Assembly (NCBI RefSeq): GCF_019222765.1
Contig: NZ_CP078145.1
Coordinates: forward strand, 7,192,001-7,256,000
DNA: 64,000 nt
Direction: 5' to 3'
From: Nocardia iowensis
GTDB lineage: Bacteria > Actinomycetota > Actinomycetes > Mycobacteriales > Mycobacteriaceae
Positions 1 to 64,000 of this stretch are shown here, one piece after another. The notes beneath the pieces were generated by a model that was not told the origin of the DNA, searched no databases, and was given only the letters and a program-made list of their open reading frames with translations. The translations under genes were made by a program, and so were the position numbers. How positions within the stretch are numbered: the stretch's first letter is position 1; the number at the start of each line of letters is the position of its first letter.

Positions 1-2
1 TC

Positions 3-3000
3 GCCAGGCTCGATGCCGAGACTGTCGCGCTGTTGCGCAGCGTTGCGGCGACCGTGCGCGCGAATTGGACCGATGTGCTCACCGCAGCGGTCGCCGCCTA
101 CGTGCACCGGATGACCGGTGCCACCGAGGTGTGTCTCGCGCTGCCGGTCATGCTGCGCACCGGCACGCCCGCACTGCGCGTGCCGTGCATGACGCTCAAC
201 GGTGTCGCGCTCTGGACCGAATTCGCGGACGCTCCGACACTGGCCGAGGTCACCGGCCGGGTCGCCCGGCAGCTGGTGCGCAGCCGCCGCCATCAGCGCT
301 ACCGCAGCGAGCAGGTGCGGCGCGACCTCGGCTTGGTCGGCAGCGACCGCGGCATGTACGGCCCGTCGGTCAACATCATGCTGTTCGATTACGACCTGCG
401 CTTCGGTCATTGCGCCAGCACGGTTCACAATGTCACCGCGGGCATGATCGATGACCTGGTCTTCAACCTTTACGACCGGATGGACGGCGCCGGCCCGACG
501 TTGTACCTCGACGGGCACCCGAGCGCGTACACGCCGGACGAGCTGGCCACCCATCTCCGGCGTTTCACGACGTTCCTCCGTCGCGTCCTGGACGAACCAT
601 ACCGGTCGCTCGACGCGGTCGACCTGTGCCTACCTGGCGAACGAGAGTGGTTGCGCGTCAACAGCCGTGGCAACGACCGTCACTGGCCGGACCACACGGT
701 GCACGACTTGCTCACCGCCCAGATCGCCCGCACGCCAACAGCCACCGCACTCGTCGCTGCCGACTCGGATGGGGTGCGGCACACCCTCAACTACGCCGAA
801 CTAGCCGCACGAACAAGGGTATTGGGTTCGGCGTTGACAGTTGCCGGTACGCGCCGCGGTGACGCCGTAGCGGTGCTACTCCCCCGCACCAGCGACGCGA
901 TCGCCGCGCTGTTTGCCGTATTGGCCAGTGGCGCCACCTATGTCCCGCTCGATCCCGGCCAGCCTGCCGCGCGATTAACGCTGCTACTGGCGGGTCTCGC
1001 GGGGCATGCCGATGCGCAGGCACGCACCGCCATCCTCACCACCACCACGCTGGCTCCCCTGATCCCGGCCGCGCTGCGCGATCGCGCGGTTGCGATTGAT
1101 GAACTCGCCACTACCGCAACAGAACCCGCCGAGGATGACGATTCGCCGACCGTCCGGCTACACCCCGAGCTTCCGGCCTGGGTGATCCACACGTCGGGCA
1201 CCACCGGAACACCCAAGGCCGTGGTGATTTCGCATCGTTCCGTGCTGAACCTGTACCACCACCATCGTGAGCACCTGATCGAGCCCGCGGTGGCGGCGCG
1301 GGGCGGACGGCGGATGCGGGCGGCCCTCACCGCATCGATGACGTTCGATACGGCATGGGAGGGGTTGCTCTGGCTGCTGGCCGGACATGAGCTGCATTTC
1401 ATCGATGACGAGCTGCGCCGTGACCCCGACCGGTTGGTGCGGTATATCAGGGAACAACGCATCGACTTTCTCGATGTCACACCGACTTTCGCCCGTGAGC
1501 TGCTGGCAGCGGGATTGCTTTCCGCGTCACATCGTCCGTCAGTAATCGCACTCGGCGGCGAAGCGGTCGATCCGGCGCTCTGGACAACCCTGCGCGCTGA
1601 GCCGGGTGTCACGGTCTACAACCTCTACGGCCCAACGGAATGCACCGTCGACGCCACCTGGGCCACCCTCGCCACGCACGCCGCACCGTCCATCGGAGTC
1701 CCCCTCACCAATGGCCGCTGCCACGTGCTGGATCGGGCTCTTCAGCCGGTGCCGCCGGATGTGGTCGGCGAGCTGTACGTCGGCGGAATGCCGGTCGGGC
1801 ACGGGTATCTGGGTGAGTCGGCAGCCACCGCAGCGCGGTTCGTGGCCGACCCGTTCGAGACGAACGGCGGCCGCCTCTATCGCACCGGCGATCTGGTTCG
1901 GTGGCATCGGAATGGTCACCTCGAGTACCTGGGCCGCGGGGACAGTCAGATGTCGTTGCGCGGCTATCGGATCGAGGTCGGCGAGGTGGAGTCCGCACTC
2001 GCCGCACATGCTCAGGTCGACTCGGCTGCGGTAGCCGTCCATGCGGAGGTCCTGGTCGCCTACCTGGTGTCCACCCTCGGTGCGGGTGAGCCCACGGCCG
2101 GAGCGCTGCGCAGGCACCTGGCCGGTCGGTTGCCCGACTACATGGTGCCGTCGGTGTATGTGTTCCTGGATCGCCTGCCGCACACCACGAACGGAAAACT
2201 GGACCGGGCCGCGCTGCCCGCGCCGCCGGACGCGAAGTTGACCGCGCGACCCGCTCGTACTTCGGCCGAGCACACGCTCGTCCGATTGTTCGCGGAGGCG
2301 CTCGAGGTCGAGTCGGTCGGCATCGATGACGACTTCTTCGCGCTCGGTGGGCATTCGCTGCGCGCGGCGCGGGTGCTGAACGGAGTCAGGGCGGCCTTCG
2401 GTGTGCGCTGGGATCTGCGGGCCATGTTCGACACACCGACCGTTGCCGGGCTCGCCGAGCGTCTTGCCTCCGGACGCGAAATCGACGAATTGAGCTGGAC
2501 AGCAGCTGAACTCGAATCGGACGCGCAGCTCGACGCCACGATCCGCGCGAACAACAACCGAACGGCCGAGCCGCGAACGGTGTTGCTCACCGGTGCCACC
2601 GGATTTCTCGGTGCGTTCCTGCTTGCCGCACTACTCGAACGCACCGACTTGCACGTGTACTGCCTGATCCGCGCAGACAACGACGTCGCGGCACACCAGC
2701 GCCTGCACTCCGCCTTCGCCCGTTATCGTCTCGGCGGAACCACCACCGGTTACCGGAGCGAGGCGCTCGAGTTCCGGGTTACCGCGATCGCGGGTGATCT
2801 CGCCCTCCCCCGGTTCGGCCTCTCGCAGGAGCGCTACCAGGATCTCGCCGACACCGTCGACGCCATCGTGCACAACGGTGCGCGAGTCCACCACTTCGAG
2901 CCGTACTCCCGGCTGCGTCCGGCGAATGTCGAAGGCACCGAACGCATTCTGCGGCTCGCTACCACCTGCAGGCCCAAACCGGTCCACTTCGTGTCCTCCG

Positions 3001-3740
3001 TCGACACCGCCTGCGCCGTCGACGGCAATCCGCCGATCCTCGGCGAAGACCGGCGGGTGGCCGCGACGTCGTTGCCGCACAACGGTTACGTCGCGAGCAA
3101 GTGGGTATCAGAGGGGTTGGTCTATGCCGCCGGTGACCGCGGCGTACCGGTCACGGTGTACCGCCCTGGTCGGATCGGCGGGCACTCGCTGACCGGAGCG
3201 TCCGGCCCCGATGACGCGTTGTGGAGCCTGGTTCGCGCGATGGTCGTCCTGGCAGCCGTTCCCGACGAGATCTACGACGCGGGCACCATCGACCTGGTCC
3301 CGGTGGATTGGGTTGCCGCCGCCATCACGCACCTCGTCGTCCACCGGTCCACGGCTCGAACCTTCCACCTGACCAGCCCACGGCCGCTGGCGTTTGCCAC
3401 CATCGTCGACGGGCTGCGCGAGCGGGGCTACTCCATCGCGGCCATCCCTTCCGCGATCTGGCATTCGCGATTGGCGGCCGTGGCGGACCAGTCTTCGGCA
3501 CAGGGCGACCACTCGCTGACCATCGCCCGTGCGCATACCGCCCACCTGACACCTGCGCACACCGCAACATACGGACGGGACAACGCCCGTACCGCACTCC
3601 TCGATTCGGCTGTCCCACAGCCGGATTCCGCCATCGCACTCACTGCCGGGATCGACTACCTGATCGAGACCCGCTTCCTTCCGCCGCCACCGGCCATACC
3701 GGTCGGCGCGGCACACCCATCGAAGAGGCACCCATGCTGA
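3..3740 (+). CDS. NRPS, C-A-PCP-reductase, 5' end outside the window
   Basis: The reading frame is open to the left edge, so this is the C-terminal part (about 1245 residues) of a non-ribosomal peptide synthetase. First comes the second half of a condensation domain (to about residue 215) with a 'NIMLFDYDLRF' stretch resembling EntF/DhbF-type domains. An adenylation domain follows, with the ATP loop HTSGTTGTPKA, then NLYGPTE and GDLVRW. Next is a carrier domain with the phosphopantetheine serine in LGGHS (about residue 784). The last is a thioester-reductase domain with the NAD(P) loop TGATGFLG (about 864) and a YVASK catalytic pair (about 1028), so the product leaves as aldehyde or alcohol instead of by a thioesterase. 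The stop overlaps the start of an iron-siderophore binding protein, so a siderophore product is inferred. The domain order matches MxcG (myxochelin). The substrate of the A domain was not determined. Confidence 0.9.
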   Translation, partial: ARLDAETVALLRSVAATVRANWTDVLTAAVAAYVHRMTGATEVCLALPVMLRTGTPALRVPCMTLNGVALWTEFADAPTLAEVTGRVARQLVRSRRHQRYRSEQVRRDLGLVGSDRGMYGPSVNIMLFDYDLRFGHCASTVHNVTAGMIDDLVFNLYDRMDGAGPTLYLDGHPSAYTPDELATHLRRFTTFLRRVLDEPYRSLDAVDLCLPGEREWLRVNSRGNDRHWPDHTVHDLLTAQIARTPTATALVAADSDGVRHTLNYAELAARTRVLGSALTVAGTRRGDAVAVLLPRTSDAIAALFAVLASGATYVPLDPGQPAARLTLLLAGLAGHADAQARTAILTTTTLAPLIPAALRDRAVAIDELATTATEPAEDDDSPTVRLHPELPAWVIHTSGTTGTPKAVVISHRSVLNLYHHHREHLIEPAVAARGGRRMRAALTASMTFDTAWEGLLWLLAGHELHFIDDELRRDPDRLVRYIREQRIDFLDVTPTFARELLAAGLLSASHRPSVIALGGEAVDPALWTTLRAEPGVTVYNLYGPTECTVDATWATLATHAAPSIGVPLTNGRCHVLDRALQPVPPDVVGELYVGGMPVGHGYLGESAATAARFVADPFETNGGRLYRTGDLVRWHRNGHLEYLGRGDSQMSLRGYRIEVGEVESALAAHAQVDSAAVAVHAEVLVAYLVSTLGAGEPTAGALRRHLAGRLPDYMVPSVYVFLDRLPHTTNGKLDRAALPAPPDAKLTARPARTSAEHTLVRLFAEALEVESVGIDDDFFALGGHSLRAARVLNGVRAAFGVRWDLRAMFDTPTVAGLAERLASGREIDELSWTAAELESDAQLDATIRANNNRTAEPRTVLLTGATGFLGAFLLAALLERTDLHVYCLIRADNDVAAHQRLHSAFARYRLGGTTTGYRSEALEFRVTAIAGDLALPRFGLSQERYQDLADTVDAIVHNGARVHHFEPYSRLRPANVEGTERILRLATTCRPKPVHFVSSVDTACAVDGNPPILGEDRRVAATSLPHNGYVASKWVSEGLVYAAGDRGVPVTVYRPGRIGGHSLTGASGPDDALWSLVRAMVVLAAVPDEIYDAGTIDLVPVDWVAAAITHLVVHRSTARTFHLTSPRPLAFATIVDGLRERGYSIAAIPSAIWHSRLAAVADQSSAQGDHSLTIARAHTAHLTPAHTATYGRDNARTALLDSAVPQPDSAIALTAGIDYLIETRFLPPPPAIPVGAAHPSKRHPC

Positions 3741-4804
3741 TGAAACGCGCGACGCTGCTGGCACTCGCGGCAGCCACCCTCGCCGTCACCGGCTGCACCA
3801 CCTCGGTGACCGAGACGACGGATACCAGGCCCGCCGCAGCGACCGACGGTGTCACCGAATACCCGGTGACCCTGGAGAATTGCGGCAAGACCTACACGTT
3901 CACCGAGGCACCGAAGCGGGTCGTCGTGATGAACGGTGGTTCCGTCGGCGAGATTTCCGCGCTCGTCGCACTCGGTGTCGCCGACCGTGTGGTGGCCAAC
4001 GCTCAGTCCTATGGCGCCTCCGACGTGCCGGGGCGCGCCGCCGCGATCGATGCGCTCCCGACCGGCGCGTTCACGCCGAACAACTTGCAGGACATCCCAC
4101 GCGAAGCGATGCTGAACCAGCGGCCCGACTTCGTCATCTCCACCCATGGCGGTGGTTTCGCCGCCGAGTACGGCTTCGCCACCCGCGACGAGCTGGCCGC
4201 GGCGGGCGCCAATACCTATGTGCCCCGAGCGAACTGCGGTGTGGCAGGTGCCGCCACCGGCACACCGACGATCGAGGACAGCTACGCACTGCTGCGCGAT
4301 CTCGGCACCGTCTTCGACGTCCGAGGTCGAGCGGACCGCATCATCGCCGAGTCACAACGCGCCATTGCGGAGACGGCGGCGCGGGTGGCCGGACAACCGA
4401 AAAAGAATGTGCTGCTGGTCTTCCCCGGCATGGGGATGGGCGACTCGTCGGACTTCTCCGCGATCGCGGCGGGCGGCATCTGGAACGACGTCATCGACAA
4501 GGCCGGTGGGGTGAACCCGTTCAACCGGGACGACGGCACCACCTTCGTGACGATCAGCAAGGAACAGCTCGCGGTGACACCGGTCGACGGGCTCGTCGTG
4601 GTCAACTACCGCAGTCCCGACGTCAACTACCGCAGTCCCGACATCGACGCGGTCGCCGAGCGGATCCTCGCGCAGTTCCCGCAGTGGAACGCCACGAAGG
4701 CCGACAACTACGCGGTGCTGTCGGATTCGATCTACCTCGGCCCGAGCAACGACGTCGCGGTGGCACGCCTCGCGAAACTGGTACACCCAGAGCAGTTCCG
4801 GTGA
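3734..4804 (+). CDS. Iron-siderophore ABC transporter, substrate-binding lipoprotein
   Basis: This is a 356-residue FecB/FepB-type periplasmic-binding protein. The N-terminus is a lipoprotein signal, with KR, a hydrophobic stretch and a TGC lipobox near residue 20, so it should be anchored outside the membrane and capture ferric siderophore. The phrases 'PKRVVVMNGGSVGEISALVALG' (split here only for description) and 'RPDFVIST' are typical of the fold. The start ATG overlaps the NRPS stop by seven bases, indicating translational coupling; a second ATG six bases downstream is also possible. The region coding for residues about 290-303 contains an exact 21-bp tandem duplication giving VNYRSPD twice. 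Confidence 0.9.
   Translation: MLMKRATLLALAAATLAVTGCTTSVTETTDTRPAAATDGVTEYPVTLENCGKTYTFTEAPKRVVVMNGGSVGEISALVALGVADRVVANAQSYGASDVPGRAAAIDALPTGAFTPNNLQDIPREAMLNQRPDFVISTHGGGFAAEYGFATRDELAAAGANTYVPRANCGVAGAATGTPTIEDSYALLRDLGTVFDVRGRADRIIAESQRAIAETAARVAGQPKKNVLLVFPGMGMGDSSDFSAIAAGGIWNDVIDKAGGVNPFNRDDGTTFVTISKEQLAVTPVDGLVVVNYRSPDVNYRSPDIDAVAERILAQFPQWNATKADNYAVLSDSIYLGPSNDVAVARLAKLVHPEQFR
4601..4642 (+). repeat. Exact 21-bp tandem duplication inside the binding-protein gene
   Basis: Two identical 21-bp units run head to tail at 4601-4621 and 4622-4642, encoding VNYRSPD twice in frame. Because the unit is seven codons the reading frame is kept. It looks like a recent slippage event near the C-terminal lobe. 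An assembly artefact cannot be excluded from one sequence. Confidence 0.95.
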
Positions 4805-5847
4805 CCCGCACCAGCACCCGGCCGCCGCTGGCGGCGACGCCACTGCCGATCGCGCTCGTCGTGTCGGCAGCGGTGCTGCTCGCCATGATGCTGCTGTCCA
4901 TCGCCGCCGGGTCGGTCACCGTGTCGGTCGCCGACACCGGCCGGGTGATCCTGGCCCATCTGTCCGGCAAGACACCGGATGTCGGCTTCACGGTCGACCA
5001 GATCGTCTGGAACTATCGGCTGCCTCGGGTGATCCTGGCCGCGCTGTGCGGCTGCGGCCTCGCCGTGGCAGGGGTGATTCTGCAAGCGCTGGTGAACAAT
5101 CCGCTGGCCGACCCGTATGTGCTCGGGCTGTCATCCGGTGCGTCGCTCGGCGCGGTAACCGTAATCGTCACGGCCGGTGGCGTACTCGGCGGCGTCGGGG
5201 TGTCCACCGCGGCCTTCTGCGGGGCGGTCGCGACGATCGCGGTGGTGTTCCTGCTCGGGCAACAACGCGGCACCCTGGTGCCGACCCGGTTGGTCCTCGC
5301 GGGTGTCGCGGTGGGCTATCTGCTCCTAGCCGCCACGAACTATCTTCAGCTGCGCGCCACCCCGAATGAGCTACGGGCGGTGCTGTTCTGGACGATGGGC
5401 AGTGTCGCCGGGGCCAGTTGGGATCGGCTCGGGCCGGTCACCGTGGTGGTGCTGGTGACCGTCGCGGTGGTGCTCGCCTTCGGCAGGCGGCTCAATGTGC
5501 TCGGTACCGGTGATGAACAGGCCACCGCCCTCGGCGTCGATGTGCGCACGCTCCGGATCATCCTGCTGGTCTCGGCCTCGTTGCTCACCGGCGTGCTGAT
5601 CGCCGCCGCCGGTGGCATCGGGTTCGTCGGCTTGATGATTCCGCATCTGGTCCGGCTCGCCTTCGGCCTGGACCATCGGCGGGTGCTGCCGCTGTCCGCC
5701 CTGATCGGTGCCGCCTATCTGGTTGCGGTAGACCTGCTTTCGCGCACCGTCGACGCACCCAACGAGTTGCCGCTCGGTATCTTCACCGCCGCGTTCGGTG
5801 CCCCGTTCTTTCTCTGGCTGCTGCGTCGCAACGGTGGGCTGACATGA
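4801..5847 (+). CDS. FecCD-family iron-siderophore permease
   Basis: This is a 348-residue integral membrane protein starting with GTG, whose first four bases (GTGA) overlap the stop of the binding-protein gene. It has the FecCD hallmarks: 'NYRLPRVILAALCG', 'LVNNPLADPYVLGLSSGAS', 'ALGVDV' and 'GGIGFVGLMIPHLVRL'. About ten hydrophobic segments are visible. Only one permease gene is present, so the channel is probably a homodimer. It would carry the ferric siderophore captured by the upstream lipoprotein, powered by the downstream ATPase, whose start overlaps this gene's stop (ATGA). Confidence 0.93.
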   Translation: MTRTSTRPPLAATPLPIALVVSAAVLLAMMLLSIAAGSVTVSVADTGRVILAHLSGKTPDVGFTVDQIVWNYRLPRVILAALCGCGLAVAGVILQALVNNPLADPYVLGLSSGASLGAVTVIVTAGGVLGGVGVSTAAFCGAVATIAVVFLLGQQRGTLVPTRLVLAGVAVGYLLLAATNYLQLRATPNELRAVLFWTMGSVAGASWDRLGPVTVVVLVTVAVVLAFGRRLNVLGTGDEQATALGVDVRTLRIILLVSASLLTGVLIAAAGGIGFVGLMIPHLVRLAFGLDHRRVLPLSALIGAAYLVAVDLLSRTVDAPNELPLGIFTAAFGAPFFLWLLRRNGGLT

Positions 5848-6635
5848 GTGTGTCCTCGGCCGAATTGTCGGTAACCGGAGTGAGCGTCACATTCGGTGAC
5901 GCCTCGGTTCTACACAAGGTGACCCTCGATGCGCCGTCCGGCACCGTCGTCGGCATCGTCGGCCCCAACGGCAGCGGCAAGACCACGCTGCTGCGCACGA
6001 TCTATCGGTCACTGCCACCGGACAGTGGCGTTATCGCGGTCGACGGTGCCGACATCACCGGGCTGTCGATCCGCGCCGCGGCCCGCACGACAGCGGCTGT
6101 ACTCCAGAATGGTTCCGGCTCACCGGAACTCACGGTCGCCGAATTGGTCGGTCTGGGCCGGAACCCGCACCACGCGCTGTTCAGCCGGGACACCGCGGCC
6201 GACCGTGCGGCCGTCGACGACGCCATGGCACGGACCGGCAGCACCGCCTACGCCGAGCGCGCCGTCGGCTCGCTGTCCGGTGGCGAACGCCAACGTGTCC
6301 TGCTCGCCAGAGCCCTCGCGCAGCAGCCGCGCCTGCTCGTGCTGGACGAACTGACCAATCATCTCGACGTCCGAGCCCGCTTCGAACTGCTCGACCTGAT
6401 CCGCTCGACCGGCATCACCACCCTCGCGGTACTGCACGAACTCGACCTCGCCGTGCGCTGCTGCGACCGGCTGGTCGTCCTCGATCACGGCAGCGTCGTC
6501 GCGGCGGGCGGCGTGCTCGACGTGATGACTCCGGAGCTACTGCGCAAGGTGTTCGGCGTGCGGGCCACCGCGACGAAACATGACGACGGCATCATCCGAT
6601 TGCATTACGCCGCAAACCCTTTGGCGGAACTGTGA
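5844..6635 (+). CDS. Iron-siderophore ABC transporter ATP-binding protein
   Basis: This 263-residue cytoplasmic ATPase has Walker A GPNGSGKTT, a signature loop LSGGERQR, Walker B LLVLDELTNHLD and switch histidine VLHELDLA. The usual DEPTNHLD reads DELTNHLD here, a Pro-to-Leu change next to the catalytic Glu that should be tolerated. It is the FepC/FecE type and the last gene of the NRPS-binding protein-permease-ATPase run, joined by an ATGA overlap. It ends 11 bases before the stop of the convergent sigma-factor gene. Confidence 0.94.
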   Translation: MSVSSAELSVTGVSVTFGDASVLHKVTLDAPSGTVVGIVGPNGSGKTTLLRTIYRSLPPDSGVIAVDGADITGLSIRAAARTTAAVLQNGSGSPELTVAELVGLGRNPHHALFSRDTAADRAAVDDAMARTGSTAYAERAVGSLSGGERQRVLLARALAQQPRLLVLDELTNHLDVRARFELLDLIRSTGITTLAVLHELDLAVRCCDRLVVLDHGSVVAAGGVLDVMTPELLRKVFGVRATATKHDDGIIRLHYAANPLAEL

Positions 6636-6646
6636 GAACGCCGCGG

Positions 6647-7213
6647 TCACCCGTGTGCGGTGCGCCGACCACCGAATCGGGTGGCGGCGACGAGATCCTC
6701 GCGCGCCCGCGCCACCCGCGAGCGCACCGTGCCGACCGGGCAGCCGCACACCGCCGCCGCCTCGGCATAGGACAGGCCGAGCACCTGGGTGAGCACCAGC
6801 GCCTCCCGGCGCTCCGGCGCGAGGTCGTCCAGCAGCAGGTTGAGCTCGACGATCTCGGTCAGCCCGTCCCGCCGCGGCACCTGCCGATCGGCCGCCGCGG
6901 CCCAATCGACGCCGTAGGCGATCTTCGGTCTGGCCACCGCCATCCGCACCTGATCGACCACGACGCGGCGCGCGATGGACAGCAGCCAGGTGCGCGCGCT
7001 GGCGCGGCCCTCGAAGCGTTTGATGCTGCCGAGCGCGCGCAGGTAGGTCTCCTGGGTCAGGTCATCGGCCCGGCCGACCTCGGTCAGATGGGCGAGCAAC
7101 CGCCACACATCCTTCTGGGTGGCACGGATGAAACCTTCCAGTGCCCGCCGGTCGCCGCGCGCCGCCGCCAGTGCCAGGCGGGTCGTCTCGTCATCCTCGG
7201 CGGGCGTCGGCAT
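6647..7213 (-). CDS. sigC: ECF RNA polymerase sigma factor, SigC-like
   Basis: This is a 188-residue ECF sigma factor. Region 2 carries 'DLTQETYLRALG' and 'ARTWLLSIARRVVVDQVR'. Region 4 carries 'EALVLTQVLGLSYAEAAAVCGCPVGTVRSRVARAR', including the VCGCPVGT segment characteristic of mycobacterial SigC as I recall it. I chose the ATG at 7213 (MPTPAEDDE); longer frames upstream cross the divergent promoter region. In Mycobacterium tuberculosis SigC has been linked to copper acquisition (nrp cluster, ctpB). Here it sits head to head with a zinc-finger membrane protein and a Cu+ ATPase, which fits. Orthology to sigC is inferred from motifs. Confidence 0.85.
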   Translation of the reverse strand: MPTPAEDDETTRLALAAARGDRRALEGFIRATQKDVWRLLAHLTEVGRADDLTQETYLRALGSIKRFEGRASARTWLLSIARRVVVDQVRMAVARPKIAYGVDWAAAADRQVPRRDGLTEIVELNLLLDDLAPERREALVLTQVLGLSYAEAAAVCGCPVGTVRSRVARAREDLVAATRFGGRRTAHG

Positions 7214-7337
7214 GGTGTCGACAATAACCGCCGCCCCGGCCACGCTCGGACCGGCCTGGCGGAGGTAATCCGCGTCACCACGGCGGGTCGAGTGAACGTT
7301 GCCACCAAAACCGACCCCTGGGAACTTCGGTGTCCGG

Positions 7338-8099
7338 ATGGACGACAATCTGGACGTGGAGTGCAAAGTGTGCCGGACGGCGCTGTCGGCCCGGATCGAC
7401 GGCGAGCGCGAAACCGTTCCCGCGGCGCGGGTGGACGAGCACCTGGAGCAGTGCGCCGAATGCTGCTCCTGGTACGTCGCCGCCGTGGAGACCTCGAAGC
7501 GGTTGCGCGGCGCTTCGTCGTACGCACCGGACCTGACCGAGGCGATCTTCGCCGCCGCCGACCTGGAGCGACCGCAGCCGTCGCGGCGGGCCCGGTTGCG
7601 CACCGCCCTGCCCAGCTCACGCACCGCCTGGACCCGCATCGTGCTGGGTGTGCTCGGCGTGCTGCAGTGCGCACTGGCCCTGGCCCAGCTTGCCGGGCTC
7701 GACTTCGGCATGAGCCATCACCACGCCGCCGAGATGACCCGCCACCTGCTCAACGAGAGCACCGCGTGGAGCCTCGCCATCGGCGTCGGGTTCATCTATT
7801 GCGCGCTGCGGCCGTATGCCGCGGCGGGTGTGCTGCCGGTGCTGGGGGTGCTGGTCGCCGCGTTGACCGCGTTCGTGGTGTCCGACCTGTACTCCGGTGT
7901 GGTGCCGATGTCGCGGGTGCTGTCGCACAGCGTGCTGGTCGTCGCCCTGGTGCTGGTCGTGGTCGTGCACCGGACCCGCCGTCCGGAGACCTCGCCGCCG
8001 ACCAGCGACCGTGTCCCCACCGATCTGGTGCTGCCGCCGGGTGCTCGGCTCGGCAGGCGCACCGGTCACCTTCGCTCGACCCAAGATCCCGCCGCGTGA
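7338..8099 (+). CDS. Zinc-finger (zf-HC2) membrane protein, possible anti-sigma factor
   Basis: This is a 253-residue protein, divergent from the sigma-factor gene with about 125 bases between them. The N-terminal cytoplasmic part has a CKVC pair and the zinc anti-sigma signature H-x3-C-x2-C (HLEQCAEC). About four to five hydrophobic helices follow from residue 95 onward, then a short basic tail. The layout resembles M. tuberculosis Rv0093c, which also lies next to ctpA. It is a good candidate to hold or release the neighbouring SigC-like factor, perhaps in response to copper or redox state, but this is inference. I chose the ATG at 7338 over an upstream in-frame start at 7299 because it begins just before the conserved Cys region. 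Confidence 0.8.
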
Positions 8100-8112
8100 C
8101 GAACGGAATTTC

Positions 8113-10386
8113 ATGACCATCGAGCTCGACCCGATCACTCGAACCGATCCGAGCATTGAGGCAACCCGTATTTCCCTGGCAGTCACGGGGATGAGCTGCG
8201 CGGCCTGCTCGACCAGGGTGGAACGCAAACTCAACAAGATCGAGGGCGTCACCGCCTCGGTCAACTACGCCACCGGCATCGCCACCATCGACGCGGTCGG
8301 CGACATCACCGCCGAGCAGCTGTGCGCCGAGGTCGACGCCACCGGCTTCGGCGCCTCGCCGATCATCGACCGCACCGAGACGATCGGCTCAGCACCCGAA
8401 GACGCTGAGGTCAGAGATCTGCTGCGCAGGCTGGTCGTCGCGTTGATGGCGTTCTTCCCGCTGGCCGACCTCTCGGTGATGTTCGCCACCATCCCGGCCA
8501 CCCGGATCACCGGCTGGCAGCTGATCCTCACCGTGCTCGCGCTGCCCGTCGTGGTCTGGTCGGCGGCGCCGTTCCACCGCAAGGCCTTCGCCAATGCGCG
8601 GGCCGGCGCGGCGAGCATGGACACCTTGGTCTCGGTGGGCGTGCTCACCGCGACGCTGTGGTCGCTGGACACGATGTTCTTGCACCCCAACCGATCCGGG
8701 CCCGCGCCGGACGGCGTCTGGGCGGCGATCTGGGCCAGCGACGCGATCTATCTCGAGGTGGCCGCCGGCGTCACCGCATTCGTGTTGGCCGGACGGTATT
8801 TCGAGGCGAAGGCCAAGCGTTCGGCGGGCAGCGCGTTGCGCGCGCTGGCCGCGCTGGGCGCCCGCGAGGTCACCGTGCTGACCCGCGACGACCGCGAAAT
8901 GCGGGTCCCCATCGGCGAACTCGTCGAAGGGCAGCGCTTCGTGGTGCGGCCGGGCGAGACCATCGCCACCGATGGCCTTGTGGTAGCGGGCGAATCCAGT
9001 GTCGACGCCAGCGCGATGACCGGTGAATCCGTCCCGGTCGACGTGACGACCGGCATGGCGGTGATCGGCGGTACCACGGCGCTCACCGGGCGGCTGATCG
9101 TGGAAGCCGCCGCGGTGGGGGCGGATACGAAGCTGTCCGGGATGATCCGGCTGGTCGAGCAGGCGCAGACCGGCAAGGCGCGCATGCAGCGGATCGCCGA
9201 CCGGGTGTCGTCGGTGTTCGTGCCGTTCGTGTTCCTGATCACCGCCGTGACGTTCGTGACCTGGTTGCTCACCGGCGCGGGCGCCGACCTGGCGGCGGCG
9301 GCCGCGCTGGCGGTGCTGGTCGTGGCCTGCCCGTGCGCGCTGGGCCTGGCCATTCCGACCGCACTGATGGTCGCGTCGGGACGTGGTGCGCAGCTGGGCA
9401 TTTTCATCAAGGGCCACCAGGCGCTGGAAGCCACCCGGGACGTGGACACCGTGGTGCTGGACAAGACCGGGACCGTCACCAATGGCGCGATGAGTGTGGT
9501 CGCGGTGACCGAGCAGGAGCCGTTCAGCGCGGCGGCGGTGCTGCGGCTGGCCGGTGCGGTGGAGGCCGCGTCCGAGCACGCGGTCGCCGCGGCGATCACC
9601 CGGCACGCCCGCGAAACGGTCGGCGCACTGCCGGAGGCCGAATCCTTCGAAGCACTACCGGGATTGGGTGCTCGGGGCGTGGTGGACGGTCAGCGTGTGC
9701 TGGTGGGGCGTGCCCGGCTGTTCGACGATCAGGGTGTCGTTATCCCGCAAGAAATGAATCGCGCTGCGCGGCAGCAGGAACGAGCCGGGCGCACCGTCGT
9801 GCTCGTCGCCGTGGACGGTGCGGTTGTCGCAGTCGTCGCGGTGGCCGACACCGTGAAGGAGACCGCCGCCGCCGCGATCACCCGGCTGCACCGGCTCGGG
9901 CTGCGGGTCATGATGTTCACCGGTGACAACCCCTACGCCGCGCAGTCGGTGGCCGACGAGATCGGCATCGATGAGGTTGTCGCCGAACTGCTTCCGGAGG
10001 GCAAGGTCGAGCTGATCGCTCGCATGCAGGAGCAGGGCCGCCGCGTCGTGATGGTCGGCGACGGCATCAACGACGGTGCGGCGCTGGCCACCGCCGATCT
10101 CGGCATGGCGATCGGCGCGGGCACCGACGTCGCGATCGCCGCCGCCGACGTCATCCTGGTGCGCGAGGATCTCGGCGCGGTCGCCGACGCCATCGAGCTG
10201 GCACACGCCACGCTGCGCACCATCAAGGGCAACCTGGTGTGGGCGTTCGGCTACAACGTGATCGCCATTCCCGTTGCCGCCCTCGGCTTCCTGAACCCGC
10301 TGATCGCCGGGGCCGCCATGGCCTTCTCGTCCTTCTTCGTGGTCTCCAACAGCCTGCGCCTGCGCCGGGTCCGCTTCAACCGCTGA
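8113..10386 (+). CDS. ctpA: Copper-translocating P1B-type ATPase, CtpA-like
   Basis: This 757-residue heavy-metal P-type ATPase has an N-terminal HMA domain with GMSCAAC (about residues 20-26). The transmembrane metal-binding motif is CPC ([14 protein letters not shown]). The phosphorylation site is DKTGT, and TGDN and [12 protein letters not shown] mark the P domain. CPC plus a CxxC HMA domain indicates monovalent copper (P1B-1). Direction of transport is not readable from sequence: CtpA/CtpB-type pumps can supply copper to exported cuproenzymes instead of detoxifying. The gene starts 13 bases after the zinc-finger membrane gene and is probably co-transcribed. I place the start at the ATG at 8113, after CGGAA. 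Confidence 0.93.
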
Positions 10387-10407
10387 CCCACCCGAAGGCG
10401 GCGGGGT

Positions 10408-12405
10408 TCAGCGCCGCGACTGGGCCAGTTGCTCCAGCATGGCGTTGTAGGCGGCCAGGTCGGAGTCGGTGTACTCGTCGTCCTTGCGGTCGGTGCGGAC
10501 GGCGGTGCGCCGGTCCTGCGCCACCCACTGGGTCAGTAGCGCACCGACCACGAGCAGGATCGGGATTTCGCCCGAGACCCAGGCGATCCCGCCGCCGACC
10601 CGTTGATCGGCGAGCAGGTCGATGTTCCACGGCAGCTGCAGGTTGGTGTAAAAGCGTGACCCGATGACGGTGTTCATCGACATCACCGCGACGCCGAAGA
10701 AGGCGTGAAAAGGCATGACAGCGAACAACATACCGAGTCTGCCCAGGTGCGGCAGTCGCCGCGGGCCCGGGTCGATGCCGATGATGCCCCAGTAGTACAG
10801 GTAGCCGACGATCAGGAAGTGCACGTTCATCAGCACGTGCCCCCAGTGATATCGGATCAGGCTCTCGAACAACGGCGTGAAATACAGCCCGTAGAGCGAG
10901 ATCACGAACAATGACAGCGCGGTCGCGGGATGCGCGACCACCGCGGTCGGGCGGGAATGCAGGATCGCGAGGACCCATTCGCGCACACCGTGCACCTGGC
11001 CGCGCTTGGCCGCCGGAACGGCGCGCAACAGCAGTGTCACCGGCGCGCCGAGCACCAGCAGCACCGGCACGAACATGTTCAAAGCCATGTGCGTGATCAT
11101 GTGCATGCTGAACATCGCGAACCCGTAGGTGCCGATGCCAGAGGAGGTCGCGATCAGCAGGGCCACGCAGCCGCCGACCCACGACGCGGTGCGCCACCGC
11201 GACCAGTCGTCCCCGCGCCGCCACAACCGCAGCACGCCGAGCGCGTACAGCACGATCCCGGCCAGCGCGGCGGTACCGAGCACGATGTCGAAGCGCCACA
11301 ACGTCATCAGCCGCAGCATGTTCGGTCGATCGAACAGATCGAACCCGAGGAACACCTCCTGCGCGGTGAACGATCGATCGGCGAAAGCCGGGGCCGGTTG
11401 GACCGCCATGGCCACCGTCGCGCCGAGTGCCACTGCGGAAAGCGCTCCGCTACAGGCGATCAGGAAGGCCGTCCGAGTGCCAGGGGCACGGTGTGCCAGT
11501 ACGGCGCGCATGGTGAGCCCGAGGTCGGCGCCGACAGCGACGACCACCAGCGCCAACCGCCCGTAGCCGGTGGTCAGCACGTCCTTCCAGGGCAGCAGGA
11601 TCACCCAGAGCACCAGCCCACTCAGGGTGGCCGCGGCCAGACAAAGCAGCGCGATCGTCGCGCCGCGACGGACCGCGGTGCGCGGGTGTGATCCGTTGCG
11701 GCGCAGGTGCTCCGCGACGCACCACAGCACACCGGGCAGCACCGACACCGCCAGCTGGAAGATGATCATCGCGCCGGTGCCGTAATCGTGGTTGGGTCCC
11801 TCGCCCGCATTGCCGACCAGGGCGGGCGGCAGCACGGCGATCGCGGCCACCAACATCAGCACCATCGCGCCGTTCCAGGACAACATTATTCGGGCGCCGA
11901 GGGTCACCACCGTGGCCAGTACCGCGACCACGATCCACGCCTTCGGTTTCTCGCTGGCGTCGATCAGCGGTCCGAGCGCACCGAGCCGGAAGAGCCCGGA
12001 GACCGTCAGCCCACCCACGTTCGCGGCGGTCACCACGATGAGCGCCAGCGCCGACAGCACCCACACCACACCGGCCCGCTCGGCGAGCCGCAGCCCGGCG
12101 TACCCGTCGACGTCGAGGCGGCCGCGGCCGGTGACGGCGGTACAGCACACCGCGTAGACCAGGGCACCGAGCGCGGTCGCACCTGCTAGGGCGGCAACGA
12201 CACGCAGCAGTACGTAACCGAGTACGTCGGCGAACCCCGGATAGGCGATACCGGCGGCCCGATAGGGCGCATCGCCCGCCTCGACCACGGCACCGACGAC
12301 GAGCGCGAGCAGAACCGCCGCCGCGACAAGCCAGACGAGATGGACTGTCGAGCGTTTCACCGGCACGTTGACGTCCACCATCCTCGAGAACGAAAGTCCT
12401 TGCAC
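10408..12405 (-). CDS. CopD/CtaG-type copper membrane protein
   Basis: A very hydrophobic protein of 665 residues from the GTG at 12405, or 657 from the ATG at 12381. The N-terminal half resembles the CopD copper-uptake domain and the C-terminal half resembles CtaG/Caa3 assembly factors. Evidence for the latter is conserved His and Met residues in 'MHMITHMALNMF', 'YHWGHVLMNVHF' and 'MPFHAFFG'. It matches in length and plan the mycobacterial protein Rv0102, found beside nrp and ctpB. It probably imports copper or inserts it into exported oxidases. It is convergent with the Cu+ ATPase gene, 21 bases apart. The short cytoplasmic tail is charged (QDRRTAVRTDRKDDE). Confidence 0.85.
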   Translation of the reverse strand: MQGLSFSRMVDVNVPVKRSTVHLVWLVAAAVLLALVVGAVVEAGDAPYRAAGIAYPGFADVLGYVLLRVVAALAGATALGALVYAVCCTAVTGRGRLDVDGYAGLRLAERAGVVWVLSALALIVVTAANVGGLTVSGLFRLGALGPLIDASEKPKAWIVVAVLATVVTLGARIMLSWNGAMVLMLVAAIAVLPPALVGNAGEGPNHDYGTGAMIIFQLAVSVLPGVLWCVAEHLRRNGSHPRTAVRRGATIALLCLAAATLSGLVLWVILLPWKDVLTTGYGRLALVVVAVGADLGLTMRAVLAHRAPGTRTAFLIACSGALSAVALGATVAMAVQPAPAFADRSFTAQEVFLGFDLFDRPNMLRLMTLWRFDIVLGTAALAGIVLYALGVLRLWRRGDDWSRWRTASWVGGCVALLIATSSGIGTYGFAMFSMHMITHMALNMFVPVLLVLGAPVTLLLRAVPAAKRGQVHGVREWVLAILHSRPTAVVAHPATALSLFVISLYGLYFTPLFESLIRYHWGHVLMNVHFLIVGYLYYWGIIGIDPGPRRLPHLGRLGMLFAVMPFHAFFGVAVMSMNTVIGSRFYTNLQLPWNIDLLADQRVGGGIAWVSGEIPILLVVGALLTQWVAQDRRTAVRTDRKDDEYTDSDLAAYNAMLEQLAQSRR

Positions 12406-12506
12406 CTGAAACAGGTCTCGCTGACCGGTCGGCTCCGGCGTCCGGAAAGTTCCGGCGCAGGCGCGAGTGGGATGCAGGTCACATTTCGTCCGCCGATGAC
12501 GGGAGT

Positions 12507-13337
12507 TCAGATGGTATTGCCGCTGATCCCGCCGGAAATCGGCAATGCCTCACCGTTGAAATGCCGCCCCTGCTCGGACACCAGCAGCAACACCAGGTCG
12601 GCGACCTCGGCGGGGGCGATCAGGTCGGAATTCGGCGGGCCGGACGCGAACATCTCCATCACGTCCTCCCGGGTGGGATTCTCCTTGTCCGGCAGCATCA
12701 TCCGATACATCGCCGGGTTCTGGATCATGTCGGTGTCCACGCCGCCGGGCAGCACCGCGTTGACGGTGATGCCGTAGTCGACCACTTCCAGCGACAGCGA
12801 CTTGACCAGTCCGATCACGCCCCACTTCGCGGCCGCGTAGTGCCCGGCGTTGCGCACGCCCATCCGGGCCACGATCGAGGAGGTGGCGACGATGCGACCC
12901 CAGCGGCGTTCGATCATGTGTGGCACCACCGCACGGAAGCTGTGGAAGACGCCGCTGAGGTTGATGTCGATCATGGTCTGCCACAGCTCGTCGCCCATTT
13001 CGGCGATCGGCGAGTTGGAGGCGATGCCCGCATTGGCGATCAGGATGTCGATGTGACCGAAGTCATCGATCGCCCGCTGGGCGACCGCGTTCATCTCCAT
13101 TTGACTTCGCACATCGGCCTTGAGCGGGACACAGCGGCGGCCGGTCTCCTCGACCAGTTTGGCGGTTTCGGCCAGGTCGGACTCCGAACTCAGCGGATAT
13201 GGCACGCCTGCGATGGGCTCCGCGATATCGCACACCACGATGTCCGCGCCCGCCGTCGCCAACGCCAGCGCGTGGGCGCGCCCCTGGCCACGAGCCCCGC
13301 CGGTGATCACCGCTACCTTGTCATCGAGTTTCCCCAT
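12507..13337 (-). CDS. Mycofactocin-coupled SDR family oxidoreductase
   Basis: This 276-residue short-chain dehydrogenase has the nucleotide loop TGGARGQGRAHA, the NAG motif (IANAGIAS) and catalytic Ser with YAAAK (residues about 150-175). The GARGQGRAHA loop and 'ADIVVCDIAEP' with a long insert after it are typical of the mycofactocin-coupled SDR group, in which NAD(H) is held tightly and re-oxidised through the peptide cofactor mycofactocin. The substrate is probably an alcohol, unknown here. No mycofactocin biosynthesis gene lies in the window. The ATG at 13337 is preceded by GAGGTG. It shares its strand with the P450 gene further right. Confidence 0.88.
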   Translation of the reverse strand: MGKLDDKVAVITGGARGQGRAHALALATAGADIVVCDIAEPIAGVPYPLSSESDLAETAKLVEETGRRCVPLKADVRSQMEMNAVAQRAIDDFGHIDILIANAGIASNSPIAEMGDELWQTMIDINLSGVFHSFRAVVPHMIERRWGRIVATSSIVARMGVRNAGHYAAAKWGVIGLVKSLSLEVVDYGITVNAVLPGGVDTDMIQNPAMYRMMLPDKENPTREDVMEMFASGPPNSDLIAPAEVADLVLLLVSEQGRHFNGEALPISGGISGNTI

Positions 13338-13541
13338 GTCGGGCACCTCACAGATCGGTATTCTTTCGGCCGAACCCATCGTTCCACGCCGTCATGGCGG
13401 ATGGGTACGAAACGTTCCGGGTCGGCACAGCGACGAAGTGGTTGCGGTGTGCGTCGCAGCAGCAGGTAGTCGTCGACCTCGCCACCTCCACATCGCTGAG
13501 GCGCGTGGCCCAGCGCGCCCACAAGGGTCCCAGGGGGCCAG

Positions 13542-13775
13542 ATGACCGATTGTGAGTACTTCGCCGTGGATCTCGACCAGCTCGTCCGACCTTTCGACAC
13601 CGCACCGACCGACTACGACGCGACCGTGGCCCGCTCGATCGCCAGCCCGCTGCTGCGCAGGCTGCTGCACACCGCCGTCGGCCTCTCGCACGACTCCATC
13701 GACCTGCTGTCCACCATGAGCGATCGGCTACGCGCCGTCGAGGGCATCGTCATCCGCGACCCGCTGGACAGCTGA
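13542..13775 (+). CDS. Small acidic hypothetical protein
   Basis: This is a 77-residue ORF, not recognised. Codon third positions are strongly G or C, as in the real genes around it, and an AGGGGG stretch precedes the ATG. The protein is acidic at both ends with a helical middle (SPLLRRLLHTAVGLSHDSIDLLSTMSDRL) and no signal peptide or membrane segment. It is transcribed opposite to both neighbours, ending seven bases before the P450 stop. It may be a small regulator or partner, but nothing in the sequence says so. Confidence 0.6.
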   Translation: MTDCEYFAVDLDQLVRPFDTAPTDYDATVARSIASPLLRRLLHTAVGLSHDSIDLLSTMSDRLRAVEGIVIRDPLDS

Positions 13776-13782
13776 GGACGAG

Positions 13783-15075
13783 TCAGGCGGTCCGGCTCGC
13801 CGCGGGCAGTCCGAGGACGGCCGGTATTCGTTGATAGCCACGAAGATTGACGAGCCCGCGGCGCACCGGGGTGCCGGTGAGCCGCAGGTCGGGGAAGCGC
13901 TCGTACAACGCCGCCAAGGCGACGCTGCCCTCCATCCTGGCCAGGCTGGCGCCGAGGCACGCGTGCACACCGCCGCTGAACGACAGGTGCTCGCGCGCGT
14001 TGACCCTGGTGACGTCGAACTTGCCGGGGTCGGCGAAGACGGCGGGGTCGCGATTGGCCGCGCCGAGCAGTAGCGAGACCATCTCGCCGCGTGGGATCGA
14101 CTGACCCGCTATTTCCATGTCGCGCAACGCGGTTCGGGACGTCATCTGCACCGGGCTGTCGAATCGCAGGATCTCCTCGATCGCGGCGGGCCATCGGTCC
14201 GGTTCGGCCCGCAGCAGGTCGAGCTGGTCCTGGTGCTCGTGCAGCGCGACCATGCCGTTGCCGAGAAGGTTGACGGTGGTTTCGAAACCGGCACCGGCGA
14301 CCAGCGTCGCGGTCGCGATGAGTTCGGGCTTGGTCAAGCTGCCGCTGACGGCCAGTTCGCTGAGGATGTTGTCGCCGGGATCGGCCCGCAGCCGGTCGAG
14401 GTGTCCGTCGAGATATTCCTGACTGTCCCGCAAGGCGGCGACGGCGGAACGGAAGGTGCGCCACGAGATGCCGAAGTCGAGCAGCGGCGCGCCCGCGTGC
14501 CCGAGCTCGAGCATCTCCGCCTGCTTTTCCCTTGGCACACCGAGGATTTCGCAGATTATCGCTACCGGTAGCTGCCGGGCGAAGTCCTCGATCAGGTCGG
14601 CGGCGGGGCGAGAAGCCAGTTCGACGAGTAGTTCGTCGGTCACCTCGGCGATTCGGTCGCGAAGCCGACCGATGGCACGCGGAGTGAATTCCTGCGCCAC
14701 GAGCTTGCGGTATCTCGTGTGCTCCGGCGGATCGACCACCAGCATGGACGGCGGTTCGACCGGGTTCGCCAGCTTCAGGTCGGTGGCGCGGACCACCCGG
14801 CGCACCGGGCCGGGCAGATTGATCGCGTCCGGCGGTGTCACCCCGAAGTTCTTGTCGCGCAAGATGCTCCGGCACACTTCATGGTCGGCGGATACCCAAG
14901 TGAACTCGGTGCGGACCAATCGGCCTCGGTCACGGATTCGGTCGCCGAGCGGATACGGGTTCTGTTCGGCGCGACCCGCCAGCATCTCGGCGAGCGGATC
15001 GCCGCGCCGGGCCCGCATTCTGAGGTACACGCCAGGGCCGCCGTGCAATGCCGCCCATCGGATCCAACTCTTCAT
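13783..15075 (-). CDS. Cytochrome P450, CYP140-like
   Basis: This 430-residue soluble P450 has the I-helix oxygen-activation motif AGAGFETT, the ExxR pair EEILR, 'AANRDPAVFADP', and the haem loop FSGGVHACLGASLAR with the cysteine ligand. The N-terminus (MKSWIRWAALHGGP) and overall sequence resemble mycobacterial CYP140. The frame extends upstream to 15162, but the ATG at 15075 gives the family-like start after a GGGGGCCGAG stretch. The substrate is unknown. No ferredoxin or reductase gene is adjacent, so redox partners must be encoded elsewhere. Confidence 0.88.
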   Translation of the reverse strand: MKSWIRWAALHGGPGVYLRMRARRGDPLAEMLAGRAEQNPYPLGDRIRDRGRLVRTEFTWVSADHEVCRSILRDKNFGVTPPDAINLPGPVRRVVRATDLKLANPVEPPSMLVVDPPEHTRYRKLVAQEFTPRAIGRLRDRIAEVTDELLVELASRPAADLIEDFARQLPVAIICEILGVPREKQAEMLELGHAGAPLLDFGISWRTFRSAVAALRDSQEYLDGHLDRLRADPGDNILSELAVSGSLTKPELIATATLVAGAGFETTVNLLGNGMVALHEHQDQLDLLRAEPDRWPAAIEEILRFDSPVQMTSRTALRDMEIAGQSIPRGEMVSLLLGAANRDPAVFADPGKFDVTRVNAREHLSFSGGVHACLGASLARMEGSVALAALYERFPDLRLTGTPVRRGLVNLRGYQRIPAVLGLPAASRTA

Positions 15076-15366
15076 CTCGGCCCCCGCCTGTGGTCTGGAG
15101 TGCCTCACGCTACGCATCGGGGATTCGTAGCGCATCGGTCCAGGGTGGCAGATGTCTCTCATGCCGAGGTCCTATCGATGCGGCATATCTGAAATTGTTT
15201 CGTTTACCAGCAGAAGGCCTGCCAGAGAGCCCAATTCGTCGACCTGAGGCAAATCTTCGGCAAAGTCGATCAATGGGTGGCGTGAGACAGCGGTCACATG
15301 GTTTGGTTGATGCAGGCCGGTCGTGCCGGCCGTAGGTGAACCTCGGTTCGGGAGGTGGCAGCGGCA

Positions 15367-17148
15367 GTGAGTGTGACGCAGACCGGAGAACTTCAGGCGG
15401 TTCGCCCGTATCCACGACGGATGGGGCCGAAGGGTTCCTACATCTGGAAGATGCTCACGACCACCGATCCGAAGGTGCTCGGAGTCATGTATCTGGTCAC
15501 GGCGATGTCGTTCTTCTTCATCGGCGGCCTGATGGCGCTGCTGATGCGCGGCGAGCTGGCGCGGCCGGGAATGCAGTTCCTCTCACCGGAACAGTTCAAC
15601 CAGCTGTTCACCATGCACGGCACGATCATGCTGCTGTTCTACGCCACTCCGATCGTGTTCGGCTTCGCAAACGCGGTGCTGCCCTTGCAAATCGGAGCGC
15701 CGGACGTCGCGTTTCCACGGCTCAACGCGTTCAGCTACTGGCTGTTCCTGTTCGGCGCCACCATCGCGACCTCGGGCTTTCTCACACCCGGCGGGCCCGC
15801 CGATTTCGGCTGGACCGGGTACACGCCGCTGAGCAACTTCCAGCACGCGCCGGGGGTCGGCGGGGATCTGTGGATCATGGGGCTGATCCTGTCCGGCCTC
15901 GGCACCATTCTCGGCGGCGTCAACATGATCACCACGATCATCTGCCTGCGCGCGCCCGGCATGATCATGTTCCGGATGCCGATCTTCACCTGGAACATCT
16001 TGATCACCAGTATCCTTGTGCTGCTTGCCTTCCCGATCCTCACCGCAGCGTTGTTCGCGCTGGCGATCGACCGGCATCTCGGCGGTCACATCTACGACCC
16101 GGCGAACGGCGGCGTGCTGCTGTGGCAGCACCTGTTCTGGTTCTTCGGGCACCCCGAGGTGTACATCGTGGCGCTGCCGTTCTTCGGCATCGTCACCGAG
16201 ATATTCCCGGTGTTCAGCCGCAAGCCGCTGTTCGGCTACACGGCGCTGGTGTATGCGACGATCGCGATCGGCGCACTGTCGGTGGCCGTCTGGGCGCACC
16301 ACATGTATGCGACGGGAGCCGTTCTGCTGCCCTTCTTTTCGCTGATGACCTTCCTGATCGCGGTGCCGACCGGGGTGAAGTTCTTCAACTGGATCTTCAC
16401 CATGTGGCGCGGGCAGTTGACATTCGAATCGCCGATGCTGTTCTCGCTCGGCTTCCTGACCACCTTCTTGTTCGGTGGGCTATCGGGTGTCATCCTGGCC
16501 AGCCCGCCGCTGGACTTTCACGTCACCGACTCGTATTTCGTTGTCGCGCACTTCCATTACGTCCTGTTCGGGACCATCGTGTTCGCCACCTTCGCGGGGA
16601 TCTATTTCTGGTTCCCCAAGATGACCGGTCGGATGATGGACGAACGCCTTGCGAAGTGGCATTTCTGGACCACGTTCGTGGGGTTCCACGTCACTTTTCT
16701 TGTCCAGCACTGGGTGGGCGCCGAGGGCATGCCGCGGCGCTACGCCGACTACCTGCCGATGGATGGCTTCACCGTGCTGAACACCATCTCCACCATCGGC
16801 GCGTTCATCCTCGGCGCCTCGATGCTGCCGTTCATCTGGAACGTCTTCAAGAGTTATCGCTACGGTGAAGTGGTCACCGTGGACGATCCGTGGGGTTATG
16901 GCAACTCGCTGGAATGGGCGACGACCTGCCCGCCGCCGCGGCACAACTTCTACGAGCTGCCGCGCATCCGGTCCGAGCGTCCGGCGTTCGAGCTGCACTA
17001 CCCGCACATGGTCGAGCGGATGCGCACCGAGGCGAACGTCGGCTGGGGTGCCGGTCACCGCGCCGCCATGCTCGTCGAGGATCGCGCCGTCAAGCGCGCG
17101 GCCGGTCCTTCGCCGGAGAAAGGTTCCGGTCCCGAGACTCCGGAATAG
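15367..17148 (+). CDS. ctaD: Cytochrome c oxidase subunit I
   Basis: This 593-residue catalytic subunit of the aa3 oxidase has about twelve membrane helices. It reduces oxygen to water using electrons from cytochrome c. The CuB and haem a3 ligands are visible in [10 protein letters not shown], the HH pair in '[10 protein letters not shown]', and [10 protein letters not shown] chose the GTG at 15367 because a GGAGG lies 11 bases upstream; the frame also allows a GTG at 15355. Subunits II and III are not nearby, as is usual in actinobacteria where ctaD stands alone. A hairpin terminator follows at 17155. Confidence 0.95.
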
Positions 17149-17154
17149 TTGTTG

Positions 17155-17185
17155 CCGAACTGGCAAAGAAGTTTGCCGTTTTCGG
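17155..17185 (+). terminator. Rho-independent terminator after ctaD
   Basis: A hairpin with inner stem GGCAAA-GAAG-TTTGCC at 17162-17177 and outer CCGAA/TTCGG arms is followed by a short T-rich stretch (GTTTT). It begins seven bases after the ctaD stop and separates it from the methyltransferase gene. Confidence 0.65.
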
Positions 17186-17209
17186 CCTTGCCCGTGGATC
17201 GTGGTGTCC

Positions 17210-17854
17210 ATGACCGAGACACACAGCCACGACGGCGGCAATACGGTGGAGTACTGGGAGGCCTTCTACCAGGAGCGCGAACGCGTCTGGTCCGGCTCCC
17301 CCAATGTCTTTCTGGTCCGCGAAATCGAGTCGGTCCCCGCGGGCTCCGCGCTCGACCTCGGCTGCGCGGAAGGCGCCGACGCGGTCTGGCTGGCCCAGCG
17401 TGGCTGGCGGGTCACCGCGGTCGACGTCTCGGCGACCGCGCTGGACCGCGCCCGAGCCCACGCCGCCGACCGAGGCGTCACCGACATCGACTGGCAGCAA
17501 CATGATCTCGCCAACTCCTTCCCCACCGGACAGTACGACCTCGTCAGCGCCCAGTACCTGCACTCCCCCGTCGCCCACACCGACGAACGCGAGAAGATCC
17601 TCCGCCGAGCAGCCGACGCGGTAGCCCCGGGCGGCCTACTCCTCATCGTCGGCCACGCCGGGTGGCCCACCTGGGCCGAAAACCCACCCACCGTCCACCT
17701 CCCCACCACCGCCGAAGTACGCACCGGCCTGAACCTCGACCCCGCCGAATGGACCGTCGAGGTCGACGAGGTAGTCGAGCGCGAACGCACGAGCCCGGAG
17801 GGAAAGCCCGGCACCCACAAGGACAACATCCTCCGAATCCGCCGCCACGCCTGA
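17210..17854 (+). CDS. Class I SAM-dependent methyltransferase
   Basis: This 214-residue methyltransferase has the SAM-binding motif I LDLGCAEGADA, the acidic motif II VTAVDVS and a post-motif 'PGGLLLIVGH'. The N-terminal YWEAFYQERERVWSGSPN is typical of TehB/thiopurine-like small methyltransferases that act on small molecules. The substrate is unknown. I chose the ATG at 17210; GTG codons at 17201 and 17204 are alternatives. It converges on the PadR gene, with a long palindrome between the two stops. Confidence 0.85.
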   Translation: MTETHSHDGGNTVEYWEAFYQERERVWSGSPNVFLVREIESVPAGSALDLGCAEGADAVWLAQRGWRVTAVDVSATALDRARAHAADRGVTDIDWQQHDLANSFPTGQYDLVSAQYLHSPVAHTDEREKILRRAADAVAPGGLLLIVGHAGWPTWAENPPTVHLPTTAEVRTGLNLDPAEWTVEVDEVVERERTSPEGKPGTHKDNILRIRRHA

Positions 17855-17859
17855 CCACA

Positions 17860-17923
17860 GTGATCAACGGGACATGGCGGTGGCGCTTCTCGCGAAATGC
17901 CACAGCCATGTCCCGTTGATCAC
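17860..17923. repeat. 25-bp inverted repeat between convergent genes
   Basis: Arms at 17860-17884 and 17899-17923 are reverse complements with one mismatch, around a 14-base loop. The core reads TGATCAACGGGACATGGC. The right arm contains the stop codon of the PadR gene. No T-tract follows on either strand, so it is not a standard terminator. It could still stop transcription both ways, or be a REP/MITE-like element. Confidence 0.9.
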
Positions 17924-18465
17924 GAAGCCGAGTCCAGTTTGTCGATGTTGGCGAGAACTTTTTCGTGCCAGTCGATTTCGGATTGGATTCGCATTCGGGC
18001 ATGGTCGACGATCAGGTCGTCTACCGTGCTCTGGTCCGGCCAGCGGCGGTCGAGTTGGTGCTCGATCTGCGAACTTCGGGCGCGGAGCGCGGCTATGCGG
18101 TCTTCGAGGTAGCCGCGCAGCAGGACCCGGTCGAGGTCCGCGCTGACGGCCAAGGCGAGATCGACTACGTCCGGGCGGATTTCGACGTCGGTGAAGGCCT
18201 CGTCGCGTAGCGCGCGGAGTTCCCTGAGTCCTTCGTCGGTGATCTCGTAGACGGTACGCGCGGGCAGTGCGCCCTGCTGCTCGGTGCGCAGCGGGCGGAT
18301 CAGGTTCTCGTCCGCCATCCGATGCAAGGCGCCGTACAGCGAGCCCGGTTTGACGCGAGACCACAGTTCCGCACGATCCACTCGCGCGTCGCGGCGCAGC
18401 TGATGGCCATGCATCGGCCCCCTCTTGGCCAGCGCGGCCAGCACGAACAACCGAGTCTCGTTCAC
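17920..18465 (-). CDS. PadR-family transcriptional regulator
   Basis: This 181-residue regulator has an N-terminal winged helix (residues about 1-85: [41 protein letters not shown]), the PadR layout. A C-terminal helical dimerisation region follows. It is divergent from a peptide deformylase gene, with 46 bases between the two starts. That gap holds a TACTC-N6-GAGTA palindrome, a likely autoregulatory operator. The ligand is unknown. The stop codon lies inside the long palindrome at 17860. Confidence 0.9.
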
Positions 18466-18484
18466 GGTTCCAGTCTGTCACGAC

Positions 18485-18503
18485 TACTCGTATTTGAGTA
18501 CTC
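18485..18503. promoter_or_regulatory. Candidate PadR operator in the divergent promoter
   Basis: TACTC (18485-18489) and GAGTA (18496-18500) form an inverted repeat with six bases between. They are followed by CTC, so GAGTACTC at 18496-18503 is itself an 8-bp palindrome. The site lies centrally between the PadR and deformylase starts, so one bound dimer could control both genes. Confidence 0.55.
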
Positions 18504-18511
18504 TATTTTGC

Positions 18512-19057
18512 ATGACCGTTCGACCGATACTCATTGCGGGCGACCCGAGGTTGACCACTCCGGCAACCCCGGTCGCCATCTTCGACGACGAACTCGCGTC
18601 GTTCGTCGAGGATCTGTTCGAGACCAATACGGCCGCCAACGGGGCGGGCCTGGCCGCGAATCAAGTAGGCGACGGCAGGGCGGTCTTCGTCTACGACCTC
18701 GTGGATGCCTCGGGCCGCCATCGCGGCTGCGTCGTCAACCCGGTCCTGGAGACCTCCGGCATTCCGGAAACCATGCCCGACCCGGACGACGACCTGGAGG
18801 GCTGCCTTTCGGTGCCGGGAGAGTGGTATCCCACCGGACGCGCGCACTGGTCGAAGGTCACCGGAGTGGACGTGGCCGGGCAGCCGGTCATGGTCGAAGC
18901 CACCGGATACCTCGCACGCTGCCTCCAGCACGAGACCGACCATCTCGCGGGACACCTCTACCTCGAGCGCCTGATCGGGCGGAATCAACGGGCGGCCCGC
19001 CGAATGATCAAGGATCGCCAATGGACTCGACCCGGACGGTCGTGGTTGCCGGGTTAG
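18512..19057 (+). CDS. def: Peptide deformylase
   Basis: This 181-residue enzyme removes the formyl group from nascent proteins. All three family motifs are present: [18 protein letters not shown] (metal-binding Cys) and [12 protein letters not shown] (two His ligands and the catalytic Glu). An N-terminal [14 protein letters not shown] matches the family. Being divergent from a PadR regulator is unusual for a housekeeping def and suggests a second, regulated copy. The tail after residue 165 is basic. Confidence 0.93.
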
Positions 19058-19220
19058 CCGACCTCGCCGAGGAAAGCCGAGGGTGGCAAAAAATTCGTGG
19101 GGTGATCCGGCCATCGAATGGGTACTAGGTCTTTACGCCGAATCGACGCGGATCGGCGGCTGAACCAACCGGCCCGGGTGTCCGCCTCGCAACGGCGCGG
19201 CGCGGACGCCCCCGGTCGAC

Positions 19221-20018
19221 TCAGCCCCGGCGACGCGCGGGCCGGAAGATGTCATCGAGTGGCCGGTCCACCGGCGCGGTGCCTTCCTCGACGAACCACT
19301 CCCAGTGCATGACCCGGCCGAGGACTGGTGTCGGCAACCTCAACAGAACCTTGGCGATCGCCGCGTAGCTGCCCGCCCCCTCGATGACCGAACGGTGCGC
19401 CGCCACAGCCGCTTTGCGCTGGGCCGCGAATCTGCTCACGTCGATCCGGTGGGTGATCTCGGAGCGTGCGCTGTAGGCGGATTCGAAGTCGAACAGGCCG
19501 GTTCGGACCCGGAAGAGACCGAGCAAACGCCCTAGGCGAGCAGCGCTATCACGCGGCATCGTGGCATCGAGCACGCGCGCGACACCGGCCAACTCGGCGG
19601 CTCGGGTGCCGACCTCGTGGACGCGCACATGATCGCGATGCCCATAGCCGCCGTTGCGGTCGTAGCTCAGCAGCATCTCCGCGTTCTCTTCCCGCAGGAT
19701 CGCCGCAAGCCGCTCGGCGGCCTCGTCCAGATCGGCCCGCAGGAAGCGCACGCGGTCCGGCGGGTCGGCGAACAGCACGGCGCCATGGCCGCTGTCGGCA
19801 TAACCGAGGTGCGCCACCCGGGCCACCCCCAGCGCGGCCGCACTCGCTGCCAATTCGGTCAGCCGCACGGCTTTTCGCCCGTCGAGTGCGGCCATGTGCC
19901 CGTCGGTGGCCACGACGATCACGGTCCGGTGCCCCGCCGCGGCCGCCGCGGCGAGTGTTCCTCCGGTCAGCAGGGTTTCGTCGTCCGGGTGCGCGTGAAA
20001 AGCCACGACTGTTGCCAT
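19221..20018 (-). CDS. PIG-L/LmbE-family deacetylase
   Basis: This 265-residue zinc-dependent deacetylase is of the LmbE/PIG-L family, which includes MshB and Mca of mycothiol metabolism. The zinc and catalytic motif AHPDDE is near the N-terminus and the third ligand lies in GGYGHRDHVRVH (about residue 130). The start at 20018 gives MATVVAFHAHPDDE. The substrate is probably an N-acetylated sugar conjugate, but the sequence does not fix which one. Nothing nearby suggests mycothiol synthesis. Confidence 0.87.
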   Translation of the reverse strand: MATVVAFHAHPDDETLLTGGTLAAAAAAGHRTVIVVATDGHMAALDGRKAVRLTELAASAAALGVARVAHLGYADSGHGAVLFADPPDRVRFLRADLDEAAERLAAILREENAEMLLSYDRNGGYGHRDHVRVHEVGTRAAELAGVARVLDATMPRDSAARLGRLLGLFRVRTGLFDFESAYSARSEITHRIDVSRFAAQRKAAVAAHRSVIEGAGSYAAIAKVLLRLPTPVLGRVMHWEWFVEEGTAPVDRPLDDIFRPARRRG

Positions 20019-20049
20019 CGCAACAGTCTGGCACCCGGTCGTGGCGGCG

Positions 20050-20139
20050 TCAGCCGCCGAGGACCAGCAGGGTGAGCGCCTTCTGCACGGTGTCCCACAC
20101 TCTGCCGAGGGTGATCACGATGTCGACGGTACCCAACAT
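20050..20139 (-). CDS. 29-residue hydrophobic small protein
   Basis: A 29-codon ORF starts at the ATG at 20139, with an AAAGGAG ribosome binding site six bases upstream. The peptide (MLGTVDIVITLGRVWDTVQK, then ALTLLVLGG) is amphipathic to hydrophobic, with one Trp and few charges, and could lie in or across a membrane. It sits alone between the deacetylase and photolyase genes, on the same strand as both. I do not recognise it; tiny secreted peptides such as corynebacterial PorA/PorH porins are similar only in style. Confidence 0.5.
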   Translation of the reverse strand: MLGTVDIVITLGRVWDTVQKALTLLVLGG

Positions 20140-20245
20140 CACCGGCTCCTTTCCGCGAGCAAAGGCAAAGCCCCGATGTATCGATTCAAGACCCGGCACC
20201 GTGGATTGGGAAGGGCGCGCCGCCATTCGCGGCGAAATCGGTGCG

Positions 20246-21571
20246 CTACATCCCGACACATTCGATGATCGGCGCGGGATACACGGCGGGATCGATATTC
20301 GCGCGCCACGGCATGTGCACGGCAGCGCCGGAAAGGTGCGCCAGCTCGGGGACCCAGCGGCGCACGTATTCGCCGTCCGGGTCGTACCGCTTGGCCTGGC
20401 GCAGCGGGTTGAGCACCCGATTCGGCCTGGTATCGGTGCCGGTGCCGGCCACCCACTGCCAGTTGAGTTGATTGTTCGCCAGATCCCCGTCGACCAGCCA
20501 GCGCAGGAAGTGGTCCGCGCCGACGCGCCAGTCCACCCGCAGCGATTTGGCCAGGAAGCTGGCGGTGATCAGCCTGGCCCGCCCCGGCATCCAGCCCTCG
20601 GCGAGCAATTGCCGCATAGCCGCGTCGATGACCGGATATCCGGTGCGACCGTCCCGCCAGGCCGCGACGGCCTGCGGATCGTCGCGCCAGCCGATCGACC
20701 GGGGCCGGTAGTCCGACCACGCGGCGTCCGGCCGGGCTGCGAGCAACTGGTGGTGGAAGTCGCGCCACGCCAGCTGTCTGGCGAAGGCGTGACCGCCCGC
20801 GGTCGACATATCGACCCGATGCACCAGCTCGGCTGGGGACACACAACCGAAGTGCAGATACGGCGACAGCCGGGAGGTGGCGTCGGCGGCGAGGTAGTCG
20901 TTGCGGTCTTCGTAGGCCTCGATCGGCCCGGAAAGCCAGTCCCGCAGCATCTTTCGCCCTGTCGTCTCGCCACCCACGGCAAGCTGCGGCGAGGTCGGGC
21001 CCGCGCGGAGTTGCTCGGCTTCCGGCAGCGGCTCGCTCGCCACCTCCGGCACCGTGAGCCCGCGTGGCTTCCCCAACGGCTTGCGCTGATGCGCCTCCGA
21101 CCACCGCCGGAAATAGGGGGTGAAGATGGCGAAATGGTCCCGGCCGGTGGACGGGACGAGCACTTCCGGATCGGCGGCGGTGATCGACGCGGCATGGGTG
21201 TGCAGCAGACAATCGCGCCGCGCAAGCCGCTCCCGCAGCGCCTGTTCGCGCCTGCGGCTGTATCCACTCACGTCGGCGGCGATGTGCACGCTCTCGGCAT
21301 GCACCTGCGCCGCGATCCGGTCCACTTCCGTGCCGACATCGCCACGCCGCACCACCAGCCGACCCCCGATGGCCCGCAATTCGGCATCGAGCTCCGCCAG
21401 CGCGGCGGCGAGGAAGCGCGCCCGATTCGGCGACGCGAAACGACCGGCCGCGATGGCGTCATCGATGACGAAAAGCGGTACCACCGAAGCACCTTCACGA
21501 TGCGCCGCGGTCAGCACCGGGTTGTCGTGCACCCGCAGATCACGGGTGAATAGGGCGATGGTGACGGTCAT
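20246..21571 (-). CDS. phrB: Deoxyribodipyrimidine photolyase
   Basis: This 441-residue class I photolyase repairs UV-induced pyrimidine dimers with blue light. The N-terminal antenna domain starts TIALFTRDLRVHDNP. The C-terminal FAD domain has 'RLSPYLHFGCVSPAE', 'GYPVIDAAMRQLLAEGWM' and 'DGDLANNQLNWQWVAGTG', the family signatures. Its ATG overlaps the stop of the short lipocalin gene by ATGA, so the two are co-translated from a promoter beyond 21828. That promoter region contains an 11-bp-spaced AACGATGCA element. Confidence 0.95.
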   Translation of the reverse strand: MTVTIALFTRDLRVHDNPVLTAAHREGASVVPLFVIDDAIAAGRFASPNRARFLAAALAELDAELRAIGGRLVVRRGDVGTEVDRIAAQVHAESVHIAADVSGYSRRREQALRERLARRDCLLHTHAASITAADPEVLVPSTGRDHFAIFTPYFRRWSEAHQRKPLGKPRGLTVPEVASEPLPEAEQLRAGPTSPQLAVGGETTGRKMLRDWLSGPIEAYEDRNDYLAADATSRLSPYLHFGCVSPAELVHRVDMSTAGGHAFARQLAWRDFHHQLLAARPDAAWSDYRPRSIGWRDDPQAVAAWRDGRTGYPVIDAAMRQLLAEGWMPGRARLITASFLAKSLRVDWRVGADHFLRWLVDGDLANNQLNWQWVAGTGTDTRPNRVLNPLRQAKRYDPDGEYVRRWVPELAHLSGAAVHMPWRANIDPAVYPAPIIECVGM

Positions 21572-21828
21572 CTGCGCACCTCGCTATTGCCCTGCGCGTC
21601 GAGCGCGTGATTTGCCTGGGTATCGCGAGCACAGACGAGGTCGAAGTACTGCGGCACCGCCGCCAGCTGGTTCCAGGTACCGAAGTGCCGGTTCAGGTCG
21701 AGCGGCGACACCGGCGCCGGTCCGGCGACGGGTGCCGCCTCGGCGCTACCGACGGCCAGGACGGGGCCCGCCGATAACGCCGGGGCAACGAGCAGGCTAA
21801 CGAGATACCGCTTGGTTCGTGCTGTCAC
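21568..21828 (-). CDS. Truncated secreted lipocalin-like protein
   Basis: This is an 86-residue product from the GTG at 21828, which follows GAGGAG; an ATG at 21861 is less likely. Residues 1 to about 32 form a signal peptide ending SAEA-AP. The remainder matches only the first strand region of a bacterial lipocalin (LDLNRHFGTWNQLAAVPQ, then FDLVCARDT). Full lipocalins are roughly twice as long, so the barrel is missing. The reading frame ends on an ATGA shared with the photolyase start. It may be a decayed gene kept for coupling or a working short form. Confidence 0.65.
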   Translation of the reverse strand: MTARTKRYLVSLLVAPALSAGPVLAVGSAEAAPVAGPAPVSPLDLNRHFGTWNQLAAVPQYFDLVCARDTQANHALDAQGNSEVRR

Positions 21829-21871
21829 GCGAACTCCTCGGAAATCGACGACTTCCCCCATACTAGCCAGT

Positions 21872-21893
21872 AACGATGCACAATTGATTCAAG
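21872..21893. promoter_or_regulatory. Candidate LitR/CarH operator (copy 1)
   Basis: Two 11-mers in direct repeat, AACGATGCACA then ATTGATTCAAG, share A--GAT-CA. The site lies between the divergent lipocalin-photolyase pair and the small membrane protein gene, 25 bases before the latter's start. AACGATGCA recurs upstream of two other genes of the same cluster, and CarH proteins bind 11-bp direct repeats. Confidence 0.55.
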
Positions 21894-21917
21894 CGTACAG
21901 ATTCTCAGGAGGACCCG

Positions 21918-22280
21918 GTGAACTTTCCCTGGCTACCCCGGCTCGCGGGCGCACTGACGGCCGGCTACGGCGCGGCGGTCGCGGTGCGACCGGCCGTCAT
22001 GCTCGGACCGTGCGGCTGGTCCGACGATGACCCGGCTCTGCGCGCCGTTGCCAGGATGACCGCCCTGCGTGACGTCGCGTCCGGGCTGGCCATGCTGGTG
22101 GCGCCGACGCCGAAGGCACTGCGGCTGGCGATCGCCGCCCGGGTGCTCGCCGACGCGTCCGATGCCACGGTCCTCGGGATCGCGTTGCGCGGCCGACCCC
22201 AGCGCGGCAAGGCGATCGCGGTCGCGGCAGGCTGGGGCCTGGTGTGCGCCGCGACCGCTGCCACCACCGTGCGGAGCTGA
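21918..22280 (+). CDS. Small integral membrane protein of unknown function
   Basis: This 120-residue protein starts with GTG after CAGGAGGA. It has about three to four hydrophobic stretches (LAGALTAGYGAAVAV, ASGLAMLVAP, AIAVAAGWGLVCAATAA) with short polar loops. It resembles small membrane proteins of the DUF4267 kind, but I cannot name it. It is the first gene in the rightward direction after the AACGATGCA operator and precedes the MerR regulator by 87 bases, so the two may be one transcript. Confidence 0.7.
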   Translation: MNFPWLPRLAGALTAGYGAAVAVRPAVMLGPCGWSDDDPALRAVARMTALRDVASGLAMLVAPTPKALRLAIAARVLADASDATVLGIALRGRPQRGKAIAVAAGWGLVCAATAATTVRS

Positions 22281-22367
22281 TCATGGCCAGGACACCGGAT
22301 ACCCCGCGCGACGGCCAAGCGCCCGGGCACAGGGAATCGGGCGAACCGGAACAGGCAGAATAGGGCG

Positions 22368-23213
22368 ATGCCCGCCGGTTCCGCTCCCGCTCCCGACGCG
22401 GCCGGATACACGGTGCGCGCGGTGGCCGAGCGCCTCGGCATCCCGACGGCGACCCTGCGGAGCTGGAACCGGCGCTACAACATCGGCCCGCCACAGCATC
22501 GACCCGGCAAGCACCGCCTCTACACCGAGACCGATATCGCCCTGCTCGGGCGCATGCTGACACTTATCAAGGAGGGCGCGAGCCCGGCGGGTGCGGCGGC
22601 CGCGGTGCGCGGACCGATTCCGCTGCTCGGCGACCGGTTCCCGTTGCTCGCCGCGGCTTTCGCGCTGGAGACGCGCGCGGTGACCGACTATCTGGAGGCG
22701 CATTTCCGCGCCTACGGCGTGGTGCAAACCTGGGATCGGTTGTGTCGCCCCGCATTCGCCGACATCGTGGCGCGCCAGGGTGCGGGCGAGGGCTGCATCG
22801 ACGTCGAGCACCTGCTGTCGTGGTGCATCACTTCGGTGCTGCATCGCACCAATCCGCCGCCCGACGCACCCGCGGCCACGCCGGTCGTACTGGCCTGCAC
22901 CAGCGGCGAGACGCACGCGCTGCCGCTGGAAGTGCTCCGAGCGGCGCTGGCCGAGTGCGACGTCGACGCACACATGCTCGGCGCGGACGTTCCGACCGGC
23001 GCGTTGACCGACAGCCTGGCCAGGCACGACCGCCCGGCCTCGGTAATGCTGTGGTCGCAGCAGGAATCGACCGCGTTGACCTCGGCGGTGCGCGCCTGCC
23101 TCGAGGCGGGGTCGCGGGTCTTCGTCGGCGGCCCCGGCTGGGATTCGGTGATCCTGCCCGACGCGGCCGGACGTGTGGCAAGTCTCATCGACGCCGTCGA
23201 TCTCCTGAGCTGA
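22368..23213 (+). CDS. MerR-family B12-binding light sensor, CarH/LitR-like
   Basis: This 281-residue regulator has an N-terminal MerR helix-turn-helix (residues about 14-60: YTVRAVAERLGIPTATLRSW, ending HRLYTETDIALL). A helical B12-binding domain and a C-terminal Rossmann-like cobalamin domain follow. The cobalamin signature D-x-H-x2-G is intact (D200, H202, G205) and the EH pair is present (E147, H148). The CarH Trp that lies ten residues before that Glu is Gln137 here. CarH and LitR bind DNA in the dark with adenosylcobalamin and let go when light breaks the Co-C bond. The setting (photolyase, lipid-modification genes, shared 11-bp repeats) supports light control, while the missing Trp questions the usual photochemistry. 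Confidence 0.85.
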   Translation: MPAGSAPAPDAAGYTVRAVAERLGIPTATLRSWNRRYNIGPPQHRPGKHRLYTETDIALLGRMLTLIKEGASPAGAAAAVRGPIPLLGDRFPLLAAAFALETRAVTDYLEAHFRAYGVVQTWDRLCRPAFADIVARQGAGEGCIDVEHLLSWCITSVLHRTNPPPDAPAATPVVLACTSGETHALPLEVLRAALAECDVDAHMLGADVPTGALTDSLARHDRPASVMLWSQQESTALTSAVRACLEAGSRVFVGGPGWDSVILPDAAGRVASLIDAVDLLS

Positions 23214-23330
23214 CCCCCGCTCGAGCGGGCGTTCCGATGGTCGCCTGCGGATCACCGACGCCCCACCGCTGACCAGGCAGGTAGGCCGGTGGACGCCTGC
23301 GGAGCGCAGCAGATATTGCCGGATCGAAGA

Positions 23331-23352
23331 AACGATGCATAATCGAGGCACT
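23331..23352. promoter_or_regulatory. Candidate LitR/CarH operator (copy 2)
   Basis: Direct repeat with 11-bp period: AACGATGCATA then ATCGAGGCACT, sharing A-CGA-GCA. It lies in the 254-base gap upstream of the FAD oxidoreductase, DUF1365 and cyclopropane synthase operon, 115 bases before its start. Its AACGATGCAT is the exact reverse complement of the ATGCATCGTT in copy 3. Confidence 0.6.
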
Positions 23353-23467
23353 GGCCGTCGGCGCGGTTTCCCGGCGACAGCTGTGCCGACCCCGCTCGCC
23401 CGAGCGCGGTGGCAACCCCGGTCGGCCACCATCGGCCACGGGCGCGACGGGCAACGAGGAGGCACAC

Positions 23468-24790
23468 ATGGACCAGCACACCGGGCCGAGCGTGGACGGC
23501 GTCCGACAGGTCGCCGTGATCGGCAGTGGCGTGGCCGGATTGACCGCGGCCTGGGTGCTGTCGAAGTCCGCCGAGGTGACCCTTTACGAAGCCGATCATC
23601 GGCTCGGCGGCCACGCCGACACCCATCGGGTCGCCGCCCAAAATGGTGCGACCGTCGGCGTCGATACCGGATTCATCGTGCACAATGATCGGACTTATCC
23701 GACGCTGCTGCGGTTGTTCGGCGAACTGGGTATCCAGACCCAGGAATCGGACATGAGCATGTCGGTGCGCTGCGACGGCTGCGGCCTGGAATACGCGGGC
23801 GCCCGCGGCCCCGGCGGCTTGTTCGCCACGCCACGCTCGCTGACCCGAGGACGCTATCTGCGCCTGCTCGCCGAGGTGCCGCGATTCCATCGGGTGGCCC
23901 GCGCCGAATTGTCCGATGCGGCCGAAACCGGCCGCACGCTAGCGGAATTCGTCCTCGACAACGGCTTCTCCGACTACTTCGTCACGCACTTCCTCACCCC
24001 GCTCGTCGCGGCCGTGTGGTCGTGCGACCCGGCCACCGCGTTGCAGTACCCGGCCCGGTATCTGTTCACCTTCCTCGACCATCACGGCATGTTGACCGTG
24101 TTCGACTCGCCCACTTGGCGCACTGTCACGGGCGGCTCGGCCACTTACGTCCGCGCCGTCGCCGACCGACTGAACACCGTGCTCGTCGGCACTCCGGTGC
24201 GGGCCGTGCATCGCGTTCCCGACGGCGTCGCGGTACGCGACGACGCGGACGAGGTCAGGATGTTCGACGCGGCGGTGATCGCCACCCATCCGGATCAGGC
24301 GCTGGGCATGCTCGCCGAACCGACCGAAGCGGAGGTCGAAATCCTTTCCGCCATGCCATATTCGGTGAATCACACGGTATTGCACACTGATCCGTCGGTG
24401 CTGCCGAGGGCGCAGCGAGCGCGGGCGTCCTGGAACTACCGGCTGCCATCGTGCACGGCGAAGCTGGATCGTGTACTGGTCAGCTACGACCTGACCCGGC
24501 TGCAGCGGCTGGCGGGTGATCGGCGGTTCCTGGTCACGCTCGGTGACGCGGACCGGGTCGATCCCGACCTGATCCTCGATCGGATGGTCTACCAGCATCC
24601 GCGCTACACCCCGAGTTCAGTGGCCGCTCAGCGCAGGCTCGGTGAAATCGGTTGTGCGCGAGTGGCCTTCGCGGGCGCCTATCACGGCTGGGGTTTCCAC
24701 GAGGACGGCGCGCTGTCCGGGCTGCGTGCCGCGCAGCGCCTCGGCGCCGGCTGGCACAGCACCGCGCTCACGGCAGTGCGTGCCTCGTGA
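23468..24790 (+). CDS. FAD-dependent amine-oxidase-like oxidoreductase
   Basis: This 440-residue flavoprotein has the FAD loop VAVIGSGVAGLTAAW at the N-terminus, then EADHRLGGHADT and a C-terminal FAD-contact segment (VAFAGAYHGWGFHEDGALSG). It belongs to the amine-oxidase-like family that is almost always encoded beside DUF1365 and cyclopropane-fatty-acid synthases. In Rhodobacter such clusters belong to the singlet-oxygen stress response. It probably oxidises or desaturates membrane acyl chains, but the exact reaction is not readable here. GAGGAGGC precedes the ATG, and its stop overlaps the next start (GTGA). Confidence 0.88.
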   Translation: MDQHTGPSVDGVRQVAVIGSGVAGLTAAWVLSKSAEVTLYEADHRLGGHADTHRVAAQNGATVGVDTGFIVHNDRTYPTLLRLFGELGIQTQESDMSMSVRCDGCGLEYAGARGPGGLFATPRSLTRGRYLRLLAEVPRFHRVARAELSDAAETGRTLAEFVLDNGFSDYFVTHFLTPLVAAVWSCDPATALQYPARYLFTFLDHHGMLTVFDSPTWRTVTGGSATYVRAVADRLNTVLVGTPVRAVHRVPDGVAVRDDADEVRMFDAAVIATHPDQALGMLAEPTEAEVEILSAMPYSVNHTVLHTDPSVLPRAQRARASWNYRLPSCTAKLDRVLVSYDLTRLQRLAGDRRFLVTLGDADRVDPDLILDRMVYQHPRYTPSSVAAQRRLGEIGCARVAFAGAYHGWGFHEDGALSGLRAAQRLGAGWHSTALTAVRAS

Positions 24791-25530
24791 ACCGGCCGAG
24801 CACGACCACGACCGCGCAGATCGTCCGTACCCGGATCCGTCATGTGCGCCTCGCCCCGCTGCGCCACGAGTTCGGCTATCGCAGCTATAGCTGGCTGGTC
24901 GACCTCGACGACATGCCACGGCTGCCGCGCTGGCTGCGCCCGCTCGCCGGGTTCCGCGCCGCCGACCATCTCGGCGATCCGCACCGGACCCTGCGCGAGA
25001 ACGTCGACGGCTATCTCGCCGAGCACGGCATCGACCTGCGCGGAGGTCGCGTACTGATGCTCGCCAACGCGCGGGTGTTCGGTTATGTGTTCAATCCACT
25101 CACCCTGTTCTGGTGCCGCGACCGCGCGGGCACGCTGGTCTGCGTCATCGCGGAAGTGCACAACACCTACGGTGAACGGCACTGCTACCTGGTTCGTCCC
25201 GATGAGCACGGGGTGGCGACCACCCCGAAGCGCTTCTACGTCTCCCCGTTCAACGAGGTACGGGGCGAATACCGGATGCGGCTGCCCGAGCCCACCGACC
25301 GGCTGCGGGTATCCATCACCCTCACCGACGACCAGCCGATTTTCGCCGCCTCGATGACCGGCCGTTGCCAATCGGCCACCGTCCGTACCATCCTGCGCGC
25401 GACAGTGGCGGTACCCCTTGCCCCACTTGTGGTCTCGGCGCTCATTCGCAGGCACGGCGTGCATCTCTGGGCGCGCGGCCTGCCACTCGTCCCCCGACCG
25501 GCCCGACACTTCGAGGAGTCTTCGCGGTGA
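24787..25530 (+). CDS. DUF1365-family protein
   Basis: This 247-residue protein starts with a GTG overlapping the FAD oxidoreductase stop. Family marks are 'VRLAPLRHEFGYRSYSWLVDLDD', the 'RVFGYVFNPLTLFWC' core and 'KRFYVSPFNEVRGEYRM'. The function is unproven, but it always travels with the flavoprotein and cyclopropane synthase and is thought to take part in the same fatty-acid modification. The next gene starts inside its stop codon (GTGA), so the three proteins are probably made in fixed ratio. Confidence 0.9.
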   Translation: MNRPSTTTTAQIVRTRIRHVRLAPLRHEFGYRSYSWLVDLDDMPRLPRWLRPLAGFRAADHLGDPHRTLRENVDGYLAEHGIDLRGGRVLMLANARVFGYVFNPLTLFWCRDRAGTLVCVIAEVHNTYGERHCYLVRPDEHGVATTPKRFYVSPFNEVRGEYRMRLPEPTDRLRVSITLTDDQPIFAASMTGRCQSATVRTILRATVAVPLAPLVVSALIRRHGVHLWARGLPLVPRPARHFEESSR

Positions 25531-26795
25531 GCATCCAATCGCAGGTCACGGCACGACCCTCGACCTACTGGCCCGATGTCGAACGGGTGCCCACCGGGAC
25601 CCGCGCCGCGATCGCCGCGGCGGTGGCGGACCGGTTGTTCCGGCACGCCGTGCGCACGCTCCCGATCCGGGTCGAGTACCCGGACGGAACGGTCCTCGGT
25701 CGAGGCGCGCTGGACGCGCCGCGGCTGATCCTGCACCGTCCCGGCGATTTCACCGCACGGCTCGGCGTCGGCGGACTGATCGGCTTCGGCGAGTCCTATA
25801 TGGCGGGCGACTGGTCGGCTCCCGATCCGGCCGCGACCCTAGCCGTGTTCGCCGAGCACATCGACACCCTCGTCCCGGCCCCGCTGCGCGCGTTGCGCCG
25901 ACTATATGTCGCGAAACATCCCGCCGCCGAACGCAACAGTGAATCGAACAGTCGAGGCAATATCGCCAGGCATTACGACCTGTCGAACAATCTCTTCGAA
26001 TTGTTCCTGGACGAGACGCTGACCTATTCCAGCGCGTTGTTCCCGGCCACCGCGCCGCCACCGCGGTGGGCCGACCTCGCCGCCGCCCAACGCGCGAAGA
26101 TCGATCGGATACTCGACCGCGCTGGCGTCGGGCCGGGCACCCGGCTGCTCGAAATCGGCACCGGCTGGGGTGAATTGGCGCTGCGTGCGGCCGCCCGAGG
26201 GGCTTCGGTGCGCTCGGTGACGCTGTCAACGGAGCAGCGCGCGCTCGCCATGGACCGGATCGCCGCGGCAGGCTTGTCCGAACGCGTCACCATCGATCTG
26301 CTCGACTATCGCCGGGTGACAGGCGAATTCGACGCGGTGGTCTCGGTGGAGATGATCGAGGCCGTCGGCTACGAATACCTGGACACCTTCTTCGAAACCA
26401 TCGACCGGGTGCTGGCCCCGGGCGGCCGCGCGGTGATCCAAGCGATCACCATGCCGCACCACCGCATGCTCGCCACCCGCGACACCTACACCTGGGTGCA
26501 GAAATACATCTTCCCCGGCGGGTTCCTGCCCTCCACCCGGCTGCTCACCGACGTGGCGGCGCGCTGTACCGAACTCGTTGTCCGCGAACAGCTGTCGATG
26601 GGCGAGCACTACGCGCACACGCTGCGCCTGTGGCAGCAGCGATTCAACGCCCGCGCCGACCGCGTCGCGGAATTGGGCTTCGACCCGGTCTTCCGGCGGA
26701 TGTGGCGGTTGTATCTGGCGCACGCCGAGGCCGGATTCCGGTGCGGCTACCTCGACGTGTACCAGATCCTGCTCACCCGCGACGCACCCGCCTGA
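25527..26795 (+). CDS. cfa: Cyclopropane-fatty-acyl-phospholipid synthase
   Basis: This 422-residue SAM-dependent enzyme methylates the double bond of membrane acyl chains. An N-terminal lipid-binding domain (GFGESYMAGDW) is followed by the methyltransferase core: 'NIARHYDLSNNLFELFLDETLTYSSA', SAM loop LEIGTGWGELA, 'SVEMIEAVG', and 'YIFPGGFLPS'. It is the third gene of a tightly overlapping operon behind a candidate LitR operator. It could make cyclopropane, methyl-branched or furan-precursor lipids; family members next to DUF1365 are often not simple Cfa enzymes. Confidence 0.9.
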   Translation: MSIQSQVTARPSTYWPDVERVPTGTRAAIAAAVADRLFRHAVRTLPIRVEYPDGTVLGRGALDAPRLILHRPGDFTARLGVGGLIGFGESYMAGDWSAPDPAATLAVFAEHIDTLVPAPLRALRRLYVAKHPAAERNSESNSRGNIARHYDLSNNLFELFLDETLTYSSALFPATAPPPRWADLAAAQRAKIDRILDRAGVGPGTRLLEIGTGWGELALRAAARGASVRSVTLSTEQRALAMDRIAAAGLSERVTIDLLDYRRVTGEFDAVVSVEMIEAVGYEYLDTFFETIDRVLAPGGRAVIQAITMPHHRMLATRDTYTWVQKYIFPGGFLPSTRLLTDVAARCTELVVREQLSMGEHYAHTLRLWQQRFNARADRVAELGFDPVFRRMWRLYLAHAEAGFRCGYLDVYQILLTRDAPA

Positions 26796-26804
26796 CCCGG
26801 CGGT

Positions 26805-28154
26805 TCAGTGTCGGGCGCGGCCGAGCAGATGTCGTAGCGCCGCCGCGAGATCCGGTGTGCGGAACCGATGTCCGGCCTTGCCGAGGACGGCGGGCACGAC
26901 CCGCTGGCTCGCGGCGGCGAGTTCGCGGGCGCCCTGCTCGCCGAGCAGCAGCGCCGGGCCGAACTCGGGCACCGGGAGCAATGCGGGCCTGCGCAGCACA
27001 CCGGCCAGGATGTTGGTGTATTCGCTGTTGCGAACAGGTTGTGGGGCAACGGCATTCACCGGGCCGGACAGCGTGCTGTCCCATAGCGCGCGATAATAGA
27101 TGTCCACCAGATCGTCGATCCCGATCCAGGACAACCACTGTTCGCCGTCCCCGATCCGGCCACCGAGACCGGTCGCGAACAACGGCCGCAGCAGTCGCAG
27201 GGTGCCGCCGCGCGGCGATTGCACGATCCCGGTCCGCACCGTGACGACACGTACTCCACCATCGGCGGCGGCGCCGGTGGCCGCCTCCCATGCCTCGACC
27301 ACGTCAGCCAGGAAACCGTCGCCACGCGAAGCGTCTTCAGACAACCGCTCGTCGCCGCGGTCGTAGCCGTAGTAGCCGATGGCAGACGCGCTGACGAAGC
27401 TCGGCACGCCTGCGCGGGCGGCCAGTGCGGCGAGCCGCTCGGTCGGTCCGATGCGGCTGTCGACGACGGCCTGCTTGTGTTCGTCGGTGAATCGGCCCGC
27501 GATGGACGCACCCGCGAGGTGGACCACCGCGTCTACGCCGTCGAGCAGGTCGGGTGCGGGATCGTCCGGGTTCCATTGCCTTTCGCCCGGTTGCGGTGCA
27601 TGCCGGACCAGGCGGAGCACGGTGTGGCCGCCGGTCGTCAGGAACGCGGACAACGCCGAGCCGACCAGCCCCGATGCGCCGGTCACCGCGATCGTCTTGG
27701 CCGCGAAGCCTGCTCGCGTCGCGTCGGCGTGGGCGGCCAGGTCGTCGGCGAGCTGCCGATACCGATAGTCGAACATCGGGCGCAGGGCGAAGGCGGGCAC
27801 CCGTGACTCGACGCGGTCCACCACCCTGGTGTGCGTATCGTCGACGACCTCGAAGTCGTGCGTGTGCCGCCAGCGCAGCAGCAGGCCCGCGGGCAGCGAG
27901 CCGACACCGTCGACGGCGATCCGGTCGACGAACCGCTGCGGCGGTTCGTAGCCATCGGGATCGTGTCTGGCCACCCAGCGCAACCCGCCCGGCAACCCGA
28001 GCACGGCCCGCCCATCGGCCAGCGAAGCGGCCTCGGCGAGCACCGACACCGGCTGCCACGGCGGCGCGAGCCGCGCGAACGCGCCTGGTCGGGCATGCCA
28101 CTCGAAGACCTCGGACCGGGGTGCCGCGACGACGCTCGAACACTCGATGCCCAT
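26805..28154 (-). CDS. TIGR01777 epimerase with N-terminal SRPBCC domain
   Basis: This 449-residue two-domain protein starts with a polyketide-cyclase-like SRPBCC fold (residues about 1-145, 'SSVVAAPRSEVFEWHARPGAFARLAPPW'). It continues with an NAD(P)-binding SDR of the TIGR01777/YfcH group (TGASGLVGSALS, 'VHLAGASIAGRF', 'SASAIGYYG', 'SWIGIDDLVDIYYRA'). The enzyme activity is unknown. This family is a regular member of photolyase and LitR clusters. It converges on the cyclopropane synthase gene, nine bases apart, and its start faces the SDR gene across a candidate LitR operator. Confidence 0.88.
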   Translation of the reverse strand: MGIECSSVVAAPRSEVFEWHARPGAFARLAPPWQPVSVLAEAASLADGRAVLGLPGGLRWVARHDPDGYEPPQRFVDRIAVDGVGSLPAGLLLRWRHTHDFEVVDDTHTRVVDRVESRVPAFALRPMFDYRYRQLADDLAAHADATRAGFAAKTIAVTGASGLVGSALSAFLTTGGHTVLRLVRHAPQPGERQWNPDDPAPDLLDGVDAVVHLAGASIAGRFTDEHKQAVVDSRIGPTERLAALAARAGVPSFVSASAIGYYGYDRGDERLSEDASRGDGFLADVVEAWEAATGAAADGGVRVVTVRTGIVQSPRGGTLRLLRPLFATGLGGRIGDGEQWLSWIGIDDLVDIYYRALWDSTLSGPVNAVAPQPVRNSEYTNILAGVLRRPALLPVPEFGPALLLGEQGARELAAASQRVVPAVLGKAGHRFRTPDLAAALRHLLGRARH

Positions 28155-28182
28155 GCTTCGACTCTAGCGAGGCGCCGGAACA

Positions 28183-28204
28183 ATGCAACGTTCATGCATC
28201 GTTA
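28183..28204. promoter_or_regulatory. Candidate LitR/CarH operator (copy 3)
   Basis: On the + strand ATGCAACGTTC and ATGCATCGTTA lie in direct repeat with an 11-bp period, differing at only two positions. It is the best conserved of the three copies. It is central in the 86-base divergent promoter, 29 bases from the TIGR01777 start and 37 bases from the SDR start, so one bound regulator could control both. Confidence 0.65.
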
Positions 28205-28240
28205 TTGCCAGATCGTCCGGTCGCGGACGAGAATTACGCG

Positions 28241-29218
28241 ATGACCGATGCGTCCGGTGCCCCCGCTTTCCTCGACACCCTGCTCGACCGGACGATCGCT
28301 CCCGGTTACAGCCGCCTCGGCTTCCGGCTGCGCAGACGCGGCTGGCCCGCGGACGACCCGCACCCCGACGCCATGCGCGGCCGCACGGCGCTGGTGACCG
28401 GATCGAATTCCGGCATCGGCAAGGCCATCGCGGCGGAATTGGCCGGACTCGGCGGCTCGGTGGTGCTCGCGGTCCGCGACCGCGGCCGTGGCGAGCAGGC
28501 AGCCGAGGAAATCATGGCCGCCGACCCGACGGCCGATGTCTCGGTGACCGTGTGCGACGTGTCCGATCCGCGATCCGTGGCCGACTGCGCGAACGAGCTC
28601 ACCGCCCGGCTGTCGCGACTGGATGTGCTGATCCACAACGCGGGCGTGTTGCCGCCCCGGCGCATCGAGACCGCCGAGGGACACGAGACCACACTGGCCA
28701 CCCACGTACTCGGTCCGCTGCTGCTCACCGATCGACTCGTGCCGCTGCTCGACGCGGCCGACGGGTCCCGGGTGATCCTCATGTCCTCGGGCGGGATGTA
28801 CACCCAGCGCCTCGCCGTCGACGACCCCGAATTCCGGCTCGGTCGGTACTCCGGCACCACCGCGTACGCCCGCACCAAGCGGATGCAGGTGGCACTGACC
28901 CCCTTGCTGGCCGAGCACTATGCACCCCAGCGCATTTCGGTGCACTGCATGCATCCGGGCTGGGCGGACACCCCCGGCGTCACCGCGTCGCTGCCCGCCT
29001 TCCATCGACTCACCGGTCCGCTGCTGCGCAGTCCCGCCGAGGGCGCGGACACGGCGGTCTGGCTCGCCGCGACCTCGGCCACGCTGCCGTCCGGCCGGTT
29101 CTGGCACGACCGGCGGGTGCGGCCGGAGCACTACCTGCGGCGGACGCGCTACACCGCCGACGAGGCCTGGCGGCTCTGGCAGTTCTGCCGGGAAGCCGCT
29201 GGTATCGGCGTCGGATAA
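28241..29218 (+). CDS. Short-chain dehydrogenase/reductase
   Basis: This 325-residue SDR has the nucleotide loop TGSNSGIGKA, the NAG motif (IHNAGVLPP) and catalytic serine with YARTK (about residue 205). An N-terminal extension of about 45 residues precedes the Rossmann fold. It resembles retinol-dehydrogenase-like SDRs, and many such proteins sit next to photolyase and NTF2-like genes in light-induced clusters. The substrate is probably lipophilic, but this is inferred. It is driven from the divergent promoter carrying operator copy 3. Confidence 0.87.
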   Translation: MTDASGAPAFLDTLLDRTIAPGYSRLGFRLRRRGWPADDPHPDAMRGRTALVTGSNSGIGKAIAAELAGLGGSVVLAVRDRGRGEQAAEEIMAADPTADVSVTVCDVSDPRSVADCANELTARLSRLDVLIHNAGVLPPRRIETAEGHETTLATHVLGPLLLTDRLVPLLDAADGSRVILMSSGGMYTQRLAVDDPEFRLGRYSGTTAYARTKRMQVALTPLLAEHYAPQRISVHCMHPGWADTPGVTASLPAFHRLTGPLLRSPAEGADTAVWLAATSATLPSGRFWHDRRVRPEHYLRRTRYTADEAWRLWQFCREAAGIGVG

Positions 29219-29352
29219 CGGTCCGCACCAACCGCCGCGGCCATGCGGTCCGAGACCGGCCGCGGCCAGTAGGACTGCGCCGGAACGCAATACCTCAATT
29301 GCAACTTGTTCTACCATGGGACGAGTCATCGTCGACATCGGAGGAACTTGTC

Positions 29353-30159
29353 ATGCCGCTGGAACCCTCGGCCGCGGAGTTGTTGACGGCCGTCCAGGCG
29401 TCGCCGCGCGCGGTCGCCGCGCATGACAAGTCCGCGTGGGTCGATCTGTTCGCGGCCGACGCGGAGGTCAATGACCCGGTCGGCTCCCGCCCACACGTCG
29501 GCCGCGCCGCCATCGAGCGGTTCTACGACACGTTCATCGCCCCGAACGCCATCGCGTTCCGGGTCGATCGGGACATCGTGCACCCGCCGACGGTGGTGCG
29601 CGATCTGACCATCGAGACCACGATGTCCACCGGCGCCATGGTCTCGGTGCCGATGCACCTGCGCTATCAACTCGCCGAGGACGACGGCGACTGGAAGATC
29701 ACCCATCTGGCCGCGCACTGGGAACTGGGCCCGATGATCGGGCAACTGTTGCGTACCGGACCCAGCGGACTCGGCGCCGCGCTGCGGCTCGGACCACAGC
29801 TGGTCACCCATCAAGGTGTCGATGGCGCGCTCGGCCTGATGCGGGCGCTCGGCGGTGTCGGACGGGTGGGCAAGCGGGTGACCGCACGGTTGTTCGCCGC
29901 GGCGGGCAGCACGGACATCGTCCGCGTCCGCGGCTTGCTCGGTCACTATGCCGTTGTCGAATTGCCTGCGGGCACACCGGTTTCGGTGGAGGAATTCACC
30001 AACCGGGCACGAAATATGCGGTGGAGCAAGCTGATCGCCGCCGGTCGCACGGTGACCGCGACGGTCCGGCTCGGTGACACGCGCGGAGTGGCGTTCGTCG
30101 AGTTCGCCGCGGGCTCCCCGCAGATCGCCGCCATTCGCTTCTTTCTGGACCGCGTGTGA
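29353..30159 (+). CDS. NTF2-like (SnoaL-type) protein with C-terminal extension
   Basis: This 268-residue protein begins with an NTF2/SnoaL-like cone fold (residues about 1-125: 'HDKSAWVDLFAADAEVNDPVGSRPHVG', 'WKITHLAAHWEL'). An unusual second part of about 140 residues (LVTHQGVDGALGLMRALGGV and a C-terminal beta-rich segment) follows. No catalytic residues can be assigned with certainty. It follows the SDR by 134 bases on the same strand and is typical of this cluster type. AGGAACTT precedes the ATG. Confidence 0.8.
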   Translation: MPLEPSAAELLTAVQASPRAVAAHDKSAWVDLFAADAEVNDPVGSRPHVGRAAIERFYDTFIAPNAIAFRVDRDIVHPPTVVRDLTIETTMSTGAMVSVPMHLRYQLAEDDGDWKITHLAAHWELGPMIGQLLRTGPSGLGAALRLGPQLVTHQGVDGALGLMRALGGVGRVGKRVTARLFAAAGSTDIVRVRGLLGHYAVVELPAGTPVSVEEFTNRARNMRWSKLIAAGRTVTATVRLGDTRGVAFVEFAAGSPQIAAIRFFLDRV

Positions 30160-30186
30160 GATCGGCTGCCGGACAGGCGGATCGGC

Positions 30187-31074
30187 TCACGTGAGTTGGA
30201 CCGACTTCTCGGGCTGCTGCGCAGCCCGCACCTGCTCGGTCCAGCCGGGCGGGCCGAAGACGTAACCGAGGCGGCCGCGCCAGGTGGTGGCGCCCCGTAC
30301 ATCGCGGATCAGTCCGGCCAGCTCGTGATAGTTGAGCTTCAGCGGGTTGTCGGTGCCGATGTTCTTGGTGAGCCCGTAGCGGATCGGTTCGGATTCGGCG
30401 GCGAAGCTGCCGAACATGCGGTCCCAGATGATGAAGATGCCGCCGTAGTTCCGGTCGAGGTACGGCTGATTCGAGCCGTGGTGGATGCGGTGGTGCGCCG
30501 GGGTGTTGAACAGGAATTCGATCGGCCGCGGCAGCGTGCCGACGCGCTGGGTGTGGATCGGGAATTGGTAGAGCAGGCCGATGCTCTGCAACAGGAAGAT
30601 CATCCAAACCGGGAAGCCGAGCAAAGCCGCTGGCACCCAGGCCATTCCACGCAGGATATTGGCCACCGGATGCACCCAGGGCAAGCGGATCGCGGTGGAC
30701 AGGTTGAAGTACTCGCTCGAGTGGTGCACGCTGTGCGCGGTCCACAGCAGCCGGACCCGATGGTCCGCGCGATGCGCCCAGTAGTAGCAGAAATCGGTGA
30801 CCACCAAGCCGAGCACCCACACCCACCACGACTTCGCGGACAGGTGCAGCGGGGAGACCGAGGCGGCCAGCACCACCGCCGAGAACGGGATCAGATACTG
30901 CGTCAGCGGTTTGGTGAGCCGGCCGAGGGTGAACGTCGCCACGTTGGCGGCGGTGTCGCGCCCCGAGCCGACATTGGCCGGGCGATCGGGATCGCCGCGG
31001 TACGCGATCCACTCCACGAGCATGAACAACGCGAATGCGGGGACGGCATAGCTCAACAACTCGACTCTGCCCAC
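30187..31074 (-). CDS. Sterol desaturase/fatty acid hydroxylase family protein
   Basis: This 295-residue di-iron membrane oxygenase has the three histidine boxes in order: HRADH (in WAHRADH), HSVHH and HRIHH. Four to five membrane helices are visible. Such enzymes hydroxylate or desaturate lipids or carotenoid-like substrates with O2. The substrate is unknown. It converges with the NTF2-like gene, 27 bases apart, so it could be a further lipid-modifying member of the neighbourhood, though its own promoter shows no AACGATGCA element. Confidence 0.9.
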   Translation of the reverse strand: MGRVELLSYAVPAFALFMLVEWIAYRGDPDRPANVGSGRDTAANVATFTLGRLTKPLTQYLIPFSAVVLAASVSPLHLSAKSWWVWVLGLVVTDFCYYWAHRADHRVRLLWTAHSVHHSSEYFNLSTAIRLPWVHPVANILRGMAWVPAALLGFPVWMIFLLQSIGLLYQFPIHTQRVGTLPRPIEFLFNTPAHHRIHHGSNQPYLDRNYGGIFIIWDRMFGSFAAESEPIRYGLTKNIGTDNPLKLNYHELAGLIRDVRGATTWRGRLGYVFGPPGWTEQVRAAQQPEKSVQLT

Positions 31075-31290
31075 GGGATCTCCTTGATTGTCCGTCGTCG
31101 ATGCTCGACGCTACGGGCGATGGCCTGCGCGAACATCGCGCCACCGAGGGATTCGGCGTCCCCCGCGCGGGGGACGCGGCGGCGCGGGGCGACGGGCACA
31201 GTGGTCGAACAGCAGCCACGGGCCGGGTGCGGGCAAGCTGGCTAGGATCGAGGGCTCCGACGACACGAAGGCGGTGGCGAACTGTTGGAC

Positions 31291-32454
31291 GTGAGCAGGT
31301 CGCTGGCCCGCCAGTCGCTGGTGGTCGCGGTGGTGGCCGCGCTGATCGACGCCGTGGTGCTCGGCCTGTGCGGCGTGTTCACCGTCGCGCCGTGGCAGAC
31401 CGTCGCGGCGGTGGCCGCCATCGTCGCCGGTGATCTGGCGCTGGCCGCGCCACCCCGCACGGCCGGTGTGGTCGCGGTGGCTCAGGTGCTGGTCCGGCTG
31501 CTGGCCGCCTGGCTGCTGCATCAGTACGGGTTCGGCACCCGATTCGCCGATGTCGGTTTCCTGGTGGCCGGGTACCGGGCCGGTGCCTGGTTGTCGGGGC
31601 CGAAATCGGTACTGACCATGCTCGTCATGTGCGGCGGTGTCGCGGCCGCACATCTGCTCATCGGCAGCAAGAACGACAACGACTGGCGGCTGCTGCTCGC
31701 CACGACGGCGGCCGCGGGCTGTGTGCCGTGGCTGGTCGGCCGGTACACCGCGGCGCGTGGCGCCTACATCGCCGACCTGGAGCAGCGGGAACGGCTGCGG
31801 CGCCAGGAACATCAGGTCGCGCTGGAGCGTGCGGTGACCGAGGAACGCGCCGCCATCGCGCGGGATCTGCACGATGTGATCTCTCATCACGTCAGCGCCA
31901 TCGGTATCCACGCCGGTGCGGCCCGAATGGCCATGGCGGACACGGCGAATGGTACGGCGACCCGGTCGCTCGCCGCGGTGGAGTCGAGCAGCCGGGCCGC
32001 GATGGTGGACCTACGCCGTCAGCTCGATCTGCTGCACGGCCGCGACGACGCGGGACAGCGACAGCCTGGCCTGGCCGATATCGACGGCCTGGTCGACCAC
32101 GTGCGTGCCGCCGGAATGAATGTCGAAGTGGCCGTGCGTGGTTCGGTGGTCGAGCTGCCGGAGTCGTTGGATGTCACGGTGTATCGGATCGTGCAGGAGA
32201 TGCTGACCAACGCATTGCGCCACGGCGACGGCGAGCAGGCGCGGCTGGAGGTGGCGTACCGCCCCGAGCGCGTGCTGATCCGGGCAACCAATCCGATGCC
32301 ACCGGCACCGGCGGCCGAAGACACCGCGGTGCCGCGTGGGCTCGGCGGGATTCGCCGCCGCACCGAACTTTTCGACGGTGAACTCGACTACGGCCTCGAC
32401 GAATCCGGAACCTCTTGGCACACCGCGGTTTCCGTCCCGATCGGCGGCTCGTGA
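31291..32454 (+). CDS. Sensor histidine kinase, NarL/DesK type
   Basis: This 387-residue sensor has four to five N-terminal membrane helices (residues about 10-150) and a HisKA_3 dimerisation helix with the phospho-acceptor His in ARDLHDVISHH. The ATPase domain carries 'QEMLTNALRHG' and GLGGIRRR. The GTG at 31291 is the likely start; a TTG at 31285 is also in frame. The input signal is unknown and no extracellular sensing domain is evident, so it may sense membrane state. It forms a two-component system with the overlapping response regulator. Confidence 0.88.
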   Translation: MSRSLARQSLVVAVVAALIDAVVLGLCGVFTVAPWQTVAAVAAIVAGDLALAAPPRTAGVVAVAQVLVRLLAAWLLHQYGFGTRFADVGFLVAGYRAGAWLSGPKSVLTMLVMCGGVAAAHLLIGSKNDNDWRLLLATTAAAGCVPWLVGRYTAARGAYIADLEQRERLRRQEHQVALERAVTEERAAIARDLHDVISHHVSAIGIHAGAARMAMADTANGTATRSLAAVESSSRAAMVDLRRQLDLLHGRDDAGQRQPGLADIDGLVDHVRAAGMNVEVAVRGSVVELPESLDVTVYRIVQEMLTNALRHGDGEQARLEVAYRPERVLIRATNPMPPAPAAEDTAVPRGLGGIRRRTELFDGELDYGLDESGTSWHTAVSVPIGGS

Positions 32455-33122
32455 ACATGTCGATCCGGATCTTGATCGCCGACGACCACAGCATGTTCCG
32501 CTCCGGACTGCGCGCGGTCGTGGACAGCCAGGCCGATCTCGACTGCGTCGCCGAGGTCAGCGACGGCCGCGCCGCCATCGCCGAAACCGCAAGGCTGCGA
32601 CCGGATGTCGCGATTCTCGACGTACGCATGCCCAAGTTGGATGGGCTCGCCGCCACCGAGGCGATCGTCGCGGCGGGCGGCACCCGGGTACTTGTGCTCA
32701 CCACCTACGACAGCGACGCCAACCTCTACCGCGCGCTACGCGCGGGCGCGAGCGGGTTCCTGCTGAAGAGCCTGCCGCCGGAAGAGCTCGTCGCCGCCAT
32801 CCGGATCGCCGCCCGCGGTGACGCGCTGATCGATCCCTCGATGACCCGCCGCCTGGCCACCCGATTCGCCACCACGCTCGCCCCGCCGCGCATCCCTCCC
32901 GAGGTCGGCCAGCTCACTGCCCGCGAATTGGAGGTGCTGCTCCTGCTCGCGGACGCGCGCAGCAATGCCGAAATCGCGGCCCTGCTCGGCGTCGGCGAGG
33001 AAACGGTGAAGACCCACGTCTCCCGTGTCCTGGCCAAACTCGGTGTGCGGGATCGCATTCACGCGGTGGTCTACGCCCATCAGCACGGTTTGGTCTCGCA
33101 CACTCCACCCGGTCCTCGCTGA
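32451..33122 (+). CDS. Response regulator, NarL/LuxR type
   Basis: This 223-residue regulator has a receiver domain with the acidic pair DD (IADDH), phospho-acceptor Asp in VAILDVRMP, Thr in LTTYD and Lys in FLLKS. A LuxR helix-turn-helix (LTARELEVLLLLADARSNAEIAALL, ending VKTHVSRVLAKL) follows. The GTG start overlaps the kinase stop (GTGA); an ATG two codons on is the alternative. Target genes are not evident from the sequence. Confidence 0.93.
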   Translation: MNMSIRILIADDHSMFRSGLRAVVDSQADLDCVAEVSDGRAAIAETARLRPDVAILDVRMPKLDGLAATEAIVAAGGTRVLVLTTYDSDANLYRALRAGASGFLLKSLPPEELVAAIRIAARGDALIDPSMTRRLATRFATTLAPPRIPPEVGQLTARELEVLLLLADARSNAEIAALLGVGEETVKTHVSRVLAKLGVRDRIHAVVYAHQHGLVSHTPPGPR

Positions 33123-33174
33123 TCATCGCGGCGATGCGCATGATGGATGTGGTGTCGAAAGAAAGGACGAACCC

Positions 33175-33636
33175 TTGACAGCCAACGGCCTGGCGGAAGA
33201 ACTTGCCGAGGTGGTACAGCGCGGCGATCTGACGGTGGCGGTCGCGGAGTCGCTGACCGCCGGTCAGATCGCGGCCGCGCTAGGCGCGGCGCCCGAGTCC
33301 GCCGAGTGGTTCCGCGGCGGTGTCGTGGCCTACTCGGCGCAGGTCAAGCGCAGCGTGCTCGGTGTGCCCGAGGTGCCGGTGGTGTCGGAGACGGCGGCCA
33401 AGGCGATGGCAGAGGGCGTCACGTCGCTGATGGGGTCGACGCTGTCGGTGGCCGTCACCGGGGTCGGCGGGCCGGGTCCGCAGGACGGGGAGCCCGCGGG
33501 CTCGGTGTGGTTCTCGGTCGCGGGTAAGGACGTGACGGCCTCGCATCGCCAGTTCGACGGCAGTCCGGAGGAAGTGCTCGAGCAGACCGTGAACCATGCG
33601 CTCGAGCTGCTGCTCGAGGCCGCACGCGGTCATTGA
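33175..33636 (+). CDS. pncC: CinA C-terminal family nicotinamide-nucleotide amidase
   Basis: This 153-residue protein consists only of the CinA C-terminal domain: 'TVAVAESLTAGQIAAAL', 'FRGGVVAYS' and 'VAVTGVGGPGPQDGEPAGSVW'. Such stand-alone proteins convert nicotinamide mononucleotide to nicotinate mononucleotide in NAD salvage. A TTG at 33175 with AAAGGA upstream gives the natural family start; the longer frame upstream overlaps the response regulator. Confidence 0.88.
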   Translation: MTANGLAEELAEVVQRGDLTVAVAESLTAGQIAAALGAAPESAEWFRGGVVAYSAQVKRSVLGVPEVPVVSETAAKAMAEGVTSLMGSTLSVAVTGVGGPGPQDGEPAGSVWFSVAGKDVTASHRQFDGSPEEVLEQTVNHALELLLEAARGH

Positions 33637-33739
33637 GCACCGGACGGAACCGGCGCGCCCGTCCGAATTGTCCCCAAGCTCGAGCAGGTGGAAGTACCGT
33701 TGACGAGACTGGCTGGTCTTCTTCGATGGATGGAGCACT

Positions 33740-34543
33740 ATGCGTAGTGATCACACCCGCCTCGTTGTCACGGTCGTCGCGTGTTCCGGCCTGGTCCTGT
33801 CCGGAGTCGGTATCGCGTCCGCGCAAGTTGCCACCGGCACGGTGCCGGATGGGCAGCCGGTAGCCGTCCAAACGCCCACCCAGCAGGCGCTGATCGAACG
33901 GGCCCGGCAGCGCTCGGCGAGCGCGCGCGACCGTGCCGAATCGGTGCGGCCCGGCGATTCGGTGCAGCCCGGCGATTCGGTGCGGCCCGGCGATTCGGTG
34001 CGGCCCGGCGATTCGGTGCGGCCCGGCGATTCGGTGCGGCCCGGCGATTCAGTGCAACCCGGCGATTCAGTGCAACCCAGCGATTCAGTGCAACCCAGCG
34101 ATTCAGTGCAACCCAGCGATTCAGTGCAACCCAGCGATTCAGTGCAACCCAGCGATTCGGTGCAACCCAGCGATAACGCGTGCCCGGCCGCGCCAGAAAA
34201 GGCGAAGCAGAGGCCGGCCCAGCGCGACACCATTCGCACCGGCCTCGACAGCGCGGCAAAGGCCGCCGAAGCCGCGGCGAATACCGCGGCCGCCGCCCGT
34301 GCCGCGGCCGACGCCGCACGTGCCGCGCTGGCGGCGGTCCTCGCCACCGAAGAGGCCGCTGACGGCTTCCTCAGCATTCTCGAAGCCGAGATGGCCGCCC
34401 GTGCGGCCGAGGAGGCGGCCGCCGCTCCCGACGATGTCGAGCTCGCCAATGCCGCCGCCGCGGCGGAGAACAGGGCCGCCAGGGCGACTGCCCGAATGAC
34501 CAAGGCGCCGATCCACCCGATCCACCCGATCCGCAAGCCGTGA
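33740..34543 (+). CDS. Secreted repeat protein with 6-residue repeats and Ala-rich helix
   Basis: This is a 267-residue protein with a signal peptide (to about residue 28, IASA-QV). A stretch of 13 copies of S-V-R/Q-P-G/S-D follows at residues 68-145. Next come an alanine-rich, probably coiled-coil helix (residues about 165-250) and a basic end (IHPIHPIRKP). The hexapeptide block should be extended and flexible, suited to crossing the cell wall or binding a surface. I know no function. The gene ends just before a strong terminator. Confidence 0.75.
   Translation: MRSDHTRLVVTVVACSGLVLSGVGIASAQVATGTVPDGQPVAVQTPTQQALIERARQRSASARDRAESVRPGDSVQPGDSVRPGDSVRPGDSVRPGDSVRPGDSVQPGDSVQPSDSVQPSDSVQPSDSVQPSDSVQPSDSVQPSDNACPAAPEKAKQRPAQRDTIRTGLDSAAKAAEAAANTAAAARAAADAARAALAAVLATEEAADGFLSILEAEMAARAAEEAAAAPDDVELANAAAAAENRAARATARMTKAPIHPIHPIRKP
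33941..34174 (+). repeat. Minisatellite: 13 tandem 18-bp units
   Basis: There are thirteen 18-bp units with no spacer, in frame as six codons. Units 1-6 are mostly of the GTGCGGCCCGGCGAT kind and units 7-13 of the GTGCAACCCAGCGAT kind. Two separate local expansions are therefore visible. Copy number probably varies between strains. Confidence 0.95.
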
Positions 34544-34550
34544 ACCGGCG

Positions 34551-34580
34551 AGGGCCTGCGCCGAAACGCAGGCCCTTTGT
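34551..34580 (+). terminator. Rho-independent terminator after the repeat protein
   Basis: A perfect 10-bp stem (AGGGCCTGCG / CGCAGGCCCT) with a six-base CCGAAA loop is followed by TTGT. It lies eight bases after the repeat-protein stop, facing the convergent VOC gene. Confidence 0.85.
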
Positions 34581-34599
34581 CCATACCTAACGGCGTGGC

Positions 34600-35406
34600 C
34601 TATCCACCTGTCGGCGGTTCACCCACTGTCGTGTTGACGTCGATGACGCCGAACGCCTCACCTTGCGGCCCTTGCAGGACTCCCATCCGACCGAACGCGC
34701 TGTCGTGGGGATCCATCAGGACGGTGGCGCCCAGCTGCGCGGCCTTGGCGACGGCCGCGTCGGTGTCGTCAACCTGGAACCAGATCTGCCAGAAGGGCGG
34801 GGTTTCGCCCGGTTCGGTCGAGGTATCGAAGACACCGCCCACCTCCTCGCCCGCCGGGGAGAGGCTGAAGGTCGAGTAGGTGAAGTTCTCGCCGTCCCCG
34901 ATTTCGTGGTAATGCCAACCGAATACCGCTGCGTAGAACTCCTGCGCCAGCTTGTACCGATCGGTGTTCAACTCGTTCCAGCAGTAGGCGCCGTGCTCGT
35001 TGTAGATCCCGGCGCCGGTGTGCGCCTTGGCTTCCCACACCCCGAAGACCGCGCCCGTCGGGTCGGCGGCGACGAACATCCGGCCGACGTCGAGCACGTC
35101 GAACGGCGACATAATCACCGAACCGCCTGCCGCCGTGACCTTTTCGGCAATCGCGTCGGCACTGTCCGCGGCAAAGTAAGTGGTCCACGCCGAGGGCATC
35201 GGCACGCCGACGGGCTTGGGGCCGATGCCCGCGGCGGGTCTGCCGTTGCGTAGCGCCATCAGATAGCCGCCCGCGTCCGGCGGGCTATCCAGGATTTCCC
35301 AGCCGAACAGTTCCCCGTAGAACTCGCGGGCCCGGGTGGTGTCGTCGACCTGACTGTCGACCCAGCACGGTGTCCCCTGCGGCCAGCTTCCGTCATGTGT
35401 TGGCAT
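34600..35406 (-). CDS. VOC (glyoxalase-like) family protein
   Basis: This 268-residue protein is made of two tandem VOC units of about 125 residues each (TPCWVDSQVDDTTRAREFYG and 'AYCWNELNTDRYKLAQEFYAAVFGW'). They resemble hydroxylase/CFP30B-type actinobacterial glyoxalase-like proteins. The reaction is unknown, and metal ligands differ from true glyoxalase I. The ATG at 35406 follows AGGAGGCCACGG; the longer frame upstream has no better start. Confidence 0.85.
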   Translation of the reverse strand: MPTHDGSWPQGTPCWVDSQVDDTTRAREFYGELFGWEILDSPPDAGGYLMALRNGRPAAGIGPKPVGVPMPSAWTTYFAADSADAIAEKVTAAGGSVIMSPFDVLDVGRMFVAADPTGAVFGVWEAKAHTGAGIYNEHGAYCWNELNTDRYKLAQEFYAAVFGWHYHEIGDGENFTYSTFSLSPAGEEVGGVFDTSTEPGETPPFWQIWFQVDDTDAAVAKAAQLGATVLMDPHDSAFGRMGVLQGPQGEAFGVIDVNTTVGEPPTGG

Positions 35407-35609
35407 CTCCGTGGCCTCCTGACCTCGGTTAGCTGAAGTGCGGCCGGACGCGGCCTGCACCAACCAAGTCAAGCACCGAGTCGGCCAGGGCAGCACCGGA
35501 ATCGCGGTTCCGGCAGGGCCCTTTTCGCGCTGCGGACCAGCAACTTCGCGAACCGGACAGAACACGATCAATTGTTGCCGAAAGGGGGCTTGATCAGGAG
35601 TATGGCGGG

Positions 35610-36872
35610 ATGACCACAGCCTCCGAGGTCGGCCGCGAGCATCTCCGGCTGGATGAACTTCCGGTTCGTCCCATTCATCGCAAATTGGTCGTTCTTGTCG
35701 GTGCGGGACTGTTCTTCGATCTGTACGAGTTGTTCCTCGCCGGGACCATTACCGGGGTGCTGAAACAAGAGATGCACCTGTCCACCTTTCAGCTCAGCGG
35801 CATCGTCGGGTCGGCGTTCGCGGGTCAGTTCCTGGGGGCGCTGGTGATCGGCCGGTTGTCGGATGTGTTCGGGCGGCGCCGCATGTTCATGGTCAATATC
35901 GCGCTGTATTCCGGGTTCACGCTGCTCGGTGCGTTCAGCCCGAACATCACCTTTCTGATGGCGACGCGATTCCTTGCGGGGCTGGGTATCGGCGCCGAGA
36001 TGACCGTGTCCGACACCTATCTCTCGGAAGTCGTTCCGCCACAGGTGCGTGGCCGTTTGATCGCCACCGCCTACACAATCGGTTTCTGCGCGGTGCCGAT
36101 CGTCGGGTTCCTCGCCCAATGGCTGGTTCCGTTGCGGCCCTTGGGTGTCGAGGGCTGGCGCTGGCTGTTCGTGATCGGCGGGCTTGGCGCCGCCGTGGTG
36201 GTCGTGGCGCGGCGGAACATGCCCGAGTCACCACAGTGGATCGCCAGGCAGCAGCAGAAGTCCGCCGTCACGCCCTTCAGCGCGATTGTCCGGCCGCCGT
36301 ACCGCGCCAGGACAACGCTGTTTTCGGCGGTGATGATCCTGCAGGTCTTCGGCTACTACGGTTTCGGCACCTTGGCGGTGCTGGTGTTGGACCGCAAGGG
36401 TTTCGAGGTGGTGACCTCGCTGAGCTACCTGGCCGTCACCTATCTCGGCTACCCGCTCGGCTCGCTGCTGGCGATCCCGTTGATGGAGCGGATCGAACGC
36501 AAGCATCTGGTCATGGGGACCGCCGCCATGATGGCGGTGTTCGGCCTGACCTTCGGCTTCGCCACCAGCGTGCCGCTCATTCTGCTGTCCGGTGGGCTGT
36601 TCACCGTGACCAGCAACGTGTTCTCCGACGCGCTGCACGCCTACCTACCGGAGTCCTTCGCGACCGCGGTGCGCGGCACCGCATCCGGTGCGACCTATTC
36701 GTTGTCGAAGATCAGCACCGCACTCCTGCCGTTCCTCCTACTCCCCCTGCTCGACCGCCCCAACGGCCCCGGGCTGGTCTTCTCGGTGATCACCCTCGCC
36801 CTGGTCACCATGGTCGTCCTGGTCGGCGTATGGGGCCCACTAACCGGCCGACGCGCGCTGGACGCGGAGTGA
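35610..36872 (+). CDS. MFS transporter, sugar/organic-acid porter type
   Basis: This 420-residue transporter has about twelve helices. Motif A of the first half is GRLSDVFGRRRMF. 'FFDLYELFLAGTI' in helix 1 and 'RFLAGLGIGAEMTVSDTYLSE' in helix 4 are typical of the sugar-porter/aromatic-acid symporter group. The substrate is unknown. An AGGAG lies about ten bases before the ATG at 35610. No enzyme gene nearby hints at the cargo. Confidence 0.9.
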   Translation: MTTASEVGREHLRLDELPVRPIHRKLVVLVGAGLFFDLYELFLAGTITGVLKQEMHLSTFQLSGIVGSAFAGQFLGALVIGRLSDVFGRRRMFMVNIALYSGFTLLGAFSPNITFLMATRFLAGLGIGAEMTVSDTYLSEVVPPQVRGRLIATAYTIGFCAVPIVGFLAQWLVPLRPLGVEGWRWLFVIGGLGAAVVVVARRNMPESPQWIARQQQKSAVTPFSAIVRPPYRARTTLFSAVMILQVFGYYGFGTLAVLVLDRKGFEVVTSLSYLAVTYLGYPLGSLLAIPLMERIERKHLVMGTAAMMAVFGLTFGFATSVPLILLSGGLFTVTSNVFSDALHAYLPESFATAVRGTASGATYSLSKISTALLPFLLLPLLDRPNGPGLVFSVITLALVTMVVLVGVWGPLTGRRALDAE

Positions 36873-37121
36873 GGCCCTGATGATCCCGCGCACGCCCGCG
36901 GGCTGAGCATAGAAAAGTGGCCCGCAGGAACATTTCCTCGGGCACGGGGCTTCTGATCGGCGTGTTCGCACTGTGTCGACACGCTGACGTGCCGGACCAA
37001 AAACTACGGTCTCGCAGGGATCGGCGTCGGTGCGAAAGTATTGGCCTCACCTCGGATTCGCTCGGGGCGGCTGTCGCGAGCGAAACCTGCTCGATGCCAA
37101 GACCCAGCCAGGAGAGCCCCC

Positions 37122-37580
37122 TTGCGAATCGCCGGTTCGATCCCCCTCGTCGCGGCCACTGTCGCCCTCACGTTGAGTGTGGGCGCATGTAGCGACACGT
37201 CGAGCGATACCGCCTCGACGACGACAACCCCGGCAACCGCGACATCCGCGGCGCCGGTCACGCCGACCGTGCAGTCGAGCACCACGGAACCTCCGCCCTT
37301 CCATGCCCCCTCAGCGGACCCTGTCGCCATCTCCTGCGGCACGGGCGTCTTCGGTCTAGCGATCTTCGCCGTCACCACCAAGGGCAGCGCCGCATGTGCC
37401 ACCGCCCTTGCGGTGACCAATGCCTACGGCGAGCAACCTGCCACCTCGCGCCACGGCGTGCTGACGGTCTCCGTCGATGGCGCTTCGTGGACCTGTCAGG
37501 AGCAGCAGGGCCAGGTCAACCCGTATAAGGAATGCGTGAATAACGCCGATCCCGCCGAAAAGGTCAGGCTCTCTTCCTGA
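37122..37580 (+). CDS. Secreted lipoprotein, unknown function
   Basis: This is a 152-residue lipoprotein. The TTG at 37122, with CCAGGAGA upstream, gives the signal MRIAGSIPLVAATVALTLSV and lipobox VGAC. A Thr/Ser/Pro-rich linker follows, then a small globular part with four cysteines (SCGTG, ACATA, WTCQE, KECVN), probably two disulphides. The longer frame to 37041 lacks a signal. This fold is common in Nocardia and Mycobacterium and has no known role. Confidence 0.75.
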   Translation: MRIAGSIPLVAATVALTLSVGACSDTSSDTASTTTTPATATSAAPVTPTVQSSTTEPPPFHAPSADPVAISCGTGVFGLAIFAVTTKGSAACATALAVTNAYGEQPATSRHGVLTVSVDGASWTCQEQQGQVNPYKECVNNADPAEKVRLSS

Positions 37581-37662
37581 TCGGCGGAAGTCGACCGAGC
37601 CTCGCTATACCGCCGCTGATTCCGGGTTCGGTGCAATTGCGTCGAACCCGATCGGCAGGGCG

Positions 37663-37890
37663 ATGGTGACAGAAACCCTGATCAATCGATTGCGTTGGAT
37701 GCAACGGGTTCGTGACTCGGTTTGCTCCTGGTTCGGCGCATATGATGTTGGCGGACAACGTCGTCATCTGGATCCGGCTCCGGCGGTGCTCACAGCGATG
37801 CTGGATGGTTGGCGGCGGCAGCAGGCGGCGCGGTTTCTCCGCGAGAAGACGATCGTGCCACGCTACCGGCTGAGTACGTGTCCGGATCAT
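37663..37890 (+). pseudogene. Relic of a tyrosine-recombinase integrase, N-terminal part
   Basis: The segment AMLDGWRRQQAARFLREKTI, with the lines around it, resembles the N-terminal core-binding region of actinobacterial phage or IS-type integrases. The similarity ends after about 75 residues and no catalytic domain (R..H-x-x-R..Y) follows. The frame runs on into unrelated sequence opposite the desaturase relic. I read it as a broken integrase marking a past insertion. Confidence 0.45.
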
Positions 37891-37956
37891 GAGGGCACCA
37901 TCGCTTCCCGCCTATTCGCGTTGCGAGCGGCTATCCGGTCGCGCCGTTCCTCGAAT

Positions 37957-38310
37957 TTAGGGTGCGTTGCTGGTATTCGTCAGAAATGCATCGAGTCGCT
38001 CGCGGGCCTGTTCGCCACGGGCGGTGAAGTCGTTGCGCTCGAACACTTTCCGTAGCCGCAGCACGGGCATGATGACCTCGTCGAGGTGCTGGCGCATGTC
38101 GTAGATGCCGTGTTTGGCCATCAGCACGCCGTAACGGCGGAAGTTGGGATTGCCGGCGCCGGGCATCTGGAAGTTCATCAGCATGACACTGACCGCCTCC
38201 ATGGCCTGGTCCGGGGCGAGGTCCAGCGCCGCGCCGTACAGGTTCCGGTAGAAGATCATGTGCAGGTTCTCGTCGGCGGGCTCAGCGACACCGATGCACT
38301 GCGAAGGTCT
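37957..38310 (-). pseudogene. Acyl-ACP desaturase fragment, C-terminal part
   Basis: The frame reads ADENLHMIFYRNLYGAALD, then 'MNFQMPGAGNPNFRRYGVLMAKHGIYD' and 'VLRLRKVFERNDFTARGE', clearly the last third of a stearoyl-ACP desaturase-like di-iron protein (DesA type). A stop at 38311-38313 lies just upstream, and the preceding di-iron ligand region is missing. An ATG inside (38259) gives a 100-residue ORF, but without most ligands it cannot be an active enzyme. Confidence 0.75.
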
Positions 38311-38514
38311 TCACGGGCTAGCACCGACTCAATGAAGTTCATCAAGAGGCGGGCGGAGACGTGCGAGGAGTTGATTGACACGCTTCTCGGCATTTCAGTG
38401 CGTTGCCGACCGAGATGGTCTTAGCCCGTTGACCTTCGGGCGTGCTGCGTGATTAGTTCGAACCGCGCGCCACGCGGCATTTGAGTGTGTTCACGACTCC
38501 TACAGCGGGGGCGC

Positions 38515-39372
38515 TCAATTGCGTGAGCGGGGCTCGACGGGCCTGGGGATTGTTGCGGTGCCGCCGACGCGGACCACTGGGCCGCGCGGTCCGGGGCGAG
38601 TTGTGGCTGTGATGGTGGACGGTTGGTCGAGCGAGTCGCCCATGTCGACTTCCAGAGCGGAGAAGCCGTGATCGGCGAGATGTGCTGCCAGGCAGGCGGT
38701 GCTGTTGGCGTTGGCGATGTCTTCTGGCACACCGATCCCTGGGGCGAACATCCGAGCCGCGGCGCGCCCGTCCGGTGTCGGTGTGCTGTAGACATAGCAG
38801 CCCAGCAGTCCTAGCTGGTCGCACGCGTCGCGTAGCAGGGTCATGTCCGGTGCCAGACCGCGCAGGATTGCACGGTCGGGAACTTGCACCAGCATTCGGG
38901 GCCGACCGACCGAAGCGATACGGCATGGTGCGCACGTCTCGGCGGGATCGATGCCAACGGCGGTCAGCACCGGCTCGCTCTCTGCCATGGTGGGAGTGCT
39001 CAGCTCAACGGGCCCCGGATCGAAAAAAGCCTCGTACCGGGTGCCGTCGCCGGTGGCCCGACCGCGAAAAGTGCGGCCGCCGGACCGCAGCACGGCCTCG
39101 TACTCCTGTATCTGTGCACGGTGGGCCAGAACCGCCAGTGCCGCGACAGTGCCGTGCCCACAGGCCGGCAGTTCGCCAGCGGCAGTGAAGAAGCGCAATG
39201 AGACAGCCGCGCGGCCGGGCCGGACAAACACACCGTGCGATGCGCCCACCACACCCGGTAATGCACAGCGCTCGGCGTCGCTCAGCGATGTCATCTCATC
39301 GGCCACCACGGTCGGACTTCCACCCTGTCCTGCACGTTGGCAGACGTGGACGAGCATCATCTCCGTCCTCAT
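38515..39372 (-). CDS. PhzF-family isomerase/epimerase-like protein
   Basis: This 285-residue protein has the PhzF/DAP-epimerase double fold. The catalytic Glu stretch is ELPACGHGT near residue 68, and the second half carries 'RMFAPGIGVPEDIANANSTACLAAHL', which aligns with the usual RMFAPxxGxxEDxATGSA region. The substrate is unknown; family members isomerise small acids or racemise amino acids. It is the only intact gene in a zone of fragments between 37.6 and 39.9 kb, and may itself be imported. Confidence 0.85.
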   Translation of the reverse strand: MRTEMMLVHVCQRAGQGGSPTVVADEMTSLSDAERCALPGVVGASHGVFVRPGRAAVSLRFFTAAGELPACGHGTVAALAVLAHRAQIQEYEAVLRSGGRTFRGRATGDGTRYEAFFDPGPVELSTPTMAESEPVLTAVGIDPAETCAPCRIASVGRPRMLVQVPDRAILRGLAPDMTLLRDACDQLGLLGCYVYSTPTPDGRAAARMFAPGIGVPEDIANANSTACLAAHLADHGFSALEVDMGDSLDQPSTITATTRPGPRGPVVRVGGTATIPRPVEPRSRN

Positions 39373-39429
39373 GAAACCGAAAGACTAACAAAGGATCTCA
39401 TCAACTCCCCGCCGTAGGATCCTGCTGGA

Positions 39430-39660
39430 ACTGATCCCCGGCGGCGCCAAGAAATTCTTGTCCTCCCGCCAGGCGCGGGAAATGATCGCCACGATCACCT
39501 CGACCGACCCGGTCACCACGATCCAGCAGCGACTGGCGGGTCTCAGCGATAACCAGGTGGAGCGGTCGATCGCGGCGAACCTCACGGCCTCCATCCACCT
39601 CGCGCGACGGGAAGCATCGACCATGCGACCGGACCTGGTCGCTGGAGTACGAACAGATTT
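39430..39660 (+). pseudogene. Transposase-like fragment (possibly IS110 family)
   Basis: A frame with IPGGAKKFLSSRQAREMIAT and 'VERSIAANLTASIHLARREA' resembles the middle of IS110-type transposases. It is preceded by a stop at about 39415 and has neither start nor catalytic residues. Family assignment is tentative; that it is a broken fragment is clearer. Confidence 0.35.
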
Positions 39661-39886
39661 CCCGCAACGCACGCACATCGGTGCGGATTCAGGCGGTCAT
39701 CGCAACACTTCGTTGAGTAGCTCCGCCCAGGCCGGGCGACGAGGTGGCCGTTGTCGTCGAGGTGGCCGGCGTGGGTTGTCCAGACTGAACACCTACCCGA
39801 CCCGCGGCCGTCCGAGCAGGCAGATGGCCGATGTCATCCAGGACGCCGTGCTTCCTGGTCAAAACATCCAGTAAACATCCAGAAGG

Positions 39887-39935
39887 CCGAAAAATGGCCC
39901 AGGCCAGAAGGTTCGAAAACCTTCTGGCCTGGGCC
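39887..39935 (-). terminator. Terminator downstream of the tRNA-fMet remnant
   Basis: A perfect 18-bp stem (39896-39913 with 39918-39935) encloses a four-base CGAA loop. On the minus strand it is followed by ATTTTTC, a proper T-tract. It lies six bases beyond the 3' end of the tRNA fragment, so it is probably the original terminator of that tRNA gene. This marks the left flank as original chromosome. Confidence 0.85.
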
Positions 39936-39940
39936 GTTTG

Positions 39941-39979
39941 TAGCGGGGACAGGATTTGAACCTGCGACCTCTGGGTTAT
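39941..39979 (-). other. 3' fragment of initiator tRNA-fMet: putative attachment site
   Basis: The minus strand reads from ATAACCCAGAGG through the T arm (GGTTCAAATCC) to the acceptor end CCCCGCTA, the 3' half of an actinobacterial initiator tRNA. The CAT anticodon is cut at its last base and the entire 5' half is missing. Phages and ICEs that integrate in tRNA genes leave exactly such a 3' copy at one end. With the tRNA terminator on the left, the element lies to the right and the whole tRNA should be at its far end. Confidence 0.75.
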
Positions 39980-40478
39980 CACAGATCCCTCTACGGCCAA
40001 CTTCGGACATGTTCGGATACCTAGCTTTACCAGCACGTATGCAGGTCGAGGGAATGCGTCGAAATATGTTGGTATTCAACTGTATTCGGGCAAAAAGGTC
40101 CAGTAAGGGTCGAGCAGAAGAGTTGCGACCGTGATCCGAGAGCGTAGAGTTCGCTTATGGTCGGGCAATGTGGCGGCCGGCGCGGCGGCGTGCGCACGGG
40201 CAGGTTCGCCTCCCGGCGGCCAGCCAGCCGAAGCACTCGTGGCCTTCTGCTCCGCAGAGCGACGACTGTTCTTCCCCGGTCCCGTCCTCATACCAGCCGC
40301 CTATGCGGAGGTCGGGCGTGTCAAGATGCCGATAGGCACCGTGTAGTGGACACAAAGGTGGTCCTTGCCCCGTTCGGCTGCAGCGAGACGATTGGTCATG
40401 AGGAAGGAGCGCCCCGCGACGCCGGTGGGGATGTTGGAAACGGTTGTTCGGCAGTCTGTTCCGGGGCACTATCGAGTG
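39980..40478. other. 500 bases without a supported gene
   Basis: This stretch between the tRNA fragment and the next gene holds several short ORFs on both strands (for example 40131-40346) with no ribosome binding site or recognisable sequence. It is the expected place for an integrase or excisionase next to the attachment site, but none is visible. Confidence 0.6.
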
Positions 40479-40907
40479 ATGACTGAGTCTCGTCAGCAGC
40501 GTCGTGCCCGTGAGCGTGCTGAGCAGAAAGCGGCCAGTGGCCTCGGCCCGAACCCGCGTTTTGTGCATACGGAACCTCCGAATCGCCCAGTGACGATAAA
40601 CGCGCGAGTGGTCTGGTCGGATGATCCCGACTACGCGCCCGAGGCTATATGGCATGCCACCTGGGAGGAGGTGGAGCCGGAACCTGCGCCCCTTCCTAAC
40701 GGTCGAGACATCAACGATCTGGTTCAGGTAACCAGCTACATGGATGGCGACGACCTTGAGCTGTTGGTAGCCGAGGTTCTCGGGGCGATCGCCCAGGAGT
40801 GGCCCAACGATGACCTGACGGTGTCATGGTCGTTGGATGCGGATGCGAGGGAAGAAGCGAACAAGCTCGGCGTCACCTTTCCGACCCGTCGCTTGAAGCC
40901 GGTTTGA
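40479..40907 (+). CDS. Hypothetical protein, first gene inside the element
   Basis: This is a 142-residue protein, not recognised. It starts with a basic helix (MTESRQQRRARERAEQKAAS) and continues with an acidic, globular-looking part (WEEVEPEPAPLPNGRDINDL). There is no signal peptide or membrane helix. It precedes the large helicase gene by 195 bases on the same strand and could belong to the same accessory cassette. Confidence 0.6.
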   Translation: MTESRQQRRARERAEQKAASGLGPNPRFVHTEPPNRPVTINARVVWSDDPDYAPEAIWHATWEEVEPEPAPLPNGRDINDLVQVTSYMDGDDLELLVAEVLGAIAQEWPNDDLTVSWSLDADAREEANKLGVTFPTRRLKPV

Positions 40908-41102
40908 TCGGCGGTGGGAGCTATCCAGGGGTCGATGCCGCTTTCATCCTGATGGGTCGCTGCCAGCTTGCCGACTGCGCCGGGCCGATCATTTTATTCT
41001 GCGCTCACCTGTCGAGGGCGTATCCGCGCGCTTCGACTTCTTGACCGCACGTCGGCCCGCAGCGGATACTGCAAGGCTGCCTATTCGCGAGGGGGTTCTA
41101 CC

Positions 41103-44100
41103 GTGGATGACACCGACGACCGACTCTTGCCCGACGACCATGCAGTACGGCGGGATGTGATCAAGCTCGCGGAGTACGCGCGCGAGGCCGCGATATCCAG
41201 CCGGAGTGAAGTATTGGATGTTGAGGGCTACCTCGCGTGCTGGTGGCTCAGCGAGCTACCAGGAGGACTGGAGTTTCGAGCAACCCCCGCAACCGACGGG
41301 TCGGTTCTCAAAGTGCCGTATCGCAAGCCTCCGCCCTGCCCCACGGTGCCGGAACCACTCCGCAAATGCCTCAGTGAAGGTACGTGGACCGATCCACAAG
41401 TCTCCAACTCCGAGATTTCTGAGCAGCTCAAGCCAGCGGTAGACGGCGGAGATGTCCGGGCGACAACACTTCAAAGCGCGCTTGGGTTGCGGCAGGGCTG
41501 GATTGATCAACTTGCTGCCGACCGCCCCTATCGAACGTTCTACGAAAATCTTCGCGAGGCTGCGCACAAACTCGACACCCGGGACGACGAGTTCGAGCTG
41601 GTTCTGTGTTCAGGGCTTTTCGCAGGTACTGGCCCAAAAGCAGGGACCATCCGCCGGCACTTGCTGGTCAAACGCTGTTGGGTGCGGGTGGACAAGAAGT
41701 CGTCGGCGGTGCTGGTCGGGCCTGATCAGGACGTACCAATGCAGCTCGAAGACCGGCGGTTCCTGATGGGAGTGCTTGGTGAACGACTCAAGCACGCCTC
41801 CGAACTCCGCGACGAAGTCGCGGAATCGGATCTGCTCCCACACAATCCCGAGGAACCAGCGAAGTGGCTCACTGATTGGAGCCACCAGATGCTGCCGGAC
41901 AGTCCCGCCTACAGCACCGCGCTGGCGCCACCACAATCTCGGGTGGACAAGACTTCCGCGGTAAGTGCCTCACCAGCGCTGATCCTGCGTCTACGCGACC
42001 GCTCCAGTGTCGCCGCGTTCTACGAACAAATCCTCGAACATCTCCGTTCGGGACAAGCCGCCGTCCCGCTGGGGCTGTTTCAGTTGCTACATACACCTGA
42101 TGAGGGCCAGCAGCGCGCTTGGCAGGCTGCGACCGGGACGATCCCGGACAACCTGCTCAGTGATGACCCGTTGTTCCACAAAGAAACAAACGCCGAGCAA
42201 CGCGAAGTTCTCGAAAGGGTGCGGCGGTTCAACGGCGCGGTCGTACAAGGACCGCCTGGTACCGGCAAAACCCATACCATCGCGAATCTGCTCGGAGCGA
42301 TGCTCGCTGATGGACTTCGCGTGCTGGTGGTCAGCCAACGCGAGCAGCCGTTGCGGGTACTGCGCGACAAGCTGCCCGACGACATGCGATCTCTCTGTGT
42401 GTCGATGGCTAGCAAACGCGGTAGCGACAACGGCCTCGAAACGAGCGTTCGAGATATGTCGGCGCGACTGTCGCGGACCACCAGCGAGGCCATAGATGCA
42501 GAGGTGAAAAGGCTTGGCGCACAGCGCCATGCTGTACAAGCTAAGGTCCAAGCGCTGACCGATGACCTCACCGAGCTCCTGCGGGTCGAACATACCGAGC
42601 ATCCGCCAGTAGCAGAGGGATACGGCGGTCTACTCGCCGATATCGCAGAAACCGTCGCAGACCACGCTGAGCGGTTCGCGTGGTTTCCGCCGCTGCCCCC
42701 AGCAGCACCTACTCAATGCCCGATGCCCTCATCGGACCTGCACGAGTTGGTGGTGTTGGGTCGCGCCGGCCTGAACGACCCCGCCCGTGCTGCACAGTAC
42801 ATACCGGATGCGGAATCGACGCCAGCGCCGTCGGCTGTTGCTGAAGCGATCCATACGATGGCACTGCCACCGCAGGATGGAGAGATCGGCCAACTCACAG
42901 ATCGGCTGGCCGCTCTGCCTACCGATACCGTTCTTGCCTGGCGAGACACTGCACGGCGCGTGCTCGAACTGGCTGAACATCTGTACCGGGTTGCTTTGCA
43001 CCGCATTTCATCGGTGGAGACCGGAACCAACGCAGTCCTCGCAGGTGTCGCCGTAGAGGCGTGGAACGATGTCCTCGGCGAGGTCGGGGTGGCGACCGAT
43101 CTCGATCGACGTCTGCGTGCGCCCGCGGTGCGTGATGTGCGGTGCACGGCTCTGCTCCCTGAGCAGTGGGCAGCTGTTCGCGGCCAGGCAAAGGTGCTGC
43201 TCCAATCAGCCGAACATCTAAAGGCAGGATTGGAGAGCGGCGAGCTTCTGCGCAACAAGGTCCTCAAGACCTCGACCGCGTTCGGCAAGGCGACCGCCGT
43301 CGTGCGGCAGGGTTTCACGTTTCATGGCGTCGAACCGACAACACCCGAGGCTGCGAGCGCGGTAGCTGAGTACTTAAAGGTTCTGGTGGGAATGTCAGCC
43401 CTGGATCACGTGTGGCAGTACGTCACCGATCCTTGGGACTGGGATTCCGACGATTTCCGGCGCCTTGCGCAACGACGGGAGATCGAACCTCAGCTGGTTG
43501 TCCTGAAAGAGCTTGCAGAAAAGACTGCCATAATACGTAGCGGCCTTTCATCAACTGGGGTTTTGGCGATCCTGTCCGATATGGGCACCTGGCGAGCTTT
43601 TGCTGATGCCGCTGGTGCAGCCCTCACTCGGCATCAAGGCGAGGCTGCTCGAAGGATCTACGCCGAATGGTTGTCGCAATGGAAAGCCATTGCCGACCAA
43701 CCGGATTCGGCCCCAGAGTGTAAAGCGGTCGCTGAGGCATTGGAAGCCCGAGACCCAGACGACTATCGCGTTGCTTGTGACGGCCTGGCCTCGGTGCGGC
43801 GGTCGATAGCCGATCACCGTCGCTATCGAGACTTGCTGGAGATCCTCACAACCGCTCATCCACAGTTGGCAAACGAGATCGATCGAACCTGTTGCGACAC
43901 TGCTTGGGATGGGCGGATCGGACATGTCCGCGAGGCGTGGTCGTGGGCAGTGGCCCATCGGTTCCTGCGGGGTTCCCACCGCCCTGATCTGGTCGGGAGG
44001 CGGGAGGCGGACCTGGTCGCAGCCAAAGCCTTGCTCCGGAAGGTCACCGCGGAGCTAGCAACCGAACTGGCGTGGGACCACTGCCTGAAAAAGATGACGC

Positions 44101-45509
44101 CAAGCCAACACCGAGCACTCAAGCACTTCGAGGTGCTGGCACAGAAACAGGGGCCGGGGCGCGGCAACTACACCGCGGACTATCGCCGAGCTGCAAAGGC
44201 CGCGATGCGGGCGGCACGAGAGGCGGTACCCGCTTGGGTGATGCCCATTCCCAAAGTCGCCGAACTGATTTTGGCGCAGCCGAACTCCTTCGACGTGGTA
44301 ATCGTGGACGAAGCCAGCCAAGCCGCGATGACATCGATCTTCCTGCTCTGGCTCGCGCCACGGATCGTCGTCGTCGGCGACGACAGGCAGTGCGCTCCAC
44401 AGTCCAGCATCCAGAACCTCGAGAAGATGCAACAGCGGCTGCACACCGACTTCCCCCACATTGACGAGTACAAGCGCATACAGCTCCTACCCAACGGCAA
44501 CCTCTACAACATCCTCGGCTGCGCCTTCCCTAACACCGTCACACTGCGCGAGCACTTCCGGTGCATGCCCGAGATCATCGACTGGCCGTCGCAGGAGTTC
44601 TACGGTGGCCGCCTGGTGCCGCTTCGGCAGTACGGTGCGAGTCGGCTGGAACCCGTCGTGATCGATCGCGTCCCAAACGGGCTGGCCCAAGGGGCGAACG
44701 AGAAGATGGTCAACCAGTTCGAAGCAGAGCATATTGTCGCGACACTCGTTGCCTGCTTCAGCGACCCTGCCTACGCGGGCAAGACGTTCGGAGTAATCGC
44801 ACTGCGCAGCCGCGCCCAGCGCCAACTGATCCAGCATCTGCTACTCCAACGCATCTCTCCGGAGGAGATCGACCGCCGCGAACTCGCTGTCGGTTCGGCG
44901 GCGGAGTTCCAAGGCGACGAACGCGACGTCATGATCGTCTCTACTGTCTCCTCCGGCAGGACAAGGCAGATGCGCAAGGACACTCGTTATCTCCGCGATC
45001 TCAACGTCGCGGTCAGCCGCGCTCGAGACCAGCTCCGCATCACCACCTCATTGGTCGACGATGATCTCGACCCAGATGACATCCGACGCAGGATGTTTTC
45101 CCACTATCAGAACACGCGAAATCTGGCCCCGCGGCCGAGCGCGGTCGAGTATCCGGCGGACTCGCTTCGCCCGCCCTTCACTTCCCTGTTCCCGCAACGC
45201 GTTTACCGTGCGCTCCTCGAACGCGGCTATCACGCCAGCCCGCATGTCACGGTGGGCAAGCGCGAGCTCGACATCGTCGTATACGGCACCAGCGGCGCCG
45301 TCGCGGTGGTGTGCGACCACCACACCGGTGCCAGCGCTGAGGACACTGAACGAGACGCTGAATCGCTGCGCGAGCTACACCGCGCCGGGTGGCCTTTTCA
45401 CCGAATCGTCCACAGCCAGTTCCTTCTCGACCAAGAATCGGCGTTGGCACCCCTGTGGCAGATGCTTGCTCAGCACGATGTCCGCTCGATCGAGACCTCG
45501 GAGGTTTGA
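41103..45509 (+). CDS. Large SF1 (DNA2/Upf1-like) helicase with degenerate nuclease-like C-terminus
   Basis: This is a 1468-residue protein. Walker A QGPPGTGKTHTIAN lies at about residue 382 and the DEAS box (VVIVDEASQA) at about 1067, with GDDRQCAP after it. Motif V/VI (QGDERDVMIVS and 'LNVAVSRARDQL') is near 1272-1310. A roughly 680-residue insert between motifs I and II is typical of Upf1/DNA2-like defence helicases. The last 110 residues resemble the MTES_1575 PD-(D/E)XK nuclease domain, but the usual ECDG reads VCDHH, so nuclease activity is doubtful. The GTG at 41103 follows GAGGGGG; the frame extends further upstream. One base separates its stop from the next start, implying a two-gene operon. 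Confidence 0.85.
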   Translation: MDDTDDRLLPDDHAVRRDVIKLAEYAREAAISSRSEVLDVEGYLACWWLSELPGGLEFRATPATDGSVLKVPYRKPPPCPTVPEPLRKCLSEGTWTDPQVSNSEISEQLKPAVDGGDVRATTLQSALGLRQGWIDQLAADRPYRTFYENLREAAHKLDTRDDEFELVLCSGLFAGTGPKAGTIRRHLLVKRCWVRVDKKSSAVLVGPDQDVPMQLEDRRFLMGVLGERLKHASELRDEVAESDLLPHNPEEPAKWLTDWSHQMLPDSPAYSTALAPPQSRVDKTSAVSASPALILRLRDRSSVAAFYEQILEHLRSGQAAVPLGLFQLLHTPDEGQQRAWQAATGTIPDNLLSDDPLFHKETNAEQREVLERVRRFNGAVVQGPPGTGKTHTIANLLGAMLADGLRVLVVSQREQPLRVLRDKLPDDMRSLCVSMASKRGSDNGLETSVRDMSARLSRTTSEAIDAEVKRLGAQRHAVQAKVQALTDDLTELLRVEHTEHPPVAEGYGGLLADIAETVADHAERFAWFPPLPPAAPTQCPMPSSDLHELVVLGRAGLNDPARAAQYIPDAESTPAPSAVAEAIHTMALPPQDGEIGQLTDRLAALPTDTVLAWRDTARRVLELAEHLYRVALHRISSVETGTNAVLAGVAVEAWNDVLGEVGVATDLDRRLRAPAVRDVRCTALLPEQWAAVRGQAKVLLQSAEHLKAGLESGELLRNKVLKTSTAFGKATAVVRQGFTFHGVEPTTPEAASAVAEYLKVLVGMSALDHVWQYVTDPWDWDSDDFRRLAQRREIEPQLVVLKELAEKTAIIRSGLSSTGVLAILSDMGTWRAFADAAGAALTRHQGEAARRIYAEWLSQWKAIADQPDSAPECKAVAEALEARDPDDYRVACDGLASVRRSIADHRRYRDLLEILTTAHPQLANEIDRTCCDTAWDGRIGHVREAWSWAVAHRFLRGSHRPDLVGRREADLVAAKALLRKVTAELATELAWDHCLKKMTPSQHRALKHFEVLAQKQGPGRGNYTADYRRAAKAAMRAAREAVPAWVMPIPKVAELILAQPNSFDVVIVDEASQAAMTSIFLLWLAPRIVVVGDDRQCAPQSSIQNLEKMQQRLHTDFPHIDEYKRIQLLPNGNLYNILGCAFPNTVTLREHFRCMPEIIDWPSQEFYGGRLVPLRQYGASRLEPVVIDRVPNGLAQGANEKMVNQFEAEHIVATLVACFSDPAYAGKTFGVIALRSRAQRQLIQHLLLQRISPEEIDRRELAVGSAAEFQGDERDVMIVSTVSSGRTRQMRKDTRYLRDLNVAVSRARDQLRITTSLVDDDLDPDDIRRRMFSHYQNTRNLAPRPSAVEYPADSLRPPFTSLFPQRVYRALLERGYHASPHVTVGKRELDIVVYGTSGAVAVVCDHHTGASAEDTERDAESLRELHRAGWPFHRIVHSQFLLDQESALAPLWQMLAQHDVRSIETSEV

Positions 45510-45510
45510 G

Positions 45511-46413
45511 ATGGAGCCCCTGGATGAGAAGACACTGTCGTCGCTGGCCGATCTGATCTGCGGCGACGACACACTCCACTATCGCCGCGCGGTAGACCTC
45601 GTTGACTTCTTCCGGAGCGCCGGGTGGGATGAAATCACTGACTACGACGGCGAATCGCGCCGATCATGGACCTACGAGCAGCTCGCCCGGAAACGCCACG
45701 ACACAGACGCGATGGAACGCGTCCTGTGCCGACTGGTCGACCGCCGCGAATACCCCGGCAGGCCCGAACTTACCGACGCCATTCGTGCAGATCTGAACCG
45801 GCTCCTCGAGCCAGAGCTCGTCCATATCGAGCTCGATAACGACCTACGCCCACACCTGCGCCCTGGTAGAGCCCAACCCGACCATCCGCCGGAGGATCCC
45901 AGCAGACGCGAACTGCTGTACAGAGTCGAAGATGTCGTCACCGACAGACGGCTTATACCCCTGCTTAACCAGCGGATCCGTGAGTTCCATGCTTGCCGGG
46001 AGACCGGCAGCTACCTCGCCGCTGTCATCCTGGCGGGCAGCCTCCTCGAAGGCATATTGCACGACGCTGCCCAGCACCGGCCCGTGCCCCCCGAAATCTT
46101 CGACGAGCCAGAAGCCAAGAAGCTCAACGTGAGCAGGCCGCGTGGCCCAGGAGACTGGGGGCTACACCCCCTCGCTTTTGTGGCACGGCGTCTCCAATGG
46201 ATCGACAGTGACGTCGGCGAAGTAATCGGAGCGCTGCGCAAATTCCGTAACATTGTCCACCCTCGACAGCAACTCGAACTAGTCGGCGAGGTCCCAGACG
46301 CTGACACCCTTGAGATGTACTGGCCCATAGTGGTCGGGACGATCAACGACCTCGCACGCACGAAACCCGACAACCGTGCCACGAACAAAAGGAATATCTC
46401 GAATAGCGGCTGA
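45511..46413 (+). CDS. HEPN/abortive-infection-like protein
   Basis: This 300-residue protein is preceded by GGAGG and begins one base after the helicase stop. The N-terminal 160 residues resemble the small domain of AbiJ-like proteins ('DFFRSAGWDEI', 'LCRLVDRREYPGRPE'). The C-terminal part has the all-helical look of HEPN domains, with 'AVILAGSLLEGILHDAA' and a FRNIVHP motif, an R-N-x-x-H close to the HEPN ribonuclease signature. I infer an RNA-cleaving effector, as in abortive infection, with the helicase as sensor or partner. I know no published pair with this exact layout. Confidence 0.7.
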   Translation: MEPLDEKTLSSLADLICGDDTLHYRRAVDLVDFFRSAGWDEITDYDGESRRSWTYEQLARKRHDTDAMERVLCRLVDRREYPGRPELTDAIRADLNRLLEPELVHIELDNDLRPHLRPGRAQPDHPPEDPSRRELLYRVEDVVTDRRLIPLLNQRIREFHACRETGSYLAAVILAGSLLEGILHDAAQHRPVPPEIFDEPEAKKLNVSRPRGPGDWGLHPLAFVARRLQWIDSDVGEVIGALRKFRNIVHPRQQLELVGEVPDADTLEMYWPIVVGTINDLARTKPDNRATNKRNISNSG

Positions 46414-46433
46414 TGGAGGAGTCCCGAAAAAGG

Positions 46434-47165
46434 TTACTGGTCGAGCAAGTTGAGCTCAGATTGTCCAGCGCTGGCAGGCCGGTCTCCGATATCTCGGTGC
46501 GCCTTGCATCGACCTCCGCCGGTCGCGACGCCGCATGGCTTGCCCTTCTTTGTGATCGAGCCACACTGCAACGCTGGGTCGTGCACATGGCAAAGCCCCG
46601 ATCGCCCGGCAGCTGTCCGGCAGCGCTCTGCGGCTTTGGTGAACGCGCTGCACTGCTCGCCGCCCCGCGAAGTCTGTTCACGATCAGGCTTCGCAGGACG
46701 AGGTGCGGGCGTACCAGGCCGTTTCTCCGATCCGCCGACTTCCAGCACACCGCGGACAGCTAGGCGGTCAGCACGCTCGTTCTCCGGATGCCCGGCATGC
46801 CCTTTTACCCACTCCCATTCGATCTTGTGACTCGCGCAGGCGTCAGCAAGGCGCTGCCAGAGGTCCGCGTTCTTGACCGGCTCCTTCTTCGTCGTAACCC
46901 ACCCGTTGACTTGCCATTTCGGCAGCCACGAAGTGATGCCGTCCCGGACGTACATGCTGTCGGTATAAATCCGGACTGTCGATGGTCGCTTCAAAGCCTC
47001 CAACGCTTGAATCGGTGCCATCAACTCCATTCGATTGTTTGTCGTCGGCCCTGGATCGCCGCCATAGATATCTCGCTCGTGCTGACCGCATCGGAGCACC
47101 GCACCCCACCCGCCAGGTCCGGGATTGGGGCTGCACGCCCCATCGGTATAGATCTCCACCTCCAC
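46434..47165 (-). CDS. RNase HI with tandem CCCH zinc-finger motifs
   Basis: This 243-residue protein has an N-terminal RNase HI domain (residues about 1-145) with the acidic set intact: [24 protein letters not shown] and ERADRLA. It cuts RNA in RNA-DNA hybrids. The C-terminal 100 residues contain two repeats of C-x9-C-x8/9-C-x2-H, probably two small zinc fingers, a feature seen in phage and mobile-element proteins. The start is the GTG at 47165. It converges with the HEPN-like gene, 20 bases apart. Confidence 0.9.
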
Positions 47166-48291
47166 CCGTGCGAGGCTAGCTCGGTTGACCTTGACTGCCT
47201 AGTGCCGATGACGGGCACTGAGCCTCTCCGGATCGGTCTAGGTTGTTCGGCACGGATCCGCCGATGGCCATACGCGCTGGTGGGACGTGGGGAATGGTCA
47301 TGGTCTGCACCGGGTTTCGGGGAGCGCGTGCGGTGATCGTGCCGACAGTCGGTGCGTCGGCGCGGGCAGTCTTGATGTTGCGCATTGGCTTCCGTCTTTC
47401 TCCTCGCGAGGCGATAATCGGTGTACGGGAACTGACGAGAGACTCACCGAGCGTCAGTCGTTACTTCTCGGGCAAGGTGCGCTAGACGGTCGGCGCTCCT
47501 CGAACGTGTGAAACGCTGCATGCAGCCCGTCCGCTCAGGTCCCTGAGCGAGCGGTTATCCAGTGGCCGGGAATCCCTCCGTGAGCCGCTGGTTCCATCGG
47601 CTCCCAGGTAACGACCGCCGACACCCAGCCGTGCCCTGGGGTCGAACGACAGCATCTCGTATCCCCCTGGGAGCGCGCCGAACAATCCACTCTCCGTGAG
47701 CTCGAGGAGGCTGAGTCAGCGCTGCGCACGTGCCCCGCTGTGAATTTCCGGATCTGGTGACAACGGCCAGTGAAAATTCCCACCGACGGCCAGCTACGTA
47801 TCCCGTAGGCGGCCAGTTGGCACAGTGTGGCTCATCGCCAGCAACTACCGCGAATATCCGCACATGCCGATGTGCGAGTGTTCGATCGGTCCTGATCAAG
47901 CGGCCGGTCGAACACCCTGAGAAGATCCGCTACTGCCGAGTTGAGTGCGTTCAGCTGGCCTGTCATCGGAACATCCGGATCTTGTCGCCGGTCGACGCTC
48001 GCGTATTCGACTGCCGGGTTGTGAGCGGACGCTGCACCGCTGGCGGCACTGCGCGCTGCCCCTCTCGACACGGAGAACGGGCCAGCACACCCATGCCGCC
48101 CGTTCTCAGCACGCATCCGTCCACACGCTGCAGCGATACACTCGCCCCGGAAGGGACGCGGTCGCCTGTTACGCCTCCGAGGTCATCTCAATGCTGGTGT
48201 GCCGTCACCGTGGAACCGGCCCGCGACGCCGTGACCGGCTCTGCTATGTCTGCCATCACCAGCGGCGTGATCACGGCAACGGCGAATCAGC
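47166..48291. other. 1.1 kb without a supported gene
   Basis: Only short ORFs on both strands with unconvincing starts are present, such as 47176-47385 minus and 47243-47485 plus. At 47926-47950 is a copy of a degenerate repeat (TCCGCTACTGCCG) that returns at 49356. It may be decayed mobile DNA. Confidence 0.6.
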
Positions 48292-48495
48292 TCACTGCAT
48301 GGTGACGTTCTTGGCCTGTGGACCCTTCGGACCCGCGACGGCGTCGAAAGTGACCAACTGGCCCTCTTCCAGCGTCATGTATCCCGAGGCGTTGACGTCC
48401 GAGTGGTGGACGAAGGTGTCCGGGCCTCCGTCGTCCGGGCTGATCATGCCGATGCCCTTTTCCGGGTTGAACCACTTCACTGTCCCTGTCGTCAT
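48292..48495 (-). CDS. csp: Cold-shock protein
   Basis: This 67-residue single cold-shock domain starts [15 protein letters not shown]1, usually KGFGFI, reads KGIGMI, so both aromatic Phe residues are lost; RNP2 (DTFVHHSD) keeps one Phe. It binds single-stranded nucleic acid as an RNA chaperone, perhaps with weaker stacking. Its place inside the element suggests a phage-carried copy. Confidence 0.92.
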
Positions 48496-48634
48496 GGTGC
48501 TTTCCTTTCCGTCGGTGTTTACAGCTCACGGCATGACCATCGCGCCCGCCTGCCGCGAGAGCATCAACTTCTTCGACGCGAGTGCTTGGCAGCCAGAGCC
48601 AAGCAGCCCACGACCGCGGATCCGCCGCCTGAAC

Positions 48635-49090
48635 TCAGCGATCGAAACTGACCACATCGGGTTCCTGGGACCAGTCCACGTTCCAGTACTCGTGCCCGAT
48701 GCCCCCGCGGCCTGGGGTCGCTCCCACGTGTATCTGGTTGGCGGCGCTGGGCACGGTGACCCGTGTGATCCCGCCTGTTCCTGTGTTGCGCATGGAGTCC
48801 CCGTCCGAGGCCGTGGTCTCGACGAGCGGAGTCGTGGATTCCTGGTTGTCCACGACGACATAGACGTCGTAGGGGCCGCGGTCGGGGGTTTTGGGAGTGG
48901 TCAGGGTGATATGCCAATCGTCGTCCACCGTGTAGTCCTGGACGTCGTGTTCCGGCCTTTTCGGGTAATGATGATTGCGGAAGAACACCCTGCTGGCCCC
49001 GGTGAAGCCGAAGCCGGTCACAGTGACCTTCTCCCCGCCGCTTTCCTGGACCATTGCGGGATACAGACCCTTGATGACTGCCGTGAACAT
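48635..49090 (-). CDS. IPT/TIG-domain protein
   Basis: This 151-residue protein has an immunoglobulin-like TIG domain (KVTVTGFGFTGASRVFF, 'DRGPYDVYVVVDN') and a C-terminal beta-rich part. AGAGGAG precedes the ATG at 49090. There is no signal peptide, so it may be a virion decoration protein exported by assembly rather than by Sec. The role is not known. Confidence 0.75.
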   Translation of the reverse strand: MFTAVIKGLYPAMVQESGGEKVTVTGFGFTGASRVFFRNHHYPKRPEHDVQDYTVDDDWHITLTTPKTPDRGPYDVYVVVDNQESTTPLVETTASDGDSMRNTGTGGITRVTVPSAANQIHVGATPGRGGIGHEYWNVDWSQEPDVVSFDR

Positions 49091-50287
49091 CAGCTACTCC
49101 TCTCATCGAGCGGATTCGAGCGAGGTTGCGTTAGCAGAGTGCCCAGCCAAGTCCAGGCCAATACTGCTCGCTGCTTCGTCAGACGATCCGCCGACCGGAC
49201 AGCACGGCGCGTGAACTGGTCTATCCGTCCAGGTTCAGCATCATTGCCCCGCGCCGAGGTAGAGCTTGTTCGCCTGGCTACCGGCCACCCCATTGAGATG
49301 CCCACTGATGGCAACCCCAGCCCGAACAGCCACGTTCGGCCGCGTCCGACGAACGTCCGCTACTGCCGCATGGCGCGCGTTGGCCAGGCCGTCCAATTTG
49401 GTTGGATGACAACGCTTCTCAACGTCCGTTCCTGTCGAGTTGAGTGCATCCCTTAGGGCTCCGAGCGAGGTCCGCGAAGCCTTCTCCGAACGCTGCGGGG
49501 AGCTCGAACAGCAGTTGCGGGACAGGCTTCATCCACCCGCCCGCGCACCTGTCGGGCTGATGCCGGACGGTGATACACGGGCAGAGCCGAACTCGGGAAC
49601 GGCGAACTGTACCCAAACAGTCCCTATGTCGGTTTTCGGCAGATAGGTGGCGCAGTAGTAGTCATGATGGGAGAGTGGGTGTTGGTAGCCAAGGCAATTC
49701 GCTACAGCTTCATCATCGAACTCCAGCTCCGGCAGCCGCATTCGTGGCTGTTCGAGTGTCGGTCCAACGACAACCAGCAGGAGGTGATCGATCGTGACCG
49801 CACAGCCAACTCCCGTCGGCGCCAACGAGTTCCAGGTGGCATTCGTCAATTGACGGATCCGGCTCCGGAGTAGCGCGCAGGACACTTGTTCGCGCAGAGC
49901 CCTCTCCTGCGTTCTGCGGGCCCTTTCAGCACTTCGACGACACGTTCGCGCTGTCGTCGCTGAGGCGACCGATGGGGTCTCGCCGGGCGGGAGCATAAAG
50001 CGGACAACCACTTTCGGGCGCTTCCTCCGCCGTGAGGCTGCGTGCCTGTGATAGGCCGACACGGCCCGCGCCCGTGTAGCGCAACGAATCTATATGCAGG
50101 GCAGGTGGTTCCGCACACCATAGGTAGTACCGGGTCTCATGGTTGCAGGGAAATCTGTCGCGCTCATCGAGACCCGCCACCGCGCCGGTCACGGAGTGCG
50201 CGGGGCCGGTCTGCACTGCAACATCCGTTTCCTGAGGGTTCTGTCACAGCATTGGACTCAGAATCCTCCATATTCGAAGGAGATCCA
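49091..50287. other. 1.2 kb without a supported gene, with degenerate repeats
   Basis: A minus-strand frame at 49529-50062 (177 residues, latter half DNA-binding-neutral and plausible) and a plus-strand frame at 49664-49873 overlap. Neither has a clear start or known domain. Repeat copies TCCGCTACTGCCG (49356) and GAGTTGAGTGCATC (49437) lie here, related to the copy at 47926. Confidence 0.5.
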
Positions 50288-51604
50288 ATGTCGAGGAAGT
50301 TTCCCAAGCCCCCCACCCCGTGCATGGAGGTGACCAACGGCAATTGGCAGAAATCGGTGGGAAGCTGGTCGTACCAGAACATGGATAAAATTCTCAGCAC
50401 CGAACCCATTCCCCGGATCCACGATGACAGCGACGTGGCGTCGCTACCGGATGCGGACTGGGTGGATCGTGACGAGATCCTCGATCTCGAGGTGACGCTG
50501 AAGAACAACGAGCGCTACACGGTACGGAAAATCATCGACGCCACCGACACCGACGGCTGGATCGTGCTGCGTGACAACAAGGTGGTCATCGAGCAGTACT
50601 TCGGGACGATGGCAGAGGATACGAGACATATCCTGATGTCGGTGACCAAACCGCTGACCGCGACCGTCGCCGGGATCCTGATGGAGCAAGAGAAGATGAC
50701 GACCCGCGGCGAATACATGCTCGAGCCCGACAAGAAGGTGAACGACTACGTGCCGGAATTGGGTGGTCCGAACTCAGGCTACAAGGGCGCCACCGTCCAG
50801 ACAGTGCTCGATATGCGTAGCGCCGTAAAATTCTCCGAGGACTACCTCGACCCCACCTCCGAGGTGCGGGAGATGGACGGCGCGTCCGGGTGGGCACCGC
50901 GGCCAAGTGATCAGTCACCGACAGCGGTCAAGCAGTTTCTCAGCAACATGAAGCTGGCCTCGGACCCGAAGCGGATACCGGGTTGCTTCGAGTACCGCAG
51001 TTGCGAAACCTACGTGATCGGCTGGGTCTGCGAGGCGGCCTACAAAATTGCCCGCGGGACGGATATGTCCTTCGCGCAGATAGCGTCTCAGCTGCTCTGG
51101 TCGAAACTCGGGGCCCAGCACGATGCCTACATCACCGTCGATGAAGAAGACACCGGGGGGTTCGACGGCGGCATCTGCGCCACCTTGCGTGACCTGGCCC
51201 GGTACGGGGCGATGATCTGCGGTGGCGGTAAATCACTACGCGGACACCGAGTGGTGTCGCAGAGATGGGTGGACGACGTCTTCAAAGGCGGCGACGCACA
51301 GGCTTTCGCGGACGGTCCGCGGTACAACGAACTCGACATGCCAGGTGGCAAGTTCCACAACATGTTCTGGTCACCCTCCAGCGATCGTAATGTGGTGATC
51401 GGCATCGGTATCCACGGCCAGATGCTCTACATCAACAAGGCCACCGGAACGGTCGGGGTGAAACTCTCCAGCTGGGCGCTGCCGGAGGAAGCCTGGAAAG
51501 GCGGATGGAAAGGCTTCTCCGCCTTGTCGATATTCCAAGAGATCGACACCCATCTGACCAGGTCGGCGGCTTCGAAGATTTCCGCCGGGGTAGCCGGCCG
51601 CTGA
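50288..51604 (+). CDS. Serine hydrolase, class C beta-lactamase family
   Basis: This 438-residue enzyme has the catalytic S-x-x-K in MSVTKPL (about residue 118) and a YRS segment (about 237) taking the place of the usual Y-x-N. It resembles 6-aminohexanoate-dimer hydrolases and related esterases rather than true lactamases. No signal peptide is visible. GAAGGAGATCCA precedes the ATG. The substrate is unknown; its place inside the element makes it cargo. Confidence 0.83.
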   Translation: MSRKFPKPPTPCMEVTNGNWQKSVGSWSYQNMDKILSTEPIPRIHDDSDVASLPDADWVDRDEILDLEVTLKNNERYTVRKIIDATDTDGWIVLRDNKVVIEQYFGTMAEDTRHILMSVTKPLTATVAGILMEQEKMTTRGEYMLEPDKKVNDYVPELGGPNSGYKGATVQTVLDMRSAVKFSEDYLDPTSEVREMDGASGWAPRPSDQSPTAVKQFLSNMKLASDPKRIPGCFEYRSCETYVIGWVCEAAYKIARGTDMSFAQIASQLLWSKLGAQHDAYITVDEEDTGGFDGGICATLRDLARYGAMICGGGKSLRGHRVVSQRWVDDVFKGGDAQAFADGPRYNELDMPGGKFHNMFWSPSSDRNVVIGIGIHGQMLYINKATGTVGVKLSSWALPEEAWKGGWKGFSALSIFQEIDTHLTRSAASKISAGVAGR

Positions 51605-51864
51605 AGTCCGGTCACCACGGTGAACCGGTCCATGCGACTGGTGACCGAATGCCGATGCGCCTCGAATCTGCGGGCGGCGGCCCGCGTGGACCGCCGCCCG
51701 CGCCGCGAGGATCTCCACGACTGTGCAGACCCGGGACAAGCCACTACTCCGGATGCTTGTCCGGCAACTGATCAACTGCGCGAGAAGGGACTCCGTGTTC
51801 GGCGTGGCGTGCCACATCTGGAGTGTTCGCGAAGATGCCCTAATACCAACTGAGAAGAGGGGCC

Positions 51865-52191
51865 ATGGATGTCATCGAGATCACCAGCCCGGAGCAGTTC
51901 GAGGAGATATTTCGCACGAACGACAAGGTCGCTACCCATTTCACGGCGACATGGCGTGGTCCCAGCAGGCTCATCAGCCCTGTGTTCGAGCAGTACCAGA
52001 ACATCGTGTTCGTGAGCGTCGATGTCGACAAGGTCGCACCGGTCGCGCAGAAGTACGGCTGCCGCACCACGCCAACCTTCATGATGTTCAAAAACGGAAA
52101 TAAGTCGGACGACCTGATGGGCCCCAACAAAGCTGGCCTCGAAGACAAGGTCAAGATGTTGGCGGGGGTGACCGTCACGCGGAAAACATGA
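51865..52191 (+). CDS. Thioredoxin-fold protein lacking the redox cysteines
   Basis: This 108-residue protein follows the thioredoxin outline (VIEITSPEQFEEIF, 'FVSVDVDKVAPVAQKYGCRTTPTFMMFKNG'), including the cis-Pro in TTPT. The active site WCGPC is WRGPS here, so both redox cysteines are lost and it cannot reduce disulphides. It could be a chaperone, binding or inhibitor protein; phage T7 uses host thioredoxin structurally. The real cause of the change is unknown. Confidence 0.85.
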   Translation: MDVIEITSPEQFEEIFRTNDKVATHFTATWRGPSRLISPVFEQYQNIVFVSVDVDKVAPVAQKYGCRTTPTFMMFKNGNKSDDLMGPNKAGLEDKVKMLAGVTVTRKT

Positions 52192-52363
52192 TCGCTGGTC
52201 GCGACGACCTTCACCCGGCCAGAAGCAACGTACGCTCATGCCGCGGAGCGCGCGTTGGTCGATCGTCCAGATACGTTGGTCGACAAGGCTTCCCAATGCA
52301 CGCAAATGCCGATGTTCGGACCGCCGCTCAACGTCCGTCGGGGTCAGTCGTACCCTCAAAAGG

Positions 52364-52864
52364 CTAGGGAACAGTCACCCAGGTGGCTTGCTGGCCGGAG
52401 ACTGAAGTGCCGAACAACTTCTGGTAGACACCTTCGTTGAGATCGAGATGGCAGCCGCACTCATCGATGATGGTGACGATCACTGACTTGCTTGGATCAC
52501 GCTTGCTGGTGACGCGCAGTTTGGTCCCGCAGTCCTTGCCGTTGAGGTGTCCTATGGCGGCTACCCGGGAATCTCGGGTGTACGGACCGGCGATCATGCA
52601 GTACCCCGAGCCGTTCGACGCAGGGGTGAAGTCGGTGTGCGAGACCGGCCCTTCGCCGGAGATGGCACGTGCTGGGGTGGTGACAGGGGGTGCGGTGATG
52701 GCGGGGAAGCCGGTGAACGACCCCGTAAGACCTTCCGGAATGTCGTGCGGCGCAGGAGACTGCGAGGGCGCCGTGACCGGGTCGGCACGGACGTCCGCGC
52801 CCCAGATGACCGAACCAGCCAGCACCAGGCCGACTGTGGCAAGGACCGCGATACCACGACCCAT
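52364..52864 (-). CDS. Secreted double-psi beta-barrel (expansin/RlpA-like) protein
   Basis: This 166-residue protein has a signal peptide (VLATVGLVLAGSVIWGADVRA) and a Pro-rich linker. A C-terminal DPBB domain follows (NGKDCGTKLRVTSKRD, 'VIVTIIDECGCHLDLNEGVY'). Such proteins bind or loosen peptidoglycan, and the Asp in IDECG corresponds to the conserved DPBB acid. The ATG at 52864 follows an AGAGAGGG stretch; the frame continues upstream without a better start. Confidence 0.78.
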   Translation of the reverse strand: MGRGIAVLATVGLVLAGSVIWGADVRADPVTAPSQSPAPHDIPEGLTGSFTGFPAITAPPVTTPARAISGEGPVSHTDFTPASNGSGYCMIAGPYTRDSRVAAIGHLNGKDCGTKLRVTSKRDPSKSVIVTIIDECGCHLDLNEGVYQKLFGTSVSGQQATWVTVP

Positions 52865-53099
52865 GAGGTGTTCCCTCTCTCCGTCGGACGATGGGGACAC
52901 CAGTATGGCGGGTCCATCACACCGGCAGGCCGGAACGAAACGCTCACGTCTCACGCCCACCCCCGCCAAGCGCGATAAACGCAGCAACCATCCGGACGAG
53001 GCACACCGCGGGAACGAGCGGTAATGCCGCGTACCAAGCATCCCTCCACAGCGCGATCGTTTGCTGTCGGATTGCCCGGTCAGCCATAGGTCCCCGCTA

Positions 53100-53133
53100 G
53101 GTGGCCGCCAGGGGGAAATTTCAACTGGCCACC
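53100..53133. terminator. Possible terminator or boundary of the tail operon
   Basis: A 7-bp inverted repeat (GGTGGCC / GGCCACC) with a 20-base loop lies downstream of the last leftward tail gene. No T-tract follows on the minus strand, so termination is only a guess. Confidence 0.3.
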
Positions 53134-53191
53134 CAGAATCTGGATCGGGGTTTCGTGGGCGAGCAGCGTCGAGATCACCGCGCAGCTGCGG

Positions 53192-53518
53192 CTACCTGTC
53201 GTGGATGACCGGTCCACGAAACCAGCAGTACGGCAGTCGTGTGCCTGGACAGTTGACATACAGGTAGTAGGTGGTGTGGGTTTCTCGTCCGATGACCCGG
53301 CTGTGATCGGGTTCTATGAGGTATTCGACGGCCAGTGCGGTGATGGTGGTGGCGTGCCATGTGGTGAGCAGCTCGTCATCGGTGTCGTAGATATCGATCC
53401 ATGAGGTCGTCCCGTACGGCAACGGATTGTCGGCGACCTCAAACCGCTGGGTGAACGCCGCGCCGCGGGTGAGGACGAGCGTGTACTTGTTGGGGCGATA
53501 CCCGAGGTAGTCGGCCAT
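53192..53518 (-). CDS. Phage LtfC/p132/Gp6-like beta-sandwich protein
   Basis: This is a 108-residue phage structural protein (MADYLGYRPNKYTLVLTRGA, 'FTQRFEVADNPLPYGT'), recognised as the LtfC-like beta-sandwich family of actinophage tail modules. GGAGGTCCC precedes the ATG at 53518; the longer frame to 53632 is not needed. It is the last gene of the leftward late operon in the window. Confidence 0.75.
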   Translation of the reverse strand: MADYLGYRPNKYTLVLTRGAAFTQRFEVADNPLPYGTTSWIDIYDTDDELLTTWHATTITALAVEYLIEPDHSRVIGRETHTTYYLYVNCPGTRLPYCWFRGPVIHDR

Positions 53519-53543
53519 GGGACCTCCAGGCTGACGGGACATT

Positions 53544-54479
53544 TCAGTCGTAGGAGACCCAGCAGGTTCGGCCGGTGTCGTCGCGTCGTACGCGCCCGAA
53601 GGGGACGTCGGCGAAGTGGATGCCGAAGGCAAGGTCGCCGCTGTCAGCGAGCCGGTCTACCAGCCGACGTCGATGGAACACAGCTTCGTGCTGGTCGTAG
53701 TCGGAGCCGGACACCCAATCCGGGTGGGCGACTTGGACCGGCGAGTGCAGGGCATCGCCGAAAACGATCATGCGGCGACCCCGAGACCGGATCACGTATG
53801 CGGTGTGACCGGTGGAGTGACCAGGAATCATCATCGCGTGTACACCGGGGAAGATCCTGGCACCGTGGGTAATCGGGTGGACTTGGCCTGCGATGGTATC
53901 GAGGACCTGCCGGTTCAGGACGCTGCCTTTCGCCCAGCCGGGGAACGTAGCGATCATCGCTGGGGTCAGCGAGCGCCACCAGTTCCATTCGTATTCACCG
54001 ATATGGATGCGCGCGCCATGAAATGGAGGCCGATCGTTTCCGGGGGCTGAGCACAGTGTCCAGCCGAGGTGGTCGAAGTGCAGGTGAGTGATGGCGATGG
54101 AGTCGATGCGGCCCAGGCCGTCGACGCGGGCGAGATTGTCCAGCAGACGGCCCGAGATCATGGCGCCGGTCATCGGGTTGGCGGGGTTGTCAGGCAGGAT
54201 GATCGGCCCGGCTCCAGTGTCGATGAGCAGCGCGCGGCGGCCACGCTGCACGAGCAGGCCACCGAGCCCGGCGACGAGATTGCCGTTCGCGTCGAGGTAT
54301 TCGGCGTTGGCAGTCCAGTCGTGGTCGGTGGTGTCGGGCAGCCAGCCGCGGGGTTTGAGGCCGACGTGGCCGTCAGGGATGTAGGTGAGCCGGAAGCAGC
54401 CGAAGCGGATGGTGCGCAGCCGTGGTGGCTGGCGGAGCCGTTCGGTGTCATCGTGTGTCGGGCAGGGTGTTTCGGGCAT
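53544..54479 (-). CDS. Metallo-beta-lactamase-fold hydrolase
   Basis: This 311-residue MBL protein has the zinc ligand motif THLHFDHLGW, the third His in PGHSTGHT and Asp/His in FGDALHS. It resembles quorum-quenching lactonase or esterase-type MBL enzymes. It is not a normal tail protein but sits between two tail-operon genes on the same strand, so it is probably cargo transcribed with the late genes. The substrate is unknown. Confidence 0.87.
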   Translation of the reverse strand: MPETPCPTHDDTERLRQPPRLRTIRFGCFRLTYIPDGHVGLKPRGWLPDTTDHDWTANAEYLDANGNLVAGLGGLLVQRGRRALLIDTGAGPIILPDNPANPMTGAMISGRLLDNLARVDGLGRIDSIAITHLHFDHLGWTLCSAPGNDRPPFHGARIHIGEYEWNWWRSLTPAMIATFPGWAKGSVLNRQVLDTIAGQVHPITHGARIFPGVHAMMIPGHSTGHTAYVIRSRGRRMIVFGDALHSPVQVAHPDWVSGSDYDQHEAVFHRRRLVDRLADSGDLAFGIHFADVPFGRVRRDDTGRTCWVSYD

Positions 54480-54512
54480 GGATGTCCTGTCGAGTGCGCG
54501 GGTGCGGGGTGG

Positions 54513-55310
54513 TCAGCCGAGGAGGAACCAGGGCCACCAGTGGTTGGTTCCGAGGTGGGCTGCGGTGATGAACGGTGGCGGGAATGGGAGGCCGGGGCCG
54601 TTGCCGCCGCCGTTGTAGCCGCGGGTCCAGTAGTAGGGGTGGGTGGGTTGGGTGCCCCAGGGCTGGTTGATGATCCAGCGCGCTACGGAGGCCAGTTTGT
54701 AGCCGATGCCGAAGTAGTTGGCCAGGAACCCGACGCCGTAGATGTCGCCTTGGCGGGCGTTGATGGTGGGTATGTCCCACCGGTATTGGGTGGAGGCGTA
54801 GTTGAGGACGGTTTTGATGTCGCCGCTGTCCCAGATCAGCGACAGGTCGCCGTTGTCTTGGTTGAGGCTGTAGACGGCGACGAAGGCGTTGTTGATGAAT
54901 GACCATCCGGCGGGGCCGATGATGAGTCCGACTTGGCGGTATTCGCGGTCTCGGGTTGCGCGTATCATGCCGATTTCCAATGCGCCGGTGGCGGGTTGGT
55001 AGAACGGCGGTTGGTTCAGCTTTCCGTCTTCGTTGGGCTGGCGGGCGAGCAGGGCGAGGGGGAAGGTGGTGTCGTCGGTGGCGGTGAGGTTGGCCCACAG
55101 CGGGATGTCGGTGGGGATCTCGTCGTAGGTGGGACGGGCCTGGATGGGTTGGCGGACTTCGCGGCGGTGGGTGTTCTGTGCGCCGGTGTAGGCACCGATG
55201 ACGCCGGAGCGGATGGCGGCTTTTGCGTCCTCGGGTGATTGGTCCTGGAACCTGCGGAAGGCACCGAGGTTCCAGGATCCGTCGGGGATGGGCTTGTTCG
55301 GTGTGGTCAC
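54513..55310 (-). CDS. Phage minor tail protein
   Basis: This 265-residue protein, GTG start at 55310 overlapping the preceding stop (GTGA), has no enzyme motif. 'SPEDAKAAIRSGVIGAYTGAQ' and a Gly/Pro/Trp-rich C-terminus (YNGGGNGPGLPFPPP, 'NHWWPWFLLG') are typical of actinophage minor tail or adsorption proteins. A host-recognition role is likely from position only. Confidence 0.6.
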   Translation of the reverse strand: MTTPNKPIPDGSWNLGAFRRFQDQSPEDAKAAIRSGVIGAYTGAQNTHRREVRQPIQARPTYDEIPTDIPLWANLTATDDTTFPLALLARQPNEDGKLNQPPFYQPATGALEIGMIRATRDREYRQVGLIIGPAGWSFINNAFVAVYSLNQDNGDLSLIWDSGDIKTVLNYASTQYRWDIPTINARQGDIYGVGFLANYFGIGYKLASVARWIINQPWGTQPTHPYYWTRGYNGGGNGPGLPFPPPFITAAHLGTNHWWPWFLLG

Positions 55311-55597
55311 AGTTCGGCAGTGAGCCAATCCGGGATAGCCGGTGCCTCAGGCGGTTTCACGTCCGGAGCGCGCTGTGCGAGCAGGCCGTTGAGTTCGTCC
55401 CGGTGATGGAGCAGGGTCCGGATGAGGCGCACCATGGTGCGGAAGCGTTCGATGTCGGTGCGGTCTTGGGTTTCCAGTTCGGTGACGCGGTCGCGGAGTT
55501 TTCGGACTTGTCCGGCTTGGCGGGCGGTGAAGGCGCCGATGACGGTGGCCAGCGCGACTCCGAATGCTTGGACGACCTCGGCGTTGAGCCATCCCAT
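55307..55597 (-). CDS. Small membrane protein, possible holin
   Basis: This 96-residue protein has one N-terminal hydrophobic helix (VVQAFGVALATVIGAFTA) and a charged coiled coil (QVRKLRDRVTELETQDRTDI). The size and its place just after the endolysin in transcription order fit a holin or Rz-like partner, but no family signature is visible. It starts three bases beyond the endolysin stop. Confidence 0.6.
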   Translation of the reverse strand: MGWLNAEVVQAFGVALATVIGAFTARQAGQVRKLRDRVTELETQDRTDIERFRTMVRLIRTLLHHRDELNGLLAQRAPDVKPPEAPAIPDWLTAEL

Positions 55598-55600
55598 CGC

Positions 55601-57004
55601 CTACTCCGTCTCCTGGGCGCGGTGACGGCCTGCGTAGGGGTCGGAGTCGAGGTGTTCGAGGATCGTCTGGATCTTGTTCTGGACCTGGCCGAGCACGGTG
55701 GTGACGGCGTCGATCTTGTCGTGCGCGGCTGCGACGGAGTCGACTACGGACTTGCCGTCGAGTTGGGGCCAGCCGGTGGGGTCCAGGCCAGGGCCGGGCT
55801 GGTGACGGGAGTCGGGGCCGGCGAGCTGGTCGACGACCCAGGAGGCGTGCATGTCGAGGGAGGCGAGTAGGTCGGCGAGGGTGACGGGGTTGCCGTCTTT
55901 GTTGATGATGATGTCGGTGAGCTGCATATCGGGGTCCTTTCTGAACAGGCGTTTGAGCTGATCGCGGCCGCCGCGGATGGCGTTGACGTCGATGAGTTGG
56001 CCGCTGATCGCGGCGGTGGAGGAGAACTGGAGGATGGCGATGTCCTTGCCGCCCATCGGTTCCCAGCCGGGATGGTTGTCGCCGGGGTAGAGCTGGGCGG
56101 GGGTGGCGGTGCCGGTGACGTAGTGGCTGTTCCAGATCGGCACCGGCAGTCCGGACAGATCCGGACAGCCCATGTTGTCGCGCCAGTACCAGCGGGGCAG
56201 ATAGATCGGCAGCAGCTCGAATCCGCGGGCGGTGATGGCCTCGACACGTGCGAGCAGGTCAGCCAGAGATGGGGTGCCGGTGAGGTCTTCGTAGTCGATC
56301 TGGATTGGCACCGTCGTGTCGGCGTAGGAGGTTAGGGCGTCGGCCTCGGTGTCGGGGTGGGTGTCGAGGCGGCAGTAGACGTAGCCACCCCAGTACTGGA
56401 AGTGGGTGGGCATTTGCTCGCGGGCTCGTGGCCAGTAGGGGTCTTGCCAGGTGCCTTCGGAGATCTTGTGGGTTGCGTAGGTCATGCCTTCGGCGGCCGC
56501 GCGGGCGAAGTCGAACTCGCCTTGGTGGTTGCTGATGTCGATGCCGAACTCGGTCAATAGGTCTCCTTGCGTGGTTGGGTAGGTCGCGCCGTCGAGCTGC
56601 GGCAGCGGGTCGAGGCGGTCGGGGCCTGGGGGGCTGAGGACGCTGCGGTGCCATTCGAGGTGCAGGTGGGGGGCGACGTTGCCGTTGCGGGTGCGGTCGG
56701 GTTCTATCGCCGCGATTGGTTGCCCGGCCTCGACGCGCTGGCTTAGCTCGACGTGGGGGCGGACGTGGCCGTAGACGGTGGTCCCGGCCCCGTCAGCATC
56801 GGGATGGTCGATCACCACCCAGTGGCCGAATCCTCGGGCCGGACCGGCGCGGACGACGGTGCCGCCCTGGCAGGCGTAGACCGTCAGCCCGGCGGAACCG
56901 CCGGGCCAGCCGAAGTCGGCACCGAAATGCCAACCGTCTTCGCGTGGCCCGAAGGGTGAGGTCACGAGGTGACCTCGCGGCAGCGGCCAGTATCGTGCAT
57001 GCAT
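55601..57004 (-). CDS. Endolysin: M23 peptidase plus GH25 lysozyme
   Basis: This 467-residue lysin starts at the ATG at 57004, with AGAAGGAG upstream. Residues about 1-135 form an M23 metallopeptidase domain (HFGADFG, 'GHVRPH', HLHLEWH). Residues about 150-340 form a glycoside hydrolase 25 lysozyme (FGIDISNHQGEFDFARA, IDYED). A C-terminal part of about 120 residues probably targets the wall. Two cutting domains on peptide and sugar bonds make this a complete lysin for the thick actinomycete wall. Confidence 0.9.
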   Translation of the reverse strand: MHARYWPLPRGHLVTSPFGPREDGWHFGADFGWPGGSAGLTVYACQGGTVVRAGPARGFGHWVVIDHPDADGAGTTVYGHVRPHVELSQRVEAGQPIAAIEPDRTRNGNVAPHLHLEWHRSVLSPPGPDRLDPLPQLDGATYPTTQGDLLTEFGIDISNHQGEFDFARAAAEGMTYATHKISEGTWQDPYWPRAREQMPTHFQYWGGYVYCRLDTHPDTEADALTSYADTTVPIQIDYEDLTGTPSLADLLARVEAITARGFELLPIYLPRWYWRDNMGCPDLSGLPVPIWNSHYVTGTATPAQLYPGDNHPGWEPMGGKDIAILQFSSTAAISGQLIDVNAIRGGRDQLKRLFRKDPDMQLTDIIINKDGNPVTLADLLASLDMHASWVVDQLAGPDSRHQPGPGLDPTGWPQLDGKSVVDSVAAAHDKIDAVTTVLGQVQNKIQTILEHLDSDPYAGRHRAQETE

Positions 57005-57035
57005 ACGGAACTCCTTCTGTCGGAGCTGGTTTCGA

Positions 57036-57632
57036 TCAGGCGCGCTGGAAGCGCGACAGAATCGCTGGACGGGCTTTGCCGAAGTGCGCCTCGATGGCCA
57101 GCACTCGTTCGCGTTCGTCGGGGTCGGCGGTGCGCAGGTAGGCCAGCACGGCTTTGACGCTGCGTCGGGTCGGATCGAACTGCGGCGGTGCATCATTCGA
57201 CGCCGAGGCTTCGGTGGTGACGGGCTGGGTGACCGGAAGCATCGGCGCGGGCGGTGCTTCGTCGGGGACGGTGCCGGTCAGCCCGAGGGCGGCGGCGAGT
57301 TGCTGGCGCTGGCGTAGCGGAAGCTCGGCCACGAATTTCCGGACGTCGAAGACGTCTTCGGGGTCGGGGTCATTGATGTCGGCCCACGTGCCTGGCGACA
57401 GCAGCCAGTGCGGGTCACCGGCGCGTGGTGGCCGGTACTTGATGACCGGCGCCTCGGCTGGTCGTGCCCCGCAGTCCCACAGTCGGCGCGAGACTGCGCG
57501 CAGGTGCTGGATCGGCAACAGCAACGGCGCGCCCTTGAGCCCTGGCAGCCCAACGAGCATCCACAGGAACGCTTCCTCTGGGTCGGCGGGATCGCAGTTG
57601 TCGCGGATGGGGAACTGTCCGTCTAATGACAT
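57036..57632 (-). CDS. Phage protein of unknown function
   Basis: This 198-residue protein is not recognised. GGGAGG precedes the ATG at 57632. It has an N-terminal 'DPEEAFLWMLVGLPGLKGAPLLLPIQHL' segment and a helical C-terminus (AYLRTADPDERERVLAIEAHFGKAR). Its position in the tail operon, before the endolysin, suggests a structural or regulatory late protein. Confidence 0.65.
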   Translation of the reverse strand: MSLDGQFPIRDNCDPADPEEAFLWMLVGLPGLKGAPLLLPIQHLRAVSRRLWDCGARPAEAPVIKYRPPRAGDPHWLLSPGTWADINDPDPEDVFDVRKFVAELPLRQRQQLAAALGLTGTVPDEAPPAPMLPVTQPVTTEASASNDAPPQFDPTRRSVKAVLAYLRTADPDERERVLAIEAHFGKARPAILSRFQRA

Positions 57633-57875
57633 GGATCTGTCGCCTCCCAAGCCTGACCTGGACGTGCACTAAGTGGCGCGGCCCGGGGCCGACCGCACAT
57701 CCGCGCCCACGAAGCCGGATCGCGGGAGTGGCCAGAACCATGCGTCCGACCTGTGTCTGGATTTGTCCGTACTCGTACGGTTTCGTCCCGTCCCGGTGAC
57801 AACTGCCCCGCGATCTGGTGCACTTGCTACTGCAATTCACTGCCCTTAGGAGCCAGCGTGTGGAAAGAAATCGGG

Positions 57876-57986
57876 ATGACTGTCCGAATGGCGATGTCTG
57901 GGTGGGCGTCAACGGCCCGCATGTGCGCCTGCGTTGGAGTGATAGTTTTGGGAGCTGCCATACTCATACATGTGGCTACGATTTGA
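57876..57986 (+). CDS. Possible 36-residue membrane peptide
   Basis: A short frame opposite the tail genes has GAAAG before the ATG and a C-terminal hydrophobic helix (VGVIVLGAAILIHVATI). It lies 28 bases upstream of the rightward HTH-like gene and might be translated with it. The evidence is thin. The rest of 57633-58014 holds nothing recognisable apart from the promoter expected for that gene. Confidence 0.25.
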   Translation: MTVRMAMSGWASTARMCACVGVIVLGAAILIHVATI

Positions 57987-58014
57987 GCAGATCACAGAAT
58001 AAGGTTACTGAAAC

Positions 58015-58815
58015 GTGGTTGCGCCGAAACGACATGCTGTTGAGGCCTTTGCCGGAGACCTGAGAAGACTAGTGTCGTCGGCCAGCGCGAACGGCGGCGA
58101 TGTCGCGAGAATTGTTAAACGCACCGCAGGCCGCGCCCCTTCGCGGTCAACGATTTACCAAGCCCTTGGCGGCAAGCATTTTCCGGAGCCCGGAACGCTG
58201 ACGGCGATAGTAGATGCGTGCAGGATCGCCGCACTCGAGAATAAGGCGGGTGGTGATGGCGGGCGTTTCGATAGGCAGCTGTGGTTGAACCGTCGCCACC
58301 GGATTGCCATCGGGGTGGATACCGAAGACTCGAGCGATGCAGGGACCAGCAGCGGCAGTACGGATTCAAAAGGTTACAGTTGGGAGGTGTTTCACGATGG
58401 CATGTCGGTCTGGGTTGGAACGGGGGCACTCGGCAAACCTGACAGCCACCTCATCAAGCTTCATATCCACCGGGACACATTCTTCTCATACGAAGAATTG
58501 GCACTGGCGATATATTCCGAGCAGTTCTTCGAAGTCCCTGGCGAATACGAACTCGCAAGATTGCGGGCGATATTGGATGGCAAGCCGGAGCCTAAACCGG
58601 TTTCCGTCTTGAGGGTGGTAGTCCGGGATGCAAAAGGCGTAACACTACGAGCACTGCAAGCTGAATTCACGTACAAACCGGTCACCGACGAGCAGCTCGT
58701 CGCGTTCGCCAAAGATCAGCAGCGGGAGAACGACCTGGAGAGGCGTGCGCTCGACAGGAAGGTCCAGCGATACGCACAGTTCATCGGTGACGATGACGCG
58801 GATGGTTTGCCCTAG
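58015..58815 (+). CDS. HTH-like protein, rightward gene in the tail operon
   Basis: This 266-residue protein has an N-terminal segment with XRE-like helix-turn-helix features (RAPSRSTIYQALGGKHFPEP, then TLTAIVDACRIA). The remaining 170 residues have no known family. The DNA is visibly richer in A and T than its neighbours, and the strand is opposite to the tail operon. It is probably a lysogenic conversion (moron) gene with its own promoter. Its stop overlaps, on the CTAG, the stop of the tail gene to its right. The GTG at 58015 is the best start. Confidence 0.65.
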   Translation: MVAPKRHAVEAFAGDLRRLVSSASANGGDVARIVKRTAGRAPSRSTIYQALGGKHFPEPGTLTAIVDACRIAALENKAGGDGGRFDRQLWLNRRHRIAIGVDTEDSSDAGTSSGSTDSKGYSWEVFHDGMSVWVGTGALGKPDSHLIKLHIHRDTFFSYEELALAIYSEQFFEVPGEYELARLRAILDGKPEPKPVSVLRVVVRDAKGVTLRALQAEFTYKPVTDEQLVAFAKDQQRENDLERRALDRKVQRYAQFIGDDDADGLP

Positions 58816-59393
58816 GCAAGCACGCCTAGTTCATGCACACCAGCGACGAGGTCGGAGACCATGTCGAGGGTGCGTTGGCCGCGGTCTTTGTTGCCGGTGG
58901 GATCGCCGATGACGGGCCGCCATTCGGGGAATTGGTCGCGGTCCCAGGCCAAGGTGAGTTCACGGACGCGGTCGACGCGGATGGTGTAGGTGTCATCGCC
59001 GGGTGCGGTGGCTCCGATGCGGTCACCGATGAACCAGTGCCCGCCCTCGCCGATTACGTACGGTGCGCCGTCGCGCACGGTGATCTCGTGGGAGAACCAC
59101 GCTCGTGTGTCATGAAAGCCCTTGCGTAGGGCCATCATTGCCGCGATGGTGTACGCTCGCCCCGGCGAGCCGACCAGGTACTCGAACAGTCTTGACCAGC
59201 CTGAGTTCTGTTCTCGTGCATTGGATTTGACGGCGTGCCAGGCCAGCAGCGTTCCTTGATACAAGGGGCGTAACAAAGCGTCGGTGGCTCCGCCCACTGG
59301 CGGGAGCACGATTGCGGCGGCCAGGAGATCGCCTGCCATTTGTATTGCGGCAGACAGACCTTCGTCGGCTGAGTCGGGTTGTGGGTGCCCCAC
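58812..59393 (-). CDS. Gp37-like tail protein, downstream fragment after the frameshift
   Basis: This frame (193 residues from a GTG inside the hairpin) encodes the C-terminal third of a ReqiPepy6 Gp37-like protein: 'AAIQMAGDLLAAAIVLPP', 'LLRPLYQGTLLAWHAVKS', 'ELTLAWDRDQFPEW'. The upstream two thirds lie in another frame at 59110-60567. The frame changes exactly at a perfect hairpin. It may be made separately from the GTG or not at all. Confidence 0.7.
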   Translation of the reverse strand: MGHPQPDSADEGLSAAIQMAGDLLAAAIVLPPVGGATDALLRPLYQGTLLAWHAVKSNAREQNSGWSRLFEYLVGSPGRAYTIAAMMALRKGFHDTRAWFSHEITVRDGAPYVIGEGGHWFIGDRIGATAPGDDTYTIRVDRVRELTLAWDRDQFPEWRPVIGDPTGNKDRGQRTLDMVSDLVAGVHELGVLA

Positions 59394-60567
59394 CCTGGTT
59401 CAGGGGTGGGGCACCCACAACCCCCGGCATCGAATGCCCTCCGGTCACGACTTGCACTGCGGTAGCGGCGGTCTCGGTGAATTTGGAGGTCTCGATGCCG
59501 GTCTCGGGGCCGTCGAAATACACCACAAACGGTGTGGTGACGTCGGTGCGCCGATGGCCGGGGACTGAGTAGTCGTCGGGGATGACCGGATCGAAGATTG
59601 GTTCTTCGATGGTGTCGATGAAATCCTCGGAGAACCGTGCGACGGTGCGGACCAGCCCGTCGAAGGGGTTGCCGCCATTGGAGGTGTCGCTGTAGAAGCC
59701 CGAGGAATTCACGATGTCGATGACGAGCACTCCGTGGCGCAACCTCGGGGCGCCTGGCCAGGGTGGCGGGTCGCCTTCGAGCCAGCGACGGCACCGCACC
59801 GACAGCTCGGCGTCTTCGAGAATGTCGAGGGCCATGTCGAACCAGTATCTGAACCGTGAATGCGGTACGGCCCAAAGGGTTCCGGCGGCGAGGTCTTCGG
59901 CGAAGCTGGTCGGGGCGACGACCACCGACCAGGTCGACATGTCCAGGCCAACAGCACCCAGCCAGGAGGCGGGGTCGAGCGGATCGTCGGGCAGGCGCCA
60001 GCCGTGCTGTTGCATCTGCTCGCGCATCACGTTCAACAGCAGTGGCAGTTTCAGCGCCCACCGCGCCGGGCCGGGGACGGGGCCGAAGGTGCGCGGTATC
60101 TGGACGTCAGGGCCGAAGAACGGGTTTGACCAGATCAGATATGACTTGGTGTGCTGAAAATCGTGGACGAACCGTAGGGTCAGCACTTGGCTGCCGTCGG
60201 CGCGGCGCTCGACTGAGTGGTCGTGCAGATGCCCGGACCAGCGGGTGCCGTCGGGCTTGTCACAGGTGATGTGGATGTTGCGGCCTTCATTGGCTTCGAT
60301 GCGGGCGCGGGTGCGCCACACCCATTTCGCCAATGGGTCGTCGAGCGGGATTTCGACCAGGGCGGTGCCGGTGTCGTTGTCGACCCAGGTGAACTCTGCG
60401 CGGTATTCCGAGCAGATGATCCCGGCCAGGCGCCAGTGCCCGTCCCATAACCGCATCAATGGTTGGGCGAGGCGTTCGAGATCGTCGGCACGTTCTGCAG
60501 CAAGGGTGGCGTCCCAGATCGCTTCGCACTGCTCGGCCAGGCTCATCGCGTCGAGGTCGATGCTCAT
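59110..60567 (-). CDS. Gp37-like tail protein, upstream fragment with an aberrant tail
   Basis: This is a 485-residue frame; about the first 385 residues belong to the siphovirus ReqiPepy6 Gp37-like family ('HVDDHSVERRADG'-type region, 'EEPIFDPVIPDDYS', ending VQVVTGGHSMPG). The family should then continue with the sequence found in the other frame (58812-59393). Here it runs out of frame through a hairpin and ends with about 90 basic, meaningless residues. The start ATG overlaps the stop of the distal tail gene (ATGA). Confidence 0.75.
   Translation of the reverse strand: MSIDLDAMSLAEQCEAIWDATLAAERADDLERLAQPLMRLWDGHWRLAGIICSEYRAEFTWVDNDTGTALVEIPLDDPLAKWVWRTRARIEANEGRNIHITCDKPDGTRWSGHLHDHSVERRADGSQVLTLRFVHDFQHTKSYLIWSNPFFGPDVQIPRTFGPVPGPARWALKLPLLLNVMREQMQQHGWRLPDDPLDPASWLGAVGLDMSTWSVVVAPTSFAEDLAAGTLWAVPHSRFRYWFDMALDILEDAELSVRCRRWLEGDPPPWPGAPRLRHGVLVIDIVNSSGFYSDTSNGGNPFDGLVRTVARFSEDFIDTIEEPIFDPVIPDDYSVPGHRRTDVTTPFVVYFDGPETGIETSKFTETAATAVQVVTGGHSMPGVVGAPPLNQGGAPTTRLSRRRSVCRNTNGRRSPGRRNRAPASGRSHRRFVTPLVSRNAAGLARRQIQCTRTELRLVKTVRVPGRLAGASVHHRGNDGPTQGLS
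59376..59423. repeat. Perfect 20-bp inverted repeat within the Gp37-like gene
   Basis: Arms at 59376-59395 and 59404-59423 are exact reverse complements around an eight-base loop (TGGTTCAG). The core is GTGGGTGCCCCACCC. It stands where the Gp37-like reading frame changes. Compared with the expected protein (…MPGV then DEGLSAA…), about 52 bases are extra, which is not a multiple of three. Confidence 0.95.
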
Positions 60568-61493
60568 CGCAGCCCCCAGGCCCTCGTCCACAGCCGGGGC
60601 TGGCGTAGCTCGGCGCGCGCTCCACCGGCCGGGGCGTCGGTGACGCTGATCGGCAGCAGCGTCGGTGGTGTGCGCGGCGGGATGCGGTGCATGAAGTGCA
60701 GCCCGCCGAGTCGGCCGATGAGGTTGGTGCCGCCTAGGTCTCGCACGTAGAGCTTCGCTGGGTCCAGGTCGATGCGGGCTCCGCCTTCGCGGTCGCCGAG
60801 CATCGGCAGGGTGATCTTCCGGTTGCCGTACCGGCCGCCCGGAGTGCGCTGGTATTTCTTGCCGATCCACGACACATCCGGGATCCGCCACCGTCCGCGG
60901 GTGAGCACCCATTTCTGGGCCATCTCGAGGTCGGTGGGATTGGAGACCTCGATGAACCCCTCCCCCGAGCCCTGCCCGCTCTCCCAGACGGTGATCTTCA
61001 TGGGTTCTTCCCACATCGGCTGTGCGGCCGTAACGGCCATGGGGACAACGGATTTGCGTAGCAGGTGCGGGTCGCGTTCGGACTCGAACTCGATGCTGCG
61101 GTCCAACGCGAGCCAGAGCCAGCGGGTGGAGCGGTCGGTGCTGATCTGCATTTTCGTCAGCGTGGCGTCGGGATCCCAGGCGTCGAGTTCGTAGTCCCAG
61201 GCGTTGCGCCACGCTGAATCCCGTTGTTCCCATTCCTCGTCGTCGGTGCCGTGGATGTTGACCGCGAAGGTGATGTCGCGCTTGAGATAGCGTTTGCCCT
61301 GATAGGTCGCGCCGCGCTGGTAGACCGAGGACTTGTAGCTGGTGGTGACCGGAGCATCCCCGATGCCCTTGGGGTTGGTGGCCAGGGTGATCACATCGCG
61401 GTCGGCGTTGGGGCCGTTGATGATCCAGTGCGAGTCATCGACACCGAAGACTTCGACGGTGACTGAATCTGGTTGCATCAGCAGTGGTTTCAC
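60564..61493 (-). CDS. Siphovirus distal tail-type protein
   Basis: This 309-residue protein starts at a GTG overlapping the tape-measure stop (GTGA). It follows the tape measure and precedes the Gp37-like protein, the fixed place of the distal tail protein. Features include 'YKSSVYQRGATYQGKRYLKRDITF' and 'HLLRKSVVPMAVTAAQPMWEEP', as in actinophage distal tail proteins. It would form the hub between tail tube and baseplate. Confidence 0.8.
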   Translation of the reverse strand: MKPLLMQPDSVTVEVFGVDDSHWIINGPNADRDVITLATNPKGIGDAPVTTSYKSSVYQRGATYQGKRYLKRDITFAVNIHGTDDEEWEQRDSAWRNAWDYELDAWDPDATLTKMQISTDRSTRWLWLALDRSIEFESERDPHLLRKSVVPMAVTAAQPMWEEPMKITVWESGQGSGEGFIEVSNPTDLEMAQKWVLTRGRWRIPDVSWIGKKYQRTPGGRYGNRKITLPMLGDREGGARIDLDPAKLYVRDLGGTNLIGRLGGLHFMHRIPPRTPPTLLPISVTDAPAGGARAELRQPRLWTRAWGLR

Positions 61494-64000
61494 CCCCTCG
61501 CGGTGTATTGGAGTGCGCGCAGATCTGCGATCTGCTGGGCGCGGCGGTAGCCTTCGTCGACGTCGCGGGTTTGGACGGTGATGTGGGTCGAGTTGTCGAT
61601 GTTTGACATCGGGCCCGCTGGCGAGGTGACGGTGGGGACCGGTGGCGGTGCGGCCTGGTTCATCAGCGACTGGTAGTCCGCGGCCCCGGCCGCGCGAGCG
61701 GCTTTGGTGGCCTCGAACACCTCATAGGAGCGCTGATAGGCCTGGAGTGCACGGACTCGCTCGGAGTTCAACGGGTTCGGGGTACCGACCACCGACAGGG
61801 CGTCATCGAGCTGGCCGCTGAGGAATTCCATGCCCGCCTTGCTGAAGGTCTCGGTGGCCTTCTGTCCCAGGCTCTCCCACGTGTCCAGCCCCAGCCCTTT
61901 GCGAGCAGGGTCGTCCAAACCCGGTTTCTGCTGTCCCGGCACGAGCGGGACACGCGAGTCGATGAGTTCCCGCAGCCAGCGCCACTCGTCGTTGGTCAGG
62001 ACCGCTTCGGTCTTGCCGCTGGTGTTCCAGCCCAGCGTCCCCGGCTCCCACAGTCCGCCGGAGTCGTAGCCGTGCCCGTGGCCCCACATCTGCGACAAAT
62101 CCATGCCGTAGCGGGATTTGTAGTAGCGCAGGGCGGCGACCATGTTGGCGAACGGGTCGCGGCGATCGTTGGGTAGTTCTGGATCGCGGTGTGCGGCGAA
62201 GGTTCCCGGAATGATCTGCAACAACCCGACGCCTGCGGATTCGCCGGTGCCGTTGATGTCGACGATCTGCTGAGCGATATCCGGGTCTCCCCCGGACTCG
62301 GACTCGATCTGGGAGAGCATGATGTCGACCTGCGCTGGGTCGAAGCCCACACGTTTGAGCGCCTCGATGGCCATCGCCCGCCACCGCTGCACCCCCTCAC
62401 CTGGCGGCAGCGCCGCGCGGGCATCGGCTGCGGCGCGCAGGCCAGCGGTTCGGCCGGCGATCACCTCGGCGGCGGAATCGGTGACTTGCGCCAAGGCGGC
62501 GCGGGGCAGTTCCCCGATACCACCGCCGAAGTCGGGAACAGTGTCGGCCAGGGCCTGGACCGGGGTGAGGAACAAATCTGCGATCTTGGCGCGTACTCCG
62601 GCGGCGACGGAGGCGAATCGGTCGCCTACCCAGTCGGTGACCGACCCGAACAGTCCACCGCCATCGCGGAATCCAGGCAGCTGTCCCGCTAGAGCGGAGC
62701 GGCGCAGCAGTAGCATCGCGCCGTGCCCGCCGACGGCGTCGACTTCGGCGCCGGTCCAGACGTGCTCGTCCCGAGACAACAAGGCGGGCACCGAATCCGA
62801 GGTCCGCGAACCCGGCCCGGTGACGCGGCCCTTGCTCGCGGGGCCGCCGCGTGCGCGTCCGGTGATCGGAATGAGCGGGACCTCACCGTTCCATTCGGTG
62901 AGCACGGGCACCACGGTGCGGATGGCGTTCCAGGCCGCACGGAAGCCGCCGTTGACGACGTGCTCGATGACCCAGTTGATCGGCGCAGCCGTGCGCTCGC
63001 GCAATCCATCCCAGGCGTCGCCGATCCCGGACACGATGCTCGACACCCGCCCGCGTAGCCCGTCGAGGGAGTCGCCGAACCCGGTCAGGCTCAACGCCGC
63101 TCCACCCAGAGCGCTAGGCAGATGCTCGTTGAGCCATTCGCGGATCTTGTCGAAACGCTCTGGCACCTTCTCGAGCTGCTCGATCAGAGTGAACAGCGCA
63201 CCCTGAAAGATGTTGATACCGCTGAGGTCTCGGATCGCGTCGAGGAACTCATACACCTTCTCGGCCGCTTGCCCGATCCATACCGCGAGGCTGGCGAGGT
63301 TGGTGACGGTGGTGCGGACGTCTTCCCAGAAGTCGCGCATCGCCTGGCGGCCCTCGGGTGAGTTCAACCAAGCGGAGAATCGGTCGAGGTTGCGCACCAG
63401 CGACTCGATCATCGACTCACCCGAAGGCTCAGCCGTCATGATCAACCCGGCCAGGGCTTTGCCGATGGATTTGGCGAGCTCCCAGATGCGGTCGAGCGCG
63501 TCGAGGGAATCGGTGAGGAAGTCCCGGAATTTCTGTTGCCCGGCCGGGCTTTCGGCCCAGGCTCGGAAGCTGGCCATGGTATCGGCGAAGGTGCGGCTGG
63601 TATCGGGCAGGAACTCTGAACCGACTCCCGCCAAGCTCAGCAGGCCCTGGAGGAGGTCGTTGACGCCGTCGATCAGCGGCCCGATCGCTGCTTGGGCGTT
63701 GGTGAAGATCTTCTCGAGCTTGTCTCCGGTCGCCGGTGTCGCCAGGTCATCGAGAACGCGGCGGACACCGGCGTTGATCGCGGCGGCGATCCCGGCTAAT
63801 CCCTCACGCACACGCTCCAATTGGGCATCGGCCAGGCGCACGACCGAGTCGCCCAGGCCGTTGAACAACGGCTGCTGCACCGCCATCCGGAATCGGGTCC
63901 ATTCCGAGCCGAGTCCGCGGATCTGGGTAACGAAATCCTGTGCCGCTGGGGCCAATTTGGCCACGGCCCTCTCGAACACCTCGACTGCAGGCGACATTTG
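61490..64000 (-). CDS. Phage tape measure protein with transglycosylase domain, 5' end outside the window
   Basis: This is the last 836 or so residues of a tape measure protein; the frame continues past the window edge. Long hydrophobic helical stretches (residues about 1-330 of the visible part) are followed by an SLT-like lytic transglycosylase domain (IESESGGDPDIAQQIVDING, 'GVGLLQIIPGTF', 'YYKSRYG'). The second part also has 'PALLSRDEHVWTGAEVDAVGGHGA', a feature of actinophage tape measures. It sets tail length and helps cross the wall. Its size indicates a long-tailed siphovirus. Confidence 0.92.
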   Translation of the reverse strand, partial: QMSPAVEVFERAVAKLAPAAQDFVTQIRGLGSEWTRFRMAVQQPLFNGLGDSVVRLADAQLERVREGLAGIAAAINAGVRRVLDDLATPATGDKLEKIFTNAQAAIGPLIDGVNDLLQGLLSLAGVGSEFLPDTSRTFADTMASFRAWAESPAGQQKFRDFLTDSLDALDRIWELAKSIGKALAGLIMTAEPSGESMIESLVRNLDRFSAWLNSPEGRQAMRDFWEDVRTTVTNLASLAVWIGQAAEKVYEFLDAIRDLSGINIFQGALFTLIEQLEKVPERFDKIREWLNEHLPSALGGAALSLTGFGDSLDGLRGRVSSIVSGIGDAWDGLRERTAAPINWVIEHVVNGGFRAAWNAIRTVVPVLTEWNGEVPLIPITGRARGGPASKGRVTGPGSRTSDSVPALLSRDEHVWTGAEVDAVGGHGAMLLLRRSALAGQLPGFRDGGGLFGSVTDWVGDRFASVAAGVRAKIADLFLTPVQALADTVPDFGGGIGELPRAALAQVTDSAAEVIAGRTAGLRAAADARAALPPGEGVQRWRAMAIEALKRVGFDPAQVDIMLSQIESESGGDPDIAQQIVDINGTGESAGVGLLQIIPGTFAAHRDPELPNDRRDPFANMVAALRYYKSRYGMDLSQMWGHGHGYDSGGLWEPGTLGWNTSGKTEAVLTNDEWRWLRELIDSRVPLVPGQQKPGLDDPARKGLGLDTWESLGQKATETFSKAGMEFLSGQLDDALSVVGTPNPLNSERVRALQAYQRSYEVFEATKAARAAGAADYQSLMNQAAPPPVPTVTSPAGPMSNIDNSTHITVQTRDVDEGYRRAQQIADLRALQYTARG

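Follow-up and report, generated by a model that had tools for sequence, protein, structure and literature searches.

A paired 11-bp repeat as the putative operator of a LitR/CarH-type regulator in a candidate photoprotection regulon of Nocardia iowensis

The 64,000-nt stretch of the Nocardia iowensis genome analyzed here (contig NZ_CP078145.1, positions 7,192,001 to 7,256,000; hereafter the window) carries a cluster of photolyase and lipid genes in which one short element recurs in three places. The question this locus raises is whether the element is read by the regulator encoded in its midst and, if so, what that regulator senses. Our best reading, to which we assign a probability of about 0.8, is that a LitR/CarH-family repressor acting on two tandem 11-bp repeats would govern a photoprotection regulon.

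Genes and paired repeats in the window

The cluster comprises the following genes (domain matches in parentheses):

20246..21571, minus strand: DNA photolyase gene, phr (FAD_binding_7 1.3e-64, DNA_photolyase 9.7e-41)
21568..21828, minus strand: lipocalin gene, truncated to 86 aa (Lipocalin_2 2.8e-4, below cut-off, first 42 of 146 positions)
21918..22280, plus strand: gene for a DUF4267-like small protein (weak Pfam DUF4267 match, 8.9e-4, below cut-off)
22368..23213, plus strand: litR, regulator with a MerR-type HTH and a cobalamin-binding fold
23468..24790, plus strand: FAD-dependent amine-oxidase-type protein (flavoprotein), ufaD-like (Amino_oxidase 2.4e-29)
24787..25530, plus strand: DUF1365 protein, ufaO-like (DUF1365 1.3e-70)
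25527..26795, plus strand: cyclopropane-synthase-family methyltransferase (Cfa), ufaM-like (CMAS 1.1e-83)
26805..28154, minus strand: TIGR01777 family oxidoreductase (TIGR01777 4.3e-84, above cut-off)
28241..29218, plus strand: short-chain dehydrogenase, SDR (adh_short 2.4e-28)

The stop codon of the lipocalin gene overlaps the photolyase start (ATGA), and the lipocalin frames of relatives are at least 197 aa long. The DUF4267-like gene is separated from litR by an 87-nt gap, and the two are probably co-transcribed. At the domain level, the UfaD, UfaO and UfaM kinds of protein occur together in one overlapping run of genes. The three paired sites are as follows:

21872..21891, plus strand: operator 1, AACGATGCA-CA-ATTGATTCA, between the divergent lipocalin-phr and DUF4267-litR genes
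23331..23350, plus strand: operator 2, AACGATGCA-TA-ATCGAGGCA, upstream of the flavoprotein/DUF1365/Cfa operon
28184..28203, minus strand: operator 3, AACGATGCA-TG-AACGTTGCA, between the divergent TIGR01777 and SDR genes

A scan of the window placed exact AACGATGCA at 21872-21880 (plus), 23331-23339 (plus) and 28195-28203 (minus), with no further exact copy in the rest of the window, as the initial annotation had stated. Its positions 21872 and 23331 stood, whereas its third, 28183, is one base outside operator 3, whose lowest coordinate is 28184. The second half repeat that it had placed exactly 11 bp away was present at all three sites, matching the first unit at 6/9 (ATTGATTCA), 7/9 (ATCGAGGCA) and 8/9 (AACGTTGCA) positions. 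The consensus is A-A/T-C/T-G-A-T-G/T-C-A, 2 bp, and then the repeat, and each operator has two repeats only. The sites also lie by the genes that had been named as targets (lipocalin-phr, the flavoprotein operon and TIGR01777/SDR) and by DUF4267-litR, and litR is the CarH/LitR homologue that had been noted in between, at 22368-23213, between operators 1 and 2.

The genome-wide motif scan that had been suggested as a check found the paired sites to be unique to the cluster, far beyond chance. In the 8.95-Mb genome there are 15 copies of AACGATGCA, against 8 in a backward-read control. Three of the 15 fall inside a 6.3-kb stretch (Poisson P ~2e-7), and the remaining 12 have a match of at most 5/9 at +11. 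When one mismatch or fewer was allowed in the 20-mer, the three sites of the window stood alone in the genome, with ~0.014 expected from composition. Up to three mismatches gave 10 places compared with 6 in the control, and the weaker places are thus background. None of the 10 is beside any of the five crtE-like matches in this genome (the best with 42% identity), and no carotenoid-type gene under an operator was found there. One place with two mismatches, where ~0.4 are expected, lies at 2841461 of the contig.

Conservation of the sites and their association with litR

Conservation was assessed in 98 genomes taken as Nocardia and in 60 loci of relatives. The strict paired motif occurred 97 times in the 98 genomes, and its backward-read control not once. 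In the 60 loci there were 122 matches at 15 or more of 18 positions, as opposed to none in the reversed sequence and 0–1 in five block shuffles. At a spacing of 11, 113 of 304 units (each at least 8/9) had a second unit of at least 6/9, compared with at most 6 of the 304 at any other spacing from 9 to 25. A position weight matrix (PWM) built from relatives only scored operators 1, 2 and 3 at 35.8, 32.8 and 33.0, and one from distant relatives alone ranked the window's sites 1 to 3, with operator 1 at 34.4; PWM sites were picked by consensus match, so that the information within the 18 counted positions is inflated. We also considered, and rejected, an inverted-repeat site of the MerR type. Inverted second units were most frequent at +16, with 41 cases, followed by 10 at +18 and smaller numbers at other distances. 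At +16 they overlap the self-complementary TGCA of unit 2, and by a rough reckoning flank composition accounts for the peak.

The sites keep to particular genes. A site stands upstream of the lipocalin gene in every one of 47 relatives; the figures are 11/15 for the flavoprotein gene, 12/17 for SDR and 31 of 42 relatives' loci for TIGR01777 (11 of the 42, LitR-positive, had no scoring site), and 26 of 59 relatives' loci had no site within 300 nt of litR. Almost no sites were seen in the 60 loci at genes internal to the operon or outside the cluster (DUF1365 0/21, cfa 1/22, FA-hydroxylase 0/18), and where the cluster is rearranged the sites stay at the same genes. Outside the cluster, in 27 loci that were chosen for having sites, they lie upstream of crtE-like and crtI-like genes and at glycosyltransferase genes, and the crtE-like proteins number 15 distinct ones. 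A site scoring at least 20 was present in 16 of 17 LitR loci belonging to other genera of the family (the only site being >5 kb from litR in 3 of the 17) and in 4 of 5 named Mycobacteriaceae loci. The strict unit pattern, like its control, had 0 matches in 20 distant actinomycete loci. The conservation in relatives that the initial annotation had proposed to check was observed across Nocardia and into Mycobacterium loci, also in rearranged clusters. Chance, or the shared ancestry of neighboring intergenic DNA, might be considered because the nearest relatives are alike over long stretches of the cluster. We give this explanation practically no weight, as the control was empty in all 98 genomes, only weak preferences were seen outside the 20-bp element in the 38 bp examined, and sites occur at the carotenoid-type and glycosyltransferase genes elsewhere.

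The presence of the site is associated with that of LitR. A LitR match was found in 87 of the 98 genomes, and the strict motif in 64/87 genomes with LitR (it was missing from the other 23) versus 1/11 genomes lacking it (Fisher 5.5e-5, kinship ignored). Two genomes in which LitR is absent, G022 and G064, have kept phr and TIGR01777 and have no site, and G064 has an apparent decayed remnant at the usual position. LitR went undetected in two draft assemblies that nonetheless have sites: the TIGR01777 operator in G074 and a single strict site in G055.

The sites could conceivably be occupied by another linked regulator, for instance a MarR-type CrtR or a second LitR paralogue, since many relatives have two LitR paralogues with sites near both kinds, and PMC6739363 mentions homologues of CrtR from Mycobacterium and Nocardia. 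Set against this are the genome-level association described above and the presence of one full-length LitR in the genome of the window, where two further matches have the MerR domain only, at 34% identity; we consider such an occupant unlikely. On the sequence evidence, the paired 11-bp repeat is very probably the docking site of the neighboring LitR/CarH-type regulator, and the regulon that the initial annotation had put forward is supported by the conservation of the sites, the rearranged clusters, the absence of the site in most LitR-less genomes and the single LitR.

Promoters beside the operators

Three promoter elements can be proposed beside the operators:

21860..21865, minus strand: proposed −10 element TAGTAT of the lipocalin-phr promoter, 6 bp from operator 1
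23316..23343, plus strand: possible promoter of the flavoprotein gene, TTGCCG (23316-23321), 16 bp, CATAAT (23338-23343); picked by eye, weak
28161..28166, minus strand: proposed −10 element TAGAGT of TIGR01777

Of 47 lipocalin promoters of relatives, 44 have a TAnnnT element 4–10 bp from the operator (control stretch, 1), as do 30 of 31 TIGR01777 promoters at 15–19 bp (control, 0) and 9 of 9 photolyase promoters at a fixed range (control, 1). The −35-like TTGCAT of TIGR01777 (28183-28188) overlaps operator 3. This fixed range would mean that the operator covers the spacer/−35 region of the lipocalin promoter and the −35 of the TIGR01777 promoter, as that of a repressor would. At the flavoprotein gene the candidate CATAAT falls inside operator 2, and a downstream TAnnnT was seen in only 3 of 11 relatives. 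On our best reading, the promoters under the operators would be of the sigma-70 type.

We propose that two LitR molecules, either as a dimer or as part of a larger assembly, would bind head to tail on the two repeats and, by covering promoter DNA, would repress lipocalin-phr and DUF4267-litR, the ufaD-ufaO-ufaM-like operon, and the divergent TIGR01777 and SDR genes. The regulator's own gene is thus probably among its targets (autoregulation). A photo-oxidative or light-linked signal may then release LitR, whereupon a membrane and DNA photoprotection program would be expressed. The sign of LitR action in Nocardia could also be positive, given that PMC12705666 describes a LitR of Streptomyces coelicolor that promotes litS transcription upon illumination.

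That the element is instead the promoter of an alternative (ECF) sigma factor seems quite improbable to us. Its sequence is fixed and near gene starts, and SigK/anti-sigma genes adjoin the same lipid operon in Tsukamurella and Streptomyces plasmids. However, the element faces either way with respect to the genes and lies at varying distances, it is a tandem repeat of 11-bp periodicity with separate TAnnnT elements adjoining, it is gone in the LitR-less G022 and G064, and the SigK-linked loci are without it. No site was present in any of three plasmid stretches that carry the lipid operon without an annotated LitR (best score, 9.3).

The LitR protein and its possible signal

The litR product matched Pfam MerR_1 (2.7e-14) and, below cut-off, B12-binding (1.3e-4). 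It matched CarH by sequence (5.4e-14), and also the NCBIfam CarH model at 8.1e-19, but with 67.9 bits against a cut-off of 400. A structure model (pLDDT 87.9) led, in a fold search, to the CarH fold, and the protein has the MerR HTH, four-helix bundle and Rossmann cobalamin-binding domain (CBD) of the LitR/CarH superfamily. The lower axial ligand motif D/ExHxxG/P reads E181-T-H183-A-L-P186, and the EH of Wx9EH is E147-H148. Among 118 aligned LitRs, which contain some strains or species twice, EH was invariant (118/118), as were the E and H of ExHxxP, with the last position being P in 106, G in 1 and A in 11. At the Trp of Wx9EH the LitR of the window has Gln137; all 80 orthologues and 35 of 38 paralogues have Gln there as well, and in the orthologues the G of the GxxW signature is V or I. 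Trp is kept in 17 of 20 other actinomycete LitR homologues examined (those outside the family among 30 loci retrieved, and not a random sample). In place of the recognition-helix motif RxWERRY the protein has RSWNRRY, and at the E position the 80 orthologues have N (75) or T (5).

LitR is therefore a Trp-less, Gln-x9-Glu-His variant, and its sensing may not be classical AdoCbl photolysis. We regard as possible, though doubtful, a canonical class I LitR/CarH, that is, an AdoCbl-bound dark repressor freed by AdoCbl photolysis, which differs from our best reading in the sensing step only. The CarH fold, the EH, ExH and GxxxP kept in 80/80 orthologues, and targets that include the photolyase and, in relatives, carotenoid-type genes agree with it, but the invariant Gln does not, and the Trp-less CarA of Myxococcus, with EH and B12 motif, is described as working without AdoCbl (PMC9304148). 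The AdoCbl and light mechanism that the initial annotation implied is hence not established, since Gln replaces Trp and the operator has no TnnACA core, although the ligand His and the fold are present. A distinct class of LitR in Nocardia and related Mycobacteriales, with a fixed Gln for the Ado-contacting Trp and a changed operator core, is an idea on which we are evenly divided. Such a class would respond to a signal other than AdoCbl photolysis (another cobalamin state, a chromophore or a protein partner) and command photolyase, furan-lipid and, in relatives, carotenoid genes.

Comparison with known systems shows where this LitR stands. It resembles CarH of Thermus thermophilus and Bacillus megaterium in domain order, CBD fold, EH and lower-ligand His, and in a tandem 11-bp direct-repeat operator overlapping promoter elements (PMC8156234, PMC9304148). 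It differs from CarH in the Gln, in RSWNRRY (the RxWERRY motif being from PMC9304148), in having two operator repeats rather than three or four, and in a repeat core of GATGCA rather than TnnACA. When CarH nAnnTnnACAn is set against Nocardia nAACGATGCAn, A2, C9 and A10 agree, whereas T5 and A8 are G (2/5 fixed positions differ). The targets in the window genome are repair and lipid genes, with no site found at a carotenoid-type gene. Like CarA of Myxococcus xanthus (PMC9304148), the Nocardia LitR lacks the Trp and keeps EH and the B12 motif. CarA, however, has CarH as its tandem neighbor and employs CarS as antirepressor, while the LitR of the window is the sole one of its kind in its genome. 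The class II LitRs PplR1/PmlR2 of Pseudomonas have a light-inducible set that in P. putida includes photolyase and ufaM, and PmlR2 acts as a repressor (PMC9758184). Yet their operator is TGTACA-N12-TGTACA, they have the four-helix bundle of the CBD only, where both CBD halves are present in the LitR of the window, and the signal of PmlR2 comes from a LOV protein.

A search of open-access literature, at the level of titles and abstract beginnings, brought up no account of a LitR operator in Nocardia or of the Gln variant. With this locus, a regulator widespread in Nocardia gains an exact putative operator and a testable regulon. In this natural example an invariant Gln stands in for a Trp thought essential for AdoCbl sensing, yet the CarH fold and an 11-bp-repeat operator have persisted, and Trp-less B12-fold LitRs of this kind open the direct question of what such regulators sense. 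The lipid genes have, at the domain level, a counterpart in UfaM/UfaD/UfaO of Rhodobacter sphaeroides (FAD desaturase-like protein, DUF1365 protein and SAM methylase), where loss of ChrR raises the product, a furan fatty acid (PMC7380195). It may be, then, that a single lipid-protection module has come under different regulators in different bacteria: LitR in Nocardia, SigK neighbors in Tsukamurella and Streptomyces plasmids, and ChrR in Rhodobacter.

The 11-bp tandem element in the genome and among relatives

Three AACGATGCA sites are present where the initial annotation had placed them, and the window has no further exact copy. Each copy opens a 20-bp element in which a second 9-bp unit begins 11 bp after the start of the first; in the three elements this second unit matches at 6/9, 7/9 and 8/9 positions.

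21872-21891 (+), operator 1, between lipocalin-phr and DUF4267-litR
22368-23213 (+), litR, LitR/CarH-family regulator
23331-23350 (+), operator 2, preceding the flavoprotein/DUF1365/Cfa operon
28184-28203 (-), operator 3, between the divergent TIGR01777 and SDR genes

The exact 9-mer occurs 15 times (6 + 9) in the 8,948,074 bases of the genome, and the backward-read pattern 8 times. Three of the 15 copies lie within 6.3 kb (Poisson P ~2e-7); the remaining 12 have at most 5/9 matches at the +11 position. With 0-1 mismatches, the 20-mer AACGATGCANNAWYGATKCA was found at the three window sites only (~0.014 expected by composition). At 2 mismatches there is one further place and at 3 there are six, of which one overlaps site 3.

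Of 98 genomes of the genus searched, 87 have a litR match; for 60 of these, a locus of at most 20 kb surrounding the best match was examined, and gene order is highly variable among these loci. Scanning for two units at 11 bp gave 122 matches of at least 15/18; the reversed sequences gave none, and five block shuffles yielded 0, 1, 1, 0 and 0. These loci have 304 units that match at 8/9 or better, and 113 of them are followed at spacing 11 by a second one matching at 6/9 or better, with no other spacing from 9 to 25 exceeding 6 cases. A matrix from the 122 sites, built without window sequence, had just weak preferences outside the 20-bp element (38 bp examined); it scored the window sites 35.8, 33.0 and 32.8, and the next place 9.7. 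These sites again ranked first to third (34.4, 30.2, 29.5; next 10.5) under a matrix from loci L070-L107 alone (65 sites). The same genes still carry sites in rearranged clusters (e.g., L081, L083, L084, L096). The initial annotation had named a genome-wide scan and conservation in relatives as checks; in these the sites stand far above controls and are kept in rearranged clusters.

Genes in relatives' loci with a site (score at least 20) at most 300 nt upstream
Gene, loci with site
lipocalin, 47/47
TIGR01777, 31/42
flavoprotein, 11/15
SDR, 12/17
DUF4267, 8/12
litR, 33/59
NTF2-like, 11/22 (the TIGR01777 operator where no SDR lies between the two genes)
photolyase, 9/45 (lipocalin usually intervenes)
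DUF1365, 0/21
cfa, 1/22
fatty-acid hydroxylase, 0/18

Co-occurrence with LitR and further targets

The strict pattern AWYGATKCANNAWYGATKCA has 97 matches in 65 of the 98 genomes (backward-read control, 0). LitR is absent from 11 genomes, with none found at E 1e-6 either. A strict site occurs in 64/87 genomes with LitR and 1/11 without (Fisher 5.5e-5, uncorrected for relatedness), the latter being G055 (1,340 contigs; one site). Close TIGR01777 and photolyase genes are retained in three LitR-less genomes. In G022 and G064 no site is left near either gene. In the third, G074, the photolyase has no site but the TIGR01777 site is present (score 30.4); this genome is either a counter-example to the LitR link or its LitR is missing from the 240-contig assembly. 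An apparent decayed operator remnant was observed in G064 (L219 1452-1471), 49 nt before TIGR01777, which is the median operator position in loci with LitR. The LitR match is in two pieces or has an internal stop in one genome each (G057:C142:347143-348060, G147:C1:5157816-5158646).

Overall, spacing, conservation and LitR co-occurrence support the LitR/CarH regulon with an 11-bp tandem element that had been put forward as a candidate. We have high confidence that the regulon is real, and its regulator/operator system is a variant of the known LitR/CarH kind.

Carotenoid-type genes are classical LitR/CarH targets. Proteins beside 33 sites were surveyed in 27 loci chosen for having sites. In the largest family, 16 entries from 15 loci reduced to 15 distinct proteins, as one had been recorded twice; a single member was scanned and proved to be a polyprenyl synthetase (PF00348 3.2e-43) that reaches no NCBIfam cut-off and that we read as CrtE-like. 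One scanned protein of a two-protein family belongs to the phytoene-desaturase family (TIGR02734, above cut-off). Based on these two families, the element precedes carotenoid-type genes in relatives. Other families, with one member scanned in each, were glycosyltransferase (four members), lipocalin (two) and fasciclin-domain (three); the rest were small families (no scan), singletons or spurious frames.

In other genera of the family, 16 of 17 LitR loci (15 genomes) have a site scoring at least 20, more than 5 kb from litR in three of them; L165 has none. Of five Mycobacteriaceae loci, L283, L285, L290 and L291 have a site (scores 23-37) and L287 reaches just 14.1. Near Trp-bearing actinomycete LitR homologues, weak tandem repeats ending in TCA were observed (scores 8-15; L308 1432, L317 1410, L322 2358), perhaps an older operator form.

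Promoter architecture and mode of action

Reading along the gene strand, 44/47 lipocalin and 9/9 photolyase promoters have a TAnnnT 4-10 bp beyond the operator (controls 80 bp upstream, 1 each), and 30/31 TIGR01777 promoters have one 15-19 bp beyond it (control, 0). The window counterparts are TAGTAT (lipocalin) and TAGAGT (TIGR01777), the latter paired with TTGCAT, a -35-like element that overlaps the operator. This placement puts the operator over the spacer and -35 zone in the lipocalin/photolyase class and over the -35 in the TIGR01777 class. At the flavoprotein gene, 3/11 promoters have a TAnnnT downstream; by eye only, TTGCCG-16-CATAAT may be a promoter whose -10 would fall inside operator 2.

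MerR-type activators require fixed placement. As operator/promoter overlap varies here, a repressor suits the data better than such an activator, and LitR likely represses these promoters. Passages in PMC6739363 describe LitR/CarH-family members as negative regulators; the opposite sign appears in part of PMC12705666, where S. coelicolor LitR is described as promoting litS transcription on illumination. A light response of the regulon is plausible, and adenosylcobalamin is doubtful as the sensor of this LitR. Compared to the CarH repeat nAnnTnnACAn, as given in a passage of PMC8156234, the Nocardia unit nAACGATGCAn agrees at A2, C9 and A10.

Target genes and the lipid operon

The predicted target set comprises photolyase and the truncated lipocalin, litR together with a DUF4267-like protein, TIGR01777, SDR and a three-gene operon. 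The operon's products (FAD-oxidoreductase, DUF1365, Cfa-type methylase) are the same kinds of protein as UfaD, UfaO and UfaM, as these are described in part of PMC7380195. According to a portion of PMC9758184, the class II LitR of P. putida likewise controls UfaM and photolyase, among other genes. Six loci of one clade (L048, L049, L051, L052, L053, L056) have no flavoprotein-gene match and a DUF1365 match starting close to cfa, with the upstream operator retained; the ufaD-like and most of the ufaO-like gene have apparently been lost. On one Tsukamurella and one Streptomyces plasmid the lipid operon adjoins ECF sigK and an anti-sigma factor (L324 5303-12060; L325 4917-9976), and the LitR operator was not found at either operon; L324 also has TIGR01777 and lipocalin.

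The window lipocalin (21568-21828) has just 86 aa, compared to frames of at least 197 aa in relatives, and retains its operator and a start-stop overlap with the photolyase. Elsewhere in the window, the translated ORF at 33740-34543 has many copies of a PGDSV/PSDSV-type repeat.
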